Shown here one piece after another: positions 1 to 64,000 of a stretch of 64,000 nucleotides of DNA (its first letter is position 1; every line of letters starts with the position of its first letter). The translations under genes were made by a program, and so were the position numbers. This stretch comes from Marivita geojedonensis. GTDB taxonomy: Bacteria > Pseudomonadota > Alphaproteobacteria > Rhodobacterales > Rhodobacteraceae. Location of the stretch: the NCBI RefSeq assembly GCF_002115805.1, contig NZ_JFKC01000005.1, positions 1-64,000 on the forward strand. Direction: 5' to 3'. Under the pieces are notes generated by a model. That model was not told the DNA's origin, did not search any database, and saw only the letters and a program-made list of their open reading frames with translations.

Positions 1-61
1 TGACCGGCAGTAGTGCCTCATGGAGCTTTCCACCCCAGCCATTAAGACACATGATTTCCAT
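1..61 (-). CDS. 5' end of a second EEP-family gene (partial, runs off left edge)
   Basis: The minus strand from 61 reads MEIMCLNGWGGKLHEALLPV, almost identical to the first residues of the complete gene at 349-1149. Similarity at the DNA level continues upstream to about position 120, so coding start and leader were duplicated together. Only 20 codons are inside the window, so it cannot be told whether this copy is intact or a fragment. Transcription would run in the same direction as the complete copy, making a tandem pair. The start is the ATG complementary to 59-61, matching the start chosen for the other copy. Confidence 0.6.
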   Translation of the reverse strand, partial: MEIMCLNGWGGKLHEALLPV

Positions 62-164
62 TGCCTGCTTCCTTTTCTTGGAGCGGACATTTGCTGCAAC
101 GAAGAAAAGATGCAAGTTGGGGCTCATCGCCGCCGTCGGATGCTGCGCAGCATCTGTGCTGTCG

Positions 165-330
165 AGAGCTCGGCTGGCGACGTGTGCGGCCCAGACCTGC
201 CGTTCAGTCCCTGCCTGATCGCCGCGGTGCAGCTTCACCAGACCGGCCATTCGTCAATCGCGCAGCATCCAAGCAGCGGCTAAGGTCGGGAAAGCGGGAC
301 CAAGCTGCCGTTCGAACCGTCAGCTCTAAT
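165..330. repeat. Dispersed degenerate intergenic repeat, copy A
   Basis: This stretch between the two EEP copies holds no plausible gene. It carries a GCAGCTTCACC...GACCGGCCATTC core followed by CGCGCAGCAT and an AGGTCGG..AGCGGGAC segment. The same blocks in the same order occur near 1250-1410, 9900-10060 and 20865-21035. The copies are diverged and sit between genes. Confidence 0.6.
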
Positions 331-348
331 GGTGGCTGTGGAATCGAG

Positions 349-1149
349 CTACACTTTCAGAACTAGCGGACAGTGATCTGAAACTTCGGGGTCATGGATC
401 ACTTCAAAGTTGTTCACCGCATCTTCACGGTCGATCAGCATGTAGTCGGCAAAACGTCCGGGTTTCTTGTATTGCGTGCTGCGTGTGCTGTCGAAACCAC
501 GACCTGTCACCAGTTCGGTCAGTCCGGCACTGCAGAGGATCGAAAGCGTTTCGCTGTCCGGCTCGACGTTGAAATCGCCGCAGATTACCGTGAGGTCGTC
601 TGGCTCCGTGAGACTGCGCGACATGTCGAGCAGCTTGTGCGCTTGTCTCGCACGCTCTGGTGTATCCATCTTTCCATTCAAATCGCGCAGACCATGCATA
701 TGGGTGATGCTCACTGCTCGGTTGGCGTCATAGTCCCATATCCGAACACCGTGCGCGCTGCGTGAGCGCGGGTGATCGCCATAGCCAACAGGTGAATAGT
801 CCTTGTGAACGAACCCCTGCACCTGTCCGATGATCGGAAAGGAGCGATGCACGAAGGTTGCAAGACCCCATTGCGATGGAATCGAGGTATCATCGTCCCA
901 AAGCACGCCTTGCGCTGCCGGACAGAAGATCGCGACATGCTCCGGGAGAACGGTACTGATATCGCGAAAGAGATTGGCGCGTTGCGGCAGGATGTGATCA
1001 CCGTCCTGATAAGTCAGCCAATCTTTTTCTGATTTCGGGCTGTGGATGACCTCCTGCAAGCAAAGAATATTTGGAGACGTTCGGGCAAGGTACGGCACCA
1101 GTGCCTCATGGAGTTTTCCACCCCAGCCGTTCAGACACATGATCTCCAT
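349..1149 (-). CDS. Endonuclease/exonuclease/phosphatase-family protein
   Basis: A 266-residue protein of the metal-dependent EEP fold, shared by DNase I-like nucleases, sphingomyelinases and inositol phosphatases. Family landmarks are visible: LQEV with the metal-binding Glu near residue 33, GDFN at 191-194 carrying the catalytic Asp and Asn, and SDHCPL near 257-262 with the terminal Asp-His pair. The internal ATG at 1149 is chosen because the homologous copy at the left edge starts at the same residue; an upstream in-frame extension to 1203 looks non-coding. No signal peptide is evident, so a cytoplasmic role is likely. The substrate cannot be read from the sequence. Confidence 0.85.
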   Translation of the reverse strand: MEIMCLNGWGGKLHEALVPYLARTSPNILCLQEVIHSPKSEKDWLTYQDGDHILPQRANLFRDISTVLPEHVAIFCPAAQGVLWDDDTSIPSQWGLATFVHRSFPIIGQVQGFVHKDYSPVGYGDHPRSRSAHGVRIWDYDANRAVSITHMHGLRDLNGKMDTPERARQAHKLLDMSRSLTEPDDLTVICGDFNVEPDSETLSILCSAGLTELVTGRGFDSTRSTQYKKPGRFADYMLIDREDAVNNFEVIHDPEVSDHCPLVLKV

Positions 1150-1249
1150 TGCTTGCTCCCCGTTCTTGGAGCGGACATTCGCTGCAACGAAGAAAAGAAG
1201 CAAGTTTGGGCTCAGTGCCGGCCTCGGAGACAGTGCAGCATCAGAAGGA

Positions 1250-1410
1250 TCCGGGGTTTCCTATGATCCAAGGACGGCCCAAACCGGACCTTCATCCCGA
1301 CACCAAGCGCCCCGCTGCAGCTTCACCGAACCGGACATTCGTCTATCGTGCAGCATTTTCAGAAGTCGAAGGTCGGCAGAGCGGGACAGAGCGGACCATC
1401 CCTAGTTTCG
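1250..1410. repeat. Dispersed degenerate intergenic repeat, copy B
   Basis: It contains GCAGCTTCACCGAACCGGAC followed by ATTCGTCTATCGTGCAGCAT and GAAGTCGAAGGTCGGCAGAG. The last block is shared almost exactly with copy D near 20990-21020, and the first with copy A. No coding region fits here. Confidence 0.6.
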
Positions 1411-1412
1411 GA

Positions 1413-1625
1413 TCAGTCAGGGATGCCTGCAATCGACAGGTGCGTGAAATAATCGTCGTCGAAATGCACGGCGGTCGGTGCCAGACAGTCCCTGGGATAG
1501 CGTATTGTGACATGGGGCAATTGGTCGACCAATCGCTCCGTAGCCGACCGGGCCTCAGCGTTCCGCCCCAGCCGCACATTTGCCGCCGCCACCGTGCGCC
1601 AGGGCCGCAGCACGCTAGGATGAAG
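1413..1625 (-). pseudogene. C-terminal remnant of a TPR/SARP-type regulator
   Basis: The minus-strand frame ending at 1413 encodes about 70 residues (from HPSVLRPWRTV to HLSIAGIPD) that align with the C-terminus of the complete regulator at 8005-9654, which ends in a TPR-like segment and HAGIPEA. The N-terminal DNA-binding, TolB-like and most TPR regions are missing. Upstream of about 1625 the frame loses all similarity. It is therefore read as the tail of a decayed paralogue. It has no start codon or ribosome site of its own. Confidence 0.55.
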
Positions 1626-2036
1626 AAAAACGAAGACACTGAAACCGATCCTAGGCTGCATGGCTTCGAATCCGCCAGAGACACCGGCAGGTCGTCTGGC
1701 TCTACTTCCGGTTCCCACGGAGATGTCGTGATGTCGAGGACATACTTGTCGAACGAGCACAAAGGCGTGTTAACTATATCTGGCGAAGAGGTTCGACTGG
1801 AAATCGGACAGCTTTTTTGGGGTAGATTTCATGACCAAGTACTTGGGCGGGCTATCTCAATTAAGGTCCGAACCTTTCGAACCACTTGGAGTTCAAGAAA
1901 GTGCTTACGTTGTCGAGGCCGAGGTCCACACAATGCTGCCCCAGAGCAGTCGCAAGTAACCCTAAGCCCTGTTTACGGTGCTGTTCGATCCTCCGAGGTT
2001 CGCAGGCCAAGTATCTATCCACGTGAAGGAGGTCGA
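1626..2036. other. Intergenic stretch, probable leader of the cNMP-binding gene
   Basis: No recognised gene. One short open frame at 1831-1959 (+, 42 residues, starting MTKYLGGLSQLRSEP) is open but has no convincing ribosome site and no family I recognise. The sequence before it (1760-1830) is AT-richer than the surroundings and could hold the promoter of the gene at 2037. Confidence 0.3.
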
Positions 2037-2699
2037 ATGCCGTTTCTAGAGGTATTTGGGTGGCTGGGGGCGCTGCTGACGCTTGCCGCATATTCCATGC
2101 GCAGTATGTTTCCGCTGCGCTGCGTCGCACTGGGCGCAAACGTGGCATTCATTACGTATGGGGCGCTGACGCCAGTATACCCGATGCTCGCACTGCATTT
2201 AGGGCTCCTGCCGCTAAATGCTTACCGTCTGGCCGAGATCCTGCTTGGCTTGCGCCGGATGCGAGCTGCCAGCCGGATCGTCAATCCGGTCGACGCCCTA
2301 AGACCCTTTCTTCGCCCGACAAGGTTTTCGGATGGTGATGTCGTTTTCCGCCGCGGCGACGTGCCGGACCGTATCTACTATCTCGAACGTGGTACGGTTC
2401 TTCTGCCTGAACTGGGCGAACGGCTTTTGGAAGGGGCGATATTCGGCGAGATGGCCTATTTCTCCGATGCTGGGCAGAGAACAGCTTCGGCGATCTGCGA
2501 AGGAGATTGCTCGATCCTCTCCATCGACGAGAAAAGCTTCATGATGCTGAATCGGCAGCATCCAGAATTCGGTCATTATCTGATCCGTTTGATCGCTCAA
2601 CGACTTGTAGACGGGCACCGCAAGCGACCAGAGCTCTATGAAGGTTTCATCGAACAGCCCAGCGCCGGGGCTATGAAGACGGCCGGTTCAGCAACCTGA
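2037..2699 (+). CDS. Membrane protein with cyclic-nucleotide-binding domain
   Basis: A 220-residue protein with two to three hydrophobic helices in residues 5-72 and a Crp/Fnr-type cyclic-nucleotide-binding domain from about 90 to 205. The phosphate-binding cassette is recognisable as FGEM (136-139) followed by QRTASA, so the Glu (138) and Arg (148) that contact the cyclic phosphate in CRP are kept. No helix-turn-helix follows, so it is not a DNA-binding regulator. The ATG at 2037 is preceded by AAGGAGG, a strong ribosome site; a much longer upstream open frame is non-coding. It faces a paralogue at 2720-3463, and the cyclase fusion follows. A role as membrane-bound cAMP sensor is inferred. 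Confidence 0.8.
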   Translation: MPFLEVFGWLGALLTLAAYSMRSMFPLRCVALGANVAFITYGALTPVYPMLALHLGLLPLNAYRLAEILLGLRRMRAASRIVNPVDALRPFLRPTRFSDGDVVFRRGDVPDRIYYLERGTVLLPELGERLLEGAIFGEMAYFSDAGQRTASAICEGDCSILSIDEKSFMMLNRQHPEFGHYLIRLIAQRLVDGHRKRPELYEGFIEQPSAGAMKTAGSAT

Positions 2700-2719
2700 C
2701 GCTGAGGAAGGGGCTTGCT

Positions 2720-3463
2720 CTAGAATTCCGAGGCTGGGGACGACTCCGATGTGGAGCGGTTGTTTGCCTGCAAAAGCCTCATATTGGCATCCAATAGCTT
2801 ACGGCCCACCGACGCCCTCAGCCACTGCTCCACATGAAGTCGTATCTCATCGTCGTTCTTGCAAAGCGCCATTATGTCAGTGCCGGAAAGCGTGAAAACG
2901 CGCACCGTTTCTACCACCTCCACCCGCGCAGAAGCCCGCCCGCCCGATAAGACATTGAGCTCTCCGACAAAACCGCGCCGGATCTCCGCAACGACATGAC
3001 CTTTTGCGATCACCAGCGCCTCGCCCGTCAGGATGTAATACAATTCCTCGACGGGGACGCCCTCTTCTGTAAGAACCGTTCCGGCCGGAACGTCGGACCA
3101 CCGCCCCAGGTTCAGCAGGCGTCGCGCCATGGGTAAAGGCATTGCGGGAAAGACATCATCTATCATCTCGCGTTCCTCCGTCGAAAAATCGTTCTTCAGG
3201 CTCAGAAAAAAGAGCCGAGCCATCCCGACGAGGCTGATGCCAATCCAGAAAACCTGAATCGTGGCAGCGGCGGGATTGAACGCATTGACGAGGCTGATGA
3301 GAACCAACGTTGCCGCAGTCAGGTTTAGCAGTGCATAGGTATAACTCGACCCTCGAATGAACCCTGATTGGAGAGCGGCGTAGGAACCCACGTAGAAGAA
3401 GACGCCAAGGTGCCCAATCCAGGCGAAGACCAAGTCTTCAGAGATGCCACCGGTTTCCATCAT
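2720..3463 (-). CDS. Membrane protein with cyclic-nucleotide-binding domain (paralogue)
   Basis: A 247-residue protein with the same layout as its convergent neighbour: three hydrophobic helices (about 10-90), then a Crp-like cyclic-nucleotide-binding domain (about 105-225). The cassette GELNVLSGGRASARV keeps Glu168 and Arg176. There is no helix-turn-helix. It lies 54 bp downstream of the ammonium-transporter/cyclase gene on the same strand, so the two may be co-transcribed. Only 20 bp separate it from the convergent paralogue. A sensing role for the second messenger made by the cyclase is inferred from this linkage. The two N-terminal Met codons are both possible starts. Confidence 0.8.
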   Translation of the reverse strand: MMETGGISEDLVFAWIGHLGVFFYVGSYAALQSGFIRGSSYTYALLNLTAATLVLISLVNAFNPAAATIQVFWIGISLVGMARLFFLSLKNDFSTEEREMIDDVFPAMPLPMARRLLNLGRWSDVPAGTVLTEEGVPVEELYYILTGEALVIAKGHVVAEIRRGFVGELNVLSGGRASARVEVVETVRVFTLSGTDIMALCKNDDEIRLHVEQWLRASVGRKLLDANMRLLQANNRSTSESSPASEF

Positions 3464-3517
3464 CGGATCATGGGCTCGGTATGCGTGGGCTGTTCAACCT
3501 GCCTTGGCGCGCTGCCA

Positions 3518-5581
3518 CTAGCGCACATCGACTGACCTGTTGCGTTTAAAAAAACGCGACGATTTTTGCTGCATCGTCTGCCGTCGCCCCTCGACGGAAT
3601 AGAGCACCGTTGGCCCGATGCCCTTAAGCCTGACGCGGCGCTGTTTCTCATAGATGAATTCGGTGCCGATCCTGTCGATCACCGCCTCGCTGACCGAGAT
3701 CTTACCCGGTTGACCGGCCTCTTCGATGCGAGAGGCGAGGTTCACGGTCATGCCCCACATGTCGTAGACAAAGCGCAATTCGCCAACCACGCCGGCTACC
3801 AACGGGCCGCTGTGCACACCGATGCGCACTTGCAGGTCCCGTCCCATTGAAAGACCGTGCTGTCTCGTTTGGAACAGCAATTCCAGAGCTGCATCTATGG
3901 CGATTGCGCAATGATCAGCGTCATCATTCATCACGCCGGCGACATACATATAGCTGTCGCCCACAGTCTTGATCTTCTCAAGGTCGTAATGCTGGATCAC
4001 TGTGTCGAACTTGCCGAAAAGGTCGCGGAGCAGGGCGATCGACTCCTCCGGTGGTACGCTGGCAGAATATTCGGTGAAATCTACGATATCGACGAAAACG
4101 ACGGTCGCGTCCGTGACCTGATCGACGATCTGCTCGGCGCCACCGTTGATGCGAGCCGCAATTCGCTTGGGCAAAACGCTTTCCAGAAGCTCGTTTTTCT
4201 GCACCAACGCAGACTCCAGTTCAGCCTGTTGCTTTTCTGCTCGGTCAAAGGACCTTTCGAGTTCAAACAGCACCGAATTGTAAAACAGACCGATTTGACC
4301 GACTTCGGTAAAAGGGGATTGCGGCGCGCGTTCGGTAAGGTCGCGGTTGCGGGCTTGCCGTTGCATGACCTCAAAAAGTTCGTTCAGGTCGGTGTTGGCA
4401 CCGTGCTCGCCGACGTTGAGCCCGATGGTCTCGACGTGTTGGGTAACCCGAAGCGGGATCACTTGATTGATTGACCAAAGTAAGCCTAGCGGCACCAGTA
4501 CGGCATGGGCGATCAGCACGACGACCCCCGTCATTTGCGTTGCAAGCTGCTCGGCCACCTCAATGCCCAGCTGATCGGAACCGAAGATGGCGACCGCCGC
4601 AAGCCCCCATAGGCCGGACAGGAAATGCACCGGGACCGCTCCGACCACGTCGTCGATGTGTAGCCGTTCCAGCGCCTTGTCGCCGAAAAAGGCGATGCTC
4701 CCTCCGACCGCCCCTACGACAATCGCCTCTCGCACCGAGATCAGGTCGCAGCTTGCCGTGATCGCGACGAGCCCGGCAAGACCGCCATTCATGCCGTAGA
4801 AGACGCTCGGTTTGCGCTCCATCGCCCAGGAGATGGCGAGGCCCGTCAGAACGCCACCGGCACCGCCGACGATAGTGTTGAGCAGCAATCCCGGCACTTC
4901 ATCGGTAAATCCCCCGGCGCTGCCGCCGTTGAAGCCGAACCACCCGAACCAGATAAGCAATACGCCCAGCATCGTTAACGGCAGGTTCGATCCGTTGAAC
5001 CGTCGCGGCTGTCCGCTGTCCAGAAAGCGGCCCTCGCGCGGGCCAATGATAAGGATCGCGGCCAGCGCGACACCACCGCCTACGGCGTGGACCACGCCCG
5101 AGCCCGCAAAATCGTGGAAGCCCTGTCTATTGAGCCAACCGACCGGCGCGCCAGCGGCATCCTCGGCCCAAGCCCAATGGCCGAAGATCGGATAGATCAA
5201 GGTTACGGTGATCACTGTTATGAGAAGATAGGCGTGAAATGCAGAACGCTCAGCCACGGCACCAGACAGGATTGTTGCCGCCGTCCCGCAGAACATCGCT
5301 TGAAAGATGAACTGTACGTAGACGCCGCTGGCGCCCAGCTTTTCAAATGCGAAATCCGATGTGCCGATCAGACCGCCGAAGCTTGTTCCGAACATCAATC
5401 CGTAGCCGATTGCCCAGAAGAGCAGCACGGAGATCGACAGATCGCTGATGTTCTTTATCGCAACGCTGATGTTGTTCTTGCTGCGAGTTATACCTGCCTC
5501 GAGACACATGAAGCCGGCTTGCATCATGAAAATCAGCGTAGCGCAGAATATAATCCAAACCTGATCGATTTCAGTCATCAA
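3518..5581 (-). CDS. Ammonium transporter fused to class III adenylate cyclase
   Basis: A 687-residue fusion. Residues 1-380 are an Amt/MEP/Rh channel with about eleven membrane helices and the functional residues of AmtB: Asp157 in DFAGSGVVH, twin histidines His165 and His319 (VPVHFLSG), Trp138 in HWAW, and WFGFNGGSA with Phe and Ser of the recruitment site. Residues 400-490 form a polar, partly coiled-coil linker. Residues 492-665 are a class III cyclase: metal aspartates in FVDIVDFT (Asp498) and GDSYM region, adenine-selecting Lys538 (EKIKTVGD) and Asp607 (YDMWG), and transition-state Asn614/Arg618 (TVNLASR). This residue set predicts ATP rather than GTP as substrate. Two cyclic-nucleotide-binding membrane proteins are next to it. 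An ammonium sensor producing cAMP is inferred. Confidence 0.9.
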   Translation of the reverse strand: MMTEIDQVWIIFCATLIFMMQAGFMCLEAGITRSKNNISVAIKNISDLSISVLLFWAIGYGLMFGTSFGGLIGTSDFAFEKLGASGVYVQFIFQAMFCGTAATILSGAVAERSAFHAYLLITVITVTLIYPIFGHWAWAEDAAGAPVGWLNRQGFHDFAGSGVVHAVGGGVALAAILIIGPREGRFLDSGQPRRFNGSNLPLTMLGVLLIWFGWFGFNGGSAGGFTDEVPGLLLNTIVGGAGGVLTGLAISWAMERKPSVFYGMNGGLAGLVAITASCDLISVREAIVVGAVGGSIAFFGDKALERLHIDDVVGAVPVHFLSGLWGLAAVAIFGSDQLGIEVAEQLATQMTGVVVLIAHAVLVPLGLLWSINQVIPLRVTQHVETIGLNVGEHGANTDLNELFEVMQRQARNRDLTERAPQSPFTEVGQIGLFYNSVLFELERSFDRAEKQQAELESALVQKNELLESVLPKRIAARINGGAEQIVDQVTDATVVFVDIVDFTEYSASVPPEESIALLRDLFGKFDTVIQHYDLEKIKTVGDSYMYVAGVMNDDADHCAIAIDAALELLFQTRQHGLSMGRDLQVRIGVHSGPLVAGVVGELRFVYDMWGMTVNLASRIEEAGQPGKISVSEAVIDRIGTEFIYEKQRRVRLKGIGPTVLYSVEGRRQTMQQKSSRFFKRNRSVDVR

Positions 5582-6159
5582 TGAAGCTTTAAACTATCTG
5601 AGTGCCTCCGCGCTGAATGGCTCGGAGGGCGGATTTCGACTTTCTTAGGTTCAAGCCTCCCGCTGTCGGTTGTCAACGAAAAGAGCATTTCAAATTCATT
5701 TTTTCCTCCATTTGAGCCGAGAAACTGCCACGGCGGCGCTGTCACGTTAACTTGCCATGTCTGTTACGGGAAAGTCGGCGACAAGATGAACGGTCCAGCA
5801 ATTCTCGATCATATCAAAATGATAGAACCACCCTGCCCGGACGACCCAAGAGATCCTTTCTTGAAGCGGGGTTTGCCGAAATCCCTTGCCGATGATGTTT
5901 TAGATGGACTGCGCAAAGCAGGATTAGCTGAATGAAGTACTGCTGCGCGTGCAGCCAGGTCCGCTATCGGCTCCGAGCCGTCGTAGAGGCGCTGTTCGGC
6001 CGACGACCGCTTCCAATTGCTGAGTGTCTGCGAAACACGTCAACCGCCTGAACCCAAAGAATAACCTGCATCCTACGAACGGCTGCTTCCGAAACGCTCC
6101 TCGACCTGGCGATACTGCGCCACCGCAAGGCGGCTGTGAGCCCGAAGCGGAAGTGTTGC
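5582..6159. other. 578-bp intergenic region with short open frames
   Basis: The first 150 bp, including an AT-rich run near 5690-5710, should hold the promoter of the Amt-cyclase gene. The rest has no recognised gene. A short plus-strand frame at 5786-5935 overlaps a second one at 5932-6051 (39 residues, Cys-rich start MKYCCACSQ) through ATGA. Neither matches a family I know. Confidence 0.4.
5786..5935 (+). CDS. Possible small hypothetical protein
   Basis: A 49-codon frame starting MNGPAILDHIKMIEPP and ending DGLRKAGLAE. Composition is protein-like with a plausible C-terminal helix, but the upstream sequence lacks a clear Shine-Dalgarno. Its stop overlaps the start of another short frame. 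It may be chance; I list it because the 578-bp gap is otherwise empty. Confidence 0.2.
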   Translation: MNGPAILDHIKMIEPPCPDDPRDPFLKRGLPKSLADDVLDGLRKAGLAE

Positions 6160-7749
6160 TTAGCAGCGAGCCATTATCATGTCCGACGCTTTTTCGGCGA
6201 TCATGATGACCGGCGCGTTTGGGTGTCCTGTATTCATTCGCGGCATGACCGAGGCGTCTGCTATACTAAGGCCTTCCAGCCCATGTATCCGTAGATCAGG
6301 GGCAACCACAGAGTCGTCGTCCTGTCCCATGCGGCAGGTGCCAACCGGATGCCACGAGGTCGAAGAAACTTCTCGGATATCGGCTATGAGGTCATCGTCG
6401 CTGATCCGGTCGGGCCCTGGAGAGATTTCGCGTGGTCCGAGTTCTGCGAAGGCAGGCTGAGACACAACTTTCCGCGCCTCGCGGATACAGGCAAGCATCA
6501 GGTCCAAATCAGAGGGATCGCTGAGGTAGCCCGGATCGATAAAAGGCCGATCGAGCGGATTGTCGGACATGATCGAGACCCGACCCGTGCTGCGAGGGCG
6601 TGTTGGAAACCCCGAAATCGTGAATCCATGCCGGTCCGGCGGGCGCATCTCCGGTGCGCCAAGACTGATGTAATAGGGGATCATCAGAAGCTCGATATCC
6701 GGCGCCTCAGAGCCGGGGTTCGAACGGAGAAACGCACCGGACTCGAAGTGGTTCGTGGTCAGCGGCCCTCGGCCCTGTGCGAACTGGCGCTGTGCATCCG
6801 CACTCTCTTCGGCAGTTCGGCCGAAAAACGTTAGAGGTTTCTCAATCTCCCAACGGCTGCGGTAGTGCAGATGGTCCTGCAGGTTCTCGCCCACCCCCGG
6901 CAGGTCATGCCGAGCCTTTACGCCTACTTCTTCCAGCCGCTCTGCCGAGCCAATCCCTGAGAGCTGGAGAATTTGCGGCGATCCGACTGCCCCTGCCGCA
7001 AGGACGGTTTCCTGTGCGGTCACCCGGTGGACCTCTCCGCCGGCGATATAGTCGACCCCAAGGACGCGCTTACCGTCAAGGACGAGCCTGAGGACCGTGG
7101 CGCCTGTCGCCACGGTCAGGTTCGCCCGTCCCTGCGCCGCCTTCAGATACGTGCGCGCTGTGCTGCCTCGCGTGTTATTGTGCAAGGTGGCCGGGAAGTA
7201 GCCGCAGCCTTCGATGTCCTGCCCGTTCAAATCGTCGTTGAACGGGATACCGGCCTCCTGGCAGGCCGCAATGAAGACATCTGTCAGGGGGGATCGTTCT
7301 GCCTGTTCGGTCACCGTCAGGGGACCCGCTTCGCCATGCAGGTCGCGTTCACCCGGCACCTGCCAGTTCTCTGCCTTTCTGAAATAGGGCAGCACGTCAT
7401 GCCAACCCCACCCAGTCGCACCCAGTTGTTGCCAGCCGTCATAGTCCGAGGGGTGCCCGCGGAGGTAGATCATGTAATTGATGGAGCCGGTCCCTCCGAT
7501 GCACCGCCCTCGCGGATACGCGATTTGCCTGCGGGATAGGTGGTCCTGCGGCCCAGTCCGAAAACCCCAGTCGAACCGCGTATTCGGCAGGGACCCCATG
7601 GCCGCTGGCGTTGACACGCGTGGATCGTCATCGCTGCCGCCAGCCTCGAGCAGCAGCACCTTACGATTGGGATCTTCTGTTAGGCGGTTGGCGAGGACGC
7701 ATCCCGCGCTCCCCGCTCCGACAATGATCGCGTCAAACGTACCTACCAT
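6160..7749 (-). CDS. GMC-family FAD-dependent dehydrogenase (choline dehydrogenase-like)
   Basis: A 529-residue GMC oxidoreductase, the family that oxidises primary alcohols, including choline, with FAD. Visible features are the ADP-binding GAGSAG at 11-16, GMC signature 1 (GRCIGGTGSINYM), signature 2 (GAVGSPQILQLSGIG), and the catalytic pair His467 (SSTSWHPVGTCRM) and Asn511 (NTGHPN). Length is normal. The start at 7749 is chosen because it follows CAGGAGGTAGAT, an excellent ribosome site; longer frames run upstream without one. The gene is divergent from the regulator at 8005, 255 bp away, which may control it. The substrate is not determinable; an aliphatic or polyethylene-glycol type alcohol is as likely as choline. 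Confidence 0.9.
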   Translation of the reverse strand: MVGTFDAIIVGAGSAGCVLANRLTEDPNRKVLLLEAGGSDDDPRVSTPAAMGSLPNTRFDWGFRTGPQDHLSRRQIAYPRGRCIGGTGSINYMIYLRGHPSDYDGWQQLGATGWGWHDVLPYFRKAENWQVPGERDLHGEAGPLTVTEQAERSPLTDVFIAACQEAGIPFNDDLNGQDIEGCGYFPATLHNNTRGSTARTYLKAAQGRANLTVATGATVLRLVLDGKRVLGVDYIAGGEVHRVTAQETVLAAGAVGSPQILQLSGIGSAERLEEVGVKARHDLPGVGENLQDHLHYRSRWEIEKPLTFFGRTAEESADAQRQFAQGRGPLTTNHFESGAFLRSNPGSEAPDIELLMIPYYISLGAPEMRPPDRHGFTISGFPTRPRSTGRVSIMSDNPLDRPFIDPGYLSDPSDLDLMLACIREARKVVSQPAFAELGPREISPGPDRISDDDLIADIREVSSTSWHPVGTCRMGQDDDSVVAPDLRIHGLEGLSIADASVMPRMNTGHPNAPVIMIAEKASDMIMARC

Positions 7750-8004
7750 ATCTACCTCCTGAAGTAGCGTCGTTGGTCTCGCAAAGAAACGGTCGCTCCG
7801 GGCGAAGCACCTCTCCATGCGCCGCGAGTACGACACTTCGCAGTCTTTTGGGGTTCCTTGGTCCCTGTGCGACGCGTGTTCCTTTGCATCCAACGTACCA
7901 AGCCTCTGCAAGAGATCCGCAAAACCGCGTGGCGAATAGCCTCTGCCAGCACAAAAGCTTCGTAAAAACTTTATCGATCATCGCAAAAACGCCAAACTGC
8001 AGGG

Positions 8005-9654
8005 ATGGCCGATACGGATGCTGACGATTCACGCCTCACATTCTCGCTTCGCGGGGCGTTCTCTGTCCGCGATGCATCGGGGCATGCGATTGACGGGTTT
8101 TCGCGACGTGGACAGGCGCTTCTTGCGTACCTGTCGTTGCAACCCGAGATGCGGGCCGAACGTACTAGAATAGCAGATCTGCTCTGGTCTGACCGTTCGG
8201 AAGAACAGGCTCGCGCGTCACTGCGGCAAGAATTGTCGGTCCTCCGACGCAATCTCCCTGAAGGCGTGCTCGAAGCCAATCGGCAGCAAGTATGGGTCAA
8301 CTCATCAATGGTCACCACCAAGGTCCAAGGACAGGGCGCATTCCTCGAAGGATTTGACCTGAACTCAGAAGGTTTCGAGGAGTGGCTACGGGAAACACGA
8401 CAAACCCTCGATGTTCAGTGCGACAACCCGTCAATTGCAGCCGCAACGAGCAGAACAAGAAACCGACCGAGCTTGGCGGTGCTGCCATTCGACGAAATTG
8501 GTGCAGTGGCTGGCGACATGTTCGCGGACGGGGTGGTCGAAGAGATCACGTCTGCGCTCGGACGGGTTCGAGAATTCCATGTCATTGCTCGGCAATCCGT
8601 TTTTGCTCTCCAAAGAGATCTGCTAAGCGTCCCTCAGATAGCCGAAATTCTTGGCGTGGATTACGTTGTCGAAGGGTCCGTCCAACGGGTCGGGGACCGA
8701 GTTCGGATTTCAGTGACACTGGCGGAGAGGGACGAGGGACGTACAGTATGGTCAGAACGTTTCGATGACCGGCTTGACGATCTGTTCGACCTTCAAGATC
8801 GGATAGCCGGCAGCGTCGCAGGTCGGATTCTGCCCTCGCTTCGGTCAGCCGAGATCGCGCGGGCCAGAACCACACCGCCTGAGAACCGAAGCGCCTACGA
8901 GTTGTTCCTGACCGCACTGCCGCAAATGTGGTCCCATCGAGAGGACAGCAACGTGCGCGCGCTGGAACTCTTTGACCGGGCCCTCTCAATTTCTGACGAC
9001 TACGGGCCAGCCCTTGCATTCAAAGCTTGGGCGCTTGCTCAACAGTCTTCGTACATCTGGTCGGACGACCCTCTTTCCGCGAAAGCTGAGGCTTTGACAC
9101 TTGCGCGCCGTGCGGCTCAATTCGTGGGTGACCACGTCCCATCAATGGTGGCGATCGGCGCGGCATTTGACCAGGCTTCGTCCGATCACGCGTTCAGCCG
9201 GTCGTTCCTTGATCGGGCACTTGCGCTTGACCCAAGCAGCGCCTGGGGCTGGATGAGAAAAGGGTGGAACCAAAGCTACTCAGGTCATAGTACGCAAGCT
9301 CTCGCAAGTTTTGATCACGCCGAGGCCCTTAGCCCACTCGATCCATTTCTTTTCAACATCGAGTTTGGTCGCGGCGCGACGTACATGCGCGAAGGTCGAT
9401 TTGAGGAGGCATTGGAGCGAATAATGCATGGTATGACGCTGGCCCCTGGGGTCGCGTGGGCCTACCGCTTCATTGCAGCCCTGAACATCTACCTCGGCCG
9501 ACAGGACGGCGCAAAGGAGGCATATGAAAAGCTCCTTGCCGCCTATCCTCAGATAACCGTGCAAAAACTGCGCGACTCTGTGCCTCCATCCGCCGTTGAA
9601 AACCGGCCAGAGTTCTACGATGCGATGCGACACGCAGGCATCCCTGAAGCATAG
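8005..9654 (+). CDS. Winged-helix (SARP-like) regulator with TolB-like and TPR regions
   Basis: A 549-residue cytosolic regulator. Residues 10-105 form an OmpR/SARP-type winged helix (RGQALLAYLSLQPEMRAERTRIADLLW is typical of this group). A TolB-like segment starts at SLAVLPF (156-162) and covers about 155-285, as in so-called adenylate-cyclase regulators that lack a cyclase domain. From about 290 to the end there are TPR-like helices (ALELFDRALSI, RALALDPSSAW, RFEEALERIMHG). No catalytic cyclase motif is present. It is divergent from the GMC dehydrogenase and probably regulates it. A decayed C-terminal copy lies at 1413-1625. Confidence 0.8.
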   Translation: MADTDADDSRLTFSLRGAFSVRDASGHAIDGFSRRGQALLAYLSLQPEMRAERTRIADLLWSDRSEEQARASLRQELSVLRRNLPEGVLEANRQQVWVNSSMVTTKVQGQGAFLEGFDLNSEGFEEWLRETRQTLDVQCDNPSIAAATSRTRNRPSLAVLPFDEIGAVAGDMFADGVVEEITSALGRVREFHVIARQSVFALQRDLLSVPQIAEILGVDYVVEGSVQRVGDRVRISVTLAERDEGRTVWSERFDDRLDDLFDLQDRIAGSVAGRILPSLRSAEIARARTTPPENRSAYELFLTALPQMWSHREDSNVRALELFDRALSISDDYGPALAFKAWALAQQSSYIWSDDPLSAKAEALTLARRAAQFVGDHVPSMVAIGAAFDQASSDHAFSRSFLDRALALDPSSAWGWMRKGWNQSYSGHSTQALASFDHAEALSPLDPFLFNIEFGRGATYMREGRFEEALERIMHGMTLAPGVAWAYRFIAALNIYLGRQDGAKEAYEKLLAAYPQITVQKLRDSVPPSAVENRPEFYDAMRHAGIPEA

Positions 9655-10277
9655 CTTCGGCGTTCATGACCCAAAACGGCCATTGGTTGTGTCGCAGCAA
9701 ACATCGGCTACAAACTCGAAGTAGCTTACTGAGCTTGATGTGCCATAAGGCCCATGATGTTCAGTGCCTGCTGCACTTCGCCCGGCGGCCTCTCGGTCCA
9801 CCCAATCTCGCGAACATAGTTGACCCATTTAGAGCCGACAATCTGACGAACTGAGGCAAATCACTGAGAGGAGCCAAAAAAAGCCCGCTTGCATTCGCCT
9901 CTATGGGCGCGCCTGTCGCGACCGGCCCTTACCAGCCATTCATCGTGCCAGACTGCGCCGCAGTGCAGCTTTACAAGACCGGACATTCGCTGCGGGTGCG
10001 AAATCAAACCATCAGCGAACTGGCAAAGTGCGGACATAGCCGGCCTTCATGCCGATCAGACTTAAAGCTGCCGCCGGCCTTTTCCGAACGTCTGCACCAC
10101 CTCCCAGATGATGCGACGCGACCCGTCAAGGCCGTCATTATTGCTGCACACGCGCGTTCTGTCCGGTATCGGACGGATTGGCCAACGGGTTAAAAGAGCA
10201 ATTCGTGTCTGATGTGAGCGTGCGTTTGATTCTTCTAATTGCGCCGCCGCGCCTGTATCCTGACCGCCGTGCAATGT
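9655..10277. repeat. Gene-free stretch with dispersed repeat copy C
   Basis: No supported gene between the regulator and the IS3-family element. At about 9900-10060 it holds a third degenerate copy of the intergenic repeat, with GCAGTGCAGCTTTACAAGAC followed by CGGACATTC and later GCGGACATAGCCGGCCTTC. The remainder up to the IS left end shows only short unconvincing frames. Confidence 0.5.
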
Positions 10278-10344
10278 TGGAATAGCCCCCTGAAAGTGGT
10301 CCACCAACTGGGATAGATTTGTCCCGCAAATTGGAGGATCAGCG

Positions 10345-10623
10345 ATGGCTGGGAAACGAGAGAAGCCGGAAGAGATTGTATCGAAGCTTCGTCAAGTTGA
10401 AGTGCTGCAAGGGCAAGGCGTGACGATTGCTGACGCGGTGCGCCAGATCGGCGTGACACAGCAGACCTATTATCGGTGGCGCAAGCTGTATGGTGGCATG
10501 GGGCGTGAGCAACTCAAACGTCTCAAGGAGCTTGAGAAGGAGAACCTGCGGCCTCGCCGTGCGGTCTCTGATTTAACCTTGGACAAGTTGATCCTGACGG
10601 AAGCCGCGAAGGGAAACTTCTAA
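10345..10623 (+). CDS. IS3-family transposase OrfA
   Basis: A 92-residue helix-turn-helix protein (KPEEIVSKLRQVEVLQGQGV then QTYYRWRKLYGG) followed by a leucine-zipper-like helix ending in LTLDKLILTEAAKGNF, the usual OrfA layout. It binds the IS ends and, after a -1 frameshift, supplies the N-terminus of the OrfAB transposase. A good ribosome site (TTGGAGGATCAGCG) precedes the ATG. The C-terminal ENLRPRRAVSDL is close to the family form. Confidence 0.9.
   Translation: MAGKREKPEEIVSKLRQVEVLQGQGVTIADAVRQIGVTQQTYYRWRKLYGGMGREQLKRLKELEKENLRPRRAVSDLTLDKLILTEAAKGNF
10611..10617 (+). promoter_or_regulatory. Probable -1 frameshift site (G GGA AAC)
   Basis: The heptamer GGGAAAC fits the X XXY YYZ rule in the OrfA frame (GGA AAC codons) and sits just before the OrfA stop at 10621-10623. 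Slipping back one base continues as GGG AAA CTT CTA AGC CCT, which opens into the OrfB frame and yields a typical SPSRRRKCIDHVRREL junction. IS3-family elements are known to make transposase this way. Confidence 0.65.
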
Positions 10624-10655
10624 GCCCTTCGCGTCGTCGTAAGTGCATCGACCAT

Positions 10656-11471
10656 GTGCGGCGGGAGCTTAGCGTATCTGAGCGCTGCGCCTGCCGCACA
10701 CTCGGCCAACACCGGTCCACGCAGCGTAAGGTTCCGCAGAGCCGTGCAGATGAAGACCAGCTGACCAACGACATCATGGAACTGACGCGTCTTTACGGGC
10801 GATACGGGTATCGCATGGTCACCGGTCTGCTGAACAACGCGGGCTGGCATGTGAACCATAAACGGGTCGAACGCATTTGGCGGCGAGAAGGGCTAAAGGT
10901 CCCACAGAAACAACAGAAGAAAGGACGGCTCTGGCTGAATGACGGCTCCTGCGTCCGCCTGAGGCCGGAACGGCCCAACCATGTTTGGTCCTACGACTTC
11001 GTTCAGGATCGTACGCACGATGGTCGTGTCTACCGCACGCTCAATATTATCGACGAATACACCAGGGAGGCGCTGATGATCCGCGTCGATCGCAAGCTAA
11101 ACTCAACTGACGTTCTGGATGCGCTGACGGACCTGTTCATCCTGCACGGTCCGCCAGAATACATCAGATCCGACAACGGCCCCGAGTTTATAGCCAAAAA
11201 GGTACGGGATTGGATCGCGGCTGTTGGTGCCAAGACCGCCTATATCGAGCCGGGAAGCCCTTGGGAGAACGGATACTGCGAAAGCTTTAATGCCCGGTTC
11301 CGAGATGAGCTTCTAAACGGCGAAATCTTCTACAGCTTGCGCGAAGCCAAAATCCTGATCGAACAATGGCGCGTCCACTACAACACCGTCAGGCCCCACA
11401 GCGCCCTGGGATACAGACCGCCCGCGCCAGAAAGCATCGTTCCGATGGACCAGAGACCGACGATGCACTAA
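10656..11471 (+). CDS. IS3-family transposase OrfB (DDE integrase)
   Basis: A 271-residue catalytic subunit counted from the first ATG; the open frame extends upstream to the frameshift site and the true product is probably the OrfAB fusion. An HTH_21-like region (LYGRYGYRMVTGLLNNAGW) precedes the rve integrase core. DDE residues are visible in VWSYDFVQD, IRSDNGPEF and ENGYCESFNARFRDE. The C-terminus YNTVRPHSALGYRPPAPE is diagnostic of the IS407/IS3 group. No frameshift or stop interrupts the domain. Confidence 0.9.
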   Translation: MRRELSVSERCACRTLGQHRSTQRKVPQSRADEDQLTNDIMELTRLYGRYGYRMVTGLLNNAGWHVNHKRVERIWRREGLKVPQKQQKKGRLWLNDGSCVRLRPERPNHVWSYDFVQDRTHDGRVYRTLNIIDEYTREALMIRVDRKLNSTDVLDALTDLFILHGPPEYIRSDNGPEFIAKKVRDWIAAVGAKTAYIEPGSPWENGYCESFNARFRDELLNGEIFYSLREAKILIEQWRVHYNTVRPHSALGYRPPAPESIVPMDQRPTMH

Positions 11472-11561
11472 CAATTAAACCGGACCACTCGATGGGGGCA
11501 GACCAATACCCGGGAGCAAATCCAGGATCGTGTGCCAGTCCCTCTTTCTCAGAGCAGAGAC

Positions 11562-11921
11562 CTATATTCGACACTTGCCGGTTTTGTCCTCAATCGGCGC
11601 ATCTTGCTGCGGAAATTCAAACCCGATGTCCTCAAAGTCAATAAAAAAGCCGCCGTTTGCCCAGGCCCAGGTCCCGTAGCCGAAGAACGGACTGTAGGTC
11701 TTGCAGTCGGCCATCATCAAAAACTCATCATGGTCCCGCACAATCTCGGTGCTGGCCCCAACGCCAATGAAACGCGCCTTTGGGTAGAGGGATCGCAGCG
11801 ATGTAAGATCAGCTTCAACCGAAACAGAATACTCATCACCGTTGCTAGAAATCCGGGTGTCGCCGGCGAAAACTGGTGCCGCCGTTACAAGAGCCGCTGC
11901 AAGAAACGTCACTATTCTCAT
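11562..11921 (-). CDS. Small exported protein sharing a C-terminal signature with 15506-16300
   Basis: A 119-residue protein with a clear signal peptide (RIVTFLAAALVTAAPVFAG, cleavage after AFA near residue 19), so it is periplasmic or secreted. The last 50 residues, ADC..., WAWANGGFFIDFEDIGF, DAPIEDKTGKCRI, closely match the end of the 264-residue protein at 15506-16300. Two cysteines flank this module and could form a disulfide. The ribosome site is AGAGGGAA. It lies immediately beyond the right end of the IS3-family element. I do not recognise the family; the conserved C-terminus suggests a real domain. Confidence 0.7.
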   Translation of the reverse strand: MRIVTFLAAALVTAAPVFAGDTRISSNGDEYSVSVEADLTSLRSLYPKARFIGVGASTEIVRDHDEFLMMADCKTYSPFFGYGTWAWANGGFFIDFEDIGFEFPQQDAPIEDKTGKCRI

Positions 11922-12224
11922 CGAACAATTCCCTCTTAGACACCGTTAAGCACTATAAGAGCCGCCGCGCCCTTTGTCGATCTCGCTCCGGTTTCCAATG
12001 CGTCGTCCTGCATCTTCTTCTTCAGCGACTTGCGTTATGATGCGGAGAAGCAAGGTCCGCGAAGGCGCTTCAGGCCGAAAGCTTCGCACGCGGACAGATT
12101 TCCAACAACATAGACTTGTGAGCCCTCGATCCTCTAAGGTGCAAGCACCGGGGGGGGTGGCGAGCAAATGGCGTGCGGTCCAGTCTACTGCCACAACAGA
12201 CGTTTTTGAAGAAGTGAGGGACCC

Positions 12225-12632
12225 GTGTATTGCTGGCTCCGAAACTTGGGAGCGGTTAGTTTGGGAATTGCATCTAAGGTAGGCTTACTTTCGGCAACCG
12301 TCATTTGGGCAAATGCTGGATGGGCGGCAGATCACTCTGCGCTCTATGGGATATGGTCCTTGCCCGGCGACAGTTGCGATGTGAATAATCCGGGCGAAAG
12401 CATCATGCTCGTCGAAGAGAAGAACATCAGGTTTCTGGAAGTTGATTGCGATATTCTGGGCACCGCCGAGCAAGTGTCGGCAGACGGATATCGGTTCAAC
12501 CTGACCTGTTCCGGCATCGATAGTGGGCCATGGGAGTCTGTTCTCGTGCTGGAAGGCCGGCCCGGCAATATGCTGCTTGAGACCTTTGAGGGCGATGAAA
12601 CTTCCCAACGCCTGCAGCTGTGTCCGCATTGA
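12225..12632 (+). CDS. Small exported protein of unknown function
   Basis: A 135-residue frame beginning with GTG. Residues 1-35 are a signal peptide (LGIASKVGLLSATVIWANAGWA). The mature part reads GIWSLPGDSCD...DCDILGT...LTCSGIDSGPW...LCPH, with four cysteines and alternating beta-type sequence, suggesting a small disulfide-bonded beta-barrel. The start is uncertain because the GTG has only a weak GAGGGA ribosome site. It is the first of three plus-strand exported proteins in a row. Function unknown. Confidence 0.6.
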   Translation: MYCWLRNLGAVSLGIASKVGLLSATVIWANAGWAADHSALYGIWSLPGDSCDVNNPGESIMLVEEKNIRFLEVDCDILGTAEQVSADGYRFNLTCSGIDSGPWESVLVLEGRPGNMLLETFEGDETSQRLQLCPH

Positions 12633-12701
12633 TCCACAAACCGGGATGGCTGACCGATCCGGCGCTTGGCAAACCTGCGCAAAGAAGAGGAGGAGGACAA
12701 A

Positions 12702-13145
12702 ATGTTCTTCAAAAAGACAACTGCGAACATGGCCTGTCTAGCGGCATGTGTTTCCATTGCGAGCATGGCGCATGCCGACACATGGTGGGAAGTGGGCGAC
12801 CAGACCCTCTATTTTGAAGATGCCAAGGACGGCATGGGGGTATTCGTCTATCTTACGCCGGCCAATGTTGCCAATCCAAACTTCAAGCTGTTCTTGGATG
12901 AGATGGAAGAGGTCTATTACGGGCGTCAGGACTTCGGCCCCGCCACCTATACAGGATATATGGCCAACTATGCCGCTGAACAGGATTGCGGGCCGACGCG
13001 CTATGATGCCTACGGAGAGCCCTATTCGAACTGGAGCACGGCCCGGATGACGTTCGGTGCGGACTGGCGGTATTTCACCCTGACCCTCGATGACTGTGGC
13101 AAGGGTCAATACGTGGAAACCCTTGATGGGACGCCGGGAAAGTGA
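12702..13145 (+). CDS. Exported protein of unknown function
   Basis: A 147-residue protein starting MFFKKTTANMACLAACVSIASMAHA, a standard signal peptide. The ATG at 12702 is preceded by AGGAGGAGGACAA, so it is preferred over an upstream in-frame ATG at 12666. The mature region is rich in aromatic and acidic residues (TWWEVGDQTLYFED, MEEVYYGRQDF) and has two cysteines. It lies 69 bp after the previous exported gene and 58 bp before a lipoprotein gene on the same strand, so a small operon is likely. No family recognised. Confidence 0.7.
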   Translation: MFFKKTTANMACLAACVSIASMAHADTWWEVGDQTLYFEDAKDGMGVFVYLTPANVANPNFKLFLDEMEEVYYGRQDFGPATYTGYMANYAAEQDCGPTRYDAYGEPYSNWSTARMTFGADWRYFTLTLDDCGKGQYVETLDGTPGK

Positions 13146-13203
13146 GGCTGTTGCACTCGTTAAACGGCGCGGGCGCAAAGTTTCCGTTCCGGACAGGACC
13201 ATA

Positions 13204-13779
13204 ATGGGACGGCTGGCTGATCTGACCCGTAGGCTGTCTTCAAGACGTGGTATCGCAAGTCTGACCGGGGCGTTGGGGGCGGCTGTCGTCGTTTCGGGCT
13301 GTGTCTTCGACAAGCTCAAGACGCAGGACTATGCTGGGTTTGAGACTTACAAATTCTGGCAAACGCCCGGCCTTGGGTTTTGCAGCGATCCGGAACAGGT
13401 GTTTTCGGCCGGGCTGACGCGCGGGTTAGAGGGCGGGATGCGTTTTTCGCACTCCAATCTTGTCTTGGTAAGCGACGACCCAAGCCAATGCGACAACGGC
13501 ATCAGCGGGGAATTGGGGTGCTATGAGCCCGAGGCACAGCCTGACCGGCAGCTGACCCGACAGGAGGCCACGCGCGTGTCGGAGGTTTTTGCCAAGGTCG
13601 ACTATTTCAAACGACCCGACCCCATTTGCAAAGATCTGGCCATCGACCCCTGCGTGATCGAACGTCATGCCTGGGACGGCGATGAATACAGCGACTACCT
13701 CTGCGGCGCGGACCGGTTAAGCGACGATGAAAGCAGCGAGATACACAAACTTCTGTCCGATCTGAAGTCTGGAAGCTGA
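13204..13779 (+). CDS. Putative lipoprotein
   Basis: A 191-residue protein whose N-terminus (RRLSSRRGIASLTGALGAAVVVSGC) is a lipoprotein signal with lipobox VVSGC. The mature part has seven further cysteines (FCSDP, SQCDNG, LGCYEP, PICKDL, DPCVIE, LCGAD), suggesting an outer or periplasmic face stabilised by disulfides. The start at 13204 places the basic stretch and hydrophobic core correctly; an upstream extension would overlap the previous gene. Third gene of the presumed plus-strand operon. No family recognised. Confidence 0.65.
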   Translation: MGRLADLTRRLSSRRGIASLTGALGAAVVVSGCVFDKLKTQDYAGFETYKFWQTPGLGFCSDPEQVFSAGLTRGLEGGMRFSHSNLVLVSDDPSQCDNGISGELGCYEPEAQPDRQLTRQEATRVSEVFAKVDYFKRPDPICKDLAIDPCVIERHAWDGDEYSDYLCGADRLSDDESSEIHKLLSDLKSGS

Positions 13780-13789
13780 GCTTGCCCAG

Positions 13790-14191
13790 TTAATGCACCT
13801 GACATGTTGCGGGTGTGGCGAACATTCCGACAACCATCACATTCGCAGTGCCCGACTGCGTATCAATGGTAATGGCAACGTCCACCTTCGATGTTGGGTC
13901 GGCTTCATTTTCCAGGGCAGTTCCGAAAAAGGACACAACAGGTCCGGCGTTGAGTGTGGCGCTCGCCAGACCTGTCCAGCAACCGGAATACGCGCACCAG
14001 CTGATATCTTTCTGATTCACTCTGATATCCATCGGGGTGTGGTCCGGGCTGGCGGTACACACGCCATCCGAACAGCTGATTTCGAACTCAGTGTTGCGGC
14101 AGTTCCATGTCTCGTCTGCATCACCCGCGAAGGCAGGGCCAGCGCCCATGAGAGACAGGGGCAAGATCAGATAAAATTTTGAACAACGCAT
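13790..14191 (-). CDS. Small exported protein of unknown function
   Basis: A 133-residue protein starting MRCSKFYLILPLSLMGAGPAFAG, a signal peptide with AFA cleavage. The start at 14191 is set by AAGGAACCAC just upstream; the frame runs on further without a ribosome site. The mature protein has paired cysteines (TWNCRNTEFEISCSDGVCTA, WCAYSGCW) and ends in TCQVH. It converges on the lipoprotein gene with a 10-bp gap. Function unknown. Confidence 0.65.
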   Translation of the reverse strand: MRCSKFYLILPLSLMGAGPAFAGDADETWNCRNTEFEISCSDGVCTASPDHTPMDIRVNQKDISWCAYSGCWTGLASATLNAGPVVSFFGTALENEADPTSKVDVAITIDTQSGTANVMVVGMFATPATCQVH

Positions 14192-14339
14192 GTGGTTCCT
14201 TCCTGTGTTGATGTCGTCGTTTTGCGGCTGCTCGCTGTCACCGCTTGGCTTGAGGCACCCAATGCCATACGCAGGCGTTTTTGCTTGTCTGCTCACCCTT
14301 TGCGGGCCGTGCGTTCAATCCTCAGATATGTGCGCAGGA

Positions 14340-14762
14340 TCAAATGTAAATAAGCGCAGCGATCAGCGCCGGAACGCCCAGTGCAATGCAGAAGGCCGCC
14401 AGGCCGTACCCGACGACGCCTGAATCACGCACGACATCCGGCTCGTTCGGATCAACCAGCATCACCTTCTGAGCCCCAAGTTCAGGGCGTGTGGGAGTCA
14501 TATCAAACGCGCGCGCCTGCACCATTTCGCCAGCCGCCGGCCTGTATTCGTAGACCGGCAGATAATCGGTTTGGGGGACGCCATCTTCAAAGGTCTCGTG
14601 TATGCCAATATCGACCACCGTCATGGAGACCCGTTTGGCGTTACCCATGAACCGGCGCGTTTTGACGAACATCCAGATGCCGACGGCGATAAAGCCCGCT
14701 GGAATGCCAAAACCTATCAGGTTGGCAACCGCATTCAACCAGTGTGGAACATCTTCGCCCAT
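14340..14762 (-). CDS. DUF3592-like two-helix membrane protein
   Basis: A 140-residue inner-membrane protein with a helix at about 10-32 (LIGFGIPAGFIAVGIWMFV), a periplasmic or cytosolic beta-rich loop (VSMTVVDIGIHETFEDG..YLPVYEYRPAAGEMVQA, near 45-105) and a second helix at about 115-139. This arrangement matches the DUF3592 type, whose role is unknown. GGAGGAGGCGCG precedes the ATG. Confidence 0.7.
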   Translation of the reverse strand: MGEDVPHWLNAVANLIGFGIPAGFIAVGIWMFVKTRRFMGNAKRVSMTVVDIGIHETFEDGVPQTDYLPVYEYRPAAGEMVQARAFDMTPTRPELGAQKVMLVDPNEPDVVRDSGVVGYGLAAFCIALGVPALIAALIYI

Positions 14763-14959
14763 CGCGCCTCCTCCGTACCGTTGCCTAGCACGTGTTCTGA
14801 TGTCCTGTCATCGGTATGTGGCGACAACATACCGAGTTGACGGATCCAGCCTCGCGACAGAAACTAGAGAGGCGACCTTGGCGGGCAAAAGGAACTCAGC
14901 GCAATCGCGGACCTTTACGTGCCAGTTATGAGCTGGCGAATGCTCCCCCGCCTGAACAG

Positions 14960-15298
14960 TCAGTCACACTGCTCGTACGAGTTTGGCCCGCAGATACGCC
15001 CATCAACCCAGGTCGCGCCGACAAGGGCCACAAGCCTAAAGACCACGGTCTCGAAACCAAGAGCGCCAGTCAGGTTTACGTGAGCAAGTGTGGAATCGAT
15101 AAATTCTGCGCCGGACAGGTTCGCGCGTCGCAGGTCTTAATACAAAAAACCAAATGGGTCATGGTGGGCGACGACAGTACAGCCACTCCAATCAACACCC
15201 GGGCCGGGCGGGTCATCAGACGCGGCCTCAGCCGTCGATGTCATGGCGAAAGACAAACCCAGCGCCAGACAGGTGGCACGGATACTTTGACGGATCAC
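14960..15298 (-). pseudogene. Exported pentapeptide-repeat protein with internal stop codon
   Basis: Reading from GTG at 15298, the frame gives a signal peptide (TCLALGLSFAMTSTAEA), then PGVDWSGC, then a TAA at 15137-15139 (codon 54). The same frame continues with DLRRANLSGAEFIDSTLAHVNLTGA and the typical C-terminus GATWVDGRICGPNSYEQCD to a stop at 14960. A(N/D)LxG pentapeptides fold as a right-handed beta-helix. Because both halves keep one frame and only a single nonsense codon separates them, this is probably a recently broken gene. A sequencing error or readthrough cannot be excluded. No good ribosome site precedes the GTG. Confidence 0.6.
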
Positions 15299-15505
15299 TG
15301 TGTGGACAGACAACCCCCCTCAGTTGCGCGCGCCGTCCGTCCGGTCATGCATTTGGGGGAGAGTAGCGAGGCTTTGTGGAAATTGATACGGGCTTGCCCA
15401 GAGTCAACGCCTCGCTGCCGTTCTAACACGAAGTCAGGGAAGCTGTAGACGAACGCCGCCCAAGAATGCGAGAGTGAGGAAGCGCCCTCGGATCAGGAGC
15501 CCCGA

Positions 15506-16300
15506 ATGAGTCATTCCATCAAGACCTTGGCAACTGGCGCATGCTTGTCCGCCTTTTGCCTCGTGCCGGCCTATGCCGACGGCGTAGACGAGATGTTCAC
15601 CGCCGATGGGCACTTTCTGGGCGAACTGGAAATCGTCGGCGATGTCGTGTTGCCATCCGGGGAAGAGATGACACTCTTCGAGATGCGTGACCAGCACCTC
15701 AAGATCTACGTTCATCCCGACGCGGCCTATGTGACGATGGATCCGAACAATCCGATCTTCACACAGCAAACGCCTTTCTACGGGAAGTGGATGAGTACGG
15801 CCTCCCCCGATTACCTGGATTATCCCGTCTGCAAATGGAACATGACCGACGAGAACGGCGAGATCCAGACCGTGCATGGCAGCATCCACTGGTGGAATAC
15901 CGGCATTGGCTCAGACGGCTACAGCCTTGCCTTCAACCTCGACTTTTCAACCTGCGACGATCTTCCGTCGCCATGGGCATATAGTCGCGCCGGTCTTGAA
16001 TTGGCGGGGCTGGGCGGGGTGCCCCATAATGATATCCCACCACAGGATGAATACAGCATCGCGGAGGCCAACGGCGAGACCTTTTGGGTGTTGCTCACTG
16101 ATGCCGGGGCACAGCTGACCTCCGATAACGGGTCAGAGCAGTTCGATATGAGCGCGGATTGCTCCGCCTCAAGCGCCAAGCGCGGCATTGGCAACTGGGG
16201 ATGGGCCAATGGCGGGTTCTTCGTTGATTTCAACTCGGCCAGTTTTTCCTTCCCGCGCATGGATGCACCGGTGGAAGACGGGGGCCGCTGCCGACTGTAA
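15506..16300 (+). CDS. Exported protein, larger member of the WANGGFF/CRL family
   Basis: A 264-residue protein with a signal peptide (SIKTLATGACLSAFCLVPAYAD). Residues 25-200 are a beta-rich unknown region with several Trp and Cys. Residues 215-264 (ADCSASSAKRGIGNWGWANG.., DAPVEDGGRCRL) repeat the C-terminal module of the protein at 11562-11921. The ribosome site is CAGGAGCCCCGA. The shared tail suggests a common domain, perhaps an anchoring or assembly signal. It closes the group of exported proteins. No known family recognised. Confidence 0.7.
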   Translation: MSHSIKTLATGACLSAFCLVPAYADGVDEMFTADGHFLGELEIVGDVVLPSGEEMTLFEMRDQHLKIYVHPDAAYVTMDPNNPIFTQQTPFYGKWMSTASPDYLDYPVCKWNMTDENGEIQTVHGSIHWWNTGIGSDGYSLAFNLDFSTCDDLPSPWAYSRAGLELAGLGGVPHNDIPPQDEYSIAEANGETFWVLLTDAGAQLTSDNGSEQFDMSADCSASSAKRGIGNWGWANGGFFVDFNSASFSFPRMDAPVEDGGRCRL

Positions 16301-16713
16301 GCCGCGCGTTGTTACTGAACTCCGCCGGTGATCATGATAGTTAGCTTCGTACCTGCGACGCGAGCAACGCGGAATGTAGGCACTGGGCATGCCAGCGAAA
16401 TGAACTTTTTTGCTTCATTAACATTAACAAAATGGGGTGATGACGCGCTGTCGATCGCGTGTCATCGAGGTCTTTTCTTGCCGTCATCTCCAGACTTATC
16501 CACCCGCTGCGTGGGCCGACGATAACAGCATTGCCTTCTTTTATGATGGTTGTAACAGAAACCCAAGGCCCTTCTCAACGGAGGACCATGCGCGGTTTTC
16601 GTCACGATATACGATACCGCACGCGCGCCCACCGGCTCTTTGGATCATCGTCGCGAACTGCGCGTCTCTTTCGTTGACGAAAAGCCACGCCGAAGAATTT
16701 GTTAGATCAGAGA
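16301..16713. other. Gene-free stretch before the IS481-family element
   Basis: Only short overlapping frames without ribosome sites are present. A local AT-rich patch near 16410-16435 (TTGCTTCATTAACATTAAC) stands out. I see nothing else I can support. Confidence 0.4.
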
Positions 16714-16785
16714 GTCCATATGGCTTAGGTGTTTAACTTCACGTTTTGATGGTGTGATCCTTTCGTTGAAATGGAAGGAAACATT

Positions 16786-17787
16786 ATGGGCCAAGTTCGT
16801 CATGGCGGCGCCACGACCACGCACGCTGTCCGAGCAGCAATACAGCGATCGCAAGCTTCGACCTCGGAGTTAAGCCGAGAGCTTGGGATCAACCACAAGA
16901 CAATTGCAAAGTGGCGTAAGCGGCAAACTGTCGAAGATCAGAAGACTGGGCCGCGGCAGCCGCGTTCAACTATTCTCAGCGAAGAAGAGGAAGCCATGGT
17001 CGTCGCATTACGAAGGCACACGTTGCTTCCGCTGGACGACTGTCTCTATGCCTTGCAGCCGACGATCCCACATCTCACACGCTCTTCCCTGCACCGGTGT
17101 TTGCAGCGTCACGATATCTCGCGCCTTCCAGACATGGATGGCGACAAGCCAAAGCGGCAAAAGTTCAAGCGCTACCCAATCGGCTTCTTCCACATCGACA
17201 TTGCCGAAGTCAGGACCGAAGAGGGCAAGTTATTTCTCTATGTGGCAATCGACCGGACCAGCAAGTTTGCAGTCGCCCAACTGGTTGAGAAAGCAGATCG
17301 GAAGACGGCGTGGGAGTTCTTGGAGATGCTGCTAAAGGTCGTTCCCTACCGCATCCACACGATCCTGACCGATAATGGCATCCAGTTCGCCGAGCAGCCG
17401 AGAAACCGGAACACAGCCTATTCCCGGCCGATGCGGTTCGATATGATCTGTGAAGCCAATGGGATCGAACATCGCCTGAACAAACCCAACCACCCATGGA
17501 GTTCCGAGGGTCAGAAAACAATCCGGGGGATTGTTTTCCCTAGGGACGGTCAGGTTGAAAGGATGAACCGCACGATCAAGGCCGCCACGGTCAAACGGTA
17601 TCACTACGACAGCCACAAACAACTTCTTAGCCATCGCGCGGACTTCCTAGACGCCTATAACTTTGCGCGTCGCTTGAAGACTCTCAGCGGGCTAACGCCT
17701 TACGAATACATCTACAAAATCTGGACATCAGAGCCAGATCGCTTCACCATAAATCCGATCCGCCAGATGCCGAGACTGAACACCTAA
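16786..17787 (+). CDS. IS481-family transposase with an in-frame insert
   Basis: A 333-residue DDE transposase from MGQVRHGGATTTHAVRAA, the usual IS481 start. The N-terminal helix-turn-helix (LSRELGINHKTIAKWRKR) and DDE core (FFHIDIAEV, ILTDNGIQF, VERMNRTIKAATVKRYHY) are intact. Between HPW and GQVERMNR, where the family normally has two residues, there are 16 (SSEGQKTIRGIVFPRD), encoded largely by a palindrome. The catalytic Glu lies just after this insert. The C-terminus LTPYEYIYKIWTSEPDRF is normal. The frame is open, but the insert is in a sensitive place. Confidence 0.85.
   Translation: MGQVRHGGATTTHAVRAAIQRSQASTSELSRELGINHKTIAKWRKRQTVEDQKTGPRQPRSTILSEEEEAMVVALRRHTLLPLDDCLYALQPTIPHLTRSSLHRCLQRHDISRLPDMDGDKPKRQKFKRYPIGFFHIDIAEVRTEEGKLFLYVAIDRTSKFAVAQLVEKADRKTAWEFLEMLLKVVPYRIHTILTDNGIQFAEQPRNRNTAYSRPMRFDMICEANGIEHRLNKPNHPWSSEGQKTIRGIVFPRDGQVERMNRTIKAATVKRYHYDSHKQLLSHRADFLDAYNFARRLKTLSGLTPYEYIYKIWTSEPDRFTINPIRQMPRLNT
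17509..17553. repeat. 39-bp palindromic insert flanked by GGTCAG repeats
   Basis: An 11-bp perfect stem, GAAAACAATCC and GGATTGTTTTC, with a GGG loop occupies 17514-17538. GGTCAG occurs at 17509-17514 and again at 17548-17553, exactly 39 bp (13 codons) apart, so removing one unit restores a near-normal transposase without a frameshift. Confidence 0.7.
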
Positions 17788-17923
17788 CCATAACGGTGGA
17801 CCAATTCAGATGGGGAGATTCAGCACGGCGCAACAAAAATATTGATAGATAAACACTTTCACCTCACACTTGAAAGGATGGGGTTCTGCTTGGGAACGCC
17901 ACTTTGGAAATGGGAGAGCCTGA

Positions 17924-18985
17924 ATGCTTAGAAGAAGAAGTCGCAACAGAAACGCGCTGAAAATTTTGTTCTTATCCGTAGCGTTTACTGTTACTTTCAG
18001 TCAAGTTACGTTTGCCAAACAGGTAGAATATCTTCTTTCGGTGCTCACCGCAGACGAAGACGGCGCAGCCACGGATCATACCGTTAAGGCAACCATCATA
18101 GGGACAAATGGTAGCACTAAGTGGTTTGCATTGGACAACCCCGGCAGCGACGATTTTCAGCGAGGGCAGTGGCGCTACTATAAATTTACAAGCCAATCTT
18201 CCACAAAATGGCGAACGGAGGATATTGGCTGGCCGACTAACCTGAAGCTCAAATTGGAACAGGACGGAACAGGTGGTGACGTCTGCATAGACCAACTGAT
18301 CGTAAATTACGCTATCGATGGGAAACATATCGACAGCGTTCATTTTTTGGGTTTTGGGCCTGACGATGTAGACTCGAGAACCTGTTTAGGTGATGACGAG
18401 CCTTTTGCCGACGACAGCGGCGGTGCTAAGATGGAACGCACCTATACAACATGGAAAAAGATGCCTGACCGTGTTGCTAAGATGCTTAGTAAGGAACCTC
18501 TTCGTGAAGGCGTCAGTTGGGAATTCATTTGTGGCCCTCAAGCTGAATCATGCAAGATTAAACAAACAGAAACTGTGACCATAGGCAAAAGTGTGGCGTC
18601 GGGATGGAGTGAATCGACACAAACCTCCGTTGTTCGCACAATTGAACATACTATTTCAAACACCTTCAAAACCGGCGGTGGTAATACAGGAGCGCCTGAA
18701 AGCGAAGTCGCTACAAGTTTGAGAAATGAACTTTCTACTTCTTTCACCGCGTCAACTGCACGTACCGGTTCGGACACCGAAAATATTACAAGGACCATTT
18801 CTAGAGAACTTACCTGCGACCCACCCCAAGGAACTGGCTTAAATGTATATCAGTTTGCTTTCCTTGTTCCCTTTGGAGCCGAACAGATAAAGATGTACCA
18901 GTGCAGATTCTATTGCGGAGAGCCACCTACCCGAGCTACCACCATTTCTGCCGCGAGTACATCATGCCTGAAGCCGAATAAGTGA
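17924..18985 (+). CDS. Exported protein with PLAT-like and aerolysin-like regions
   Basis: A 353-residue protein with a signal peptide (ALKILFLSVAFTVTFSQVTFA, to about 31). Residues 34-131 resemble a PLAT/LH2 beta-sandwich: YLLSVLTADEDGAATDHTV, later FQRGQWRYYKF and GGDVCIDQLIVNY. Residues 213-297 are long alternating Ser/Thr-rich strands (ETVTIGKSVASGWSESTQTS, RTIEHTISNTF, RNELSTSFTAS, TENITRTISREL) like the membrane-inserting hairpins of aerolysin/ETX-MTX2 toxins. The C-terminus is Cys-rich. Base composition is AT-richer than neighbours and the gene sits between two IS-related sequences, pointing to transfer. GGGAGAGCCTGA precedes the ATG. Pore-forming or lipid-binding activity is an inference from sequence pattern only. 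Confidence 0.65.
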   Translation: MLRRRSRNRNALKILFLSVAFTVTFSQVTFAKQVEYLLSVLTADEDGAATDHTVKATIIGTNGSTKWFALDNPGSDDFQRGQWRYYKFTSQSSTKWRTEDIGWPTNLKLKLEQDGTGGDVCIDQLIVNYAIDGKHIDSVHFLGFGPDDVDSRTCLGDDEPFADDSGGAKMERTYTTWKKMPDRVAKMLSKEPLREGVSWEFICGPQAESCKIKQTETVTIGKSVASGWSESTQTSVVRTIEHTISNTFKTGGGNTGAPESEVATSLRNELSTSFTASTARTGSDTENITRTISRELTCDPPQGTGLNVYQFAFLVPFGAEQIKMYQCRFYCGEPPTRATTISAASTSCLKPNK

Positions 18986-19817
18986 AATAAGTCATATCCC
19001 AAAGACTTTCGCCTATAAGCTTTCTCAATAGACCCGGGACTCTTATAGCTTTTGTTCTGGTTAACACAGTCAATTGTGGGCGGCTCCTTTTTTGCAAGGG
19101 ACTTGTTCAGCGATTTTTGATCGAAGCAGGTTGCGGTCATTTGTCCGGCCTTTGTGCGCGGTGCATTTGACCGCTGGCCCTGATGAAGTCCGCGTATCGG
19201 GTCCCGATCAGAAGATCGGAATCTGAGGTCCAGACAATGCCTCGGGGTGTCCCGGTAGCGTCTACCTTCGATCATCATCACTCTCTATTGCCGTTGCATC
19301 TTGTTACGACGCTGCATTCGCCATCGTGTTTCTCCTTCGATCAATGGTCCACCAAAGCCCCTGTATAACCGTTGGAAGCGCTGGAGTGATATAGGCGTCT
19401 TTGCCCGGGGGGCTAGCTGAACAAGACCCCGACAACAAGACCATCTCAATCGACGCCACCCACCTGAAAGCACATCGTTTGGCTTCCAGCCTGCGGTAAA
19501 AGGGGGCGTGGACGCCTGATTGGGCACTATGAGATGGGCACATCGGAATTACATCGAACCAGCATCATGTTGGTAACCTAGGCGTTGACCACCGACCGAA
19601 GCGTGTACCGGAAGGACCTCAACCGAAAGCCGCAAGATAAAGCACAACAGACAAGACGAACCAAAAGCTCCGCTTTGGCGGTTTAAGTCGTTTACCTAAA
19701 ATCCCTTGACTCGGACGGCACCGTTACCGAAGTCCAGACCCTAGAAATAGGTGGCTAGACAGGTTTTTGCGCTTTATAAATTTTACGATGCGGATAATCG
19801 TGTAAAGGCTAAGACAA
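18986..19817. other. 832-bp region of decayed mobile DNA
   Basis: No intact gene. The central part (19345-19530) contains an IS5-family transposase remnant, listed separately. The remaining sequence has many stops in all frames. The last 80 bp before 19818 are AT-rich (TTTATAAATTTTACGATGCGG), suitable for a promoter. Confidence 0.5.
19345..19530 (+). mobile_element. IS5-family transposase remnant
   Basis: Plus-strand translation gives LYNRWKRWSDIGVFAR from 19361 and, after a shift, AEQDPDNKTISIDATHLKAH..ASSLR, both standard IS5-family transposase segments in the right order. Frames change and stops occur between and after them, so this is a fragment. The DDE core downstream is absent. Confidence 0.65.
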
Positions 19818-20390
19818 ATGAAGTGCCTCACTCTTACTATCGCCATCTACCTTGGCTTTTTCGTGGGAACAGCAAATAGTCAGTCATCTCACCTTCGCGG
19901 GGAAATGGTTTGCCGTGTTGTTTCCCAGAACCATCTTCTGCAGATAGATGGTAAAACTTATAAGCAGACTGGAGTTATTGAAGAGGTTAAATCTGGAGAT
20001 ACACTGATTTTTGAATATTCTTACGCTGGTGGGATGTTTAGTTCTGGTTTGGTGGATGTGAATAGAGGCTATATTTATAAATCGCTTTTATTCGACAGAG
20101 CAACTTTAAGCCAAAACAAGCAGTTCCCAAAACTTCCCCTGATTACTGATACTGATTTAGGAGTCTTTGGAGAAGATAGAATATCTCTTGGTTCACTCTA
20201 CGGTGATAGTCTTGAAATGAGACGTTACCAGAAGTCGGACTGGCATGGCCTATTTTCTCGTATTGATTTTCCAATAAACCCACTGGGCTCACAGTTGATG
20301 CATGATTTAATCACACTGGACTGTCGGCATGTCGTTGGGACAAGTAGCGTTAATGAGCTGTATAAGGTATTGTTGGAGCGTGAGCAGTAA
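19818..20390 (+). CDS. Exported hypothetical protein, AT-rich
   Basis: A 190-residue protein with signal peptide MKCLTLTIAIYLGFFVGTANS. The mature part (GEMVCRVVSQNHLLQIDG, SGDTLIFEYSYAGG, DWHGLFSRIDFPINPLG, TLDCRHVVG) has two cysteines and appears beta-rich. Codon use is strongly AT-biased compared with the surrounding genes, a sign of recent acquisition. Only a weak AAAGG ribosome site is seen. No family recognised. The gene lies alone beside IS debris. Confidence 0.6.
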   Translation: MKCLTLTIAIYLGFFVGTANSQSSHLRGEMVCRVVSQNHLLQIDGKTYKQTGVIEEVKSGDTLIFEYSYAGGMFSSGLVDVNRGYIYKSLLFDRATLSQNKQFPKLPLITDTDLGVFGEDRISLGSLYGDSLEMRRYQKSDWHGLFSRIDFPINPLGSQLMHDLITLDCRHVVGTSSVNELYKVLLEREQ

Positions 20391-21064
20391 TTTTTTAATT
20401 TGAGGGTCTTTTCGCGCTCAGTGGAAGGTGTTTCGAAATTAATCCGGATTGGTTGCCAAGCGACACAGATAATCGATTTTCATATTACACTCACACAATC
20501 CACTGACAAAGCTCAAGACCAGCTTTGGGCCCTCCTTGACATGGCCAATGTCAGCAACGCGTGGTTCTCACCCATTCACGTGTAGCCGAGCATCGGTAGA
20601 GTGGGCTCTCCCCCGGCATTCGCTGTACTCGACCGGAAGGTGCGCTGTCGGGAAATTGCCCAACCTTGCAAACTCCGCTTCCTGCCCTTGGTGACAGCCC
20701 CAGAATCATGGTCGTGACTTCGGTTCAATGAATGGCTGCTTTCGTTACGCTGTGGTTTGATCCTCGCACCTGCATAGAACGACCGCCATCCGCCCCTCTC
20801 GTCGGATTTCTGCGGATGCAATCATGTCTCGAAAGGGCTCACAGCTGACCTCGGATGCAGCGCGGCATTCTTATTGTCAGGGATGCCAGGCTGGGCAAGG
20901 TCGGCCCAGAGCTGCCGTCCAGCAGTAGCGCCGGCGCCGCACTGCAGCTTCCCGAGACAGGCCATTCATGCATTGTGCAGCATTATGAGAAGTCGAAGGT
21001 CGGCAGGGCGGGACAAAGCTGATGCTCAGCGTTCAATCCCGGATGACAGCTTTCAGAGACCGGT
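20391..21064. repeat. Gene-free stretch with dispersed repeat copy D
   Basis: No supported gene. At about 20865-21035 it carries the fourth copy of the intergenic repeat: CGCACTGCAGCTTCCCGAGAC, then GGCCATTCATGCATTGTGCA, then GAAGTCGAAGGTCGGCAGGG followed by CGGGACAAAGC. The last segment matches copy B nearly exactly. Confidence 0.55.
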
Positions 21065-21907
21065 TCATCGCGAACAAGCGAACAGATTGACCACCGCCGG
21101 AACCCGCACCACACCACCTTCGTCGAAATTTCCGAAGGCGGCCCTCACCGCCCTTTCAATCGCCAACTCGTCATCCTCGGTCCCCTTGTGTGCTTTCATG
21201 ATCCGAGCCGCGGGACCGACCTTGCTGGCAGCACGCGCTGCGCCGGCAACCCCATCGGGCGGTGTAAGCATAAACTCTACTGGACGCGCCTCGATATTGG
21301 AGAGGCCTGCCTGAAACATCAGGTCGGCTACTCGATCACAATCCTGAAATGCGGTTGGCCCGGGTGCGGCAGGGTCCCCTTTCGGAAGCGATCCCAGCCT
21401 CTGTTCCGCCGCACGTGCTGGAACTGAGAACCAGGGGTTCTCGGCCACCGATGCCCAGCAAACAAACACCATTCTGCCATTATCGTTCAGTGCCTGAGAC
21501 AGGTTCCCAAGCGCAGCGACGGTGTCGGAAAAGAAGCTCATGCCCAATCTCGATACCAGAAGATCGAAGGGTCGGCGGGAAAAGTCATGTGTTTGGGCAT
21601 CGGCCAACAGGAAAGAGGCATTCTGTATGCCTTCCTCCTTCGCCCTGCTGGCGGCGCGTGCAAGAAGTGGCTCTGAGATGTCCACCCCAAGACCTATGCC
21701 GTCCGGAACGCGTCGGGAAGCTTCAAGGGTGCTTGCTCCGGTTCCACATCCTATGTCGATGATACGGTCCGTTGATACAATGTTAGCGGTATCGAGCATC
21801 ATGTCCAACATACCGGCCATCGCGGCATCCAGAGCATGCTCGTGTTCAAGCCATTTCAGGCCCGCGGGGGAAGCCCAATACTCTACCTGCACTTTGTTTG
21901 CGACCAT
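21065..21907 (-). CDS. Class I SAM-dependent methyltransferase
   Basis: A 280-residue cytosolic methyltransferase. Motif I is IDIGCGTGAST (about 51-61), the acidic residue after strand 2 is in LGVDIS, and post-I motifs LADAQTHDF and LVSRLGMSFF follow. The N-terminus WASPAGLKWLEHEHALD is common in methyltransferases of the UbiE/MenG-like group with unknown small-molecule substrates. Length is normal. It is followed downstream by the repeat-containing gap and preceded by a LysR-family gene on the same strand 218 bp away. The substrate is unknown. Confidence 0.85.
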   Translation of the reverse strand: MVANKVQVEYWASPAGLKWLEHEHALDAAMAGMLDMMLDTANIVSTDRIIDIGCGTGASTLEASRRVPDGIGLGVDISEPLLARAASRAKEEGIQNASFLLADAQTHDFSRRPFDLLVSRLGMSFFSDTVAALGNLSQALNDNGRMVFVCWASVAENPWFSVPARAAEQRLGSLPKGDPAAPGPTAFQDCDRVADLMFQAGLSNIEARPVEFMLTPPDGVAGAARAASKVGPAARIMKAHKGTEDDELAIERAVRAAFGNFDEGGVVRVPAVVNLFACSR

Positions 21908-22125
21908 AAAATGCTATCCCTGTTTGGGTCAGTTTAGCATTCATTCATGGATCGCGCAGAATATTGTAGAATCGGGCTCGTAGCCGTCGATCGGTGCGAT
22001 GTTTATGAAGGTCCGTGTCCTTAAGAGCGGTCGCAGTCCACAGCCGCCAAATAGGTCCGGACTGCGGACTTTCCTGCCTTTTGATTTTCGATGGGTCGCT
22101 CGGTGAAAACAGTTGAATACCCTGC

Positions 22126-23028
22126 TCAAGTGCCCTTGGATGCTGGGTTTTTGTCGCCCAACCTTGGCCCGACGGTCTCAAGCCAACTAATAAATGCAGC
22201 GACCGCCGGACGAGGTTTCCATGGCGGCGTGACGATGAAATATCGAGACATGCTAGTGATAGCAATGGGAGCGATTTTGAGCGTTTTTGCTTCAACTTGA
22301 GATCGTACGTCGATTTCGGATTCAACCACCAGCCCCATGCCCTCTTCTGCTGCGCGGATTTCGAGAGACGGGTCGCCAATCTCCAAGGTTCTGATGGTGC
22401 TCGTGTCGATGCCAGATTCTTCTAGTGCTTCTCGTTCCCAAAGACTGTCGCTCGGAATCAGCCAAGGAACTTCATCCCAATTGGTTGCGGGGTTATCGAC
22501 CAGCGAAGGTGCCGCAAAAGCCCGAGTTGGACTTTCTATCAACAACCGACAGTTTAGGTCTGGCCAGTTTCCGTCACCTGCTCGGATAGCGATATCGAAG
22601 CCTTCAGCGATAAGATCAATAGCCTCGTCAGTTGGAGCAAAAGAGACTTCGATTCCCGCAGCAGTACTCCAAAAATCCGCGATCTTGGGAAATATGACTG
22701 CCTCGGCAAAAAAGGCCGTGGTCGTCACTCGCACTGGTCGGTTCTTGTTTTTCTCTTGAAGGCTTTCGATGCCTTCCGCGATTGCGGCAAACCCATTCGC
22801 CAATGCCTTCGCAAGTTCTTGCCCATCAGACGTCAGGTTCACACCTCGCGTGGAGCGTTCGAGCAATTGCATTCCAATAAACTCTTCCAAGACGCGGACC
22901 TGTTGCCCTACTGCGGCGTGGGTTACATTGAGCGATCGAGCCGCCGCGGAAAAGCTCTTTTTCCGCGCTGTAGCCTCGAATGCCCGAAGCGCGGTTAAGG
23001 ACGGTAGCTTTGTCCAGTCTAATGTCAT
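22126..23028 (-). CDS. LysR-family transcriptional regulator (GcvA type)
   Basis: A 300-residue regulator. The winged helix-turn-helix (LPSLTALRAFEATARKKSFSAAARSLNVTHAAVGQQVR) occupies 8-65 and the substrate-binding domain about 95-295. The start MTLDWTKLPSL closely resembles MSLDWRSLPSL of the regulator at 44413, so the two are GcvA-type paralogues. Divergent to it, 101 bp away, is a small gene at 23130; a T-N11-A site is likely in that AT-rich gap. The effector is unknown. Confidence 0.88.
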   Translation of the reverse strand: MTLDWTKLPSLTALRAFEATARKKSFSAAARSLNVTHAAVGQQVRVLEEFIGMQLLERSTRGVNLTSDGQELAKALANGFAAIAEGIESLQEKNKNRPVRVTTTAFFAEAVIFPKIADFWSTAAGIEVSFAPTDEAIDLIAEGFDIAIRAGDGNWPDLNCRLLIESPTRAFAAPSLVDNPATNWDEVPWLIPSDSLWEREALEESGIDTSTIRTLEIGDPSLEIRAAEEGMGLVVESEIDVRSQVEAKTLKIAPIAITSMSRYFIVTPPWKPRPAVAAFISWLETVGPRLGDKNPASKGT

Positions 23029-23129
23029 GCTGAAAGATCACCTTTCATTGTGATAGTATTTTTGACTCTCAGATTTGCCAGAATATTACCATAATCAAAT
23101 TCAAAATCACACATAGATGGAGAATTGCG

Positions 23130-23333
23130 ATGATGGCTCCGAACACTGACCTGTTACGTGTAGTTTCAAAGTACGACACCAGCGGCCGCCCGCGCCCGGG
23201 CCATTTCCCGAGCTACAGAGTGCCATCAGAAAAGAAACGCAGGGGTTTGCGCCGTGGCTTGGTTACTCTGTTCCAATTCTTCCTGACGTGGACCCGACCT
23301 AGAAACACGCTGATGGAGACCGGTCATCGGTAA
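23130..23333 (+). CDS. Small basic protein divergent from LysR gene
   Basis: A 67-residue protein (MMAPNTDLLRVVSKYD..., LRRGLVTLFQFFLTWTRP) with many Arg residues and a short amphipathic helix. GGAGAATTGCG precedes the ATG and the upstream region is AT-rich and promoter-like. Small basic proteins of this style often lie next to LysR genes in Rhodobacterales; that is a general impression, not a family assignment. Function unknown. Confidence 0.45.
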   Translation: MMAPNTDLLRVVSKYDTSGRPRPGHFPSYRVPSEKKRRGLRRGLVTLFQFFLTWTRPRNTLMETGHR

Positions 23334-23672
23334 CAATGTAGGGGTATTATTGCGGAGGTAGGCCAAAAATCGTAGTGGCTCCGCCAAGAGTTTCGTGAAG
23401 TGCTGCTCGCTTCGCTAACGAGAACGCTATGGGCTCACTCCTGCCCTTAGCTACGCCCGGCACTAAGGTCCGTTGAGCGGACGAAGCCGCCGTTAGCCGC
23501 AACACGGCATCGGCTGGCAGTATGAATGAGCGTTCAACAGACGAGTTACCATCCGCGAGAAGCACCTAAAGAGCAGAAATCGGCCAGTCCCACCTATGCT
23601 GTCACAACTAACCACCGCGGTTCTTTCTGAGGCGCGGATGTAGTCCTTAGCGGATCAACGAACCAGCGCGCG
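23334..23672. other. Gene-free stretch
   Basis: No supported gene. It contains weakly repeat-like sequence (GCCGTTAGCCGCAACACGGC region, 23490-23510) resembling degenerate intergenic repeats, but not clearly the family seen elsewhere in the window. Confidence 0.35.
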
Positions 23673-24866
23673 CTATTGCGAGTCGCAATGACTATTAAGG
23701 AAGTCGATGGTTGCACGCAGCACCTGTTCATTCGCAGGATCGCTCGAAGAGAAAAACGTGCTCGAACTGTCAACTTCAAGGAATTCTGCGTCGGCAATAC
23801 CAGCTGCGACTTTCCGTCCTTCGGTAGCGGGGTGAATCGTGCACATACTGGCATGCACAACCAAAGTCGGCGCGCGCACCTTTGCCAAATCCTCTGTGAC
23901 ATCCAACTTGTCGATCAGATCTCGCTGAAACAACGCATCTTCGGTATTACTTGCATGCGCAAATAGCCGAATGAGTTCTGTCGTTTCTTCGAAGGACGCC
24001 ATGGGCAGCACCATGGTTGCCCAAGCTCGCATAAATCCATTGTCCGGGTCGCCCCAGCCGCCGCTTTTTAATAGCGCAATAAATGGATCATGTTCTGCAT
24101 GGGTTGGCGCAGATTCGCGCAAGGCTCTACCGCGTGCGTAGCCATTATGCAGAACGAGGCAGGAAATGCGTTGGGGTTCGCGCGCGGCCAAACGGATGGC
24201 AACCGCTGCTCCCTGAAGTGTGGCAATAACAGGGAAACACTCCAGGCCTGCCGCGTCCGCGACGGCGATCATGTCGTTAACATGGTCGTCCAAAGTGTCA
24301 CCGGGTTTGATGGGTTCTGAGAGGCCAGCCCCCCTTACATCATAGCGGATCAGCGAATAATTCTCTGCCAGCGCCCGGAGGCCGCGGCTGAGTAGCGTGC
24401 TGGACCAGTCATGTTCGAGATGTGACAGATGATGCCAAGCGTATAGCACACTTGGGCCATGGCCAGCCTTCGAGTAGGCGATCCCTGTTCCGTCCTTCGA
24501 CTTCGTGTAACGAATGGTTTGTTGTAGTCGCGCTGGAGCCTCTTTGTTAGTGGCTTCCTTTACCGAAACCTGCGCAACCATTTTAAATCCCCGGCGCATG
24601 ACCGTCTGGATTATTTCCTGATCTTTGCCGTTATCGCCCACGGCCGTACGCGCCGCATTTATACGTGCACTAATCGTGGCCTCTGAGACGATGCGCCCAT
24701 CCCAAACTTCCTCAATCAGGCGATCTTTAGTGACTAGGGCGCCGGAGTTTTCCGCCAGTATTCTTATGATATCAAATACTTGCGGCTCAACCGGCACGCT
24801 CAAGCCATCACGTGTGAGCGTATGGCCTCTCACATCCAACGTGTTTCCGGAAAACGAATAAATCAT
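23673..24866 (-). CDS. OmpR-type winged-helix regulator fused to a catalytically altered alpha/beta hydrolase domain
   Basis: A 397-residue cytosolic protein. Residues 10-100 are an OmpR/CadC-type winged helix (LTRDGLSVPVEPQVFDIIR, DRLIEEVWDGRIVSEATISA). Residues 118-395 are an alpha/beta hydrolase domain (YSKAGHGPSVLYAWHHLSHL, IRYDVRGAGLSE, APTLVVHA). In proteins of this architecture the nucleophile elbow is GxSxG and the histidine sits in an NH motif; here the elbow reads ATLQGA with Leu217, and the histidine position reads SSSTFF. Both catalytic residues appear lost, which suggests a ligand-sensing role. The start at 24866 gives the natural N-terminus of the winged helix; the ribosome site is weak. 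Confidence 0.8.
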   Translation of the reverse strand: MIYSFSGNTLDVRGHTLTRDGLSVPVEPQVFDIIRILAENSGALVTKDRLIEEVWDGRIVSEATISARINAARTAVGDNGKDQEIIQTVMRRGFKMVAQVSVKEATNKEAPARLQQTIRYTKSKDGTGIAYSKAGHGPSVLYAWHHLSHLEHDWSSTLLSRGLRALAENYSLIRYDVRGAGLSEPIKPGDTLDDHVNDMIAVADAAGLECFPVIATLQGAAVAIRLAAREPQRISCLVLHNGYARGRALRESAPTHAEHDPFIALLKSGGWGDPDNGFMRAWATMVLPMASFEETTELIRLFAHASNTEDALFQRDLIDKLDVTEDLAKVRAPTLVVHASMCTIHPATEGRKVAAGIADAEFLEVDSSSTFFSSSDPANEQVLRATIDFLNSHCDSQ

Positions 24867-25452
24867 GGGATCAGCCTGGAAGTGACGTGCCCGTGTCAGG
24901 ATTACCCATTGTCTTATCGGGAAAATTTCCATTTCCCAAGCGCTCCCTTGATGCTTGCCTAGACGTCGAGAGTTTCGGTAGCCCAAGATCTCGCAGTGCC
25001 TGTGCCGCGAATGAGCCAGCTGAGACGGGCCACACACAAGTCTATTGGCTGGTCGACAGGTTCGATGGCGATCAGGTCCCAAATGAAGCTGAAAAAGAGG
25101 CTAGAGTTAATACATGAACGTTCAACGCCTCCTTCAGGCAGGCGCCTCTTAGCCAAGGCTCGCGAGCGCGTCTCCTTCGGGCTCGAAGAAGGTCGGCTTC
25201 CCGCCCGGCTGCTTTGTTCACTCACGGCCCGAAGCTGCCGTTCAGACAACCGGCGGCGAATGACCGGAGAGAGCCCGAAGGAGACTTAGCCGTCCGGCGC
25301 CTGCTTGGCCGGGCGGAAACGCGATCCACGGGCCGCCTGCTCTTGACCCAGATCAAGGCGTAGCCGAGAACCGCTCTGCATTTTCGAAGAAACCTTTGTA
25401 TGGGGCAGGTCGATTTCTTGCCGACCGGGAACTGGTTTTTTGGGAGGGGACG
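24867..25452. other. Gene-free stretch with degenerate repeat-like sequence
   Basis: No supported gene. Around 25185-25265 the sequence AAGGTCGGCTTCCCGCCCGG and GAAGCTGCCGTTCAGACAAC resembles the CGTTC/GGTCGG blocks of the dispersed repeat but too loosely to call another copy. The promoters of both flanking genes must lie here. Confidence 0.35.
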
Positions 25453-26361
25453 ATGTGCAGGCGATACCTACTTGCCGCTGCTGCTCTCGCGGGACTTCTT
25501 GCGCCTCACCTCGCTTGTGCTCAGGCGGCAATCGAGGAACGGATGAGATCCGGGCAGCCGCCCTTGGTGATCGCACATCGCTATGCTCAACTAGACGGTG
25601 CACCGGAGAATTCGCTGGCTTGGCTCGGCGCCGCGATCGATCGCGGCATCGACATGGTGAAGCTCGATGCGCAGCTTACCGGCGATGACCAGTATGTGCT
25701 GATGCACGACGCAACCCTGAACCGCACGACCGATGTCGAGCATGTCTTTCCCAATGGCGCGCCGGGCGGACCGACGCGCGAGAGCCGCGGTGGCAAGGAC
25801 TTTATTGGCGACTACACGCTAGGTGACCTGGAGCATCTTCGGCTCACCGACGGCACCGACGGTTTCGTTCACGCCATTCCGATGCTCGAAGACGCCCTCG
25901 ACTTGGCGGAGGGGCAAATCTTGGTCCTGCTCGACCTGAAGCGGTACGATGCGGCGACCATCATCCCACTCCTGCAAGGATACGACGCTGGCAGCATGCT
26001 GCTATTCGGGATCTATTATTACGATGCGACGCTTCTTTCTGAAGTTGCATCTGCAACTGGGCTCGATACCTATATCTCGATGGAGCGCACGACAGACTGC
26101 GTAGCCGATCTCGACAAACTTGCAGTGGGTCAGAGCGGGCATTTGGCGGTCATTCGCGTCCCGGACAGGGAAATGACGACAGAGTGCCGCGCTAGGGCAG
26201 AGGAACTGGGCGTCCGGGTTGCAGGCAGCGGAGTTCATGACGGCAAGGATTCGGCGCTGGGACGCGGCGACGCGTCGGATTGGCAGGCAGCTATGGGCCC
26301 AGGCGTGTCGGCCTACATGACTGGCCAACCGGATATGCTCATGGAACTGCTGGGGCGCTAG
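25453..26361 (+). CDS. Exported glycerophosphodiester phosphodiesterase-like protein with altered metal site
   Basis: A 302-residue protein with signal peptide (YLLAAAALAGLLAPHLACA, to about 23), so periplasmic. The GDPD TIM-barrel pattern is present: AHRYAQLDGAPENSLAWL (41-58), LMHDATLNRTT (83-93) and LLDLKRYDA. Active members have HRG, and a metal-binding Glu just before the Asp of the ExD motif; here HRG is HRY and the Glu position is Lys70 (MVKLDAQ). The catalytic His42 and His85 remain. Hydrolysis of glycerophosphodiesters is therefore uncertain. GGAGGGGACG precedes the ATG at 25453. The gene stands alone. Confidence 0.75.
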   Translation: MCRRYLLAAAALAGLLAPHLACAQAAIEERMRSGQPPLVIAHRYAQLDGAPENSLAWLGAAIDRGIDMVKLDAQLTGDDQYVLMHDATLNRTTDVEHVFPNGAPGGPTRESRGGKDFIGDYTLGDLEHLRLTDGTDGFVHAIPMLEDALDLAEGQILVLLDLKRYDAATIIPLLQGYDAGSMLLFGIYYYDATLLSEVASATGLDTYISMERTTDCVADLDKLAVGQSGHLAVIRVPDREMTTECRARAEELGVRVAGSGVHDGKDSALGRGDASDWQAAMGPGVSAYMTGQPDMLMELLGR

Positions 26362-26670
26362 CCGCCGGTCACCGTGGGTTCTTTCGAGTTGCGGTCTGGC
26401 CGCTCACCGGGGCGTTGAACGAAGGTTTACGTTCGGCCGGTCAGCGCTCGATCAAACGGCATCAGGGCGCAGCATTGAGGCGAACTTTAACTTCGTTCGC
26501 TGGCCTGCTGCCCGCCGCAGGCGTGGCAGACGGCTGCTATTGAAAGCAGCGGACCTTCGACAACGTTGCAGCGATAGACCGCTTGGAGCCCATTCTGTGA
26601 ATTTGGTTTTCTCGCTGCGCGCGCACGCTTCTTGAGAAGTACGGTGCGGGAGCCAGATCACCCTGAATGG
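26362..26670. other. Gene-free stretch with degenerate repeat-like sequence
   Basis: No gene fits in these 309 bp. Blocks such as GTTGAACGAAGGTTTACGTTC and CGGCCGGTCAGCGCTCGATC look like decayed intergenic repeat. No clear terminator for the convergent flanking genes is visible. Confidence 0.35.
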
Positions 26671-27732
26671 TCATGCAGCACTCATGCGCTCACGCTCGCG
26701 TTGTACCATGCCAAAAAGGTCGCGCGGGTCGTCAGGATCGGCGACCATGTCCAGCATATGGCAAAAACGGCCATTCGAGACCTTGTCGCGTAGCCAGCGC
26801 AGAGCGGAAAAATCTTCGATGGCAAACCCGACGCCATCAAACAGGGTAATCTGTTGCGCGTCATCCGTACGACCCGGCTTTTCGCCTGTCATCACCTGCC
26901 ACAATTCAGTTATCGGAAAATCCTCGGGCATTTGCTGAATTTCACCCTCAATGCGGGTCTGTTCCGGATATTCAACAAATACGTCCGAACGCATAACGAT
27001 ATCGCGGTGCAGTTCGGTCTTTCCGGGGCAATCGCCTCCGATGCCGTTGATATGCACGCCCGCCCCGACCATGTTGTCGCTGAGCACCGTGGCGTTCTTC
27101 TTGTCCGCAGTGCAGGTGGTGATGATCTGTGCACCCAATATAGCCTCTTCAGGAGTGGCGCATTTTATCACCGTCATACCCGACCCCGCCAGATTGCGTG
27201 CGCATTTTTCGGTCGCCTTCGGATCGACGTCGAACAGGCGCACCTTAGAAATGCCACAGACCGTTTTCAGCGCCAGCGCCTGAAACTCGGCCTGCGCGCC
27301 GTTGCCGATCATGGCCATTGTCGTGGCTCCCTTGGGAGCAAGGTATTTCGTCGCCAGGGCCGACGTCGCCGCCGTGCGCAGAGCGGTCAGGATCGTCATT
27401 TCGGCAAACAACAGCGGATAACCAGTGTCGACCGAGGCCAGCACCCCGAAAGCTGTGACGGTTTGGAGACCGTCCTTCATGTTCTTGGGGTGCCCGTTCA
27501 CATATTTAAAACCGTATTCGATACCGTCAGACGTGGGCATCAACTCAATTACACCTTCATGCGAATGCGAGGCCACGCGAGGCGTCTTGTCAAACAAAGG
27601 CCAGCGGCGGAAGTCTTCTTCCAGATAGGTTTCAATTTCCGCAATACAGGTTTCGGTCCCAATCTCGAGGATCAATCGCATCATGTTCTGGACGCTGACA
27701 AAAGGGATCAAGGCAAGGTCGGATGCCGACAT
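26671..27732 (-). CDS. ocd: Ornithine cyclodeaminase-family protein
   Basis: A 353-residue protein of the ornithine cyclodeaminase/mu-crystallin family, which in the name-giving enzyme converts L-ornithine to L-proline and ammonia with bound NAD. Landmarks are the substrate loop KYVNGHPKN, Rossmann motif MIGNGAQAEFQALAL, and ITTCTADKKNATVL. The start at 27732 follows AAGGAATATTACC; a nine-residue longer frame is less likely. It is the last gene of the eight-gene minus-strand operon, 26 bp after the ATPase gene. The presence of an ornithine-racemase-like gene upstream supports ornithine as substrate. Alanine dehydrogenase or ketimine reductase activity, known in this family, cannot be excluded. 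Confidence 0.85.
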   Translation of the reverse strand: MSASDLALIPFVSVQNMMRLILEIGTETCIAEIETYLEEDFRRWPLFDKTPRVASHSHEGVIELMPTSDGIEYGFKYVNGHPKNMKDGLQTVTAFGVLASVDTGYPLLFAEMTILTALRTAATSALATKYLAPKGATTMAMIGNGAQAEFQALALKTVCGISKVRLFDVDPKATEKCARNLAGSGMTVIKCATPEEAILGAQIITTCTADKKNATVLSDNMVGAGVHINGIGGDCPGKTELHRDIVMRSDVFVEYPEQTRIEGEIQQMPEDFPITELWQVMTGEKPGRTDDAQQITLFDGVGFAIEDFSALRWLRDKVSNGRFCHMLDMVADPDDPRDLFGMVQRERERMSAA

Positions 27733-27758
27733 GGTAATATTCCTTGGGATAGTCAGCA

Positions 27759-28550
27759 CTAGTGGCCGATGATCTGACTGAGAAACGCCTGCGTGCGTTC
27801 GTTTTGCGGGTTGTTGAAGAAAGCACTGGGTCCGTTTTCTTCCACGATACGGCCTTGGTCCATAAAGATCACACGGTTGGCCACCGCTTGGGCAAAACCC
27901 ATTTCGTGGGTAACGCAGAGCATGGTCATGCCCTCTTCGGCCAATTCGACCATGGTATCGAGCACCTCCTTGATCATCTCGGGATCCAGCGCCGATGTGG
28001 GCTCGTCAAACAGCATGATGCGCGGTTTCATGCAAAGCGCCCGCGCGATGGCCACGCGTTGCTGTTGACCCCCCGAGAGCTGGCCAGGGTATTTTCCAGC
28101 TTGATCGGGGATTTTCACCTTCTCAAGGAAGCGCATCGCCGTTGCTTCGGCTTCCTCGCGTGGGGTCTGACGCGCCAGCATTGGCGCGAGCGTACAGTTT
28201 TCTAGGATAGTCAGGTGCGGAAACAGATTGAAATGTTGAAAACACATTCCGATTTCCGAACGCACCTTGTCGATGTTCTTGAGGTCCGAGGTCAATTCCA
28301 CCCCGTCGATCACAATGCGGCCCTCTTGATGCTCTTCAAGACGGTTGAGACATCGGATAAGCGTCGATTTGCCCGAACCCGAAGGCCCGCAAATCACAAT
28401 CCGCTCGCCACGCCGCACTTGCAGATCAATGTCATGCAGCACTTGGAAAGCACCATAGAATTTACTCATTTTTTCGATCTCGATAACCACCTCTTCGCTA
28501 ACGTGCATTTGGCTGTTGTCGATATCGCGATCTATCGCAGTGGCAGACAT
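27759..28550 (-). CDS. Polar amino-acid ABC transporter ATPase
   Basis: A 263-residue ATPase of the GlnQ/HisP type. Walker [10 protein letters not shown] (55-63), Q-loop in [10 protein letters not shown], signature LSGGQQQR, Walker B RIMLFDEP and the switch VTHEM are all intact. It powers the two permeases at 32118-33515 and works with the binding protein at 33622. Unusually for such cassettes, three enzyme genes lie between permeases and ATPase. It overlaps the end of the racemase gene by 19 bp, so translation is probably coupled. Confidence 0.93.
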
Positions 28551-29671
28551 CGCGGTGCTCCTTCCAATGTGAATGATACGCTGTTCGCCTGAAAGGCAAC
28601 TTGCGCCAAATAGGGTGAGGTCATTGCGGTCGCCAGCGCGTGATAATCAACGCGGAACCGAATTTCGTCGCCAACAGCCAGACTGGTCGAACTGGTGGTG
28701 TCGACAATCAGATGGTCGCTGGAATATCCAACGATCGAGACGCCGTTGATGAGCGGGCACAGACCGCCGATCTCACAATCAACCGCCCCAACGTTCAGCA
28801 CTCCCAGTCTTCTTGGCTCTGTCAGCTCAACATCAACCTGCTGACCGAATGCATTGCGCCCACGCGCAGCGTACGGTCTGGGGGCCTTAAGTTTGTGCTC
28901 GATGATCTGTGCCACCAGATCGAAACAGTCACCGCTCATACGGGCTAGCGGATGCCCGTAGGCAGTCTCGCGCCCCAGTAGAAGGCTTTCTCCAAGGCGC
29001 AGGTGATTGATTTTGCTTGGTAACCCTTGATTCAACATTAACGAAATTGCGCTCGAGTTACCCGCAGAGACATAGCGTAAGGGGTGTCCAATCGTGGCTT
29101 CAAGCTGATTGGCCAAGGCGACAAGCTCGGCCATATTGCTCTGATCTGGCAACACCCCCAGATTACAGGCCAAATTCGTGCCGATACCAATGATATTGGC
29201 GTTTTCCGTGGCCATGACGGCACGGCCAAGACTGGGCAGGTCCTCAGGCGGAACCCCTTCGCGTAAATCACCCAGATCGACCATAAGAACGACCTGACAG
29301 CATTTTCCCAGTTCGGCTTTGGCAGTGGCAAGTGCGCGGATCGTTTCAATCTCGGAGAGCAGGAATATGTCAGCCAACCGCGCCGCTTCGGCCACTTCGA
29401 CCATGGCGGGCGCGCGTAGCAACATGACCGGCACGTCAATGCCACCTGCGCGTAGCCGCGCTATGTTGTCGAGGCGTGCATCCGCCAGCGTGCGGATACC
29501 GTTGTCCAGCATGAGGCGAGCAATGTCCGGGTTGCCACCGATGGCCTTGGTCACGCCAGATACCGCAATTCCATGCGCGGCACATAACTTTGCCAAATGA
29601 GCAAAATTCTGCTGCAGAGCATCGGTGTCAAACTCGACGCGCGGTCCAGATATTGTGTTGATATCAAGCAT
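28532..29671 (-). CDS. Ornithine racemase-like PLP enzyme (alanine racemase fold)
   Basis: A 379-residue fold-III PLP enzyme of the alanine/ornithine racemase group. The PLP lysine is Lys42 in [20 protein letters not shown] and GIGTNLACN are characteristic of the ornithine-racemase branch rather than biosynthetic Alr. The enzyme would interconvert D- and L-ornithine or a similar basic amino acid. The ATG at 29671 overlaps the stop of the preceding gene (ATGCTTGA), and the end overlaps the ATPase gene, both signs of coupled translation. Directly linked ornithine cyclodeaminase and ureohydrolase genes support a basic amino acid as substrate. Exact specificity is not certain. Confidence 0.8.
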
Positions 29672-31151
29672 CGATCTGATCCAACGGAAAAACTGGACGC
29701 CGCAGACGTTCATAGTGTCGACGCGTCACATCGGGGGAACACAGGCCCCCGGCATCGACGACCAGCACCTCGCTGGCGATTGGTTCAAAAGCCGCGCGGA
29801 AATGCTGCATGGATTTCACCACCAGCACGTTTTTTTCCATCGGCTCGATCCCGACACAGCGAAACTGGTTCAGATCGTGCATCTGCAAGGCGTTTGACGT
29901 TATCAACACGTCAACGCCTGCAACTCGGAAGCAAACGCTCGGCCCCATATCAGCAGCCACGCCCGCCAGCATCGGCCCCTTAAATGTTAGGGTACCGTCG
30001 GAAACCGCCCGCACTTCGCCAGTCAGTTCCAGAGGGCCACCACCGGCCGATGGATCGCTTTTGCCTCCAACGCTTAGCGTCACAACACCGCCAACACCCG
30101 CTTCGCTGAGCGTTTCGGCGGCTTGAGCATCAATCAGCGCGCCGAGGGCTGCATTCTCAATCCCCGCCTCCAGCAAGGCAGACAGGAGCGCCGTGCAATC
30201 GCCATAGCCACCACCCCCCGGATTGTCAGAAAAATCCGCAACCACAACCGGTTTGCTCGAGAGTTTGTGCCCCTTGAGTTTAGCTATCGCCTCGTCCAGA
30301 GACATCGGAAGCGTCCAGTCATCGCGAAAGCTCCAGATCAAGTCGCACAACCTGCGCGCCGTTTGCGCGGCTGCGGCTTCTGCATTGTCATGGCACACCA
30401 AAACGCTTGGCCCCGCGGCGAAAACATCGGAATCGGTAAAGCCTGCGTTGACAGAAACGTGCAAAAGCCCTGGTGCTTGAGCCTCCTCGGCAGCAGCCTC
30501 AAGTACGTGGCACATGGGGCCATCATCGGTCGTGCGCCCGTCGTCGCAACCTAGGAGCATGGGCGGGCGGTCAACTAAGAGGCTCGGCTTGATCTCCCCC
30601 CCCATCGCCCGGTGCAACAGATCGCAGGCCTCACCTGCGCGCGCAGCCATATCTACATGCGGATAGGTGCGATAACTGACCGCGATTTGCACATGTTCGG
30701 CAAACTCGTCGAAGATATTCGCGTGAAGGTCCAAAGTCGCTGCCACGGGAATATCCACGCCGATCGCAGCACGGATCTCGCGCAGGAACTGGCTCTCGCC
30801 GTCTTGATCCGTTTCCGTCACCATGGCGCCGTGCAGCGCGATGAACACCCCGTCAAGCGGACCGCACTCTGCTAGCAAACGCCGTGCTTCGTCCGTGATT
30901 TTACGTCGCGCAGTCTCACACACGGGACCACTCGGGTTGGCATGAGCGGCAAGGATCGGCACGACGTCCCAACCCATGCGCGCGGCAGCACCGATCGCAC
31001 CGCCAATTTCGGAAGTCGTGTTGCGCAGTTGCTCCAGCATTTCGGCCCCGCGCACATAACGCGAATTCTGAAAATCCTGAATGCCGGTCGTTTTCACCGT
31101 GAACGTATTGCTCTCATGGGCAAACTCGATCAAAGCCACGCGAAACACCAT
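29664..31151 (-). CDS. M81-family (MlrC-like) metallopeptidase
   Basis: A 495-residue protein of the MlrC type. MlrC is the enzyme of microcystin breakdown that cleaves the linearised peptide; most homologues have unknown substrates and often lie beside peptide or amino-acid transporters. Conserved pieces are ALIEFAHESNTFT at the N-terminus, GVFIALHGAMVTE, ATLDLHANIFDE and SYRTYPHVDM with metal-binding Asp and His, and DFSDNPGGGGYGD. It is cytosolic, with no signal peptide. It lies 3 bp after the ureohydrolase gene and overlaps the racemase gene. A role in releasing an amino acid from an imported peptide or amide is inferred. Confidence 0.88.
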   Translation of the reverse strand: MVFRVALIEFAHESNTFTVKTTGIQDFQNSRYVRGAEMLEQLRNTTSEIGGAIGAAARMGWDVVPILAAHANPSGPVCETARRKITDEARRLLAECGPLDGVFIALHGAMVTETDQDGESQFLREIRAAIGVDIPVAATLDLHANIFDEFAEHVQIAVSYRTYPHVDMAARAGEACDLLHRAMGGEIKPSLLVDRPPMLLGCDDGRTTDDGPMCHVLEAAAEEAQAPGLLHVSVNAGFTDSDVFAAGPSVLVCHDNAEAAAAQTARRLCDLIWSFRDDWTLPMSLDEAIAKLKGHKLSSKPVVVADFSDNPGGGGYGDCTALLSALLEAGIENAALGALIDAQAAETLSEAGVGGVVTLSVGGKSDPSAGGGPLELTGEVRAVSDGTLTFKGPMLAGVAADMGPSVCFRVAGVDVLITSNALQMHDLNQFRCVGIEPMEKNVLVVKSMQHFRAAFEPIASEVLVVDAGGLCSPDVTRRHYERLRRPVFPLDQIDA

Positions 31152-31154
31152 GGG

Positions 31155-32114
31155 TCAGCCCCCTCTCTTGGCGGCAACTGCACAGATGTATTCGAGCATT
31201 AGGGAGGCCCCCATCAGAGCCGTCACCCCGGCAGGGTCGTAGGCAGGCGCGACCTCGACCAGATCCATCCCGACGAAACCGATCCCGCCCGAGCGCCGAA
31301 GGAAACGAATGATATCATTGGGTGCAAGCCCATCAACGACCGGCGTGCCAGTCCCAGGCGCATAGGCAGGATCAAGGCTGTCGATATCGATGGTCAGATA
31401 CGCAGGGCCACGGCCGACCACTTCCTCAATGCGGGCCTGCATCTCATCGGCGGTGTGATCGTGAAGCCAATTGCGATACAGAACCGTGATATCATCTTTA
31501 TCGTCATAAAAGGTTCGGATGCCGATCTGAATCGAGCGGTTTGGATCAATCAATCCCTCTTGAATCGCATGATAAACAAATGTGCCATGATCAAGGTATT
31601 CGCTTTTTTGGGTGTCGCGATGGGCATCAAACTGCACCAGGGCAAGTGGCCCGTATTTTTCCGCATTGGCCTTAAGCATCGCATAGGTGGCGCTGTGATC
31701 GCCGCCCATCATGATCGTCTGCGCCCCAGCGGCAACCACTTGGCTGGCCAGCTCAGTTGCTACTTCATACATCTGCGCCCCTTGCCCACGCCGGAAAGGC
31801 ACATCGCCGCAATCCACCACCGAAAGGCGATCAAACGGGTCGAACCCCCAAGGCCAGACCTCACCCCATGCCAGTTGTGTTGAAGCCTCGCGCAGGGCCG
31901 ACGGCCCATAGCGCGAGCCCGAGCGGCCCGAGGTGGTCAGATCAAACGGAATGCCCAGTACGGCCATATCGACATCCGCAAAATCCATACTCGGGCGACG
32001 CCGCATAAACGTGCGGATGCCTGAATATGGCATTTCAACGTGTGTACCGTCTGGACCGCTTGCCGTCTGAAATACTCCTTCGTTCCCGAAGAGCTGTGAC
32101 TTGTCACTCGGCAT
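31155..32114 (-). CDS. Ureohydrolase (agmatinase/arginase family)
   Basis: A 319-residue dimanganese ureohydrolase. Metal-binding motifs are GGDHS, DAHRD (in VQFDAHRDTQ) and DIDSLDPAYAPGTGTP, with DLVEVAPAYD near the end. The family removes urea from agmatine, arginine or other guanidino acids; DAHRDT and the N-terminal MPYSGIRTFMRRRP are common in agmatinase-like members acting on diverse guanidino substrates. The operon context (ornithine racemase, ornithine cyclodeaminase) favours a substrate that yields ornithine. It lies 3 bp after the permease gene. Substrate remains open. Confidence 0.88.
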   Translation of the reverse strand: MPSDKSQLFGNEGVFQTASGPDGTHVEMPYSGIRTFMRRRPSMDFADVDMAVLGIPFDLTTSGRSGSRYGPSALREASTQLAWGEVWPWGFDPFDRLSVVDCGDVPFRRGQGAQMYEVATELASQVVAAGAQTIMMGGDHSATYAMLKANAEKYGPLALVQFDAHRDTQKSEYLDHGTFVYHAIQEGLIDPNRSIQIGIRTFYDDKDDITVLYRNWLHDHTADEMQARIEEVVGRGPAYLTIDIDSLDPAYAPGTGTPVVDGLAPNDIIRFLRRSGGIGFVGMDLVEVAPAYDPAGVTALMGASLMLEYICAVAAKRGG

Positions 32115-32117
32115 CCA

Positions 32118-32804
32118 TCAATTCCCCGTGTATTTGAGCCAGGCGTTGCGGCGCTCCAATCGCCGCCAGATCGCCTCGATGATCATTACGACGATCAGAT
32201 AGTTGAGCGCCGCGATATAAAAGACAGACAAATCAAACGTCTGAGCATAGATGAACCGCGCCTGCCCCAACACATCGCGCACAGTGATGATCGAAACCAG
32301 CGACGACGCCTTGAGCAAGAGGACAAGTTCGTTGCCGAAAGCTGGCAACATCCGACCTACTGTGATGGGCATGATGATCCTGCGAAAAATCTGAAGCGTT
32401 GTCAGGCCAAGCGCTGAACCGGCCTCGATCACGCCTTTGGGAACCGCAAGAATGCCGCCGCGCAAGATTTCAGATTGGTAGGCGGCTGAATTGAGGGTGA
32501 AGGCCAGCAGCCCGCAGTTAAACGCATCGCGGAAAAACCACCAAACGCCGATCGCCTTCAGCTCTTTATGAAACTGGCCCAGCCCATAATAGATGATGAA
32601 GATCTGCACCAATAGCGGCGTGCCACGCACAATATAGACATAGCCAAAGGCTGCTTTTGACAGCAATTTATTGCTACTCAACCGGGCTGCGGCGATCGGA
32701 ATTGCCACGAAAAAGCCGAAGAACACGCCCAAGGCCGTCAGCATGACCGTGTTGGTCAGGCCAATGCGCCACAGTTCAAGGTTATCTGTCAGGTGGGATA
32801 ACAT
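32118..32804 (-). CDS. Polar amino-acid ABC transporter permease (second)
   Basis: A 228-residue inner-membrane permease of the HisMQ type with about five helices. The ATPase-contact motif is in AGSALGLTTLQIFRRIIMP. IVRGTPLLVQIFIIYYGLG is the conserved segment of the family. It starts directly after the stop of the first permease (32805), so the two are translated together and probably form a heterodimer. Confidence 0.92.
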   Translation of the reverse strand: MLSHLTDNLELWRIGLTNTVMLTALGVFFGFFVAIPIAAARLSSNKLLSKAAFGYVYIVRGTPLLVQIFIIYYGLGQFHKELKAIGVWWFFRDAFNCGLLAFTLNSAAYQSEILRGGILAVPKGVIEAGSALGLTTLQIFRRIIMPITVGRMLPAFGNELVLLLKASSLVSIITVRDVLGQARFIYAQTFDLSVFYIAALNYLIVVMIIEAIWRRLERRNAWLKYTGN

Positions 32805-33515
32805 TTATCTGCCCCCCAGATTCGCACTGGTGCGGCGTTCCAGCACCCTCTGCACTTGGCCCGAGAGAAATGCCAGCGATACGAATATTACAGCGAGAAC
32901 CGTGTAGAAGAAGAACGGCTCTTTTGTCGTGGCAATCGCCCTGTTGGCATAGCGCACAAGATCGTTGACGGCGATGATTGAAACCAGCGATGTATCTTTG
33001 AGCAGGATCAGCCACAAATTGCCGAAGGCGGGAATACAGTGCCGCCACATCTGCGGGAGAACCACGCGAAAGAAAACGTGTCGGCGTTTCAGCCCAAGCG
33101 CCATCGCTGCCTCGGACTGGCCCTTGCTGACGGCTTGGTAAGCAGAGCGAACAACCTCGCCGCCAAGCGCGCTAAACACCAATGTCAGCGCCACGACGCC
33201 AGAGACAAAGGCGTTCAGAGAGATATTGGCGTCTGCCCAGACCAACCTCGCAAGGGCATTCAGGATGATCTGTAGTTGATAGTAGATGATGATCAGGGTC
33301 AGGAGTTCCGGCAGACTACGGAAAACCGTCGTATAGCCATTGGCAAAACCGCGCAGCAACCGGCTGTTCGAGTTCTTGGCCCATGCAAGCAGAAAGGAAA
33401 GTATCAAGGCCAGCGGGGCGGTCACAAAGGCAAGTGCCAGTGTCACCATCAATCCACGCGCCAGCTCATCGCCCCAGCCCGTATCACCGAATGCAAGAAG
33501 TGACAGGAGGTCCAT
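32805..33515 (-). CDS. Polar amino-acid ABC transporter permease (first)
   Basis: A 236-residue HisMQ-type permease with about five membrane helices. The family segment is VFRSLPELLTLIIIYY and the ATPase-contact loop is in EAAMALGLKRRHVFFRVVLP. It lies 106 bp after the binding-protein gene and abuts the second permease. With its partners it imports a basic or polar amino acid or small peptide-like compound. Confidence 0.92.
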   Translation of the reverse strand: MDLLSLLAFGDTGWGDELARGLMVTLALAFVTAPLALILSFLLAWAKNSNSRLLRGFANGYTTVFRSLPELLTLIIIYYQLQIILNALARLVWADANISLNAFVSGVVALTLVFSALGGEVVRSAYQAVSKGQSEAAMALGLKRRHVFFRVVLPQMWRHCIPAFGNLWLILLKDTSLVSIIAVNDLVRYANRAIATTKEPFFFYTVLAVIFVSLAFLSGQVQRVLERRTSANLGGR

Positions 33516-33621
33516 TTCGGCCCCTTTCCGCCTGATTGATCAAGCTTTTGAGTGTGTGCAAGGCAGATGTGGACGGGCCAAACGTGGCGGCCCGATCCAT
33601 TTTTAAGACGTCGGCACCGAT

Positions 33622-34410
33622 TTATTTGTAGAGTTCCGTGGCCGTTTTCGGAGTCGTCATGATGTCAAAGTCGAAGTATTGGCCCCGGATCTCGTCATAG
33701 GTTCCATTGGCAACGATCGCCGCAAGCGCCTTGTTCAGATTTGACAAAAGCTCAGTATCTGATTGCCGCACGGCAATACCTGTGCCCTTGTTGCCATCCG
33801 ACCGCGCAGCCTCGCCGATGAATTCACAGCAGGCGCCATCATCTTTGGCCAGCCACGCCCCCAGAACGAACTGGCTGGCATAAGCTGCGTCAACACGCCC
33901 AGATTCAAGGTCCAGCAAGGCATCATCTAGTTTGGGGTACAGCTTGATTTCACTGTCAGGGAAGTACTGCTGCAGCACCTCGACCTCGAGCGTCGATTCC
34001 TGCGTGCCGATGATTTTCCCGGCCATGTCTGAAGGCAGCGCATTGCCCAGCCCTGCATCCTTGGCCGCGATAAAGCGCGCCGCGTTGAAATAGTACGGAT
34101 CGGTAAAGCTCACCACCTTCAAGCGCTCGTCGGTGATCGACATGGAGGCGATGATCGTGTCGAACTTGTTTGCGTTCAATGCCGGAATGATACCATCCCA
34201 GTCGGTCGTGACCCATTCGCAGGTGACCTTCATCTCGGCGCACAGAGCATTGCCGATGTCGATGTCGAAGCCCTTAACCTGCCCGGCGGAATCAAAAAAG
34301 TTGAACGGCGGATAGTAGCCCTCGGTTCCCATCCGCACCGTGTCTTGTGCCATGGCACCCGTGGCAAATGTGGCCGCCGCTATAGTCGCAATGAGTTTCG
34401 TGAGTTTCAT
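33622..34410 (-). CDS. Periplasmic amino-acid binding protein of the ABC transporter
   Basis: A 262-residue solute-binding protein with signal peptide MKLTKLIATIAAATFATGAMAQ. The mature N-terminus (VRMGTEGYYPPFNFFDSAGQVKGFDIDI) is the lysine/arginine/ornithine-binding family pattern, with the ADP-like AxxGxYPPF variant carrying the ligand-stacking Tyr. WDGIIPALNANKFDTIIASM contains the second ligand segment. It is the first gene of the operon and is divergent from the LysR gene at 34531. Confidence 0.92.
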   Translation of the reverse strand: MKLTKLIATIAAATFATGAMAQDTVRMGTEGYYPPFNFFDSAGQVKGFDIDIGNALCAEMKVTCEWVTTDWDGIIPALNANKFDTIIASMSITDERLKVVSFTDPYYFNAARFIAAKDAGLGNALPSDMAGKIIGTQESTLEVEVLQQYFPDSEIKLYPKLDDALLDLESGRVDAAYASQFVLGAWLAKDDGACCEFIGEAARSDGNKGTGIAVRQSDTELLSNLNKALAAIVANGTYDEIRGQYFDFDIMTTPKTATELYK

Positions 34411-34486
34411 GGTGTTCTCCCAGTTGTCGACCGCAATGGGCCTTGTACCAAGGAGAATACGGAGTCCGCATTTTCATTGATAATTG

Positions 34487-34508
34487 TTATTTCTACTTGT
34501 AAGAATAA
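34487..34508. promoter_or_regulatory. Probable LysR-type operator
   Basis: Inverted arms TTATT and AATAA, 12 bases apart, lie in the AT-rich 120-bp gap between the binding-protein gene and the divergent LysR gene, 23 bp before the latter. This agrees with the T-N11-A type of LysR binding site. Such placement would allow autoregulation and control of the catabolic operon. Confidence 0.45.
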
Positions 34509-34530
34509 ATAAAATTTATAGTTGGCGCAC

Positions 34531-35460
34531 ATGAGCGATTTTGCAAACAATCTGGATTGGAACCTTTTGCGGGTCTTCATGGTGGTCATGCAGGAAAAAA
34601 ACATGACCAAGGCGGCGGCGGCGCTCTATCGCACTCAGCCCGCCGTTAGCCAGGCGATGAAGCGGCTGGAAGAAAGCGCCGGAGTGCAGTTGTTCGAACG
34701 GCGCCGGTCCGGGCTGCTGCCGACGCGCGCCGGGCAGGAGCTGCTGGAACAGATAAGGCCGATCTTTGCCTCGATCGCCCGGATGCCACAGACGTTATCA
34801 CAGGCGCCGCGGGCGGTTTCGGGTAAAGTGGTATTGGCCTCAATAGATCAAGTGATAAGCCCAGAGATCGATCGCGCTATTGAACGGTTCTTCTATGATC
34901 ACCCGGCGGTCGATCTGGAAATCACCATCGAAACCACGGAAAAGATATTGCGCGCAGTCACTCTGGGCACAGTTACTCTCGGCATTACCGATGGCACAAT
35001 CCCAGATAGCCTGGAGGCACGTGAGCTTCTTCACGAGCGCTTTGGACTTTTCTGTGGCCGCAATCATCCTTTGAATGGGAGGCGCGACGTGTCCAACAGC
35101 GAGTTGCGCGCCGAGCCCTTCATCGGCTTCAATGCTGATGTTCTGGGCGGCAAACATATGAGCGATGTCACAGCCTACCGTGCCAAGGTGTCCATCGGCC
35201 AGCGGGTGCGAGGCCAGTCACCCTATGTCAACGAGGTCAGACGCATGATCGAACTTGGTCTTGGTATCGGCTTCCTGCCGCTACATCTTGCAGAACCTTT
35301 CGTCGCCAAAGGAAGTCTGTGGCAGCTCCCCCCCTACAGCGAGGAGCCGTCGGCCAGGATCTATCTGGTCACCAACTCAGAAATTCAGCTTTCAGAAGCG
35401 GAGGAACTGTTCTGTGACTATGTTAGTGCCCATGCAGAGCGAACTGGAGCAATATCTTGA
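34531..35460 (+). CDS. LysR-family regulator of the adjacent catabolic operon
   Basis: A 309-residue LysR regulator. The helix-turn-helix (NLLRVFMVVMQEKNMTKAAAALYRTQPAVSQAMKRLEE) is at about 8-60; the effector domain follows. Starting at MSDFANNLDW (34531) gives the usual N-terminus; a slightly longer TTG-initiated frame is less likely. Divergent orientation and the shared 120-bp gap indicate that it controls the transport/ornithine operon. Confidence 0.88.
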   Translation: MSDFANNLDWNLLRVFMVVMQEKNMTKAAAALYRTQPAVSQAMKRLEESAGVQLFERRRSGLLPTRAGQELLEQIRPIFASIARMPQTLSQAPRAVSGKVVLASIDQVISPEIDRAIERFFYDHPAVDLEITIETTEKILRAVTLGTVTLGITDGTIPDSLEARELLHERFGLFCGRNHPLNGRRDVSNSELRAEPFIGFNADVLGGKHMSDVTAYRAKVSIGQRVRGQSPYVNEVRRMIELGLGIGFLPLHLAEPFVAKGSLWQLPPYSEEPSARIYLVTNSEIQLSEAEELFCDYVSAHAERTGAIS

Positions 35461-35964
35461 AAGTGAATTACACCACCCAAACGTTATGACGCCGAGGTTA
35501 TTCTGCAGCAACGATATCGACGGACAAGGCTGGTGAAAAACGCGTCTCGATGGTTCAATACTATCCAGCGAAGAAAAGGCTTGAAATCTGCCGAAATCGA
35601 TACCGTTGAAGGTCCGGTTCGGTGAAATTCGTTGCATCACCGAAAGGATGCCGCAAGTGCGAGAAAACGCTGTGCGAGTAATAGCTGCGTCAGCGAAAGT
35701 CTGGTTAGTCCGCATCTCGGACGTCGATGCTACTCGCAGCAAACGTCGGCTTCCCGCCCTTTTTTCAATTCCTGCACCATTCGCGGATGATAAAACTTGA
35801 CTCTATCGAAGGGTCCGCTGCTCTCTGACTGTACGACAGTGTTCATTATTGACGCCTCGCGCGCTTTCAGAATTTCGCCTCTCACAAAAAAACTGCAGCC
35901 TCGAAGCCGCGGCACCGGTTCATTTTGGAAAGAGCCAAAAAAACCTGTTGGTTACGTCACCGGC
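35461..35964. other. Gene-free stretch, possible left edge of prophage remnant
   Basis: No supported gene in 504 bp. Sequences such as GCAGCAAACGTCGGCTTCCC (35737-35757) again look like degenerate intergenic repeat. A phage portal gene would be expected here downstream of the terminase but nothing resembles one. No copy of the tRNA-Ser 3' end was found by eye. Confidence 0.4.
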
Positions 35965-37377
35965 TCACCCATACACACCACAGATGGCTTGTTTTCTCTT
36001 TCGGTTCATCCAGTTCAGGAACTGCGAGAGACTGTCGACCTGATCGTCGTGTTTGCCATTTGGAAACAGCATGAGTTCGCGCTGGAACTCGGGCAGCCAC
36101 GGCGCCTCTCTGGGGATAAGAACATGGCCTGCTTCGATGAGCGGGGTGACACTCATGAGACGCGTGGCTTTGTCTTCGGTCGGGCGTCGGCCGATGATGT
36201 TCAGACCGGTTGATCGCTTCAAATCCTGGATAAGCTGTGTTCCTGATCCGGCGTCTTCGATCAGAATAGTGCGGGCACCGTGTTGCTTTGCATGCTGAGG
36301 GATGCGTTTGCGCAAGTCGGGATACTCAAGACGCAGGCGTGTGACATCAAGCAGCCACGCAGTCTTCCCCTGAACTCTCCAGGTGGTGCAGACAGAGAAG
36401 TCATTGGCTTCCGCCGCCTTGCAGGCGGTGTCCCAAGACTGCACCACTTGCCCGCCTTCTCGACGATCTGGGGGTGCCGTGTAGGTCTCGAACCAGTTCC
36501 ATTTTACGAGGCCCCCACCAATCGGGGCCGGCCGTTGCTGGTATTGTGCCGCAAACACATATGACCCCAGTTCGTCTCTATAGCTTTCCAGAAGCGAGCG
36601 AGGCAGGCGTTGCGGATCGAGGAGATCCCCCGGCGCACGGCGAATGACCCCCCGGATACCAAGGTCGATCTCCATGCTCTCCTCGGCAATCGCCGGAAGA
36701 TCGAGAAGGTGCCACCCACCCTGCTCGATCAGCACGCCGGCAAGATCGCCTTCGTGCACACGTTGCTGGATCAGCACGATGGGACCACGCGCCGGATCAT
36801 TCAGTCGGCTCAGCAACGTGGTCCTGTACCAGTCGATCACCTGTTGGCGCTTGGTGTCAGAAACGGCCTCCTCCGGCTTGTGCGGATCATCGAGCAGGAT
36901 AATGTCCCCACCCCGACCCGTGAGTGTCCCACCGATAGAGGTCGAGAACCGGCCACCGCCTTTGGTCGTTTCAAAGTCCGCCCGGCCACCCCTGCCCTTT
37001 GCAATCCGGGTCGCCGGGAAACAGGCCCGATACCACGGAGCCTGCATCACTCTCAGGCAATCAAGGGCCAGTTTCTCCGCAAGCCCTTCAGCATAGGAAA
37101 CGGCGAGGATGCGCATGCGCGGGTTGCGCCCCATCAGCCAGGCCGGAAAGGCCACTGATGCGGCAATCGACTTGAGCGACCGCGGCGGCAACGTGATGAT
37201 CAGACGGCGGTTCTCCCCCTGCGCAATCCTCGCAAGCTCATACGCAATGGCATCGATGTGCCATGTGTGCTGGTAGATGGCTCCCGGCGCAACGGTGGCA
37301 AAGCTGCGCTGAATGAACGATGAGAGATCGGTACGCAAAAGGGCATTGAGAACGTCTCCTGGATCAGGACGGCCCAT
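35965..37377 (-). CDS. Phage terminase large subunit
   Basis: A 470-residue DNA-packaging motor. The ATPase has a Walker A-like TLPPRSLKS, Walker B IILLDDP and coupling segment around LIQQRVHEGDLAG. The RNase H-like nuclease has VQSWDTACKA, ILIEDAGSG and KHDDQVDSLSQFL acidic residues. The start at 37377 follows AGGGGAGGCTGCAG and overlaps the DUF5681 gene by 14 bp. Length and both domains look complete. With no capsid genes nearby it probably has no packaging target of its own. Confidence 0.9.
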   Translation of the reverse strand: MGRPDPGDVLNALLRTDLSSFIQRSFATVAPGAIYQHTWHIDAIAYELARIAQGENRRLIITLPPRSLKSIAASVAFPAWLMGRNPRMRILAVSYAEGLAEKLALDCLRVMQAPWYRACFPATRIAKGRGGRADFETTKGGGRFSTSIGGTLTGRGGDIILLDDPHKPEEAVSDTKRQQVIDWYRTTLLSRLNDPARGPIVLIQQRVHEGDLAGVLIEQGGWHLLDLPAIAEESMEIDLGIRGVIRRAPGDLLDPQRLPRSLLESYRDELGSYVFAAQYQQRPAPIGGGLVKWNWFETYTAPPDRREGGQVVQSWDTACKAAEANDFSVCTTWRVQGKTAWLLDVTRLRLEYPDLRKRIPQHAKQHGARTILIEDAGSGTQLIQDLKRSTGLNIIGRRPTEDKATRLMSVTPLIEAGHVLIPREAPWLPEFQRELMLFPNGKHDDQVDSLSQFLNWMNRKRKQAICGVYG

Positions 37378-37780
37378 CTGCAGCCTCCCCTTCTCCCGAT
37401 CGTTTTCTGAGGACATGCTCCGCGTAGCGCTCCAGAATGTCCTCCTCCGCATCCGACAGTGATCGTTCCGCGGCGTCTGCATCCTTCTGTCTTGCGCGCT
37501 CAGCGGCGAGAGCCAGCAAGCGATCCAATGCGCGCGTCTCTCCATTCAAAGCCTTTGATCTCAGCCTCAGGAGAGCCGCTTTCTGGCTGCTGACGGTCTT
37601 TGGCTGGCCATTTTCGCGAATGGTCATTTTTTGGGTCAGGATCTCATCGAGGTCCGTTGCAAAATTGCGGGACCCCTTGGGACGCCCTCGAGGATTGCCC
37701 GATCTGCCCTTCTTGAACCGGCCCCACTTAGGTGGACGGCCATACCCCACCGCATCATCGTCCTTGTCCGTCCCGCTCAT
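37364..37780 (-). CDS. DUF5681 protein
   Basis: A 138-residue basic, mostly helical protein. WGRFKKGRSGNPRGRPKGSRN near the N-terminus is the DUF5681 signature, an RGRP-type DNA-contacting stretch. The family is usually encoded next to terminase and ParB-methyltransferase genes, as here; a small-terminase-like DNA recognition role has to be considered but is not shown. It overlaps both neighbours by a few bases (ATGA with the methyltransferase). Confidence 0.8.
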   Translation of the reverse strand: MSGTDKDDDAVGYGRPPKWGRFKKGRSGNPRGRPKGSRNFATDLDEILTQKMTIRENGQPKTVSSQKAALLRLRSKALNGETRALDRLLALAAERARQKDADAAERSLSDAEEDILERYAEHVLRKRSGEGEAADGPS

Positions 37781-39069
37781 TGCCCGGCCTCCAGATCGGC
37801 AAGGCTCCGGCCATCAGACGCCCGGACGGGCTCTTCGCCTGTCTCCGCGCGCCAGCGGCGCAAGACGACGTCCACGTAGAGCGGGTCGATCTCCAACCCA
37901 CGTGCGATCCGGCCGGATCGCTCCGCAGCAATCAGCGTCGCTCCGGCTCCGAGAAAGGGATCGAGGACGATGTCGCCGCGTTTCGACACATCCAGCAATG
38001 CGTCGCGGATCATCGCAAGAGGCTTTGCGGTGGGATGTGCCTGCAGTTCCGACATCCGGTCTTTTCGGAAGGTATTCACTCCGGGATAGCTCCAGAGGTT
38101 GGTCCGATTCCGACCAAAGCGCCCAAGCTGAACATTGTTTCGGTGTCCCAATGTGCCATTGCGAAAGACAAAGACCAGCTCATGTTGGCTGCGATATAGG
38201 CTGCCCATACCGCCATTGGTCTTGGCCCAAACACAAAGATTGAGCCAGGTTCCAAATGCCGTCAGTCCGGCTGTGCGCATCTCCCCGAGATGCCTCCAGT
38301 CCATAAAGGCAAACCAGACCGCACCCTCGCGGCTGTTGCGCGCAGCAAGCTGCAGCGTTTCCGTCAGAAAGGCCGTAAACGCTTCCTCACTCATCTCACC
38401 CGAGGCCTCGGCAAACTCCCGGTGGCTGACCCTACCTTTGCCGCTGACATGGCCGGTGATTGGCACATTATATGGAGGATCCGTGAAGCCGACATCCGCC
38501 AGATCCCCCTGCATGAGGGATGCGTAATCCTCCGAACTTCGCGCAGTGCCGCAAAGCACCCGGTGCGGCCCGAGTTGCCAGAGATCACCCGGCTGGGTGA
38601 CTGCAGGCAAAGTCCGATCCGGCTCCAGCGCCTCTTCGGCGACCGCCGCGTCATCGCGAGAAGCATCGATGATCAGGTCGATCTCGGCCACCTCGAACCC
38701 GGTGGTCGCGAGGTCGAACTCAAGCTCCATGGACGAGAGGTCCGCAAGCTCATCAGCGAGGATGTCCAGATCCCACCCGGCATTCAGCGCGATTTTGTTG
38801 TCCGCCAACATAAGAGCTCGTTTGGCCGGCTCTGACAGATTTGGGATCCGGATCGCTGGCACGGTCTTGAGACCAAGTGACTTTGCCGCTTCGAGCCGGC
38901 CGTGGCCGGCGATCAGCACGTCGGCCTCGTCGATGAGAAGTGGATTGGTGAACCCGAAGGTTCGGATGCTTTCAGCGATCTGGGCGATCTGCTTTGGGCT
39001 GTGGGTACGGGCATTGCGCCGAGCAGGCTGCACCGCATCAATGGCAATGTGGTCATAAGACAGACTCAT
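37777..39069 (-). CDS. ParB-nuclease domain/DNA methyltransferase fusion
   Basis: A 430-residue phage-type modification protein. Residues 1-115 are a ParB/Srx-like domain (SLSYDHIAIDAVQPARRNAR, EADVLIAGHGRLEAA). Residues 165-415 are a beta-class DNA methyltransferase: DPPY motif IV in FTDPPYNVP and motif I DPFLGAGATLIAAERSGR. Such enzymes methylate adenine N6 or cytosine N4 in a short site. The start at 39069 follows AGGAGCTGACC. No restriction enzyme is linked, so it is an orphan methyltransferase, probably protecting phage DNA. Confidence 0.9.
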   Translation of the reverse strand: MSLSYDHIAIDAVQPARRNARTHSPKQIAQIAESIRTFGFTNPLLIDEADVLIAGHGRLEAAKSLGLKTVPAIRIPNLSEPAKRALMLADNKIALNAGWDLDILADELADLSSMELEFDLATTGFEVAEIDLIIDASRDDAAVAEEALEPDRTLPAVTQPGDLWQLGPHRVLCGTARSSEDYASLMQGDLADVGFTDPPYNVPITGHVSGKGRVSHREFAEASGEMSEEAFTAFLTETLQLAARNSREGAVWFAFMDWRHLGEMRTAGLTAFGTWLNLCVWAKTNGGMGSLYRSQHELVFVFRNGTLGHRNNVQLGRFGRNRTNLWSYPGVNTFRKDRMSELQAHPTAKPLAMIRDALLDVSKRGDIVLDPFLGAGATLIAAERSGRIARGLEIDPLYVDVVLRRWRAETGEEPVRASDGRSLADLEAGQ

Positions 39070-39528
39070 GGTCAGCTCCTCTCTGAGCCCCGCGCGCAAA
39101 TACGCTCGGGCTGGATTAGGCGCGTCTTCACGCGTGAGAATTTTTTTGAGAGTGTTGCGACCGCTTCATCCAAAGCGGACCGAACGTGCCCCCATCCGAG
39201 GGCGAGCCGCCACGAAGTCATCCAACTTGTGGGCTTTTGCTGGTGCAGGATGGCTATCCAGCCGAACATCTCTTCAGACCAGCACTGAAAGAGTGTTATG
39301 TCCCAACCACTATATCTAGTGCATGATTCGCCTTTTTGATCAACACCTGCTCGGCCCCCTGCGGATCACGAGCACGTGATCATCTTCATCTGCCAGTCGC
39401 CCACCTCGTGATCTCCCTCTCGACTTCCCGCCCAACATGAGCGTCACTGTTGCCATGCCCGGTCAGACCCGGGCGCATCTCGGTACCAGGGCCGGCATAA
39501 CGCTGGCCCGGAGAACCGAGGAGCAAAC
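39070..39528. other. Divergent intergenic region of the prophage remnant
   Basis: 459 bp between the two divergent modules, likely holding both promoters. I see no gene. An ATGTCCCAACCACTATATCTAG segment near 39298-39320 is AT-richer than the rest. Confidence 0.4.
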
Positions 39529-39774
39529 ATGTACAGAACCACATCAACACCTCCGCGCGAGACCAAGTCCGCAATCCTGCGCAAACTGCTGAGCCGCAAG
39601 GCCGGCGCGGATCTGACCACCCTGCAATCCGCCACCGGCTGGCAGCCGCATTCCGTCCGCGCCGCGTTGAGCGGTCTGAGGAAGGCCGGATACAGGATCG
39701 ACCGCGCGGATCCTGCCAAACCCGGCGGCGGCGCGGTCTACCGCATCACGAGCGGCCCGGAGAGCGCGACATGA
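39529..39774 (+). CDS. DUF3489 small DNA-binding protein
   Basis: An 81-residue winged-helix-like protein. KSAILRKLLSRKAGADLTTL, TGWQPHSVRAALSGLRKAGY and YRIT match DUF3489, a family nearly always found with DUF2924 and a serine recombinase. The helix-turn-helix suggests it regulates the module or helps recombination. GGAGCAAAC precedes the ATG, and its stop overlaps the next start by ATGA. Confidence 0.85.
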   Translation: MYRTTSTPPRETKSAILRKLLSRKAGADLTTLQSATGWQPHSVRAALSGLRKAGYRIDRADPAKPGGGAVYRITSGPESAT

Positions 39775-40175
39775 AGCTCTCCCTAGCCGAGATCGACACC
39801 ATGGACCGGGCGGCGCTGATTGCCGCCTGGGACGCGGTCTTCGGTACACCCATTCCGAAGCGCCTCAGCAGCCCGTTCCTGCGCCGGTTCCTGGCCTTCG
39901 AGATTCAGGGCCGGGAATGTGGCGGATTGCCAAAAGGCTTCGTCGGCAAGCTCACGAGGGCGGTTCGCGACGACCGGGGCACCAGCAGCGCCGCACTGAA
40001 GCCCGGCGGGCGCCTAATCCGGGAATGGAATGGCGTGACCCATGTGGTCGATGTCATCGACGGTGGCTTCGTCTGGAATGGTCAGCGTTATGCGTCGCTG
40101 TCGCCAATCGCCCGGGCTATCACCGGGGCCCGATGGTCCGGTCCGCGGTTCTTCGGGCTGAAGAGGTCGCGTTGA
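39771..40175 (+). CDS. DUF2924 protein
   Basis: A 134-residue protein with PSRPFLRR-like LSSPFLRRFLAFEIQG, then LKPGGRLIREWNGVTHVVDVIDGGFVWNGQRYASLSPIARAITGARWSGPRFFGL, which in shorter form is the DUF2924 signature (RLIREWNG..H.V). The small C-terminal domain resembles a DNA-mimic or intercalating RAMA-like fold. It sits between DUF3489 and the recombinase with overlapping or 2-bp junctions, so a recombination accessory role is inferred. Confidence 0.85.
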   Translation: MKLSLAEIDTMDRAALIAAWDAVFGTPIPKRLSSPFLRRFLAFEIQGRECGGLPKGFVGKLTRAVRDDRGTSSAALKPGGRLIREWNGVTHVVDVIDGGFVWNGQRYASLSPIARAITGARWSGPRFFGLKRSR

Positions 40176-40177
40176 CC

Positions 40178-41872
40178 ATGAACAAACCGCGGATCCGCTG
40201 TGCCATCTACACCCGCAAATCCTCCGACGAGGGGCTCGACCAGGACTTCAACTCGCTCGATGCGCAAGCCGAGGCCTGCGCCGCCTACATAGCCAGCCAG
40301 CGACACGAGGGCTGGGTTGCGGGCAAGACCCGCTACGATGACGGCGGCATCTCCGGCGGAACGCTCGACCGGCCTGCCCTGCAGCGTCTTCTCACCGACA
40401 TCGACGCAGGTCTCGTTCAGATGGTGGTGGTCTACAAGATCGACCGCCTGACCCGTTCCCTTGCCGACTTTGCCAAGCTGGTCGAGCGCTTCGATGCCGC
40501 CGGTTGTTCCTTCGTCTCAGTCACCCAGGCCTTCAACACGGCCTCGTCGATGGGACGGCTGACTCTCAACGTGCTCTTGTCCTTTGCCCAATTTGAGCGC
40601 GAGGTTACGGCCGAACGGATCCGGGACAAGATCGCAGCCTCAAAGAAGAAGGGGCTCTGGATGGGTGGCGTGCCGCCCCTGGGCTACGATCCGCACCCTG
40701 ATCCGAAGACCCGGGGCCTCGTCATCAACGCGGATGAGGCAGAGACCGTTCGGACGATCTTCGCCCTCTACGACGACCTTGGCTGCCTGAATGCCGTGAT
40801 GCGCCGGGCCAATGCCCTGGGCCTGCGCTCCAAGCTGCACCGCTTCCGCTCCGGGCGGGTCCAGGGTGGCAATCCGTTCTCGCGCGGCCAGATCTATGCG
40901 CTCCTGCGCAACCCGATCTACATCGGCAAGATCCGCCACAAGGCACAGATATGGGATGGGCAACATGAGCCGATTGTGGACGAGGCCCTGTGGGACCGGG
41001 TCCAGTCCAAGCTCCAGGCCGCCAGCGTACGCCCGCGGGGTTGGAAGACTGCTGCCCGGCAACTCGTTGCCACACCTGTTGCTCCGCTCACCGGGAAACT
41101 CCGTGATGAAACCGGAGATCGATTGACCCCGACGCACACTCGGCGTCATGGACGGTACATCCGCTACTATGTCTCGAACCGGTTGATTTCCGGCGGGACG
41201 GATCCACGAGGCTGGCGATTGCCCGCGCCGGCATTGGAACAGGCTGTAGCCAACGCCATTTCACGGCATATCGGGAAGCTGGCCCACGATCATCGGATTT
41301 GCGCACGACCCGATATGCAGCGCGGCGATGCGATCTTAGCAAAAGCTCAACGACTTGTGAGTAGGCTATCAGAGGGCGCGCCGGGGCATCTGCAGAAGAT
41401 CTTGGATGATGGGCAGATCACGAAGAACGGCATTGTCTTGCGGCTGAATGTGGATGGTCTAGCCGAGGCACTTGGAGTGCAACCCAACGAGATTGACCAT
41501 GCGGTTCTGGCCATCAAAGCTCCCTTCGAACTGCGCCGACGGGGTGTCGAGGGAAAGATCATTGTCGGCGACCGTGAGCCACAACCGGATCGTACGCTGG
41601 TTCGCGCTCTGTCCCAAGCGCATGCGTGGTCAACCGACTTGCGCAACGGCAAGCCCCTTGGAGAGATCGCCGCCGCAACACAGCATTCCGAATCCTACAT
41701 CCGCACCAGGGCGCAGCTCGCGTTCCTCGCGCCTGCCATCCAGGGCGCGATCCTCGAGGGGCGCCAGCCTGCCGACCTGACGCTCGAACGGATCATCCGC
41801 AAACCCGTGCCGCTGGACTGGGACGCGCAGGCCAGGATGTACGGGTTCGCGCAAAGCCCGCGACATCCCTGA
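40178..41872 (+). CDS. Large serine recombinase
   Basis: A 564-residue site-specific recombinase. The catalytic resolvase domain is at 1-150, with the nucleophile Ser in AIYTRKSSDEG (about 15-16) and the arginines in KIDRLTRSLAD. A recombinase domain follows (PPLGYDPHP..GQIYALLRNPIYIGKIRHK, about 165-280). The zinc-ribbon is reduced: the usual Cys pairs are hard to find, and the C-terminus carries a helix-turn-helix-like segment (GEIAAATQHSESYIRTRAQLAFLAP). The ATG at 40178 is the natural start; a longer upstream frame overlaps DUF2924. It probably integrates and excises this element. Confidence 0.88.
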   Translation: MNKPRIRCAIYTRKSSDEGLDQDFNSLDAQAEACAAYIASQRHEGWVAGKTRYDDGGISGGTLDRPALQRLLTDIDAGLVQMVVVYKIDRLTRSLADFAKLVERFDAAGCSFVSVTQAFNTASSMGRLTLNVLLSFAQFEREVTAERIRDKIAASKKKGLWMGGVPPLGYDPHPDPKTRGLVINADEAETVRTIFALYDDLGCLNAVMRRANALGLRSKLHRFRSGRVQGGNPFSRGQIYALLRNPIYIGKIRHKAQIWDGQHEPIVDEALWDRVQSKLQAASVRPRGWKTAARQLVATPVAPLTGKLRDETGDRLTPTHTRRHGRYIRYYVSNRLISGGTDPRGWRLPAPALEQAVANAISRHIGKLAHDHRICARPDMQRGDAILAKAQRLVSRLSEGAPGHLQKILDDGQITKNGIVLRLNVDGLAEALGVQPNEIDHAVLAIKAPFELRRRGVEGKIIVGDREPQPDRTLVRALSQAHAWSTDLRNGKPLGEIAAATQHSESYIRTRAQLAFLAPAIQGAILEGRQPADLTLERIIRKPVPLDWDAQARMYGFAQSPRHP

Positions 41873-41885
41873 TCAGCGCGCGGCG

Positions 41886-42055
41886 TTCCCTGTTCCCGCA
41901 GAAAACTTCCCTGATAATCGCGAAAATGTTCCCTGTTATTTTGCATAGGGAATTTTTGTGCAACGCATTGATAAAACGTGAGGATTCAGGGCTCAAAATC
42001 AGCCAAAAGGCCCAAATCCGAAGTATTTCCCTGTATATTCCCTGTTAGCAGGGAA
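41886..42055. repeat. Cluster of TTCCCTG motifs with a terminal palindrome
   Basis: TTCCCTG occurs at 41886, 41907, 41929, 42027 and 42038, and its complement CAGGGAA at 42049; TAGGGAA is at 41947. The last pair forms a perfect palindrome, TTCCCTG-TTAG-CAGGGAA (42038-42055). The cluster lies between the recombinase and tRNA-Ser, where an attachment or recombinase-binding site is expected. The palindrome could also end recombinase transcription. Confidence 0.6.
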
Positions 42056-42223
42056 TTTTGGCGCTAACCGAAGCGCGTGATGGTGCCTCTAGAGACACTG
42101 CGCCGAAATCGCGCCAGCTCATGGGATTACAGTCGTCTCTCCGGCAGATGGCATAGCCCAAGCGCCCGGAAAAACGGGAGAAAACAGGGAAAGAAAGACT
42201 GTCCTGACAGAGATAGGTGTGGG

Positions 42224-42313
42224 TGGCGGAGACGAAGGGATTCGAACCCTCGAGACGGTTTCCCGCCTACTCCCTTAGCAGGGGAGCGCCTTCGACCACT
42301 CGGCCACGTCTCC
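42224..42313 (-). tRNA. tRNA-Ser (anticodon GCT)
   Basis: The minus strand from 42313 folds as a class II tRNA: acceptor GGAGACG pairing with CGTCTCC, D-arm GTGGCCGAGTGGTCGAAGGC, anticodon stem CTCCC/GGGAG with loop CTGCTAA (anticodon GCT, reading AGC/AGU), a long variable arm, and T-arm GAGGGTTCGAATCCCTT-like. CCA is encoded at 42224-42226. The 3' end faces the prophage remnant, a usual integration arrangement. Confidence 0.96.
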
Positions 42314-42427
42314 GCCGACCCGTTTAAGGAAGCGTGCAGGCGGGGACAAGGCCAAATTGACCAAGGACAGATGAAAAGACTAGCCTGACGGGCAAACGGT
42401 CTGACGCAACCGAAAGGATCACCCGTT

Positions 42428-43705
42428 ATGCCCCCGTCCCCGCTTGCCGCGCCGCTTGATCTGCCCTGCGGCGTGCGCCTGGCGAACCGCATCGGCAAGA
42501 GCGCGATGACCGAAGCACTCGCCGGGCCGGACGATGCGCCGAACGTGGCGCATGACACGCTTTATGCGCGTTGGTCCAAGGGCGGCATGGCGGTGCAACT
42601 GACCGGGAACGTGATGATCGACCGGCGGCATCTGGAGCGCCCCGGCAACGTGGTGGTGGAGGACCGGCGCGACCTGCAAGCGCTGAAATCCTGGGCTGCG
42701 GCGGGGAAATCGGGGGGCAGCCGGATCTGGATGCAGATCAGCCATCCGGGGCGGCAATGTCCGATTGTCGTGAACATGCGCCCGCTCTCGCCTTCAGCCG
42801 AGAAGCTCCGCATCCTTGGCCTCTTCGGCAAACCGAGGGAAATGACCGAGGCCGATATCGAGGATGTGATCCAGCGCTATGCAACCACCGCGCAGATCGC
42901 GCAGGAGGCGGGGTTTGACGGCGTGCAGATCCACGCCGCGCATGGCTATCTCATCAGCCAGTTCCTGTCGCCGATCACCAACCGGCGCGGCGATCGCTGG
43001 GGTGGGTCGGTCGAAAACCGTGCGCGGTTCCTGCGACGGGTCTATTCTGCGGTGCGCGCGACTGTGGGGCCGGGTTTTCCGGTAGCCGTCAAACTGAACT
43101 CCGCCGATTTCCAGAAGGGCGGGTTCAGCCTTGAAGACAGCACCCGCGTCGCGGCGTGGCTGGAGGAGGACGGCATCGACCTGATCGAACTGTCGGGCGG
43201 CACCTATGAGCAGATGAGTTTCGTCAACGGCACCGACACGTCCGAACAGCGCGACAGCAACAGGCGGCGCGAGGCGTATTTCCTCGATTACGCGCGCGAG
43301 CTCCGCAAAGCCGTGAACGTCCCGATCATGGTCACCGGCGGCTTCCGCAGTACCGACGCAATGGAGCAGGCGCTGACCGAGGACGGGATCGACATGATCG
43401 GCCTCGCCCGGCCGCTCTGCATAGACCCGGACGCGGCAGGCAAGCTGATCGGCGGGACCAAGCGGCAGGTGGGCATCGACGAGGCCGGGTTGATGCTGGG
43501 TACGGGATCGCTGGGGGCCAACACGAAAAGTTGGTTCATCAACCTGGTCAATACCGCCTCAAGCGTCGAATATTACGTGTCGCAAATGACCCGGATGTCG
43601 CGCGGGGAGCAGCCCCAGACCATCCACCGCATCAGCACGATCGGCACCTTCCTGTGGTATCTGACGATGACGACCGTGAATGGCGTGCGCCGCAAGATCG
43701 GCTAA
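42428..43705 (+). CDS. NADH:flavin oxidoreductase (Old Yellow Enzyme family)
   Basis: A 425-residue FMN TIM-barrel enzyme. VQIHAAHGYLISQFLSP carries the active-site His pair region, and RRGDRWGGSVENRARFLRRV is the family signature. VTGGFRSTDAMEQAL and GLARPLCIDPD form the phosphate-binding end. The protein is longer than the plain barrel; the C-terminal 60 residues (SSVEYYVSQMTRM..TFLWYLTMTT) are an extra helical part seen in some homologues. It would reduce activated C=C bonds using NAD(P)H. Substrate unknown. The gene is divergent from tRNA-Ser. Confidence 0.9.
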   Translation: MPPSPLAAPLDLPCGVRLANRIGKSAMTEALAGPDDAPNVAHDTLYARWSKGGMAVQLTGNVMIDRRHLERPGNVVVEDRRDLQALKSWAAAGKSGGSRIWMQISHPGRQCPIVVNMRPLSPSAEKLRILGLFGKPREMTEADIEDVIQRYATTAQIAQEAGFDGVQIHAAHGYLISQFLSPITNRRGDRWGGSVENRARFLRRVYSAVRATVGPGFPVAVKLNSADFQKGGFSLEDSTRVAAWLEEDGIDLIELSGGTYEQMSFVNGTDTSEQRDSNRRREAYFLDYARELRKAVNVPIMVTGGFRSTDAMEQALTEDGIDMIGLARPLCIDPDAAGKLIGGTKRQVGIDEAGLMLGTGSLGANTKSWFINLVNTASSVEYYVSQMTRMSRGEQPQTIHRISTIGTFLWYLTMTTVNGVRRKIG

Positions 43706-43730
43706 GAACGCGGGCACGCCCCAAACCGCG

Positions 43731-44315
43731 TTACAGCGTCATCTGGAAATAGCGCAGATGCGGGATCAGCTCCGGCGTGATCGTCGCCACCGCGCTGTCA
43801 TACGGTTCGGCGTCGCTGAACCCGAGCCGGTGATAGAGCGAAATCATGGGAGTGTTGCCCCGAAACGTATCGGCCACCAATTCGGACACGCCAAACTCTC
43901 GGGCCGCCCCGATCCGCGCTTCAATAAGCGCCGCGCCAAGGCCGGTTCCGCGATAGGACGGATGGACGTAGAGATGCTTCATCTCCGCCACATCGTCCGA
44001 CACCCGGCGCAATGACCCGGTGCCAACTGCGCCCCCTTCGGCGTCATGGGCAAGGAAGTAGGCTCCCTTCGGCGGGAGCACCGCATCGAAATTCGAAAAG
44101 AAGTATTCGACATGCTGCATCACGTCGAATTCCGGTGCACCGAGGTCGCGGAACTTGTCATAGGCCCATGTCACATGAGCTGTCAAAAGCGCCCTTGCCG
44201 CCTCCATCGGAACATCATCCGCCCTCTGATACGAGACCAGACGCGCGGCACCTATGGCGGCATCATGATGATTTGAGTTGGGTACAAACATCTCCTGAAT
44301 CTCTCCACCCAGCAT
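43731..44315 (-). CDS. GNAT-family N-acetyltransferase
   Basis: A 194-residue acetyltransferase. The acetyl-CoA-binding pattern is VHPSYRGTGLGAALIEARI and the fold continues through TPMISLYHRLGFSDAEPY. The ATG at 44315 follows TTGGAGGCTATC; the much longer open frame upstream is the antisense of the LysR gene. It converges on the OYE gene with a 25-bp gap and is divergent from the LysR gene. Substrate unknown. Confidence 0.88.
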   Translation of the reverse strand: MLGGEIQEMFVPNSNHHDAAIGAARLVSYQRADDVPMEAARALLTAHVTWAYDKFRDLGAPEFDVMQHVEYFFSNFDAVLPPKGAYFLAHDAEGGAVGTGSLRRVSDDVAEMKHLYVHPSYRGTGLGAALIEARIGAAREFGVSELVADTFRGNTPMISLYHRLGFSDAEPYDSAVATITPELIPHLRYFQMTL

Positions 44316-44412
44316 GATAGCCTCCAACCTTTCCTCATTTACAACTTTTGTTAACCTCAGATGGCAAAATGCCCTAATCAGGAAAAAACACTCAAATGAA
44401 AGCCAAGCTATC

Positions 44413-45288
44413 ATGTCGCTAGACTGGCGCAGCCTCCCGTCCCTCGCCGCGCTCCGGGCCTTCGATGCAACAGCCCGCAATGGAGACTTTGCCCGCGCGG
44501 CGCGTTCGCTGAACGTGACCCATGCCGCTGTGGCGCAGCAGGTGCGCGCGCTGGAGAAGGATCTGGGGATGAGCCTCGCCGTGCGCGAAGGCCGTTCGGT
44601 GAGGTTGACCCCGCTTGGCGTGGAGCTGGCACGGTCGCTTGCCGAGGGGTTCGAGACGATCGCTGACGGCATCGACACGCTGCGCCGTCGGGAACAACGG
44701 CGGGGCATCCGGATCACTGCAACGCCGTTTCTGGTCGACCGGATCATCACGCCACGGCTGTCCGAATTCTGGGACGCGCATCCCGGCTCCGAGATTTCGA
44801 TTCACCCGTCGCGGGAATATATCGACATTGCGTCAGAAGGCTTCGATCTGGCGATCCGCGCGCTCCCGAACAGCACCGAAATGACGTGGCCCGGCGTCGA
44901 TGTGGCCCCGTTGGCCGAGATGCTGGTTGTGGGGATCGTGGCGCCGAAGCTGCTCGAAGATGCCTCCGCCAACCCGCAGGACCTGCCGTGGCTGGAACAT
45001 GACGGCATGATGAGCAAGCTGATCATGATGCGCGATTGCGGGCTGGAGGTTGAAAAGCTGACCTTTGTCCCGATCGGCAGCCCCAACCTGTTGATGGAGG
45101 CTGTGCGACAGGGGCTTGGGGCGACGCTGTTCAGCGAACAGTTCACCCGCGAGGATCTTGCGGCGGGGCGTCTTGTGCAGGTGCCCCTGCCCAAGACGCT
45201 CTACGCACGCTATCTCGCGGTGACGCCCAAAGGGCCGCGCCACGCTCTGGTTGAACCGTTTGTTGAGTGGGTGCGCACGCTCTTCTGA
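44413..45288 (+). CDS. LysR-family transcriptional regulator (GcvA type)
   Basis: A 291-residue regulator starting MSLDWRSLPSLAALRAFDATARNGDFARAA; helix-turn-helix at about 8-65, effector domain from about 90. It resembles the regulator at 22126-23028. The divergent GNAT gene starts 97 bp away and is the likely target. A longer frame from 44314 is not used because residue 34 is the natural start. It ends 12 bp before the convergent ychF gene. Confidence 0.88.
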   Translation: MSLDWRSLPSLAALRAFDATARNGDFARAARSLNVTHAAVAQQVRALEKDLGMSLAVREGRSVRLTPLGVELARSLAEGFETIADGIDTLRRREQRRGIRITATPFLVDRIITPRLSEFWDAHPGSEISIHPSREYIDIASEGFDLAIRALPNSTEMTWPGVDVAPLAEMLVVGIVAPKLLEDASANPQDLPWLEHDGMMSKLIMMRDCGLEVEKLTFVPIGSPNLLMEAVRQGLGATLFSEQFTREDLAAGRLVQVPLPKTLYARYLAVTPKGPRHALVEPFVEWVRTLF

Positions 45289-45300
45289 CGTGCGCCTTGA

Positions 45301-46398
45301 TCAGGTGTTGAAGAGGAAGTGCAGCACGTCGCCATCCTTGACGACATAGCTCTTGCCTTCAGCCCGCATCTTGCCCGCTTCTTTGGCCGCGTTTTCGCCG
45401 CCCAGAGAGACATAGTCATCATAGGCGATGGTTTCGGCGCGGATGAAGCCCTTTTCGAAATCGCCGTGGATCACACCGGCGGCTTGCGGCGCGAGCGTGC
45501 CTTTGGAGATGGTCCAGGCGCGGGCCTCTTTCGGACCGACGGTGAAATAGGTTTCAAGCTGAAGCAACTCGTAACCCGCGCGGATCACACGGTCGAGACC
45601 GGCTTCCTCAAGGCCCATTTCGGACAGGAATTCCTGCGCCTCTTCGGCGTCGAGCTGGCTGATCTCTTCCTCGATCTGGGCCGAGATGACCACATGGCTG
45701 TTGCCCTGTGCTGCGGCCATTTCGCCCACGGCGTTCGACATGGCGTTGCCGTCTGCCGCATCCGCCTCGGATACGTTGCAGACGTAAAGCACGGGCTTGG
45801 TGGTCAGCAGTTGCAGCATATCCCACGCCTTGCGGTCTTCGTCGTCGACCGACACGGTTCGCGCGGGTTTGCCCTCTTCCAGTGCGGCCAGAGCAGCCTT
45901 CATCAGGCGCTCCTGCTGCACCGCGTCCTTGTCACCGCCGCGCACCTTGCGGACGATGTTCTGGAGGCGCTTCTCAAGGCTTTCGATATCGGCGAGCATC
46001 AGTTCGGTTTCGATGGTTTCGGCATCGGCCACCGGGTCCACCCGGCCATCCACATGCACCACATCGCCATCCTCGAAACAGCGCAGCACATGGGCAATGG
46101 CGTCAACCTCGCGGATGTTGGCAAGGAACTGGTTGCCCAGACCTTCACCCTTCGACGCGCCTTTCACGAGGCCCGCGATATCCACGAACGTGATCCGTGT
46201 CGGAATGATCTGCTTGGATTTGGCGATCGCGGCCAGCTTGTCGAGCCGCGCATCGGGCACGGCCACGTCGCCCACGTTGGGCTCGATCGTGCAGAACGGA
46301 AAGTTCGCCGCCTGCGCCGCTGCGGTCTTGGTGAGCGCGTTGAAAAGGGTCGACTTGCCCACATTCGGCAAACCCACGATTCCCACCTTGAAGCCCAT
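45301..46398 (-). CDS. ychF: Ribosome-binding ATPase YchF
   Basis: A 365-residue Obg-family P-loop ATPase (OLA1/YchF), which binds ribosomes and prefers ATP. The G1 motif is GLPNVGKSTLF at the N-terminus, G3 is DIAGLVKGASKGEGLGNQFL, and the NKxD position is the relaxed NVSE typical of YchF. A coiled-coil arm follows and the C-terminal TGS-like domain ends SYVVKDGDVLHFLFNT. Length is standard. It lies 36 bp after the MATE gene on the same strand. Confidence 0.97.
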   Translation of the reverse strand: MGFKVGIVGLPNVGKSTLFNALTKTAAAQAANFPFCTIEPNVGDVAVPDARLDKLAAIAKSKQIIPTRITFVDIAGLVKGASKGEGLGNQFLANIREVDAIAHVLRCFEDGDVVHVDGRVDPVADAETIETELMLADIESLEKRLQNIVRKVRGGDKDAVQQERLMKAALAALEEGKPARTVSVDDEDRKAWDMLQLLTTKPVLYVCNVSEADAADGNAMSNAVGEMAAAQGNSHVVISAQIEEEISQLDAEEAQEFLSEMGLEEAGLDRVIRAGYELLQLETYFTVGPKEARAWTISKGTLAPQAAGVIHGDFEKGFIRAETIAYDDYVSLGGENAAKEAGKMRAEGKSYVVKDGDVLHFLFNT

Positions 46399-46434
46399 GT
46401 CGATCTCTCCTGATCCTGCGAAGTTGCGCCGCTT

Positions 46435-47817
46435 CTATGCGCTGACCGTCGGCGCTGCAAGACGGCTGAGATCGGGCATCATGCGCCGCCAGAACCGGTG
46501 GTTGAGCAGCACCGCCGCCCCGGCCAGACCCAGCACCAGCCCGATCCAGATGCCCGTGGCGCCCCAACCCACGACAAAGCCCAGCACATAGGCCGCCGGC
46601 AGACCGATGCCGAAATAGGATACGGCGGCATAGATCATCGGAACGCGCGCATCCTGCACGCCGCGCAACAGGCCCAGCGCCACGACCTGCGCGCCGTCCA
46701 CCAGTTGGAAGATCGCGGCAAGGATCAGCAGGGTGATGCCCAGCGCAATGATTTCGGCCCGCGCAGGATCGTCGGGGTCGAGGAAGGCCGCGATCAGGGG
46801 TTCCGGCAGCGCGACGAACAGAACAATGGTCAGCGCTGCAACGAAAGCCGACAGCGCCAGTGCCACAATGCCACCCCGTGCCATATGCGGCCAATCCTTG
46901 CGCCCGAACGCATTGCCCGCGCGCACGGTGGCGGCATTGGACAGGCCCAGATGCAGCATGAAGGTCATCGACGCCAGTTGCAGCGCGATGCCATGTGCGG
47001 CCAGCGGGATGGTCCCGAGCCAGCCCATCATGATGGCAGAAGAAGCAAAAAGCCCGGTCTCCGACAGCGAGGTCAGGCCAATGGGCACGCCCAGTTTGAA
47101 AACCTGAACCAACATCTCGTTGTCCGGTTTCCAGAGCCGCTGGAACAGGCTGTGTTCGGGCACGAAAACGCGGATATAAACCACGATCACCAGCATCGAA
47201 AACACATGTGTGCTGAGCGAGGCAATGGCCGCGCCCTGAAGGCCCAATTCCGGAAAGCCGAAATTGCCGAAGATCAGCGCATAGTTCGCCAGCGCGTTAT
47301 AGGGCACGGCCACGGCCGTAACCCAGAACACGACCTTGGTTTTCTCCAATGCGGCCAGGTAGCTTTTCAGCACCATCGTCACCAGCGCAGGCAACAGACC
47401 GAACGCCAGCACCCGCAGGTAGACTTGTGCCTCGCTTGAGATCACCTGTGTCTGACCCAACCGTTGCAGCAACGCCTCGGACCACCACAAAAGCGGAAAC
47501 ATCACCACGCAGAACAGCGCCGACAGCCAAAGCCCCATACGGGTGGCGCGGCGAACCTTCTGGTCATCGCCCTCGGCCGCATAGGAGGCCACCATCGGCA
47601 TCACCGCCCAGGCAAAGCCGCATCCGAACAGGAACAGCGTAAAGAACAGTGTGTTGGCCAGCGTGACCGTGGCCAGCGCCTCGGCTCCGTACCAGCCGAC
47701 CATGATCGTGTCGGTCAGGCCGATGGACATCTGCGCGATATGCCCGCCAACCAGCGGCAGCCCCAAAACGAGGATGGCCCGGATATGGGCCGGATATGAC
47801 ATCTGATCTGTGCGCAT
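46435..47817 (-). CDS. MATE-family efflux transporter
   Basis: A 460-residue inner-membrane antiporter with twelve predicted helices. GLPLVGGHIAQMSIGLTDTIMVG is the NorM-type N-terminus, and the second half repeats with GLTSLSETGLFASSAIMMG. It exports cationic or toxic compounds with Na+ or H+. The neighbours ychF (downstream) and the NicO pair (upstream) give no specific substrate. Confidence 0.92.
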   Translation of the reverse strand: MRTDQMSYPAHIRAILVLGLPLVGGHIAQMSIGLTDTIMVGWYGAEALATVTLANTLFFTLFLFGCGFAWAVMPMVASYAAEGDDQKVRRATRMGLWLSALFCVVMFPLLWWSEALLQRLGQTQVISSEAQVYLRVLAFGLLPALVTMVLKSYLAALEKTKVVFWVTAVAVPYNALANYALIFGNFGFPELGLQGAAIASLSTHVFSMLVIVVYIRVFVPEHSLFQRLWKPDNEMLVQVFKLGVPIGLTSLSETGLFASSAIMMGWLGTIPLAAHGIALQLASMTFMLHLGLSNAATVRAGNAFGRKDWPHMARGGIVALALSAFVAALTIVLFVALPEPLIAAFLDPDDPARAEIIALGITLLILAAIFQLVDGAQVVALGLLRGVQDARVPMIYAAVSYFGIGLPAAYVLGFVVGWGATGIWIGLVLGLAGAAVLLNHRFWRRMMPDLSRLAAPTVSA

Positions 47818-47865
47818 GGCGCTGCGTTAGACCGGCCCCTTGGACGGGGCAAGGGTTTTGTCGGG

Positions 47866-48783
47866 TCAGATGGCGCGCAGCAGGAATTGCGCGGCAAGAA
47901 TGGCGATGACCAGACCGGCGCCTGTCTCGATCGCCCCGGCGATCCGCGCGGTGTGCGGACCGCTGGCAAACCGCGCCAACGTGCCTTCACGAAAGGTCAC
48001 GGACCCGATGGCAGCGGCCAGAGTAACGCTCGCGGTTCCCAGACCCATCGCAAAGGTGCCAAGGATGCCGGCAAGGTCGATCCCCATGCTGACCGACAGG
48101 ATCAGCAGGAACAGCGCACCGGTGCAGGGCCGGATCGCAATCGCACCGATCAGAACCAGCGCGTCCCGCAGAGACCGGACGTTTTGCGCCTGCTCCGGTG
48201 TCGGGCCGTGGGCGTGGCCGCAGGTGCTGCACACTCCATCATCGCCGTGGTGGTGATGATCGTGATGATGGTCCGAAACAGCCGGTGTCCAGTTCGACCA
48301 GAGGCGCGCCGCACCGCGCACCGCCAGCCACGCGCCGATGCCGCAGATCGCGGCATAGCTGAAAGGGGCGAACCAGTCTTCGGCAGCGCCAACCATCTCT
48401 TCACGTCCAAGGCCCAGGATCCAGACGCCCGCATAGACCACGACAATCGCGGTCGCCGCCTGTGCGAGGCTCGACAGCACCGCCAGCAGCGACAGTCGAC
48501 TGAGCGAGACACGTTCGGCCACGCCATATCCCGCAATCAGGATCTTGCCGTGCCCCGGTCCGACCGCATGGAAGAATCCATAGCCGAAACAGACCGCCAT
48601 CAGCGTCAGAATCGCGCCCGGCTGTTCGGCCCGCAGCGCGCGCAGGCCCTGCGCCATGCCGCTTTGCGCCGCGCGCTGGCCTTCGGCGGCCCAGCTTTCC
48701 AGCATCCGCGCCCCGTCAAAACCCCAGAGCCAGACCGCAAGCGCGACAACGACAACAGCTGCTAGTTGGAGGGCTGTGCGCAT
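47866..48783 (-). CDS. NicO-family nickel/cobalt transporter
   Basis: A 305-residue membrane protein of the RcnA/NicO type with six or seven helices. FFHAVGPGHGKILIAGYG (about 70-87) is the conserved metal-path motif. A cytosolic or periplasmic loop at 170-192 is rich in metal ligands: DHHHDHHHH then CSTCGHAH. It overlaps the upstream DUF1007 gene by 22 bp. The pair is commonly found together and presumed to move a divalent metal such as Ni, Co or Zn; direction is not shown. Confidence 0.88.
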   Translation of the reverse strand: MRTALQLAAVVVVALAVWLWGFDGARMLESWAAEGQRAAQSGMAQGLRALRAEQPGAILTLMAVCFGYGFFHAVGPGHGKILIAGYGVAERVSLSRLSLLAVLSSLAQAATAIVVVYAGVWILGLGREEMVGAAEDWFAPFSYAAICGIGAWLAVRGAARLWSNWTPAVSDHHHDHHHHGDDGVCSTCGHAHGPTPEQAQNVRSLRDALVLIGAIAIRPCTGALFLLILSVSMGIDLAGILGTFAMGLGTASVTLAAAIGSVTFREGTLARFASGPHTARIAGAIETGAGLVIAILAAQFLLRAI

Positions 48784-49403
48784 GAGATCGTGATCGTGTC
48801 GGAGAAATGAATGCCGACGCGCATCTCGTTGAAGATGTCTTCCATGGAACCGCCGTTCAGTTCCTCCTCGACCGCCGCCTGTGCTGCCGCCTGATTGGGG
48901 TCCGTCACAGTGGCTTCGCAGGCCGTGTTGGTCAGTGAGACCCCCTGCGTCACGTCATAGGCCACGTAATAGGTCGGGTCGTATTGCAGCACTTCCAGCC
49001 CTTCGACCGGCGTCGCCGGGATATCGCGGTAATGGGTCGCGGTGATAAACCCGTTCTCCACCGAGACTCCCGTCGGACGCGGGCGTGGCATCTCGATCTT
49101 GTCGCCGTTCGAATAGACGTAGAGATCGCCCTCGAACCCTTCCGGCCATTCGATAAGATCAAACCCGAACAGCGTATCGAGCTCTGCTTCGGTCAGCCGC
49201 CCGTCGCCATCGGAGTCCAGTCCGTAATCCTCAAGGATCAGAAGGGTGAAAAAATCGTCATAGGTCCATGTCACGGTCACGCCCGTGACCTCGGACTGTT
49301 CATTCACCTCGAACCGCAGGGCGGTTTCGACAAATATGTGCGGATGCGCACCCAAAGGCGCGGCGACCAGTCCCAAAACAAGGGCGAAAGCGGCATGTCT
49401 CAT
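48762..49403 (-). CDS. DUF1007 exported protein of a NicO transport pair
   Basis: A 213-residue protein with signal peptide RHAAFALVLGLVAAPLGAHPH, leaving a mature N-terminus with His residues (HPHIFVE) suited to metal binding. FDLIEWPEGFEGDLYVYSNGDKI and the acidic DYGLDSDGDGRLTEAEL, which looks like an EF-hand, are in the middle. It is translationally coupled to NicO. A perfect hairpin ends one base before its ATG, so expression is probably controlled there. Confidence 0.85.
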   Translation of the reverse strand: MRHAAFALVLGLVAAPLGAHPHIFVETALRFEVNEQSEVTGVTVTWTYDDFFTLLILEDYGLDSDGDGRLTEAELDTLFGFDLIEWPEGFEGDLYVYSNGDKIEMPRPRPTGVSVENGFITATHYRDIPATPVEGLEVLQYDPTYYVAYDVTQGVSLTNTACEATVTDPNQAAAQAAVEEELNGGSMEDIFNEMRVGIHFSDTITISCAQPSN

Positions 49404-49404
49404 G

Positions 49405-49432
49405 GCTATCGGAGGTAAATCCCTCCGATAGC
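49405..49432 (-). promoter_or_regulatory. Perfect 11-bp inverted repeat at the DUF1007/NicO start codon
   Basis: GCTATCGGAGG and CCTCCGATAGC are separated by six bases and end one base before the ATG at 49403. The only GGAGG ribosome site is inside the 5' arm, about 20 bases from the ATG, and would be paired in the RNA. It may be an operator of a metal-responsive repressor or an RNA structure that hides the ribosome site. Confidence 0.6.
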
Positions 49433-49478
49433 TAAAGCAAGCTCAACTGACAGCGACCGGCGCGGATTCGCGCACCTG

Positions 49479-50429
49479 TCAGCTGCGCCCTTTGCGCGTG
49501 TCCGGATGCAGCGACGTGCCAAGGATGTGCTCGGAGCGATGGATCACATGCCCCGCCCCGCCAACGATCAACGGATCTGGCGGCTGCGCGATGTCGAAAT
49601 CCTTGCCCGGGTAGTCCAGCGTCGACAGGAAATGCTTCATGCAGTTCAGGCGCGCGCGCTTTTTGTCGTCGGATTTGACAATGGTCCACGGCGCATCGGC
49701 GGTGTCGCTGTAGAAGAACATCGCCTCCTTCGCCTCGGTATAGTCATCCCATTTGTTCAGGCTGGCCTTGTCGATGGGGGACAGCTTCCACTGCTTGAGC
49801 GGGTCGGTCTCGCGGCTGGCGAAGCGCTTGCGCTGCTCGTCCTGGGTGACCGAGAACCAGTATTTGTAAAGCCGGATGCCCGAACGGGTCAGCATACGCT
49901 CAAGCTCGGGTGTCTGGCGCATGAATTCCAGATACTCGCCCGGTTCGCAGAAGCCCATCACCCGCTCTACACCCGCGCGGTTGTACCACGACCGGTCATA
50001 GAGAACGATCTCGCCCGAGGTCGGCAAATGTTCGATATACCGTTGGTAATACCACTGGCCGCGCTCCACATCGGTGGGTTTGTTCAGGGCAACCACACGC
50101 GCCGTGCGGGGATTGAGGTGCTCGGTAAACCGCTTGATCGTGCCACCCTTGCCCGCCGCATCACGGCCTTCGAAGATCATCACGAATTTCTGTCCGGTGT
50201 CCTGCGCCCACAGCTGCACCTTGAGCAGCTCTGCCTGCAAAGCGGCCTTTTCGGCCTCATAGGCACGGCGGGACAGCTTGTTGGAATAGGGATATTTTCC
50301 GGTCTCGAACGCCCGGCGCACCTGATCGGCGCGCGGTGCCTTGTTCTGCGGCGGCGCGATTTTCTTCTCAGCACCGTTGGCGGCGGTCTTGACGTCTGCC
50401 TCGGCGGTCATGGCGGGTGGTGTGGTCAT
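49479..50429 (-). CDS. ppk2: Polyphosphate kinase 2
   Basis: A 316-residue PPK2, which transfers phosphate between polyphosphate and nucleoside diphosphates. Walker A is FEGRDAAGKGGTIKR, Walker B YDRSWYNRAGVERVMGFC, and the lid arginines lie in SRETDPLKQWKLSPID. A low-complexity N-terminal tail of about 40 residues precedes the core. The start at 50429 follows GGGAGCCCTGC. Single-domain length fits a class I PPK2. It is divergent from trpA. Confidence 0.93.
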   Translation of the reverse strand: MTTPPAMTAEADVKTAANGAEKKIAPPQNKAPRADQVRRAFETGKYPYSNKLSRRAYEAEKAALQAELLKVQLWAQDTGQKFVMIFEGRDAAGKGGTIKRFTEHLNPRTARVVALNKPTDVERGQWYYQRYIEHLPTSGEIVLYDRSWYNRAGVERVMGFCEPGEYLEFMRQTPELERMLTRSGIRLYKYWFSVTQDEQRKRFASRETDPLKQWKLSPIDKASLNKWDDYTEAKEAMFFYSDTADAPWTIVKSDDKKRARLNCMKHFLSTLDYPGKDFDIAQPPDPLIVGGAGHVIHRSEHILGTSLHPDTRKGRS

Positions 50430-50579
50430 GCAGGGCTCCCGAAATATGCGTGTGATCGGTGAGACTCTATCGCATTCGGCAAAAGGTCTCTTTGACACGC
50501 ATCAAAAACAGACGCCCCGCCCCATTGATTTTCCCGCCCGGTTCCGGCAATCGGTTGCGACCACCTATTGGAGACCGCC

Positions 50580-51371
50580 ATGACCCGTATCGACGCCAAA
50601 TTCGCAGAACTGCGCAAAGAGGGCAAAAAAGCCTTCGTGTCCTACGTGATGGCGGGCGATCCGGATTTCGACACCTCGCTTGAACTGGTCAAGGGCCTGC
50701 CGGGCGCCGGAGTGGACATCATCGAACTGGGCCTGCCCTTCACCGATCCGATGGCCGATGGCGCCACGATCCAGCTTGCAGGTCAGCGCGCACTGGATGG
50801 CGGCATGACACTCGACCGCACGCTGGAAATCGCGCGCCGGTTCCGCGAAGGCGACAACACGACCCCGATCGTGATGATGGGCTACTACAACCCGATCTAT
50901 TCGCGCGGTGTGGACCTGTTCCTGACACAAGCCAAAGAGGCCGGTATCGACGGTCTGATCATCGTGGATCTTCCGCCAGAGGAAGACGAAGAGCTGTGCA
51001 TCCCTGCGCAGGCTGCCGGTCTGAACTTCATCCGCCTTGCCACCCCGACCACCGACGACAAGCGCCTGCCGAAGGTGCTGCAGAACACCTCCGGCTTTGT
51101 CTACTACGTGTCGATCACCGGCATCACCGGCGCAGCCGAGGCACAGGCCGCCGATGTTGGGCCCGAGGTTGCGCGCATCAAGGCCAAGACCGATCTGCCC
51201 ATCATCGTTGGTTTCGGCATCAAGACACCTGATGCCTCTCAGGCGATTGCGGGTGTCGCGGATGGCTGCGTCGTGGGCTCGGCCATCGTGGCCGAACTTG
51301 CCAGCGGCAAGCCGGTCAGCGAGGTTCTGGCCTTCGTCAAGTCGCTGGCCGACGGCGCCCACCGCGCCTGA
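50580..51371 (+). CDS. trpA: Tryptophan synthase alpha chain
   Basis: A 263-residue TIM-barrel subunit that splits indole-3-glycerol phosphate to indole and glyceraldehyde 3-phosphate. Catalytic Glu and Asp are in [15 protein letters not shown]; the phosphate site is [10 protein letters not shown] and VVGSAIV. The start at 50580 gives [28 protein letters not shown]. No trpB or other trp gene adjoins it in this window, so trpA is separated from the rest of the pathway here. Confidence 0.97.
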
Positions 51372-51409
51372 CCGGATGGCGGCACGGGCGGAATAGACGC
51401 CCTTAGGGA

Positions 51410-51871
51410 TCAGTCGCGCGCCGCGTCCATACGTTTGCGCAGGCGCGCCAGGGTCGCGATCATCTCCGCGACCTCGTCGGGCTCCAGCGCGTCCGAAATC
51501 TCCGTCACATCCGGGGCGAGGCTGGCGATGGCTTCGTCCCGGAACGTGCGTCCGGCTTCGGTCAGCCAGACCTGCTTGCTGCGCGCGTCGTCGGGATTGG
51601 CGCGCATTTCGACCAACCCGCGCTTTTCCAGCCCCGCCAGCGTGTGGGTCATGCTGGTCTTGGGAACCTGAAACGCCCGCGCCAGCTGCAACGGCGTCCG
51701 CCCGTCCTGCACCCGGATCAAATGGTTGATGACGCTGAAATGCGGCAACACCATTCCGTCCGGCAGCCGCGCCTCGAAGGACGCGCGGCTCAGTTGGCTG
51801 ATGATGCCGATTTCATTGAAGAGTTCGAAATAGAGACCGGTTACGTCCGGCCCTGTCTTGGTGTCAGGCAT
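51410..51871 (-). CDS. MarR-family transcriptional regulator
   Basis: A 153-residue winged-helix regulator (TPLQLARAFQVPKTSMTHTLAGLEKRGLVEM, DDARSKQVWLTEAG). It overlaps the stop of the Acg-family gene by 8 bp and is the second gene of that operon. A strong palindromic site upstream of the operon (53003-53033) is its probable operator, giving autoregulation. Ligand unknown; a redox or aromatic signal would suit the nitroreductase-like partner. Confidence 0.9.
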   Translation of the reverse strand: MPDTKTGPDVTGLYFELFNEIGIISQLSRASFEARLPDGMVLPHFSVINHLIRVQDGRTPLQLARAFQVPKTSMTHTLAGLEKRGLVEMRANPDDARSKQVWLTEAGRTFRDEAIASLAPDVTEISDALEPDEVAEMIATLARLRKRMDAARD

Positions 51872-52985
51872 TCTTCGGTTTTGGTCTCATCCGGGTGTCC
51901 AGCGCCCAGCGCGGAGTGCGCGGCGTCGGCGCAGCGTAGCCCAGAAGCCCCAGCATTTGAACCGTTCCGCCACCGGGCGCATAGGCGTCTTGGATCGCCG
52001 TGTAGAGATCGGCCATTTCTGGGTATTCCTGCAACGCCTGACTGACCGGGCGGAGACCCAACCCGGCCCCGGTCGCCGCAAGGTTTGCCCGCAGCCAGCG
52101 GGCCCCTGTAGCGATCTGATCCTCGCGGGTGTTGCCATCCGTGACCTGCAACACCAGCGCAGGCGCCGAGGCAATTGCGTCCACCGTTCCCTGTATCGCG
52201 CCCTGCGCCGCCATCGTCGATGGGTCAAGCGAGGCTTCATGGGTCAGCAATCCTGCCATTGCCAATGCTTCGAACAGCGGACCACCAAGGTCGATCCCGT
52301 CGGGGTTGGCGTTGATCTCGGCCTTGCCGATGCGCAGAAGGTCGATGCTTTCCTTCCACGCGTCCGGCGTCGCCGCCTCGATCAGCCAAGCCTCCGTCGC
52401 GATCTTCCGCAGCGGACCGGCCTCGGGGCCTTCTGCCAGCACGGACACATAAGGCGTCACCGCCGCCCGCGCCCGATCGTCCAGAGTTCGATCCTCGAAC
52501 ACCTCCTTGTGGGTTCTGCGCGCCATCACATGAGCGAAAAGCGGATCGGGCGCGGCGGCGTCCGGAACAAAGCGACAGATCGCAACCGGGCCGGTCTCGC
52601 CTTCCGGGAAAAGCGTCTGGTCAATGCCATACCCCTCCTGCGCGGCGGCCATCCGCATCAGGTCGAGGAAACACCCCATGCCGACGGTCAGTTGCCGCGC
52701 AAACGGGTCGGTCACAGGCAGATCCCGCGCCGGGTCCCGCCAGATCGCGACGGTGTCTTCCCCGATCAGTTCCGCTTCCCAGGGCTGGCGATTGTGCGGA
52801 TTCGGGGCCAAAAGCGCGCAGGACAGCGCCCGCAGACGCGGGTCGTCATACCCGCCGGCCAGGTCCCACGGTGCCAGCGCTTTTGTTGGCGTTCGGGTGC
52901 CTGCAAATACGCCGATACCGCCAGTTGCGGCAACAATCGTGCCACCCCCGATAAGTCCAAGTGTCTTTCGTCGCGAAAGGGTCAT
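51864..52985 (-). CDS. Acg-family FMN-binding oxidoreductase (Tat-exported)
   Basis: A 373-residue nitroreductase-fold protein of the Acg type. The N-terminus has a twin-arginine signal (LSRRKTLGLIGGGTIVAATGG), so it is probably exported folded with its flavin. LAPNPHNRQPWEAELIGED and DPFARQLTVGMGCFLDLMRMA are conserved family segments. In some Acg proteins the FMN is sequestered rather than used for catalysis. The start at 52985 follows GGAGATTACC. It is the first gene of the operon with marR. Confidence 0.85.
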   Translation of the reverse strand: MTLSRRKTLGLIGGGTIVAATGGIGVFAGTRTPTKALAPWDLAGGYDDPRLRALSCALLAPNPHNRQPWEAELIGEDTVAIWRDPARDLPVTDPFARQLTVGMGCFLDLMRMAAAQEGYGIDQTLFPEGETGPVAICRFVPDAAAPDPLFAHVMARRTHKEVFEDRTLDDRARAAVTPYVSVLAEGPEAGPLRKIATEAWLIEAATPDAWKESIDLLRIGKAEINANPDGIDLGGPLFEALAMAGLLTHEASLDPSTMAAQGAIQGTVDAIASAPALVLQVTDGNTREDQIATGARWLRANLAATGAGLGLRPVSQALQEYPEMADLYTAIQDAYAPGGGTVQMLGLLGYAAPTPRTPRWALDTRMRPKPKNA

Positions 52986-53002
52986 GGTAATCTCCATTGG
53001 TT

Positions 53003-53033
53003 CGATATCGCACTATATAGTACGATATCGCAC
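53003..53033. promoter_or_regulatory. Operator of the acg-marR operon
   Basis: Two CGATATCGCAC direct repeats (53003-53013 and 53023-53033) flank the perfect palindrome ACTATATAGT (53012-53021); CGATATCG is itself palindromic. The array starts 18 bp before the acg ATG and probably covers the promoter. Symmetric sites of this size are typical for MarR dimers. It also lies 91 bp upstream of the divergent lactate dehydrogenase gene. Confidence 0.7.
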
Positions 53034-53123
53034 CATTCAAGCAGCGAGGTCAAAAATGCCGCGTTGCGCCCTTTGCAACTGACTGGTAAAGAAAACTAAC
53101 CAATATGACCGAAAGGCCGACTC

Positions 53124-54290
53124 ATGCCCGTGATCACTGAAATCGAAGACCTCCGCCGCATCTACAAACGCCGCGTGCCAAAGATGTTCTTCGACTACAC
53201 GGAATCCGGCAGCTGGACCGAACAGACCTTCCGCGAGAACTCCTCGGATTTTGACAAAATCTACCTGCGCCAGCGCGTCGCCATCGACATGGAAGGCCGC
53301 AAGACCGCGTCGCAGATGATCGGTCAGAATGTGTCCATGCCCGTGGCCCTGGCCCCGGTGGGCCTGACGGGGATGCAGCATTTCGACGGCGAGATCAAAG
53401 CGGCCAGAGCGGCCGAGAAATTCGGCGTCCCCTATTCACTCAGCACCATGTCGATCTGTTCGATCGAGGATGTGGCCGAGAACACGTCAAAGCCGTTCTG
53501 GATGCAGGTCTACACGCTCAAGGACGACGATTTCATGCAGCGCCTGTTCGACCGCGCAAAAGATGCCAAATGCTCGGCGGCGATCATCACGGTCGACCTG
53601 CAGCTGCTGGGCCAGCGCCACAAGGACGTCAAGAACGGTCTCAGCGCCCCGCCCAAGCTGACCCCGGCTTCGGTCGCGAACATGATGACCAAAGTTCAAT
53701 GGGGCCTGGGCATGCTCCAGACCAAGCGACGGTTTTTCGGGAATATCGTCGGTCATGCAAAGGGCGTGAAAGACCCGTCCTCGCTGTCGTCATGGACGGC
53801 ACAGGCGTTCGACCAGTCGCTCAACTGGGACCGCATCCGCGAATTCCGCAAGATGTGGGACGGCCCGCTCATCATCAAGGGCATCATGGATCCGCGCGAC
53901 GCGCTGGAGGCGCTGAACGTCGGTGCGGACGCAATCATCGTGTCAAACCACGGCGGCCGTCAGTTGGACGGCGCGCTGTCGTCGATCCGCGCTCTGGCAC
54001 CGATCATGGATGCGGTGGGAGACAAGATCGAGGTGCATCTCGACAGCGGCATCCGCTCCGGTCAGGACGTGCTCAAGGCGCTCGCGATGGGGGCCAAGGG
54101 CACCTATATCGGCCGCGCCTATGTCTACGGGCTGGGCGCCAATGGAGAGCAGGGTGTCACCGACGCGCTGAACGTGATCCACAAGGAACTGGAAGTGTCG
54201 ATGGGCCTGTGCGGGCGCACGGATGTAAACGCGCTCGACCGCGACATCCTGATGATCCCGAAAGGGTTTTCCGGCGACTGGGAAGAGTGA
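53124..54290 (+). CDS. lldD: FMN-dependent alpha-hydroxy acid dehydrogenase (L-lactate dehydrogenase type)
   Basis: A 388-residue TIM-barrel flavoenzyme. The active-site signature is SNHGGRQLDG with the catalytic His, and FMN-binding segments are LAPVGLTGMQH, STMSICSIEDVA and DSGIRSGQDVLKALAMGAKGTYIGR. MPVITEIEDLRRIYKRRVPKMFFDYTESGSWTE is the expected N-terminus. L-lactate to pyruvate at the inner membrane is the most likely reaction; glycolate or mandelate are alternatives. CCGAAAGGC precedes the ATG. Confidence 0.88.
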   Translation: MPVITEIEDLRRIYKRRVPKMFFDYTESGSWTEQTFRENSSDFDKIYLRQRVAIDMEGRKTASQMIGQNVSMPVALAPVGLTGMQHFDGEIKAARAAEKFGVPYSLSTMSICSIEDVAENTSKPFWMQVYTLKDDDFMQRLFDRAKDAKCSAAIITVDLQLLGQRHKDVKNGLSAPPKLTPASVANMMTKVQWGLGMLQTKRRFFGNIVGHAKGVKDPSSLSSWTAQAFDQSLNWDRIREFRKMWDGPLIIKGIMDPRDALEALNVGADAIIVSNHGGRQLDGALSSIRALAPIMDAVGDKIEVHLDSGIRSGQDVLKALAMGAKGTYIGRAYVYGLGANGEQGVTDALNVIHKELEVSMGLCGRTDVNALDRDILMIPKGFSGDWEE

Positions 54291-54649
54291 CGCCACGCGT
54301 CGGTGCGATCCTCGGAAAAATCCCAGGGATCGATCTGTCATAGGGTCCTCGGGTCAAGCCCGGGGATCACATTTGAATTCGGAGAAGAAGCGGCGCCGCC
54401 CTTTGGGCCTGACGGTTCTCTCAACTGCCGGGGTTTCCCCCGTGACCTGTGCCCCTTGGGGCCTTCGTGAAACCGGTTTCTCATGGTCGCCCCTGGCGGG
54501 GAACAAGAGAGTGTCAGTTCATGGTGTCGCGGCATGGGAGTGACCCTTCCCGCTCGATGCGCATCGTGGGCGGGGGTATGCGGTGTCAGGCGTTAAGGAT
54601 TTGGAAATCCTGCGTGCGGTGCCAAGACCTTTCGAAAATGCGACCCGCC
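54291..54649. other. Gene-free stretch with a CG-rich hairpin
   Basis: No gene. At 54347-54365 CCTCGGG-TCAA-GCCCGGGG forms a near-perfect hairpin of a type widely scattered in alphaproteobacterial intergenic DNA; no T-run follows, so a terminator role is weak. The remainder up to the convergent MFS gene shows nothing supported. Confidence 0.45.
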
Positions 54650-55807
54650 TCACACCCGCCGCAAAGCGGCGCGGCTCAGCACCGGCAACAGAATCAGCGT
54701 CACGGCAAAGAGCAGCCCGCCGATCACCGCGAAAGAGGTGGAGAGCCCGAACCCTTCGGACAGGAACCCCATCAACGGCGGACCGATGAAGAACCCGGCA
54801 TAACCCACCACCGAAATCCGGGAAATCGCGTGGCTGCGGTAGCGGTTGGGCACCATGCGCCCGATCCAGGCATAGGCCATGGGCGCCATCACGGATACGC
54901 CCAGCCCGAGGATCGAAAACCCGAGATAGGCCACCCAGAGCGACGGGGCCGCCGCCGCAATGGTCGCGCCAAGCCCGGCCGTGACCGACGCCCAGCGGAT
55001 CACCAGTTTCTCGGACAGGCGGTTGGCGACGATCTGACCGGCCAGACGACCCACCGCCATCGTTATCCCAAGGAGCGCGGGCCCCAGGGCGCCCTGCGCC
55101 GCACCGGCTCCGAGATTGCGTTCCAGATGCAACGCCGACCAGCCTTCGGTCGCCTGTTCCGACATGAAAGCGATGAGGATGATCATCCCGCCCGGCAGAA
55201 GAAGCGTCCACGGCAGAGGTGCCGCCTCGACCTCGTCTGCGCCGAGCTCCGGGTCCGCCACCGGTGCGGCTGCGGCCTGCAGCACGAGGCATCCGATCAC
55301 AACCGCAGCGCCCGTCAGAACAGCCGCCGGCCCGAATCCCACTTCGCGCGCCAGTCCGGTCGCCAGCGCGCAGGCGGCATAGGCCACGGAAAACACCGCG
55401 TGATTGAGGTTCATCAGGCTCCGCCTGACCTGCGCTTCAAGCGCGCTGACCCGGGCATTCATGGCCACGTCAAGCGTTCCGGAGGTCATCGTGACACACA
55501 GCATCGCCAGCGTGAACGTGACACCGCCCGTGGTATGCCCCGGCAAAAGCGTTGCACCGGCCAGCAGAGCTGTCAGCACCGCCAGCGCCCGCGGGCCAAG
55601 CCCGCGTTCTGCCAGAGGCGCCAGCCACATCGCCATCACCGCACCGATCGAGGTGATCAGAAGCGCCAGCCCGAACTGCCCGTCCGACAGCCCGACCTGC
55701 GGCTTGAGTACCGGCACAAGCGCGGCGAAACTGCCCCAGAACACACCGACGGCGGCGAATCCGGCGGCGGGTCCACGGCTGACATAGAGATCACGCAGAA
55801 GGCTCAT
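54650..55807 (-). CDS. MFS transporter
   Basis: A 385-residue major-facilitator protein with twelve predicted helices. AAVGVFWGSFAALVPVLKP is the first helix region; LAPLAERGLGPRAL is a motif-A-like loop, and a charged central loop (DPELGADEVEAAPLP) separates the halves. The start at 55807 gives MSLLRDLYVSRGP. The sequence resembles sugar- or fucose-permease-like MFS members, but no substrate can be assigned. Confidence 0.88.
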   Translation of the reverse strand: MSLLRDLYVSRGPAAGFAAVGVFWGSFAALVPVLKPQVGLSDGQFGLALLITSIGAVMAMWLAPLAERGLGPRALAVLTALLAGATLLPGHTTGGVTFTLAMLCVTMTSGTLDVAMNARVSALEAQVRRSLMNLNHAVFSVAYAACALATGLAREVGFGPAAVLTGAAVVIGCLVLQAAAAPVADPELGADEVEAAPLPWTLLLPGGMIILIAFMSEQATEGWSALHLERNLGAGAAQGALGPALLGITMAVGRLAGQIVANRLSEKLVIRWASVTAGLGATIAAAAPSLWVAYLGFSILGLGVSVMAPMAYAWIGRMVPNRYRSHAISRISVVGYAGFFIGPPLMGFLSEGFGLSTSFAVIGGLLFAVTLILLPVLSRAALRRV

Positions 55808-55978
55808 ATCGCTGTCCGTGCCACGGCGGCAACGCGCGGTCCAGCCCACATTTGCCCGGATATGTGCGAAAACTGCACGCTTGTCTCTTGTCATGCCGCG
55901 CAATCCGGTCTATCGCGCAGCCTTCACGCGGGGTGACAGCCTTGGAGGCACCCTGCCCTTACAATTTGGAGATATATC

Positions 55979-56626
55979 ATGGCTGGTGAGATTCCTGATC
56001 TCGTAGCTCTGGAACGGACGGGGACAGGCAAGGGCGCCGCTCGTCAGGCACGTCGCGACGGCCTGGTTCCGGGCATTGTTTTTGGTGGCGACAACGACCC
56101 GCTGCCGATCAACCTTCCCTTCAACGAACTGCTCAAGCGCCTGAAGAAAGGCCGCTTCAAGTCGACTCTGTTCAACCTGAAGGTCGAAGGGCACGAGGAC
56201 GTGCGCGTGATCTGCCGCGACGTGCAGCGCGATGTCGTCAAGGACCTGCCCACGCATGTCGATTTCATGCGCCTGCGCCGCACCACCAAGATCAACCTCT
56301 TCATCCCGGTCGAGTTCATCAACGAAGGTGGTGCTCCCGGCCTGAAGAAAGGTGGCGTACTGACCGTTGTGCGTCCGGAAGTCGAACTGGTGGTGACTGC
56401 CGGTGACATCCCCGAGAAGCTGACCGTCGATCTGACCGGCCTGAACATCGGTGACACCGTGACCATTTCGGCGATCACCCTGCCGGAAGGCACCAAGCCG
56501 ACCATCGACCGTGACTTCGTGATCGCGAACGTTTCGGCTCCGTCGGGTCTGCGGTCGTCCGAGTCGGAAGACGAGGATGCGGCAGAGGCGGACGAGGTTC
56601 CGGCAACCGAGCAGTCCGACGACTGA
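55979..56626 (+). CDS. rplY: 50S ribosomal protein L25 (Ctc form)
   Basis: A 215-residue long-form L25/Ctc protein binding 5S r[26 protein letters not shown] is the conserved N-terminal rRNA-binding part; the TL5-like beta domain follows (about 95-190). The acidic tail ([17 protein letters not shown]) is typical of alphaproteobacteria. TTGGAGATATATC precedes the ATG. A strong terminator lies 31 bp after the stop. Confidence 0.96.
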
Positions 56627-56656
56627 GACCTGTCATCCAGGTCTGGATCGTTTCAT

Positions 56657-56678
56657 GGCCCCGCCTTTTGGCGGGGCC
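56657..56678 (+). terminator. Rho-independent-type terminator of rplY
   Basis: GGCCCCGCC (56657-56665), TTTT loop, GGCGGGGCC (56670-56678): a perfect 9-bp GC stem followed by ATTTGCATT. The T-tract is short, but position just after rplY supports termination. Confidence 0.75.
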
Positions 56679-56746
56679 ATTTGCATTCAAGGGTCATTGA
56701 ACCACACCGGCTTTGATGGACAACTACCGCCGCCGGGTGTTCCTCA

Positions 56747-57238
56747 TCAGGGCATCCGAAGTTGGATCACCGCAGGCTCGCCGCCCTCAGACGGGCGAAT
56801 GACAAACAGGTTTGCGTAGTCTGTCAGGTCGATCTGAACTTTGCCGGTATGGCCCATTCCTCTGATGATCGAAGGAATGGTCTCTGTGTGACCGACGACC
56901 AGCACTCTTTGGTCGGCATAATCAAAGCTAAGAAGGTCAAGCAGCCCTGTTACGTCTTCCACCGCAAGTGCCGACCGGTCAACACCCAGCGTCTCAGCGA
57001 TGATCCGTCCGGTTTCGCGGGTCCGTCTGGCATCGGATGTGAGGACATGATCGATCTCCGACGTCGCGAGCATGGTCGCCCATGCCTCAGCGCGGGCACG
57101 GCCGGCTGCGGTCAAGTCTGGGTCTTCTTCGGACAGGGCTTTTTCGGCATGGCGGATCACGAAGACGGTTTCCTGAGCATGGACCGACGGCGCCGCGATC
57201 AGCACCGCTGCAGCAAATGGCAGAAGCATTTGGGTCAT
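56747..57238 (-). CDS. Exported histidine phosphatase-family protein
   Basis: A 163-residue protein with signal peptide (TQMLLPFAAAVLIAAPSVHA). The phosphoglycerate-mutase/SixA fold is shown by the phosphohistidine motif VIRHAEKA, then LTSDARRTRETG and VVGHTETIP with the second His. The start at 57238 is preferred because GGAG lies 8 bases upstream; two in-frame Met codons upstream would be too close to it. Periplasmic phosphatase activity is inferred; substrate unknown. Confidence 0.85.
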   Translation of the reverse strand: MTQMLLPFAAAVLIAAPSVHAQETVFVIRHAEKALSEEDPDLTAAGRARAEAWATMLATSEIDHVLTSDARRTRETGRIIAETLGVDRSALAVEDVTGLLDLLSFDYADQRVLVVGHTETIPSIIRGMGHTGKVQIDLTDYANLFVIRPSEGGEPAVIQLRMP

Positions 57239-57453
57239 CTTGGACATCTCCGGTCTGATATTGCTCTTTGCCGATGGGCCCGACAGCCCCTCAGTCAATG
57301 GGTCTTATACAACATCCACTCGATTTTTCCGAACTCCGGCCCCGCGCCTGAGCAGCCGCGCCTGATCACCCTCTCCGTAATCATATCGGTCGCCAAAAAG
57401 GCGCGCTCGCCTTATGCTGCCACCATTGATGTATTCGCCATCGGGGGTTTCCC

Positions 57454-58638
57454 GTGTTCAGTTATGTATTTATCCCGCTTCTTTTTGCTGCCAGCCTGCT
57501 TTGGGCGCCAGCCCCGCTGCACGCCGAAACCCGCGTGGCGATCATCGACACGGCTTATGACACCCGCCCCTATCTCGACCGGTTGAAAGAGCGCGGCGTC
57601 GTTGCCATCGGGCGATACTACGCCCGCTGCGATCAGCCGGAATACGGGCTGACCGAAAAGCGGCTGATCAATCAGGGGCGCCCCAGCGACCCCGGCAGCG
57701 AGATTGCGCAGATGTTCGCCAAGGGCTTCGCTGTGCTGTCGGTCTACCAGTATTACAGCAACACCCCGAACAAGTTCCGCGGCCAGAACCGCGACGGCAA
57801 AGCTCTGCCCGATGCCAATTGCAACTGGACAGGTGTGGGTCGCAGCGTGGAAGAGGAAGCGGAACTGGATGTGCAGGCGGCGATCTCGCAGGCGCAGGCT
57901 TTGGGGCAACCCCGAGGCACCGCGATCTATTTCGGGGTGGATTTCAATTTCACCGACAGCGACACCGAGACCATTGACCTGATGGTGCGCTATTTCCGGG
58001 TGATCAAAGCGCGGATGGATGCGGCGGGTTACCGGACCGGAGCCTATGGCAGCGGTCATGCACATCAGATCCTGAAGGGTGCCGGGCTGATCGAGTATTC
58101 GTGGATCTCGGCCTCGCGCGCCTTTTCGCGCACCAGTGCATTTCACCGGTCGGGCGAGTGGCATCTCTTTCAGAACCAGGTGGACCGGGAATGGTTCGGC
58201 AGCAGCGGATCGGGGTGCAGGCGCGGTTTGCCGCTCGATACCAATGTGCAGAACATGTTTCAGGACGCCGACGTGGGTCTCTGGCGGCAGGGTGAGAGCT
58301 ATATCATCGATGAAGGCCGCACCTTCGACATCTTCGCCACACGCCGCTTTGCCTGCGACGGCGACGCGGTGGTGCGGCGCGACAAAGGATCATCCTCGTC
58401 CGACGTGGCGCGGATCACCGAGTGCAAGGCGGGCAAGGCCAAGGCATTGCCGCCCAAGATCGACTTCGCCAATGCCGCGCGGGTGGGGGCGGCGACGGAC
58501 ACGCTGATCGAGGTCGATGTGGACGATGACGGCGAGTTTGACGGCTGGACGCATCACAGCAACCTGACGGCGCATTTCGGCTACAAGCCCGACTGGATTT
58601 TCGAAACCGCACGACGCAACGCGACATCCTGCGACTGA
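57454..58638 (+). CDS. Exported DUF1906 (glycoside hydrolase-like) protein
   Basis: A 394-residue exported protein starting with GTG (GGGGGTTTCCC upstream) and a signal peptide FSYVFIPLLFAASLLWAPAPLHA. Residues 25-230 match DUF1906, a TIM-barrel domain of the Rv2525c type related to glycosidases/peptidoglycan lysozymes: VAIIDTAYDTRPYLDRLKERG, VAIGRYYAR, AIYFGVDFNFTDSD, YGSGHAHQILK. The acidic residues of FGVDFNFTDSD are the likely catalytic region. The C-terminal 130 residues are of unknown type. Cell-wall action is inferred. Confidence 0.75.
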   Translation: MFSYVFIPLLFAASLLWAPAPLHAETRVAIIDTAYDTRPYLDRLKERGVVAIGRYYARCDQPEYGLTEKRLINQGRPSDPGSEIAQMFAKGFAVLSVYQYYSNTPNKFRGQNRDGKALPDANCNWTGVGRSVEEEAELDVQAAISQAQALGQPRGTAIYFGVDFNFTDSDTETIDLMVRYFRVIKARMDAAGYRTGAYGSGHAHQILKGAGLIEYSWISASRAFSRTSAFHRSGEWHLFQNQVDREWFGSSGSGCRRGLPLDTNVQNMFQDADVGLWRQGESYIIDEGRTFDIFATRRFACDGDAVVRRDKGSSSSDVARITECKAGKAKALPPKIDFANAARVGAATDTLIEVDVDDDGEFDGWTHHSNLTAHFGYKPDWIFETARRNATSCD

Positions 58639-58699
58639 TCTGGCATTCAATGGCCAAGGTGTCATTCTACGGACATCCAGATCAGAGACACCGCCCCTC

Positions 58700-59953
58700 A
58701 TGTCGCCCAGCCTTTCCCAGATCTTTGCCGTGTTCCTGAAAATCGGGCTTCTGTCCTTTGGCGGCCCGGCGGCGCAGATCGCGCTTATGCACCGGATGCT
58801 GGTGGATGAACGCGATTGGCTGACGGAAAAGCAGTTTCTCAACGCGTTGAGCTTTTGCATGCTCCTGCCCGGGCCGGAGGCCATGCAGTTGGCGACCTAC
58901 GCGGGCTGGCGGCTGCATGGGATCCTGGGTGGTCTGATCGCGGGGCTGCTGTTTGTGCTGCCGGGGGCGGTGGTGATCTTTGCACTGGCGCTGCTCTACG
59001 TGACCTATGGCGACCTGCCGCTGGTGGACACGTTGTTCCTCGGTGTGCAGGCGGTGGCCGTGGTGATCGTGGTCGAGGCGCTGCTGAAAGTGTCCAAGCG
59101 CGCGCTTCATGGGATGCCGCATTGGGTGCTGGCGGGCTTGGCCTTTGTCGCGATTTTCTTCTTTGCGGTACCGTTCCCGGTGATCGTTCTTGCCGCCGGG
59201 CTTTACGGCGCGATGGTGGCGACGACCGAGGCGACCCCTGCCCTGCCCGTCGCGGTGTCGGCAAAGCGCAGCTTGGTGACGATCCTGATCGGACTGGCAG
59301 CATGGGGCTTGCCGGTGCTGTTCGTCGACCTGGCCTTTGGCGGCACGATTCTGACCGAGATCGCGCTCTTTTTCTCCAAGCTTGCAGTTGTGACCTTTGG
59401 CGGAGCCTATGCGGTGCTGGCCTACATGGCGCAGGACGTGGTCGTGCAATACGGTTGGCTCACCCCGACCGAGATGATGGACGGGTTGGTTCTTGCGGAA
59501 ACCACCCCCGGCCCGCTGATCCTTGTCACGCAGTTCGTGGGGACTTTGGCTGCGTTCCGCGAGGGCGGATACGCGCTGGCCATCGCAGGTGGGGCGATGA
59601 CGCTTTGGGTGACCTTTATCCCCTGCTTCCTATGGATCTTTGTCGGTGCCCCCTACATCGACTGGATTTCCGCGCAGCCGCGTCTGAACGGAGCCCTACG
59701 CGCGATCACGGCGGCGGTGGTTGGGGTGATCCTGAACCTGTCGCTCTGGTTTGCGCTGCATGTGCTGTTCGGCACGGTGACAGAAGCACATATCGGGGTG
59801 CTGCGCCTCTGGTCGCCGGACGTGGCAACGCTGAATTGGCCGGCCCTTGCCCTGATCGCGTTGTCGGCGGTGTTGCTGTTGCGCGTCCACTTGGCGATTG
59901 GCTGGGTTCTGGGCATCTCGGCTGCAGCTGCTCTCGTTCTGGCCCAGATCTGA
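58700..59953 (+). CDS. chrA: Chromate transporter (two-domain ChrA)
   Basis: A 417-residue CHR-family transporter with about ten helices and two homologous halves. Motifs are FGGPAAQIALMHRMLVDERDWL with LLPGPEAMQLATY in the first half, and FGGAYAVLAYMAQDVV with LAETTPGPLILVTQFVG in the second. Members export chromate; some homologues may move sulfate. No chrB regulator adjoins it. It is read in the same direction as pth, 75 bp upstream. Confidence 0.93.
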   Translation: MSPSLSQIFAVFLKIGLLSFGGPAAQIALMHRMLVDERDWLTEKQFLNALSFCMLLPGPEAMQLATYAGWRLHGILGGLIAGLLFVLPGAVVIFALALLYVTYGDLPLVDTLFLGVQAVAVVIVVEALLKVSKRALHGMPHWVLAGLAFVAIFFFAVPFPVIVLAAGLYGAMVATTEATPALPVAVSAKRSLVTILIGLAAWGLPVLFVDLAFGGTILTEIALFFSKLAVVTFGGAYAVLAYMAQDVVVQYGWLTPTEMMDGLVLAETTPGPLILVTQFVGTLAAFREGGYALAIAGGAMTLWVTFIPCFLWIFVGAPYIDWISAQPRLNGALRAITAAVVGVILNLSLWFALHVLFGTVTEAHIGVLRLWSPDVATLNWPALALIALSAVLLLRVHLAIGWVLGISAAAALVLAQI

Positions 59954-60028
59954 CGCTTGGGCTTTTGCCCTTGGTCCCGGTTTCGCCTAGAGAGGGGCAA
60001 AGGCGATGCACTTGGAGGCACGGGCAGG

Positions 60029-60724
60029 ATGAAACTCTTTGTGGGACTGGGCAATCCGGGGTCAGGCTACGCCAGGAACCGGCACAATATCGGCTTCATG
60101 GCGGTGGACCGGATCGCGTCGGATCATGGGTTTGGCCCGTGGAAATCCAAGTTCCAGGGCGAATTCACAGAAGGGCGGCTGGGCAGCGACAAGGTGCTGC
60201 TCCTGAAGCCCGGCACCTTCATGAACCGCTCGGGCCAATCGGTGCAGGCGGCGATGCAGTTCTACAAGCTGGAGCCTGCGGATGTGGTGGTGTTCCACGA
60301 CGAGCTGGACCTCGCCCCTGGAAAGTGCCGCGTCAAACAGGGTGGCGGCCACGCCGGGCATAACGGGTTGCGGTCGATCCACGGGCATATCGGTGAGGCG
60401 TATGGTCGGGTGCGGTTGGGCATCGGGCATCCGGGCCACAAGGACAAGGTCGCGGGATACGTGCTGCATGATTTCCCCAAGGCGGATGAGGTCTGGCTGG
60501 ACGACCTGCTGCGCGGGATTTCCGACGGGGCAGCGTATCTGGCGGATGGCGACACCGGCAAGTTCATGAACGCGGTGGCGCTGCGCGTGGCCCCGCCCCG
60601 GTCGTCAAAGACCCCGGCAAAGGCGGAAAAGGCGGATGTGCCGAAACCGGCCCCGAAACCCGAGGCCGAACCGGAGCCCGATACCCGCAACCCGCTGCAG
60701 AAGCTCGTGGACCGCTTCCGGTGA
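60029..60724 (+). CDS. pth: Peptidyl-tRNA hydrolase
   Basis: A 231-residue enzyme that frees tRNA from stalled peptidyl-tRNA. MKLFVGLGNPGSGYARNRHNIGF carries catalytic His near residue 20, and LLKPGTFMNRSGQSV, DELDLAPGKCRVKQGGGHAGHNGLRSI are family motifs. The C-terminal 40 residues (SKTPAKAEKADVPKPAPKPEAE) are a Pro/Lys/Glu-rich extension common in Rhodobacterales. The start at 60029 gives the canonical N-terminus. Its stop overlaps the next start. Confidence 0.97.
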   Translation: MKLFVGLGNPGSGYARNRHNIGFMAVDRIASDHGFGPWKSKFQGEFTEGRLGSDKVLLLKPGTFMNRSGQSVQAAMQFYKLEPADVVVFHDELDLAPGKCRVKQGGGHAGHNGLRSIHGHIGEAYGRVRLGIGHPGHKDKVAGYVLHDFPKADEVWLDDLLRGISDGAAYLADGDTGKFMNAVALRVAPPRSSKTPAKAEKADVPKPAPKPEAEPEPDTRNPLQKLVDRFR

Positions 60725-61758
60725 GCCTCTCAGACGCGCTGGCCGATCAGGCCGGGCATTGCGCGGCGCTCGGCTCGCCCTTCATGGCGCGGATTCTGCC
60801 GCTTCTGGCAGAGGTCTGGCCGGCGGGTTCGGCATTGGATGCGGCGTTGCGGGCTTTCACCGGCGACATCGGCCCCAAAGGCCATTCCCTGCCCTTGCGA
60901 TTGGCCTCGGGGTTGCACGCGTTAGTTCTCACCGGGCAGGATGCGGACCTGATCGCGGCCTACCCGCCGAACGACGTGTCGGATCAGGCATTGAGAACGG
61001 CCCTGACCGGCGCGCTGGCGCGGCACGAAGCTTTCTTGACCCAATGGATCACCTCACCGCCCCAGACCAACGAGGTGCGCCGGTCGGCGCTTCTGATCGC
61101 AGGGGCGCATGCGCTGGTGCATCGGACCGGGGTGAGAGATCTGCGCCTGTCGGAACTGGGGGCCAGTGCCGGGTTGAACCTGATGTTCGACCGCTACGCG
61201 CTGGACGCTGGCGGCACCCGGCTGGGGCCGGAGGACGCGGCATTGACGTTGTCACCCGATTGGGTCGGACCTGCCCCGATGGCCGCGCCCTTCACCGTAT
61301 GCGACCGGCGGGGTGTGGACCTCAACCCGCTTGATCCGCACAACCCCGACCACGCGCTGCGCCTGCGCGCGTATCTCTGGGCGGATCAGGAACACCGGCT
61401 GACGCTCACCAACGCGGCGATCCGGGCCAATGCGGCAGAGGTCGACAGGGGCGATGCGGTGGATTGGTTGGACAGGCGGCTGGCCGATGCGCCGGAAGGC
61501 CAGATGCACCTGATCTATCACACCATCGCTTGGCAATACTTCCCGGCCGAGCGGCAGGCCACCGGCACCGCCCTGATCGAAGCGGCGGGCGCGCGGGCAA
61601 CGGCAGACGCGCCGCTGGCATGGCTGCGCATGGAAGCCGACGGAGAGACACGGGGCGCATCGGTGACCGCACGGCTTTGGCCGGGCGATCATCACATCAC
61701 GTTGGGACGGGCAGATTTTCACGGGCGCTGGGTGGATTGGGCGGACAATCCCGCCTAG
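60721..61758 (+). CDS. DUF2332-family protein
   Basis: A 345-residue cytosolic protein starting with GTG in a GTGA overlap with pth, hence translationally coupled. LSELGASAGLNLMFDRYA and HLIYHTIAWQYFPAERQ are typical of DUF2332, a Rossmann-like fold reminiscent of methyltransferases but of unknown activity. Length is normal. Confidence 0.8.
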   Translation: MSLSDALADQAGHCAALGSPFMARILPLLAEVWPAGSALDAALRAFTGDIGPKGHSLPLRLASGLHALVLTGQDADLIAAYPPNDVSDQALRTALTGALARHEAFLTQWITSPPQTNEVRRSALLIAGAHALVHRTGVRDLRLSELGASAGLNLMFDRYALDAGGTRLGPEDAALTLSPDWVGPAPMAAPFTVCDRRGVDLNPLDPHNPDHALRLRAYLWADQEHRLTLTNAAIRANAAEVDRGDAVDWLDRRLADAPEGQMHLIYHTIAWQYFPAERQATGTALIEAAGARATADAPLAWLRMEADGETRGASVTARLWPGDHHITLGRADFHGRWVDWADNPA

Positions 61759-61793
61759 GTTTCGTGGATACCACCGCAACGCAGGAGGCCCCG

Positions 61794-62177
61794 ATGGAAC
61801 CCGACGACTCAATCAATGTGCTGGGCGGTCCGCTGCAAGGATGCTCGACCGATCCGCTTACGGGATTCTTCCGCGACGGACATTGCAACACCTGCGCCGC
61901 CGATCAGGGCAGCCACACGGTCTGTGCGATGATGACGGCGGAATTCCTCGCCTATTCGAAATATGTGGGCAACGACCTGAGCACCCCAAACCCGCAATTC
62001 CGCTTTCCGGGGCTGAAGCCCGGCGATCACTGGTGCCTCTGCGCCTCGCGTTTCCTGCAAGCCCATGACGAAGGCTGCGCGCCGATGGTGAACCTTGCGG
62101 CCACACACAAACGGGCACTGGACATCGTGCCGATGCGGGTGCTTGAGCAATACGACATCAACGCCTCGGAGGCCTGA
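61794..62177 (+). CDS. DUF2237-family protein
   Basis: A 127-residue protein. NVLGGPLQGCSTDPLTGFFRDGHCNTCAADQGSHTVCAMMT and GDHWCLCASRFLQAH, here given only to identify the family, carry the conserved cysteines of DUF2237, whose function is unknown. GCAGGAGGCCCCG precedes the ATG. It lies 35 bp after the DUF2332 gene and probably shares its transcript. Confidence 0.88.
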   Translation: MEPDDSINVLGGPLQGCSTDPLTGFFRDGHCNTCAADQGSHTVCAMMTAEFLAYSKYVGNDLSTPNPQFRFPGLKPGDHWCLCASRFLQAHDEGCAPMVNLAATHKRALDIVPMRVLEQYDINASEA

Positions 62178-62183
62178 CGCGGG

Positions 62184-62717
62184 TCAGGAGGCTTTCTCGA
62201 TCACCTGCGGCGTGTCGCTTGGCGGCGCAACGGCGATCGGCTCGCCCATCAGTTCTTCGATGAAGAGGCTCAGAAGCTGAGGGCGGCCCGACACCCCGGC
62301 CTTGCGGTAGATGGCGTTGGTCTGCGCCTTTACCGTGCCTTCGGAGGTGTTGCGCAACCCGGCAATATCAGCCGTGCTCAAGCCCTTGATCGAAAACAGC
62401 GCGACATCCTTTTCCGCCGGGGTCAGTTCCCACTCGGCGAACCGTTCCTGCAGCACATCCATAAATGCGCCCGAAGCCAACCGCAGGCTTTCCTCGGCCG
62501 CGCGCTGGCGGCGGATCGAGCGCAACATCAGGACTGCGCTGACCACCATACCGAGGATCAGACCGATCACCGCACCAATCTGTGCCAGTTCGTAATAGAC
62601 CCACGCGATGGGTGACGATGAAATGCCGAGGATGCTGCCAAGAATGTCCCACAACAGAAAAAGCCCGCTGCCCATCTGCAGCGCGCCCAATGGAATGAGG
62701 ACAATCCAAACCTTCAC
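62184..62717 (-). CDS. Membrane-anchored LuxR-type regulator
   Basis: A 177-residue protein starting with GTG. Two hydrophobic helices (about 5-25 and 40-66) anchor it in the inner membrane; a short linker (RSIRRQRAAEESLR) leads to a GerE/LuxR helix-turn-helix at about 95-160 (LTPAEKDVALFSIKGLSTADIAGLRNTSEGTVKAQTNAIYRKAG). No receiver domain. It lies 30 bp downstream of an exported PepSY-like gene on the same strand and is probably in its operon, so a membrane-derived signal acting directly on DNA is inferred. Confidence 0.82.
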   Translation of the reverse strand: MKVWIVLIPLGALQMGSGLFLLWDILGSILGISSSPIAWVYYELAQIGAVIGLILGMVVSAVLMLRSIRRQRAAEESLRLASGAFMDVLQERFAEWELTPAEKDVALFSIKGLSTADIAGLRNTSEGTVKAQTNAIYRKAGVSGRPQLLSLFIEELMGEPIAVAPPSDTPQVIEKAS

Positions 62718-62747
62718 TGGCTAACCGTCACCCCGACCGATCCCTGA

Positions 62748-63239
62748 TCAGTCGTCATCATCATCGTCATCGTCGTCCCCGCCGCCGCCACTGCCGCTGT
62801 TGTCGTCGCGATCATCGTCGCGGTCGTCATCCCGGTCTCCACCGCCACCGGGACCGCTGTTGTCGTCATCGTCACGGTCGTCGTCGCGATCATCATCACG
62901 GTCGTCATCACGGTCGTCATCGCGATCATCATCGCGATCATCGTCGCGGTCGTCATCAACGTCGCTGCTTTGGCTGCTGCCGGAACCGCCACGGTCGGAG
63001 CGATCGACATAGTCCCGCAGGATCGCCCCTGTCGACGGGTTGAGGATGATCTCGCGCCGCCCGCGTGGCCCGGTCGCCACGATCCGCGTCCGACCTAGAA
63101 GCGTGCGCGCCAGTGTGATCCTCCGGTACCCCTGTCGCTTGAGCTGGTTGATAACCTGCTCTTCGGCTGTCTGCGCAGATGCAGTGGCAGGCAGGACAAC
63201 CGAGGCCAGCAAACCGGTGATGATCTGTCTTCGTTTCAT
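62748..63239 (-). CDS. Exported PepSY-like protein with Asp/Arg repeat tail
   Basis: A 163-residue protein with signal peptide (KRRQIITGLLASVVLPATASA). Residues 25-85 resemble a PepSY domain: EEQVINQLKRQGYRRITLAR, REIILNPSTGAILRDYVDR. The rest (about 90-163) is almost only Asp, Arg, Gly and Ser, with DDRD-type tetrads and a closing run of Asp. The acidic tail could bind calcium or other cations. The start at 63239 follows GGAGAATGGGA. The neighbour upstream has the same design. Confidence 0.75.
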   Translation of the reverse strand: MKRRQIITGLLASVVLPATASAQTAEEQVINQLKRQGYRRITLARTLLGRTRIVATGPRGRREIILNPSTGAILRDYVDRSDRGGSGSSQSSDVDDDRDDDRDDDRDDDRDDDRDDDRDDDRDDDDNSGPGGGGDRDDDRDDDRDDNSGSGGGGDDDDDDDDD

Positions 63240-63304
63240 TCCCATTCTCCACAAGGGCCCCTGCCATCCGGCAAGAGCCCCTGGCTGCTCAGCTCTCGAT
63301 AACC

Positions 63305-64000
63305 TTAATCGTCATCGTCGTCATCGTCATCATCGCGGTCGTCGTCATCATCGTCGTCGCTGTCGTCATCACGATCCCGGTCACGGCCGCGATCATCGTC
63401 GTCATCATCATCGTCGTCGTCGCTGCGGTCCCGATCCCGGCCACGATCATCGTCGCCGTCATCGTCGCTGCCACGACCACTGCCGCTGTTGTCGTCACTG
63501 TCATCGTCGCGACCGCTGCGGCGATCATCGTCATCATCATCGTCATCCGAGCCCGATCCATCCACAAAGTCACGGTCGCGGGTGCGGATTTCAACCCCCG
63601 GACGGGTGTCGTCACCGGAATCGACGGTTTCGACTTCCTGCTTGATCACATCGCCTGTCGCGCGGTCAAAAACTGTTTCGACTTTCTCGGTGCCACGGAT
63701 CGCCTCGACCTTGGTCTGGGTCGCGCCGTTCTTGATCTCGATCCGGGTGAAACCCTGCGCCTGCAGATTGCGCACAATGTCGTCGGTGCTGGTGCTGCCG
63801 GTGCTGGTGGTGGTTGTCGTGGTGGTGGACTGCGACGCGCTTGTGCTGGTTGAGCTGCTGTCGTCCGACACACGGCCGGCATCGACAAAGTCGCGGTTGC
63901 GGTTGCGGATCTCGACGCCCGGTCGGGTGTCTTCGCCGGCGCGCACACGTTCCACTTCCTGCTTGAGAATGGCACCTGTCGCGCGGTCATAGACGACTTC
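63305..64000 (-). CDS. PepSY-like protein with tandem units and Asp/Arg tail (5' end outside window)
   Basis: At least 231 residues are in the window. Two related units are visible: YDRATGAILKQEVERVRAGEDTRPGVEIR at the right edge and, nearer the C-terminus, DIVRNLQAQGFTRIEIKNGA with FDRATGDVIKQEVETVDSGDD. A Ser/Thr run (SSSTSTSASQSTTTTTTTS) links them. The last 80 residues are Asp-rich with RDRD and GRGS breaks. The frame is open to the edge, so the start lies beyond 64000; the visible GTG at 63955 is not a start. Together with its downstream neighbours it forms a three-gene PepSY-PepSY-LuxR group. Confidence 0.75.
   Translation of the reverse strand, partial: EVVYDRATGAILKQEVERVRAGEDTRPGVEIRNRNRDFVDAGRVSDDSSSTSTSASQSTTTTTTTSTGSTSTDDIVRNLQAQGFTRIEIKNGATQTKVEAIRGTEKVETVFDRATGDVIKQEVETVDSGDDTRPGVEIRTRDRDFVDGSGSDDDDDDDDRRSGRDDDSDDNSGSGRGSDDDGDDDRGRDRDRSDDDDDDDDDDRGRDRDRDDDSDDDDDDDRDDDDDDDDD

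Follow-up and report, generated by a model that had tools for sequence, protein, structure and literature searches.

Bacterial cyclic AMP is mostly read via CRP-type transcription factors. The POPDC (Popeye) proteins carry three transmembrane helices before a domain of the cyclic nucleotide-binding (CNB) fold. As for Amt proteins with a signalling output, the PDB entries 8qj3 and 8qpf presumably represent Sd-Amt1, an Amt-GGDEF receptor with a diguanylate cyclase output. A receptor-type Amt should respond to ammonium in its output and transport little. Ks-Amt5 is an ammonium sensor in which the Amt is fused to a histidine kinase, and its intramembrane ammonium site is formed by Q24, E31, N47, D50, T51, T109 and T112 (PMC5764959). 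In animals, POPDC1 partners adenylyl cyclase 9 (PMC9724675), and the motifs of the POPDC pocket are DSPE and FQVT (PMC6726836).

We have analyzed a window of 64,000 nucleotides (the whole stretch of DNA considered here) from contig NZ_JFKC01000005.1 of the marine bacterium Marivita geojedonensis. It contains an Amt-cyclase fusion gene, P0003, together with two neighbours, P0001 and P0002:

2026..2032, + strand: AAGGAGG, resembling a ribosome-binding site, of P0001 (found by eye)
2037..2699, + strand: P0001, predicted membrane region plus CNB domain (PF00027) with canonical E138/R148
2720..3463, - strand: P0002, predicted CBU_0592-type membrane region plus Popeye-like CNB domain lacking the phosphate-binding Arg
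3518..5581, - strand: P0003, Amt-class III cyclase fusion of 687 aa (PF00909 and PF00211), with orthologues in five other genomes
3590..4120, - strand: class III cyclase domain of P0003 (D498/D542 metal, K538/D607 ATP-type, N614/R618)
4121..4393, - strand: conserved linker between Amt and cyclase, HVETIGLN..GEH..NTDLNELFEVMQRQAR...PFTEVGQIG.FYN
4394..5560, - strand: Amt domain of putative receptor type, ammonium-site residues Q20, E27, N43, D46 and T102 (numbered from the ATG at 5578)

The initial annotation had described a single protein in which a full Amt is joined to a class III cyclase with its key residues intact, and the domain searches confirmed it at 3518..5581, with 364.6 bits for PF00909 and 159.3 bits for PF00211. 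The gene starts with TTG, directly followed by the ATG at 5578 as a possible alternative start. The domain matches of the fusion and its neighbours are not due to chance, since their E-values lie between 3e-10 and 7e-109. All the residues named before (D157, H165, H319, K538, D607, N614 and R618) were found, and the cyclase domain contains the whole set of a class III adenylyl cyclase: two metal Asp (Asp498/Asp542), the Asn/Arg transition-state pair and the Lys/Asp adenine pair, these six being identical in 6/6 fusions. The individual catalytic roles are those that we assume for these positions. The ATP-type reading of K538/D607 was borne out, and the enzyme probably makes cyclic AMP. We infer that the linker is HAMP-like; it appears as a helix-loop-helix in an AlphaFold model of the fusion whose mean pLDDT of 48 is too poor for judging linker or oligomer.

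Five of the seven Ks-Amt5 site residues (Q, E, N, D and T109) are kept in all six Amt-cyclase fusions of this analysis, while T51 and T112 are replaced. The five never occur together in either of the two full-length ordinary Amts of the host, which have A, E, N, L, S (L002) and T, Y, C, I, A (L003) at these positions. The nearest solved Amt by sequence was that of 8qj3/8qpf (372 bits), followed by 6eu6 (266 bits); the scores against 2b2f and E. coli AmtB were 172 and 135 bits. Residue pattern and closest structures support the earlier proposal of an Amt of the ammonium sensor type, and by its sequence the Amt of P0003 is a receptor-type one. It resembles Ks-Amt5 (PMC5764959) in this type, in most of the intramembrane site and in the fused signalling output, but here the output is a class III cyclase and membrane CNB partners adjoin. 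The Amt-GGDEF receptor of 8qj3/8qpf is the closest solved Amt, with a match that reaches into the linker, and differs by its diguanylate cyclase output.

The two predicted membrane CNB proteins beside the fusion are present in M. geojedonensis as claimed, both matching PF00027 (P0001 at 55.2 bits, P0002 at 40.4 bits), and no DNA-binding family matched in either, again in agreement with the first reading. P0002 lies 54 bp downstream of the fusion gene on the same strand, and P0001 is convergent. A location at the membrane is predicted for the two products: P0002 has two segments with a hydropathy over 1.5 and P0001 has one, the membrane region of P0002 matches the CBU_0592 model and that of a P0001 relative matches PF10688 YgjV. 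The Glu138/Arg148 pair proposed for P0001 proved canonical in the alignment with canonical CNBs, so that both the Glu and the Arg of the phosphate-binding cassette are there. The corresponding Glu168/Arg176 pair of P0002 did not hold, because Arg176 aligns one residue before the phosphate-binding Arg and the true position is Ala177 (cassette FVGELNVLSGGRASARVEV). This position is Ala in 36/36 P0002-type proteins, P0002 included, and Ala or Ser in 16/16 Popeye-like ones (52/52 aligned rows). The idea of two cAMP readers is carried by P0001 and not by P0002, because the latter lacks the canonical phosphate-binding Arg.

Strict POPDC membership was considered for P0002 and rejected, and we call it Popeye-like only. 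It gave no match to PF04831 in a scan to E 10, in which few matches above about 0.1 pass the filters, and neither of the two POPDC pocket motifs was found by eye. The CNB proteins adjacent to two other fusions score 17.3 (L051) and 22.8 bits (L052) against a PF04831 cut-off of 28.1, and the homologue L015 matches at 48.5 bits. In the predicted structure of P0002 the CNB domain is good, but the membrane part is poor and of low confidence (helices 9-20, 28-60 and 64-90, all with pLDDT under 55); no POPDC chain appeared among the 50 structural matches listed, which excludes nothing. The likeness to POPDC1 and adenylyl cyclase 9 (PMC9724675) consists in a membrane protein whose CNB-fold domain is divergent and which has a class III adenylyl cyclase as partner. 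P0002, however, is bacterial, without PF04831 match or DSPE/FQVT, and its partnership is read from gene order.

The two neighbours had been expected to be constant beside the fusion in other genomes, and they are not. A membrane CNB gene adjoins the fusion at only 3/6 loci, and its family differs between them. In Yoonia and in Roseivivax this gene is Popeye-like and the fusion is the sole PF00211 match of the genome. At one locus, from a MAG (L054), a gene for a soluble CRP-type regulator (CNB+HTH_Crp_2) lies directly upstream, and at two (L050 and L053; Marivita SBSPR2 and a Roseobacter MAG) no CNB neighbour was found in the stretch examined.

A wider pattern appeared in the Rhodobacterales. 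The host genome has two PF00211 matches in all; genes of the P0001 and P0002 types flank each of them, with a split gene as the second P0002-type copy. P0002-type genes were found at 7 kb or less from a class III cyclase at 22/36 loci, against 0.86 expected from rounded genome sizes and hand-copied cyclase counts, which is far beyond chance. The cyclase HMM behind this count was built without L019 and with a SAM-type cyclase added; the 36 loci include broken or split P0002-type genes (L151, L153), one locus (L165) scored as near on a weak domain (25.4 bits, cut 21.9) in a genome whose cyclase count is none, and another (L152) whose cyclase is 6.0 kb away in an ORF that runs off the end of the sequence retrieved. 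The survey left out eleven matches that were weaker or partial, among them G451:C33 at about 3 kb from a cyclase. In genomes with one to four cyclases the proportion rose to 21/25, and closeness was seen in 9/13 genera; it was 0/8 in the cyclase-rich genera g294 and g352, and 1/20 for weaker P0002-type matches. At G474 the gene is an ORF of 231 aa, and at G702 there is a 125-aa piece only. The Phaeobacter protein L019, once considered as an Amt-cyclase, was discarded after its alignment showed, by eye, a chemotaxis-type (MCP) C-terminus.

The cyclases near P0002-type genes include CHASE2, CHASE4, SAM-AAA, HNOBA and receiver-domain types, so that the module is not confined to ammonium. Partner architecture changed label 13 times on the tree, on which the labels SAMlike1100 (L146, L158), ACfrag (L147) and ACother (L152) were set by size and HMM match, the architectures of L155, L114, L157, L154, L149, L163, L165 and L151 were verified with Pfam, and the other CHASE2 rows were assigned by an HMM from one protein. 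In one genome (G779) both neighbour types stand together with a CHASE4-HAMP-cyclase. Among the nearby CNB genes of the loci surveyed are those for SulP-STAS-CNB and glutaminase-STAS-CNB.

Elsewhere in the Alphaproteobacteria, none of 13 loci of P0001 relatives (two of them, L045 and L047, membrane part only) was near a cyclase, and none of 12 PF04831 loci had a cyclase ORF (L073, L074 and L075 gave no CNB ORF, and L069 spans only 3.9 kb), which counts against a universal association. Matches among plasmid records numbered 14 for P0001, one for P0002 and none for the Yoonia Popeye-like protein; a Bradyrhizobium plasmid with a P0001 relative has no cyclase annotated within 6 kb.

From the domains, residues, gene order and statistical association observed here we favour, with some confidence, a model of ammonium-controlled cAMP synthesis at a membrane complex. 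The receptor-type Amt would sense extracellular ammonium and, through the conserved linker, control (raise or lower) the fused class III adenylyl cyclase. Production of cAMP would take place in an assembly at the membrane, together with two dedicated partners, of which P0001, with its canonical pocket, would read the nucleotide. For P0002, docking on the cyclase, scaffolding it or tuning it seems the likelier role, as in the POPDC1-adenylyl cyclase 9 case. The Amt may be one of several interchangeable inputs of a Rhodobacterales cyclase-membrane-CNB module. Of the original proposal, a path from ammonium through cAMP to local read-out by both neighbours, the receptor Amt, the ATP-type cyclase and the P0002-type/cyclase pairing have stood, but not the constant neighbours or the P0002 pocket.

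Instead, the fusion could work by itself as an ammonium-sensing adenylyl cyclase and supply a general cAMP pool that soluble CRP/Fnr-type regulators read, with membrane CNB neighbours that are not specific to it. The regulator gene upstream of the MAG fusion, the two loci devoid of CNB neighbours and the other CNB proteins of the host (15 matches in all, 12 above cut-off) fit such a pool, but it can hardly account for the excess of P0002-type genes near cyclases or for both host cyclases being paired with both protein types, and we consider it unlikely. That both neighbours are simple cAMP receptors, acting as two parallel membrane read-outs, is more doubtful still, given that the phosphate-anchoring Arg is absent from P0002 and all its aligned relatives, and that neither of the POPDC pocket motifs was seen in P0002.

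A Pycsar-like anti-phage pair, in which a cyclic nucleotide made on infection would lead membrane CNB proteins to open pores, shares with the locus a class III cyclase gene adjoining a membrane CNB gene, the PycC-PycTM plan outlined in PMC11224242. PADLOC models of PycC match the cyclase domain (best 55.4 bits) and those of PycTIR the CNB domains (P0001 29.8, P0002 39.0 bits). The matches to PycTIR and related effector models cover the CNB part only, and Pycsar membership was dropped as a first reading with all PADLOC matches confined to the cyclase and CNB parts. No model named PycTM matched (the library may hold none), the active-site residues look ATP-type where a Pycsar cyclase is specific for UTP or CTP, the partner cyclases have varied sensor domains and the nearby CNB genes include the two STAS types mentioned above, all of which makes this explanation very improbable.

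To return to the membrane complex, the closeness of P0002-type genes to cyclases beyond chance makes a membrane cAMP branch not based on CRP plausible. We tentatively extend the model: Popeye-like membrane proteins might be general partners of Rhodobacterales class III adenylyl cyclases whatever the sensor (Amt, CHASE2, CHASE4, SAM-AAA, HNOBA or receiver), in local membrane cAMP complexes with CNB-bearing transporters and enzymes. In bacteria, these would parallel the complex of POPDC and adenylyl cyclase known from animals and might even be related to it, with the Amt version turning outside ammonium into a local signal. The presence of partner relatives near several kinds of cyclases in related bacteria suggests that cyclic-nucleotide signalling in bacteria has a membrane branch not described so far. 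If true, cAMP would gain from the conserved module a second role at the membrane, fast and local, the Amt version would lead directly from outside ammonium to a local cAMP signal, and these bacteria would offer a simple setting in which to study how Popeye-type proteins act on adenylyl cyclases, which is also asked in heart and muscle biology.

Three genes at the beginning of contig C45 of the host genome (4.31 Mb) make up the cluster considered here:

3518-5581, minus strand: Amt-class III cyclase fusion (687 aa), in which domain search finds a complete Amt joined to a class III cyclase
2720-3463, minus strand like the fusion, 54 bp downstream of it: P0002, predicted membrane region and Popeye-like cNMP-binding (CNB) domain
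2037-2699, plus strand, convergent toward P0002 from the opposite side, AAGGAGG ahead of the ATG: P0001, predicted membrane region and CNB domain

The residues of the fusion cited in the initial annotation were all found in the sequence. Both P0001 and P0002 carry a PF00027 domain besides the predicted membrane part, which in P0002 corresponds to the NCBIfam family CBU_0592 (81 bits, cut 25) and in a relative of P0001 matched YgjV (25.1 bits, cut 23.5). That neither protein has a DNA-binding domain also held, no such family being matched by either of them in the domain search. Transposase genes, presumably IS3-like, are located at 10345-11471, about 5 kb away from the fusion.

Judged by its sequence, the Amt of the fusion is of the receptor type. 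Its top solved relatives were 8qj3/8qpf (372 bits), with 8qj3 being what we take to be an Amt-GGDEF receptor, and 6eu6 (266 bits), presumably Ks-Amt5, while 2b2f and E. coli AmtB scored lower, at 172 and 135 bits. The residue numbers of 6eu6 agree with PMC5764959, which describes an intramembrane ammonium site of seven ligands in Ks-Amt5. Q24, E31, N47, D50 and T109 of this site correspond to Q20, E27, N43, D46 and T102 of the fusion (ATG-based count) and are present in all six fusions described below; T51 and T112 are replaced. The same five residues appear in an Amt from Vibrio whose end is GGDEF-like, in one from Phaeobacter that ends in an MCP-like part (both judged by eye) and in a third host Amt truncated by a contig end; neither of the two ordinary full-length Amts of the host has the complete set. 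This third receptor-type Amt (L113:16815-17339, contig C33) lies behind response-regulator and kinase-like genes, with an MscS-channel-CNB gene 3.7 kb upstream. The Phaeobacter Amt (L019:5923-8409), whose C-terminus looks chemotaxis-type by eye, is encoded on a Phaeobacter inhibens plasmid that is conjugative by prediction, and its annotation is only that of an ammonium transporter. An Amt-like gene (442 aa) without a cyclase has a weaker P0002-type match (214 aa) as its neighbour at L201:6980-9105.

In the order Rhodobacterales, relatives of P0002 often lie close to class III cyclases. The P0002-type profile (E up to 1e-20) had matches in 57 of 390 genomes, host and partial matches counted. 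Outside the host, 36 matches above 170 bits (34 genomes) were examined with up to 7 kb on either side, and 22 of these loci had an ORF for a class III cyclase no farther than 7 kb away; the cyclase counts and sizes of the genomes would predict 0.86 (Poisson-binomial tail 2.5e-33, a statistic that ignores relatedness). Such closeness extended to 9 of 13 genera and, in genomes with 1-4 cyclases, to 21 of 25 loci; three further genes (G507, G522 and G676) were 7.4-8.0 kb from a cyclase by coordinates. None of the eight loci of genera g294 and g352, with 10-61 cyclases per genome, was near one, and among weaker matches (99.6-158.9 bits) the figure was 1 of 20. The cyclases involved include CHASE2, CHASE4-HAMP, receiver, SAM-AAA, HNOBA and AAA types. 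Cyclase partners appear to have been exchanged, since a tree built from 39 P0002-type proteins needs 13 changes for its 11 partner labels (one being 'none within 7 kb', some assigned by size alone), with 10 as the least possible. At L163:7877-9754 a patatin-like phospholipase with a CNB domain is encoded next to a CHASE2-cyclase, with a P0002-type gene and a further membrane CNB gene also alongside. At L153 (G702:C2) the P0002-type gene is down to a 125-aa piece, and no PF00211 cyclase was found in genome G702.

In genome G779, P0001-type, P0002-type and CHASE4-cyclase genes stand together, reproducing the trio of the window with a different sensor, and on a Variovorax plasmid a P0001-type gene adjoins a cyclase. 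The one on the SC52 plasmid adjoins H-NOX and kinase genes, that of a Bradyrhizobium plasmid has no annotated cyclase within 6 kb, and no cyclase was found at 13 other alphaproteobacterial P0001-type loci. Three proteins of 492-493 aa have the P0001-type membrane-CNB unit at their N-terminus; two match MCPsignal of Pfam (L042:6098-7576 and L044:6995-8476) and L046:6809-8287 is similar to them by eye only. The two fusions to MCP signalling domains identified by Pfam suggest that outputs besides transcription are within the range of such a membrane CNB unit.

Linker patterns, which detect close relatives only (remoter fusions may exist), gave 51 matches over the genomes of 84,980 species. Five loci encoded a fusion relative, in a Roseobacter MAG, Roseivivax lentus, Yoonia sediminilitoris, Marivita SBSPR2 and a Rhodobacteraceae MAG, making six with the window. 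The pairing of the fusion with membrane CNB proteins, as initially proposed, stood in three of the six when neighbours were surveyed locus by locus: in the window (P0001 and P0002) and in Roseivivax and Yoonia, where a divergent Popeye-like membrane CNB gene adjoins (PF04831 sub-threshold, 17.3 and 22.8 bits), Yoonia having a SulP-STAS-CNB transporter gene as well. It failed in the Rhodobacteraceae MAG, with a CRP-type regulator as neighbour, and in the Roseobacter MAG and SBSPR2, with no CNB gene in the 11.7 and 16.2 kb examined. The fusion is the sole PF00211 match in the Roseivivax, Yoonia and Rhodobacteraceae MAG genomes. The window fusion is more like that of the Roseobacter MAG (78%) than that of the same-genus SBSPR2 (61% over whole proteins; 80% over 75 residues of the linker), and this order of similarity hints at transfer or paralogy.

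The host genome has two PF00211 matches, and the second, a CHASE2-cyclase on contig C14, is likewise flanked by P0001-type and P0002-type genes, the latter split into two ORFs, with a SulP-STAS-CNB gene farther out. The two halves of a glutaminase-STAS-CNB gene sit at the ends of C14 and C15 (L016:1-575 and L115:2-1312), which suggests that these contigs abut. Beside this gene there is a Popeye-like membrane CNB gene (C15:1489-2175), and the CHASE2-cyclase locus may therefore comprise five CNB genes, including a split one. In SBSPR2, the fusion is without a partner and the other cyclase (AAA plus a marginal SAM match) directly adjoins a P0002-type gene.

Literature searches for Amt-cyclase fusions, bacterial Popeye proteins and cyclase-membrane CNB modules, with subscription literature mostly outside their reach, gave the module in no title or abstract opening among the matches listed, and the word 'cyclase' is absent from the main text of a 2023 Amt review. 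The most likely reading is that ammonium would be sensed by the receptor-type Amt of the fusion and the signal passed through the linker to the cyclase, which would make cAMP at the membrane, where P0001 would read it and P0002 would serve as partner of the cyclase.
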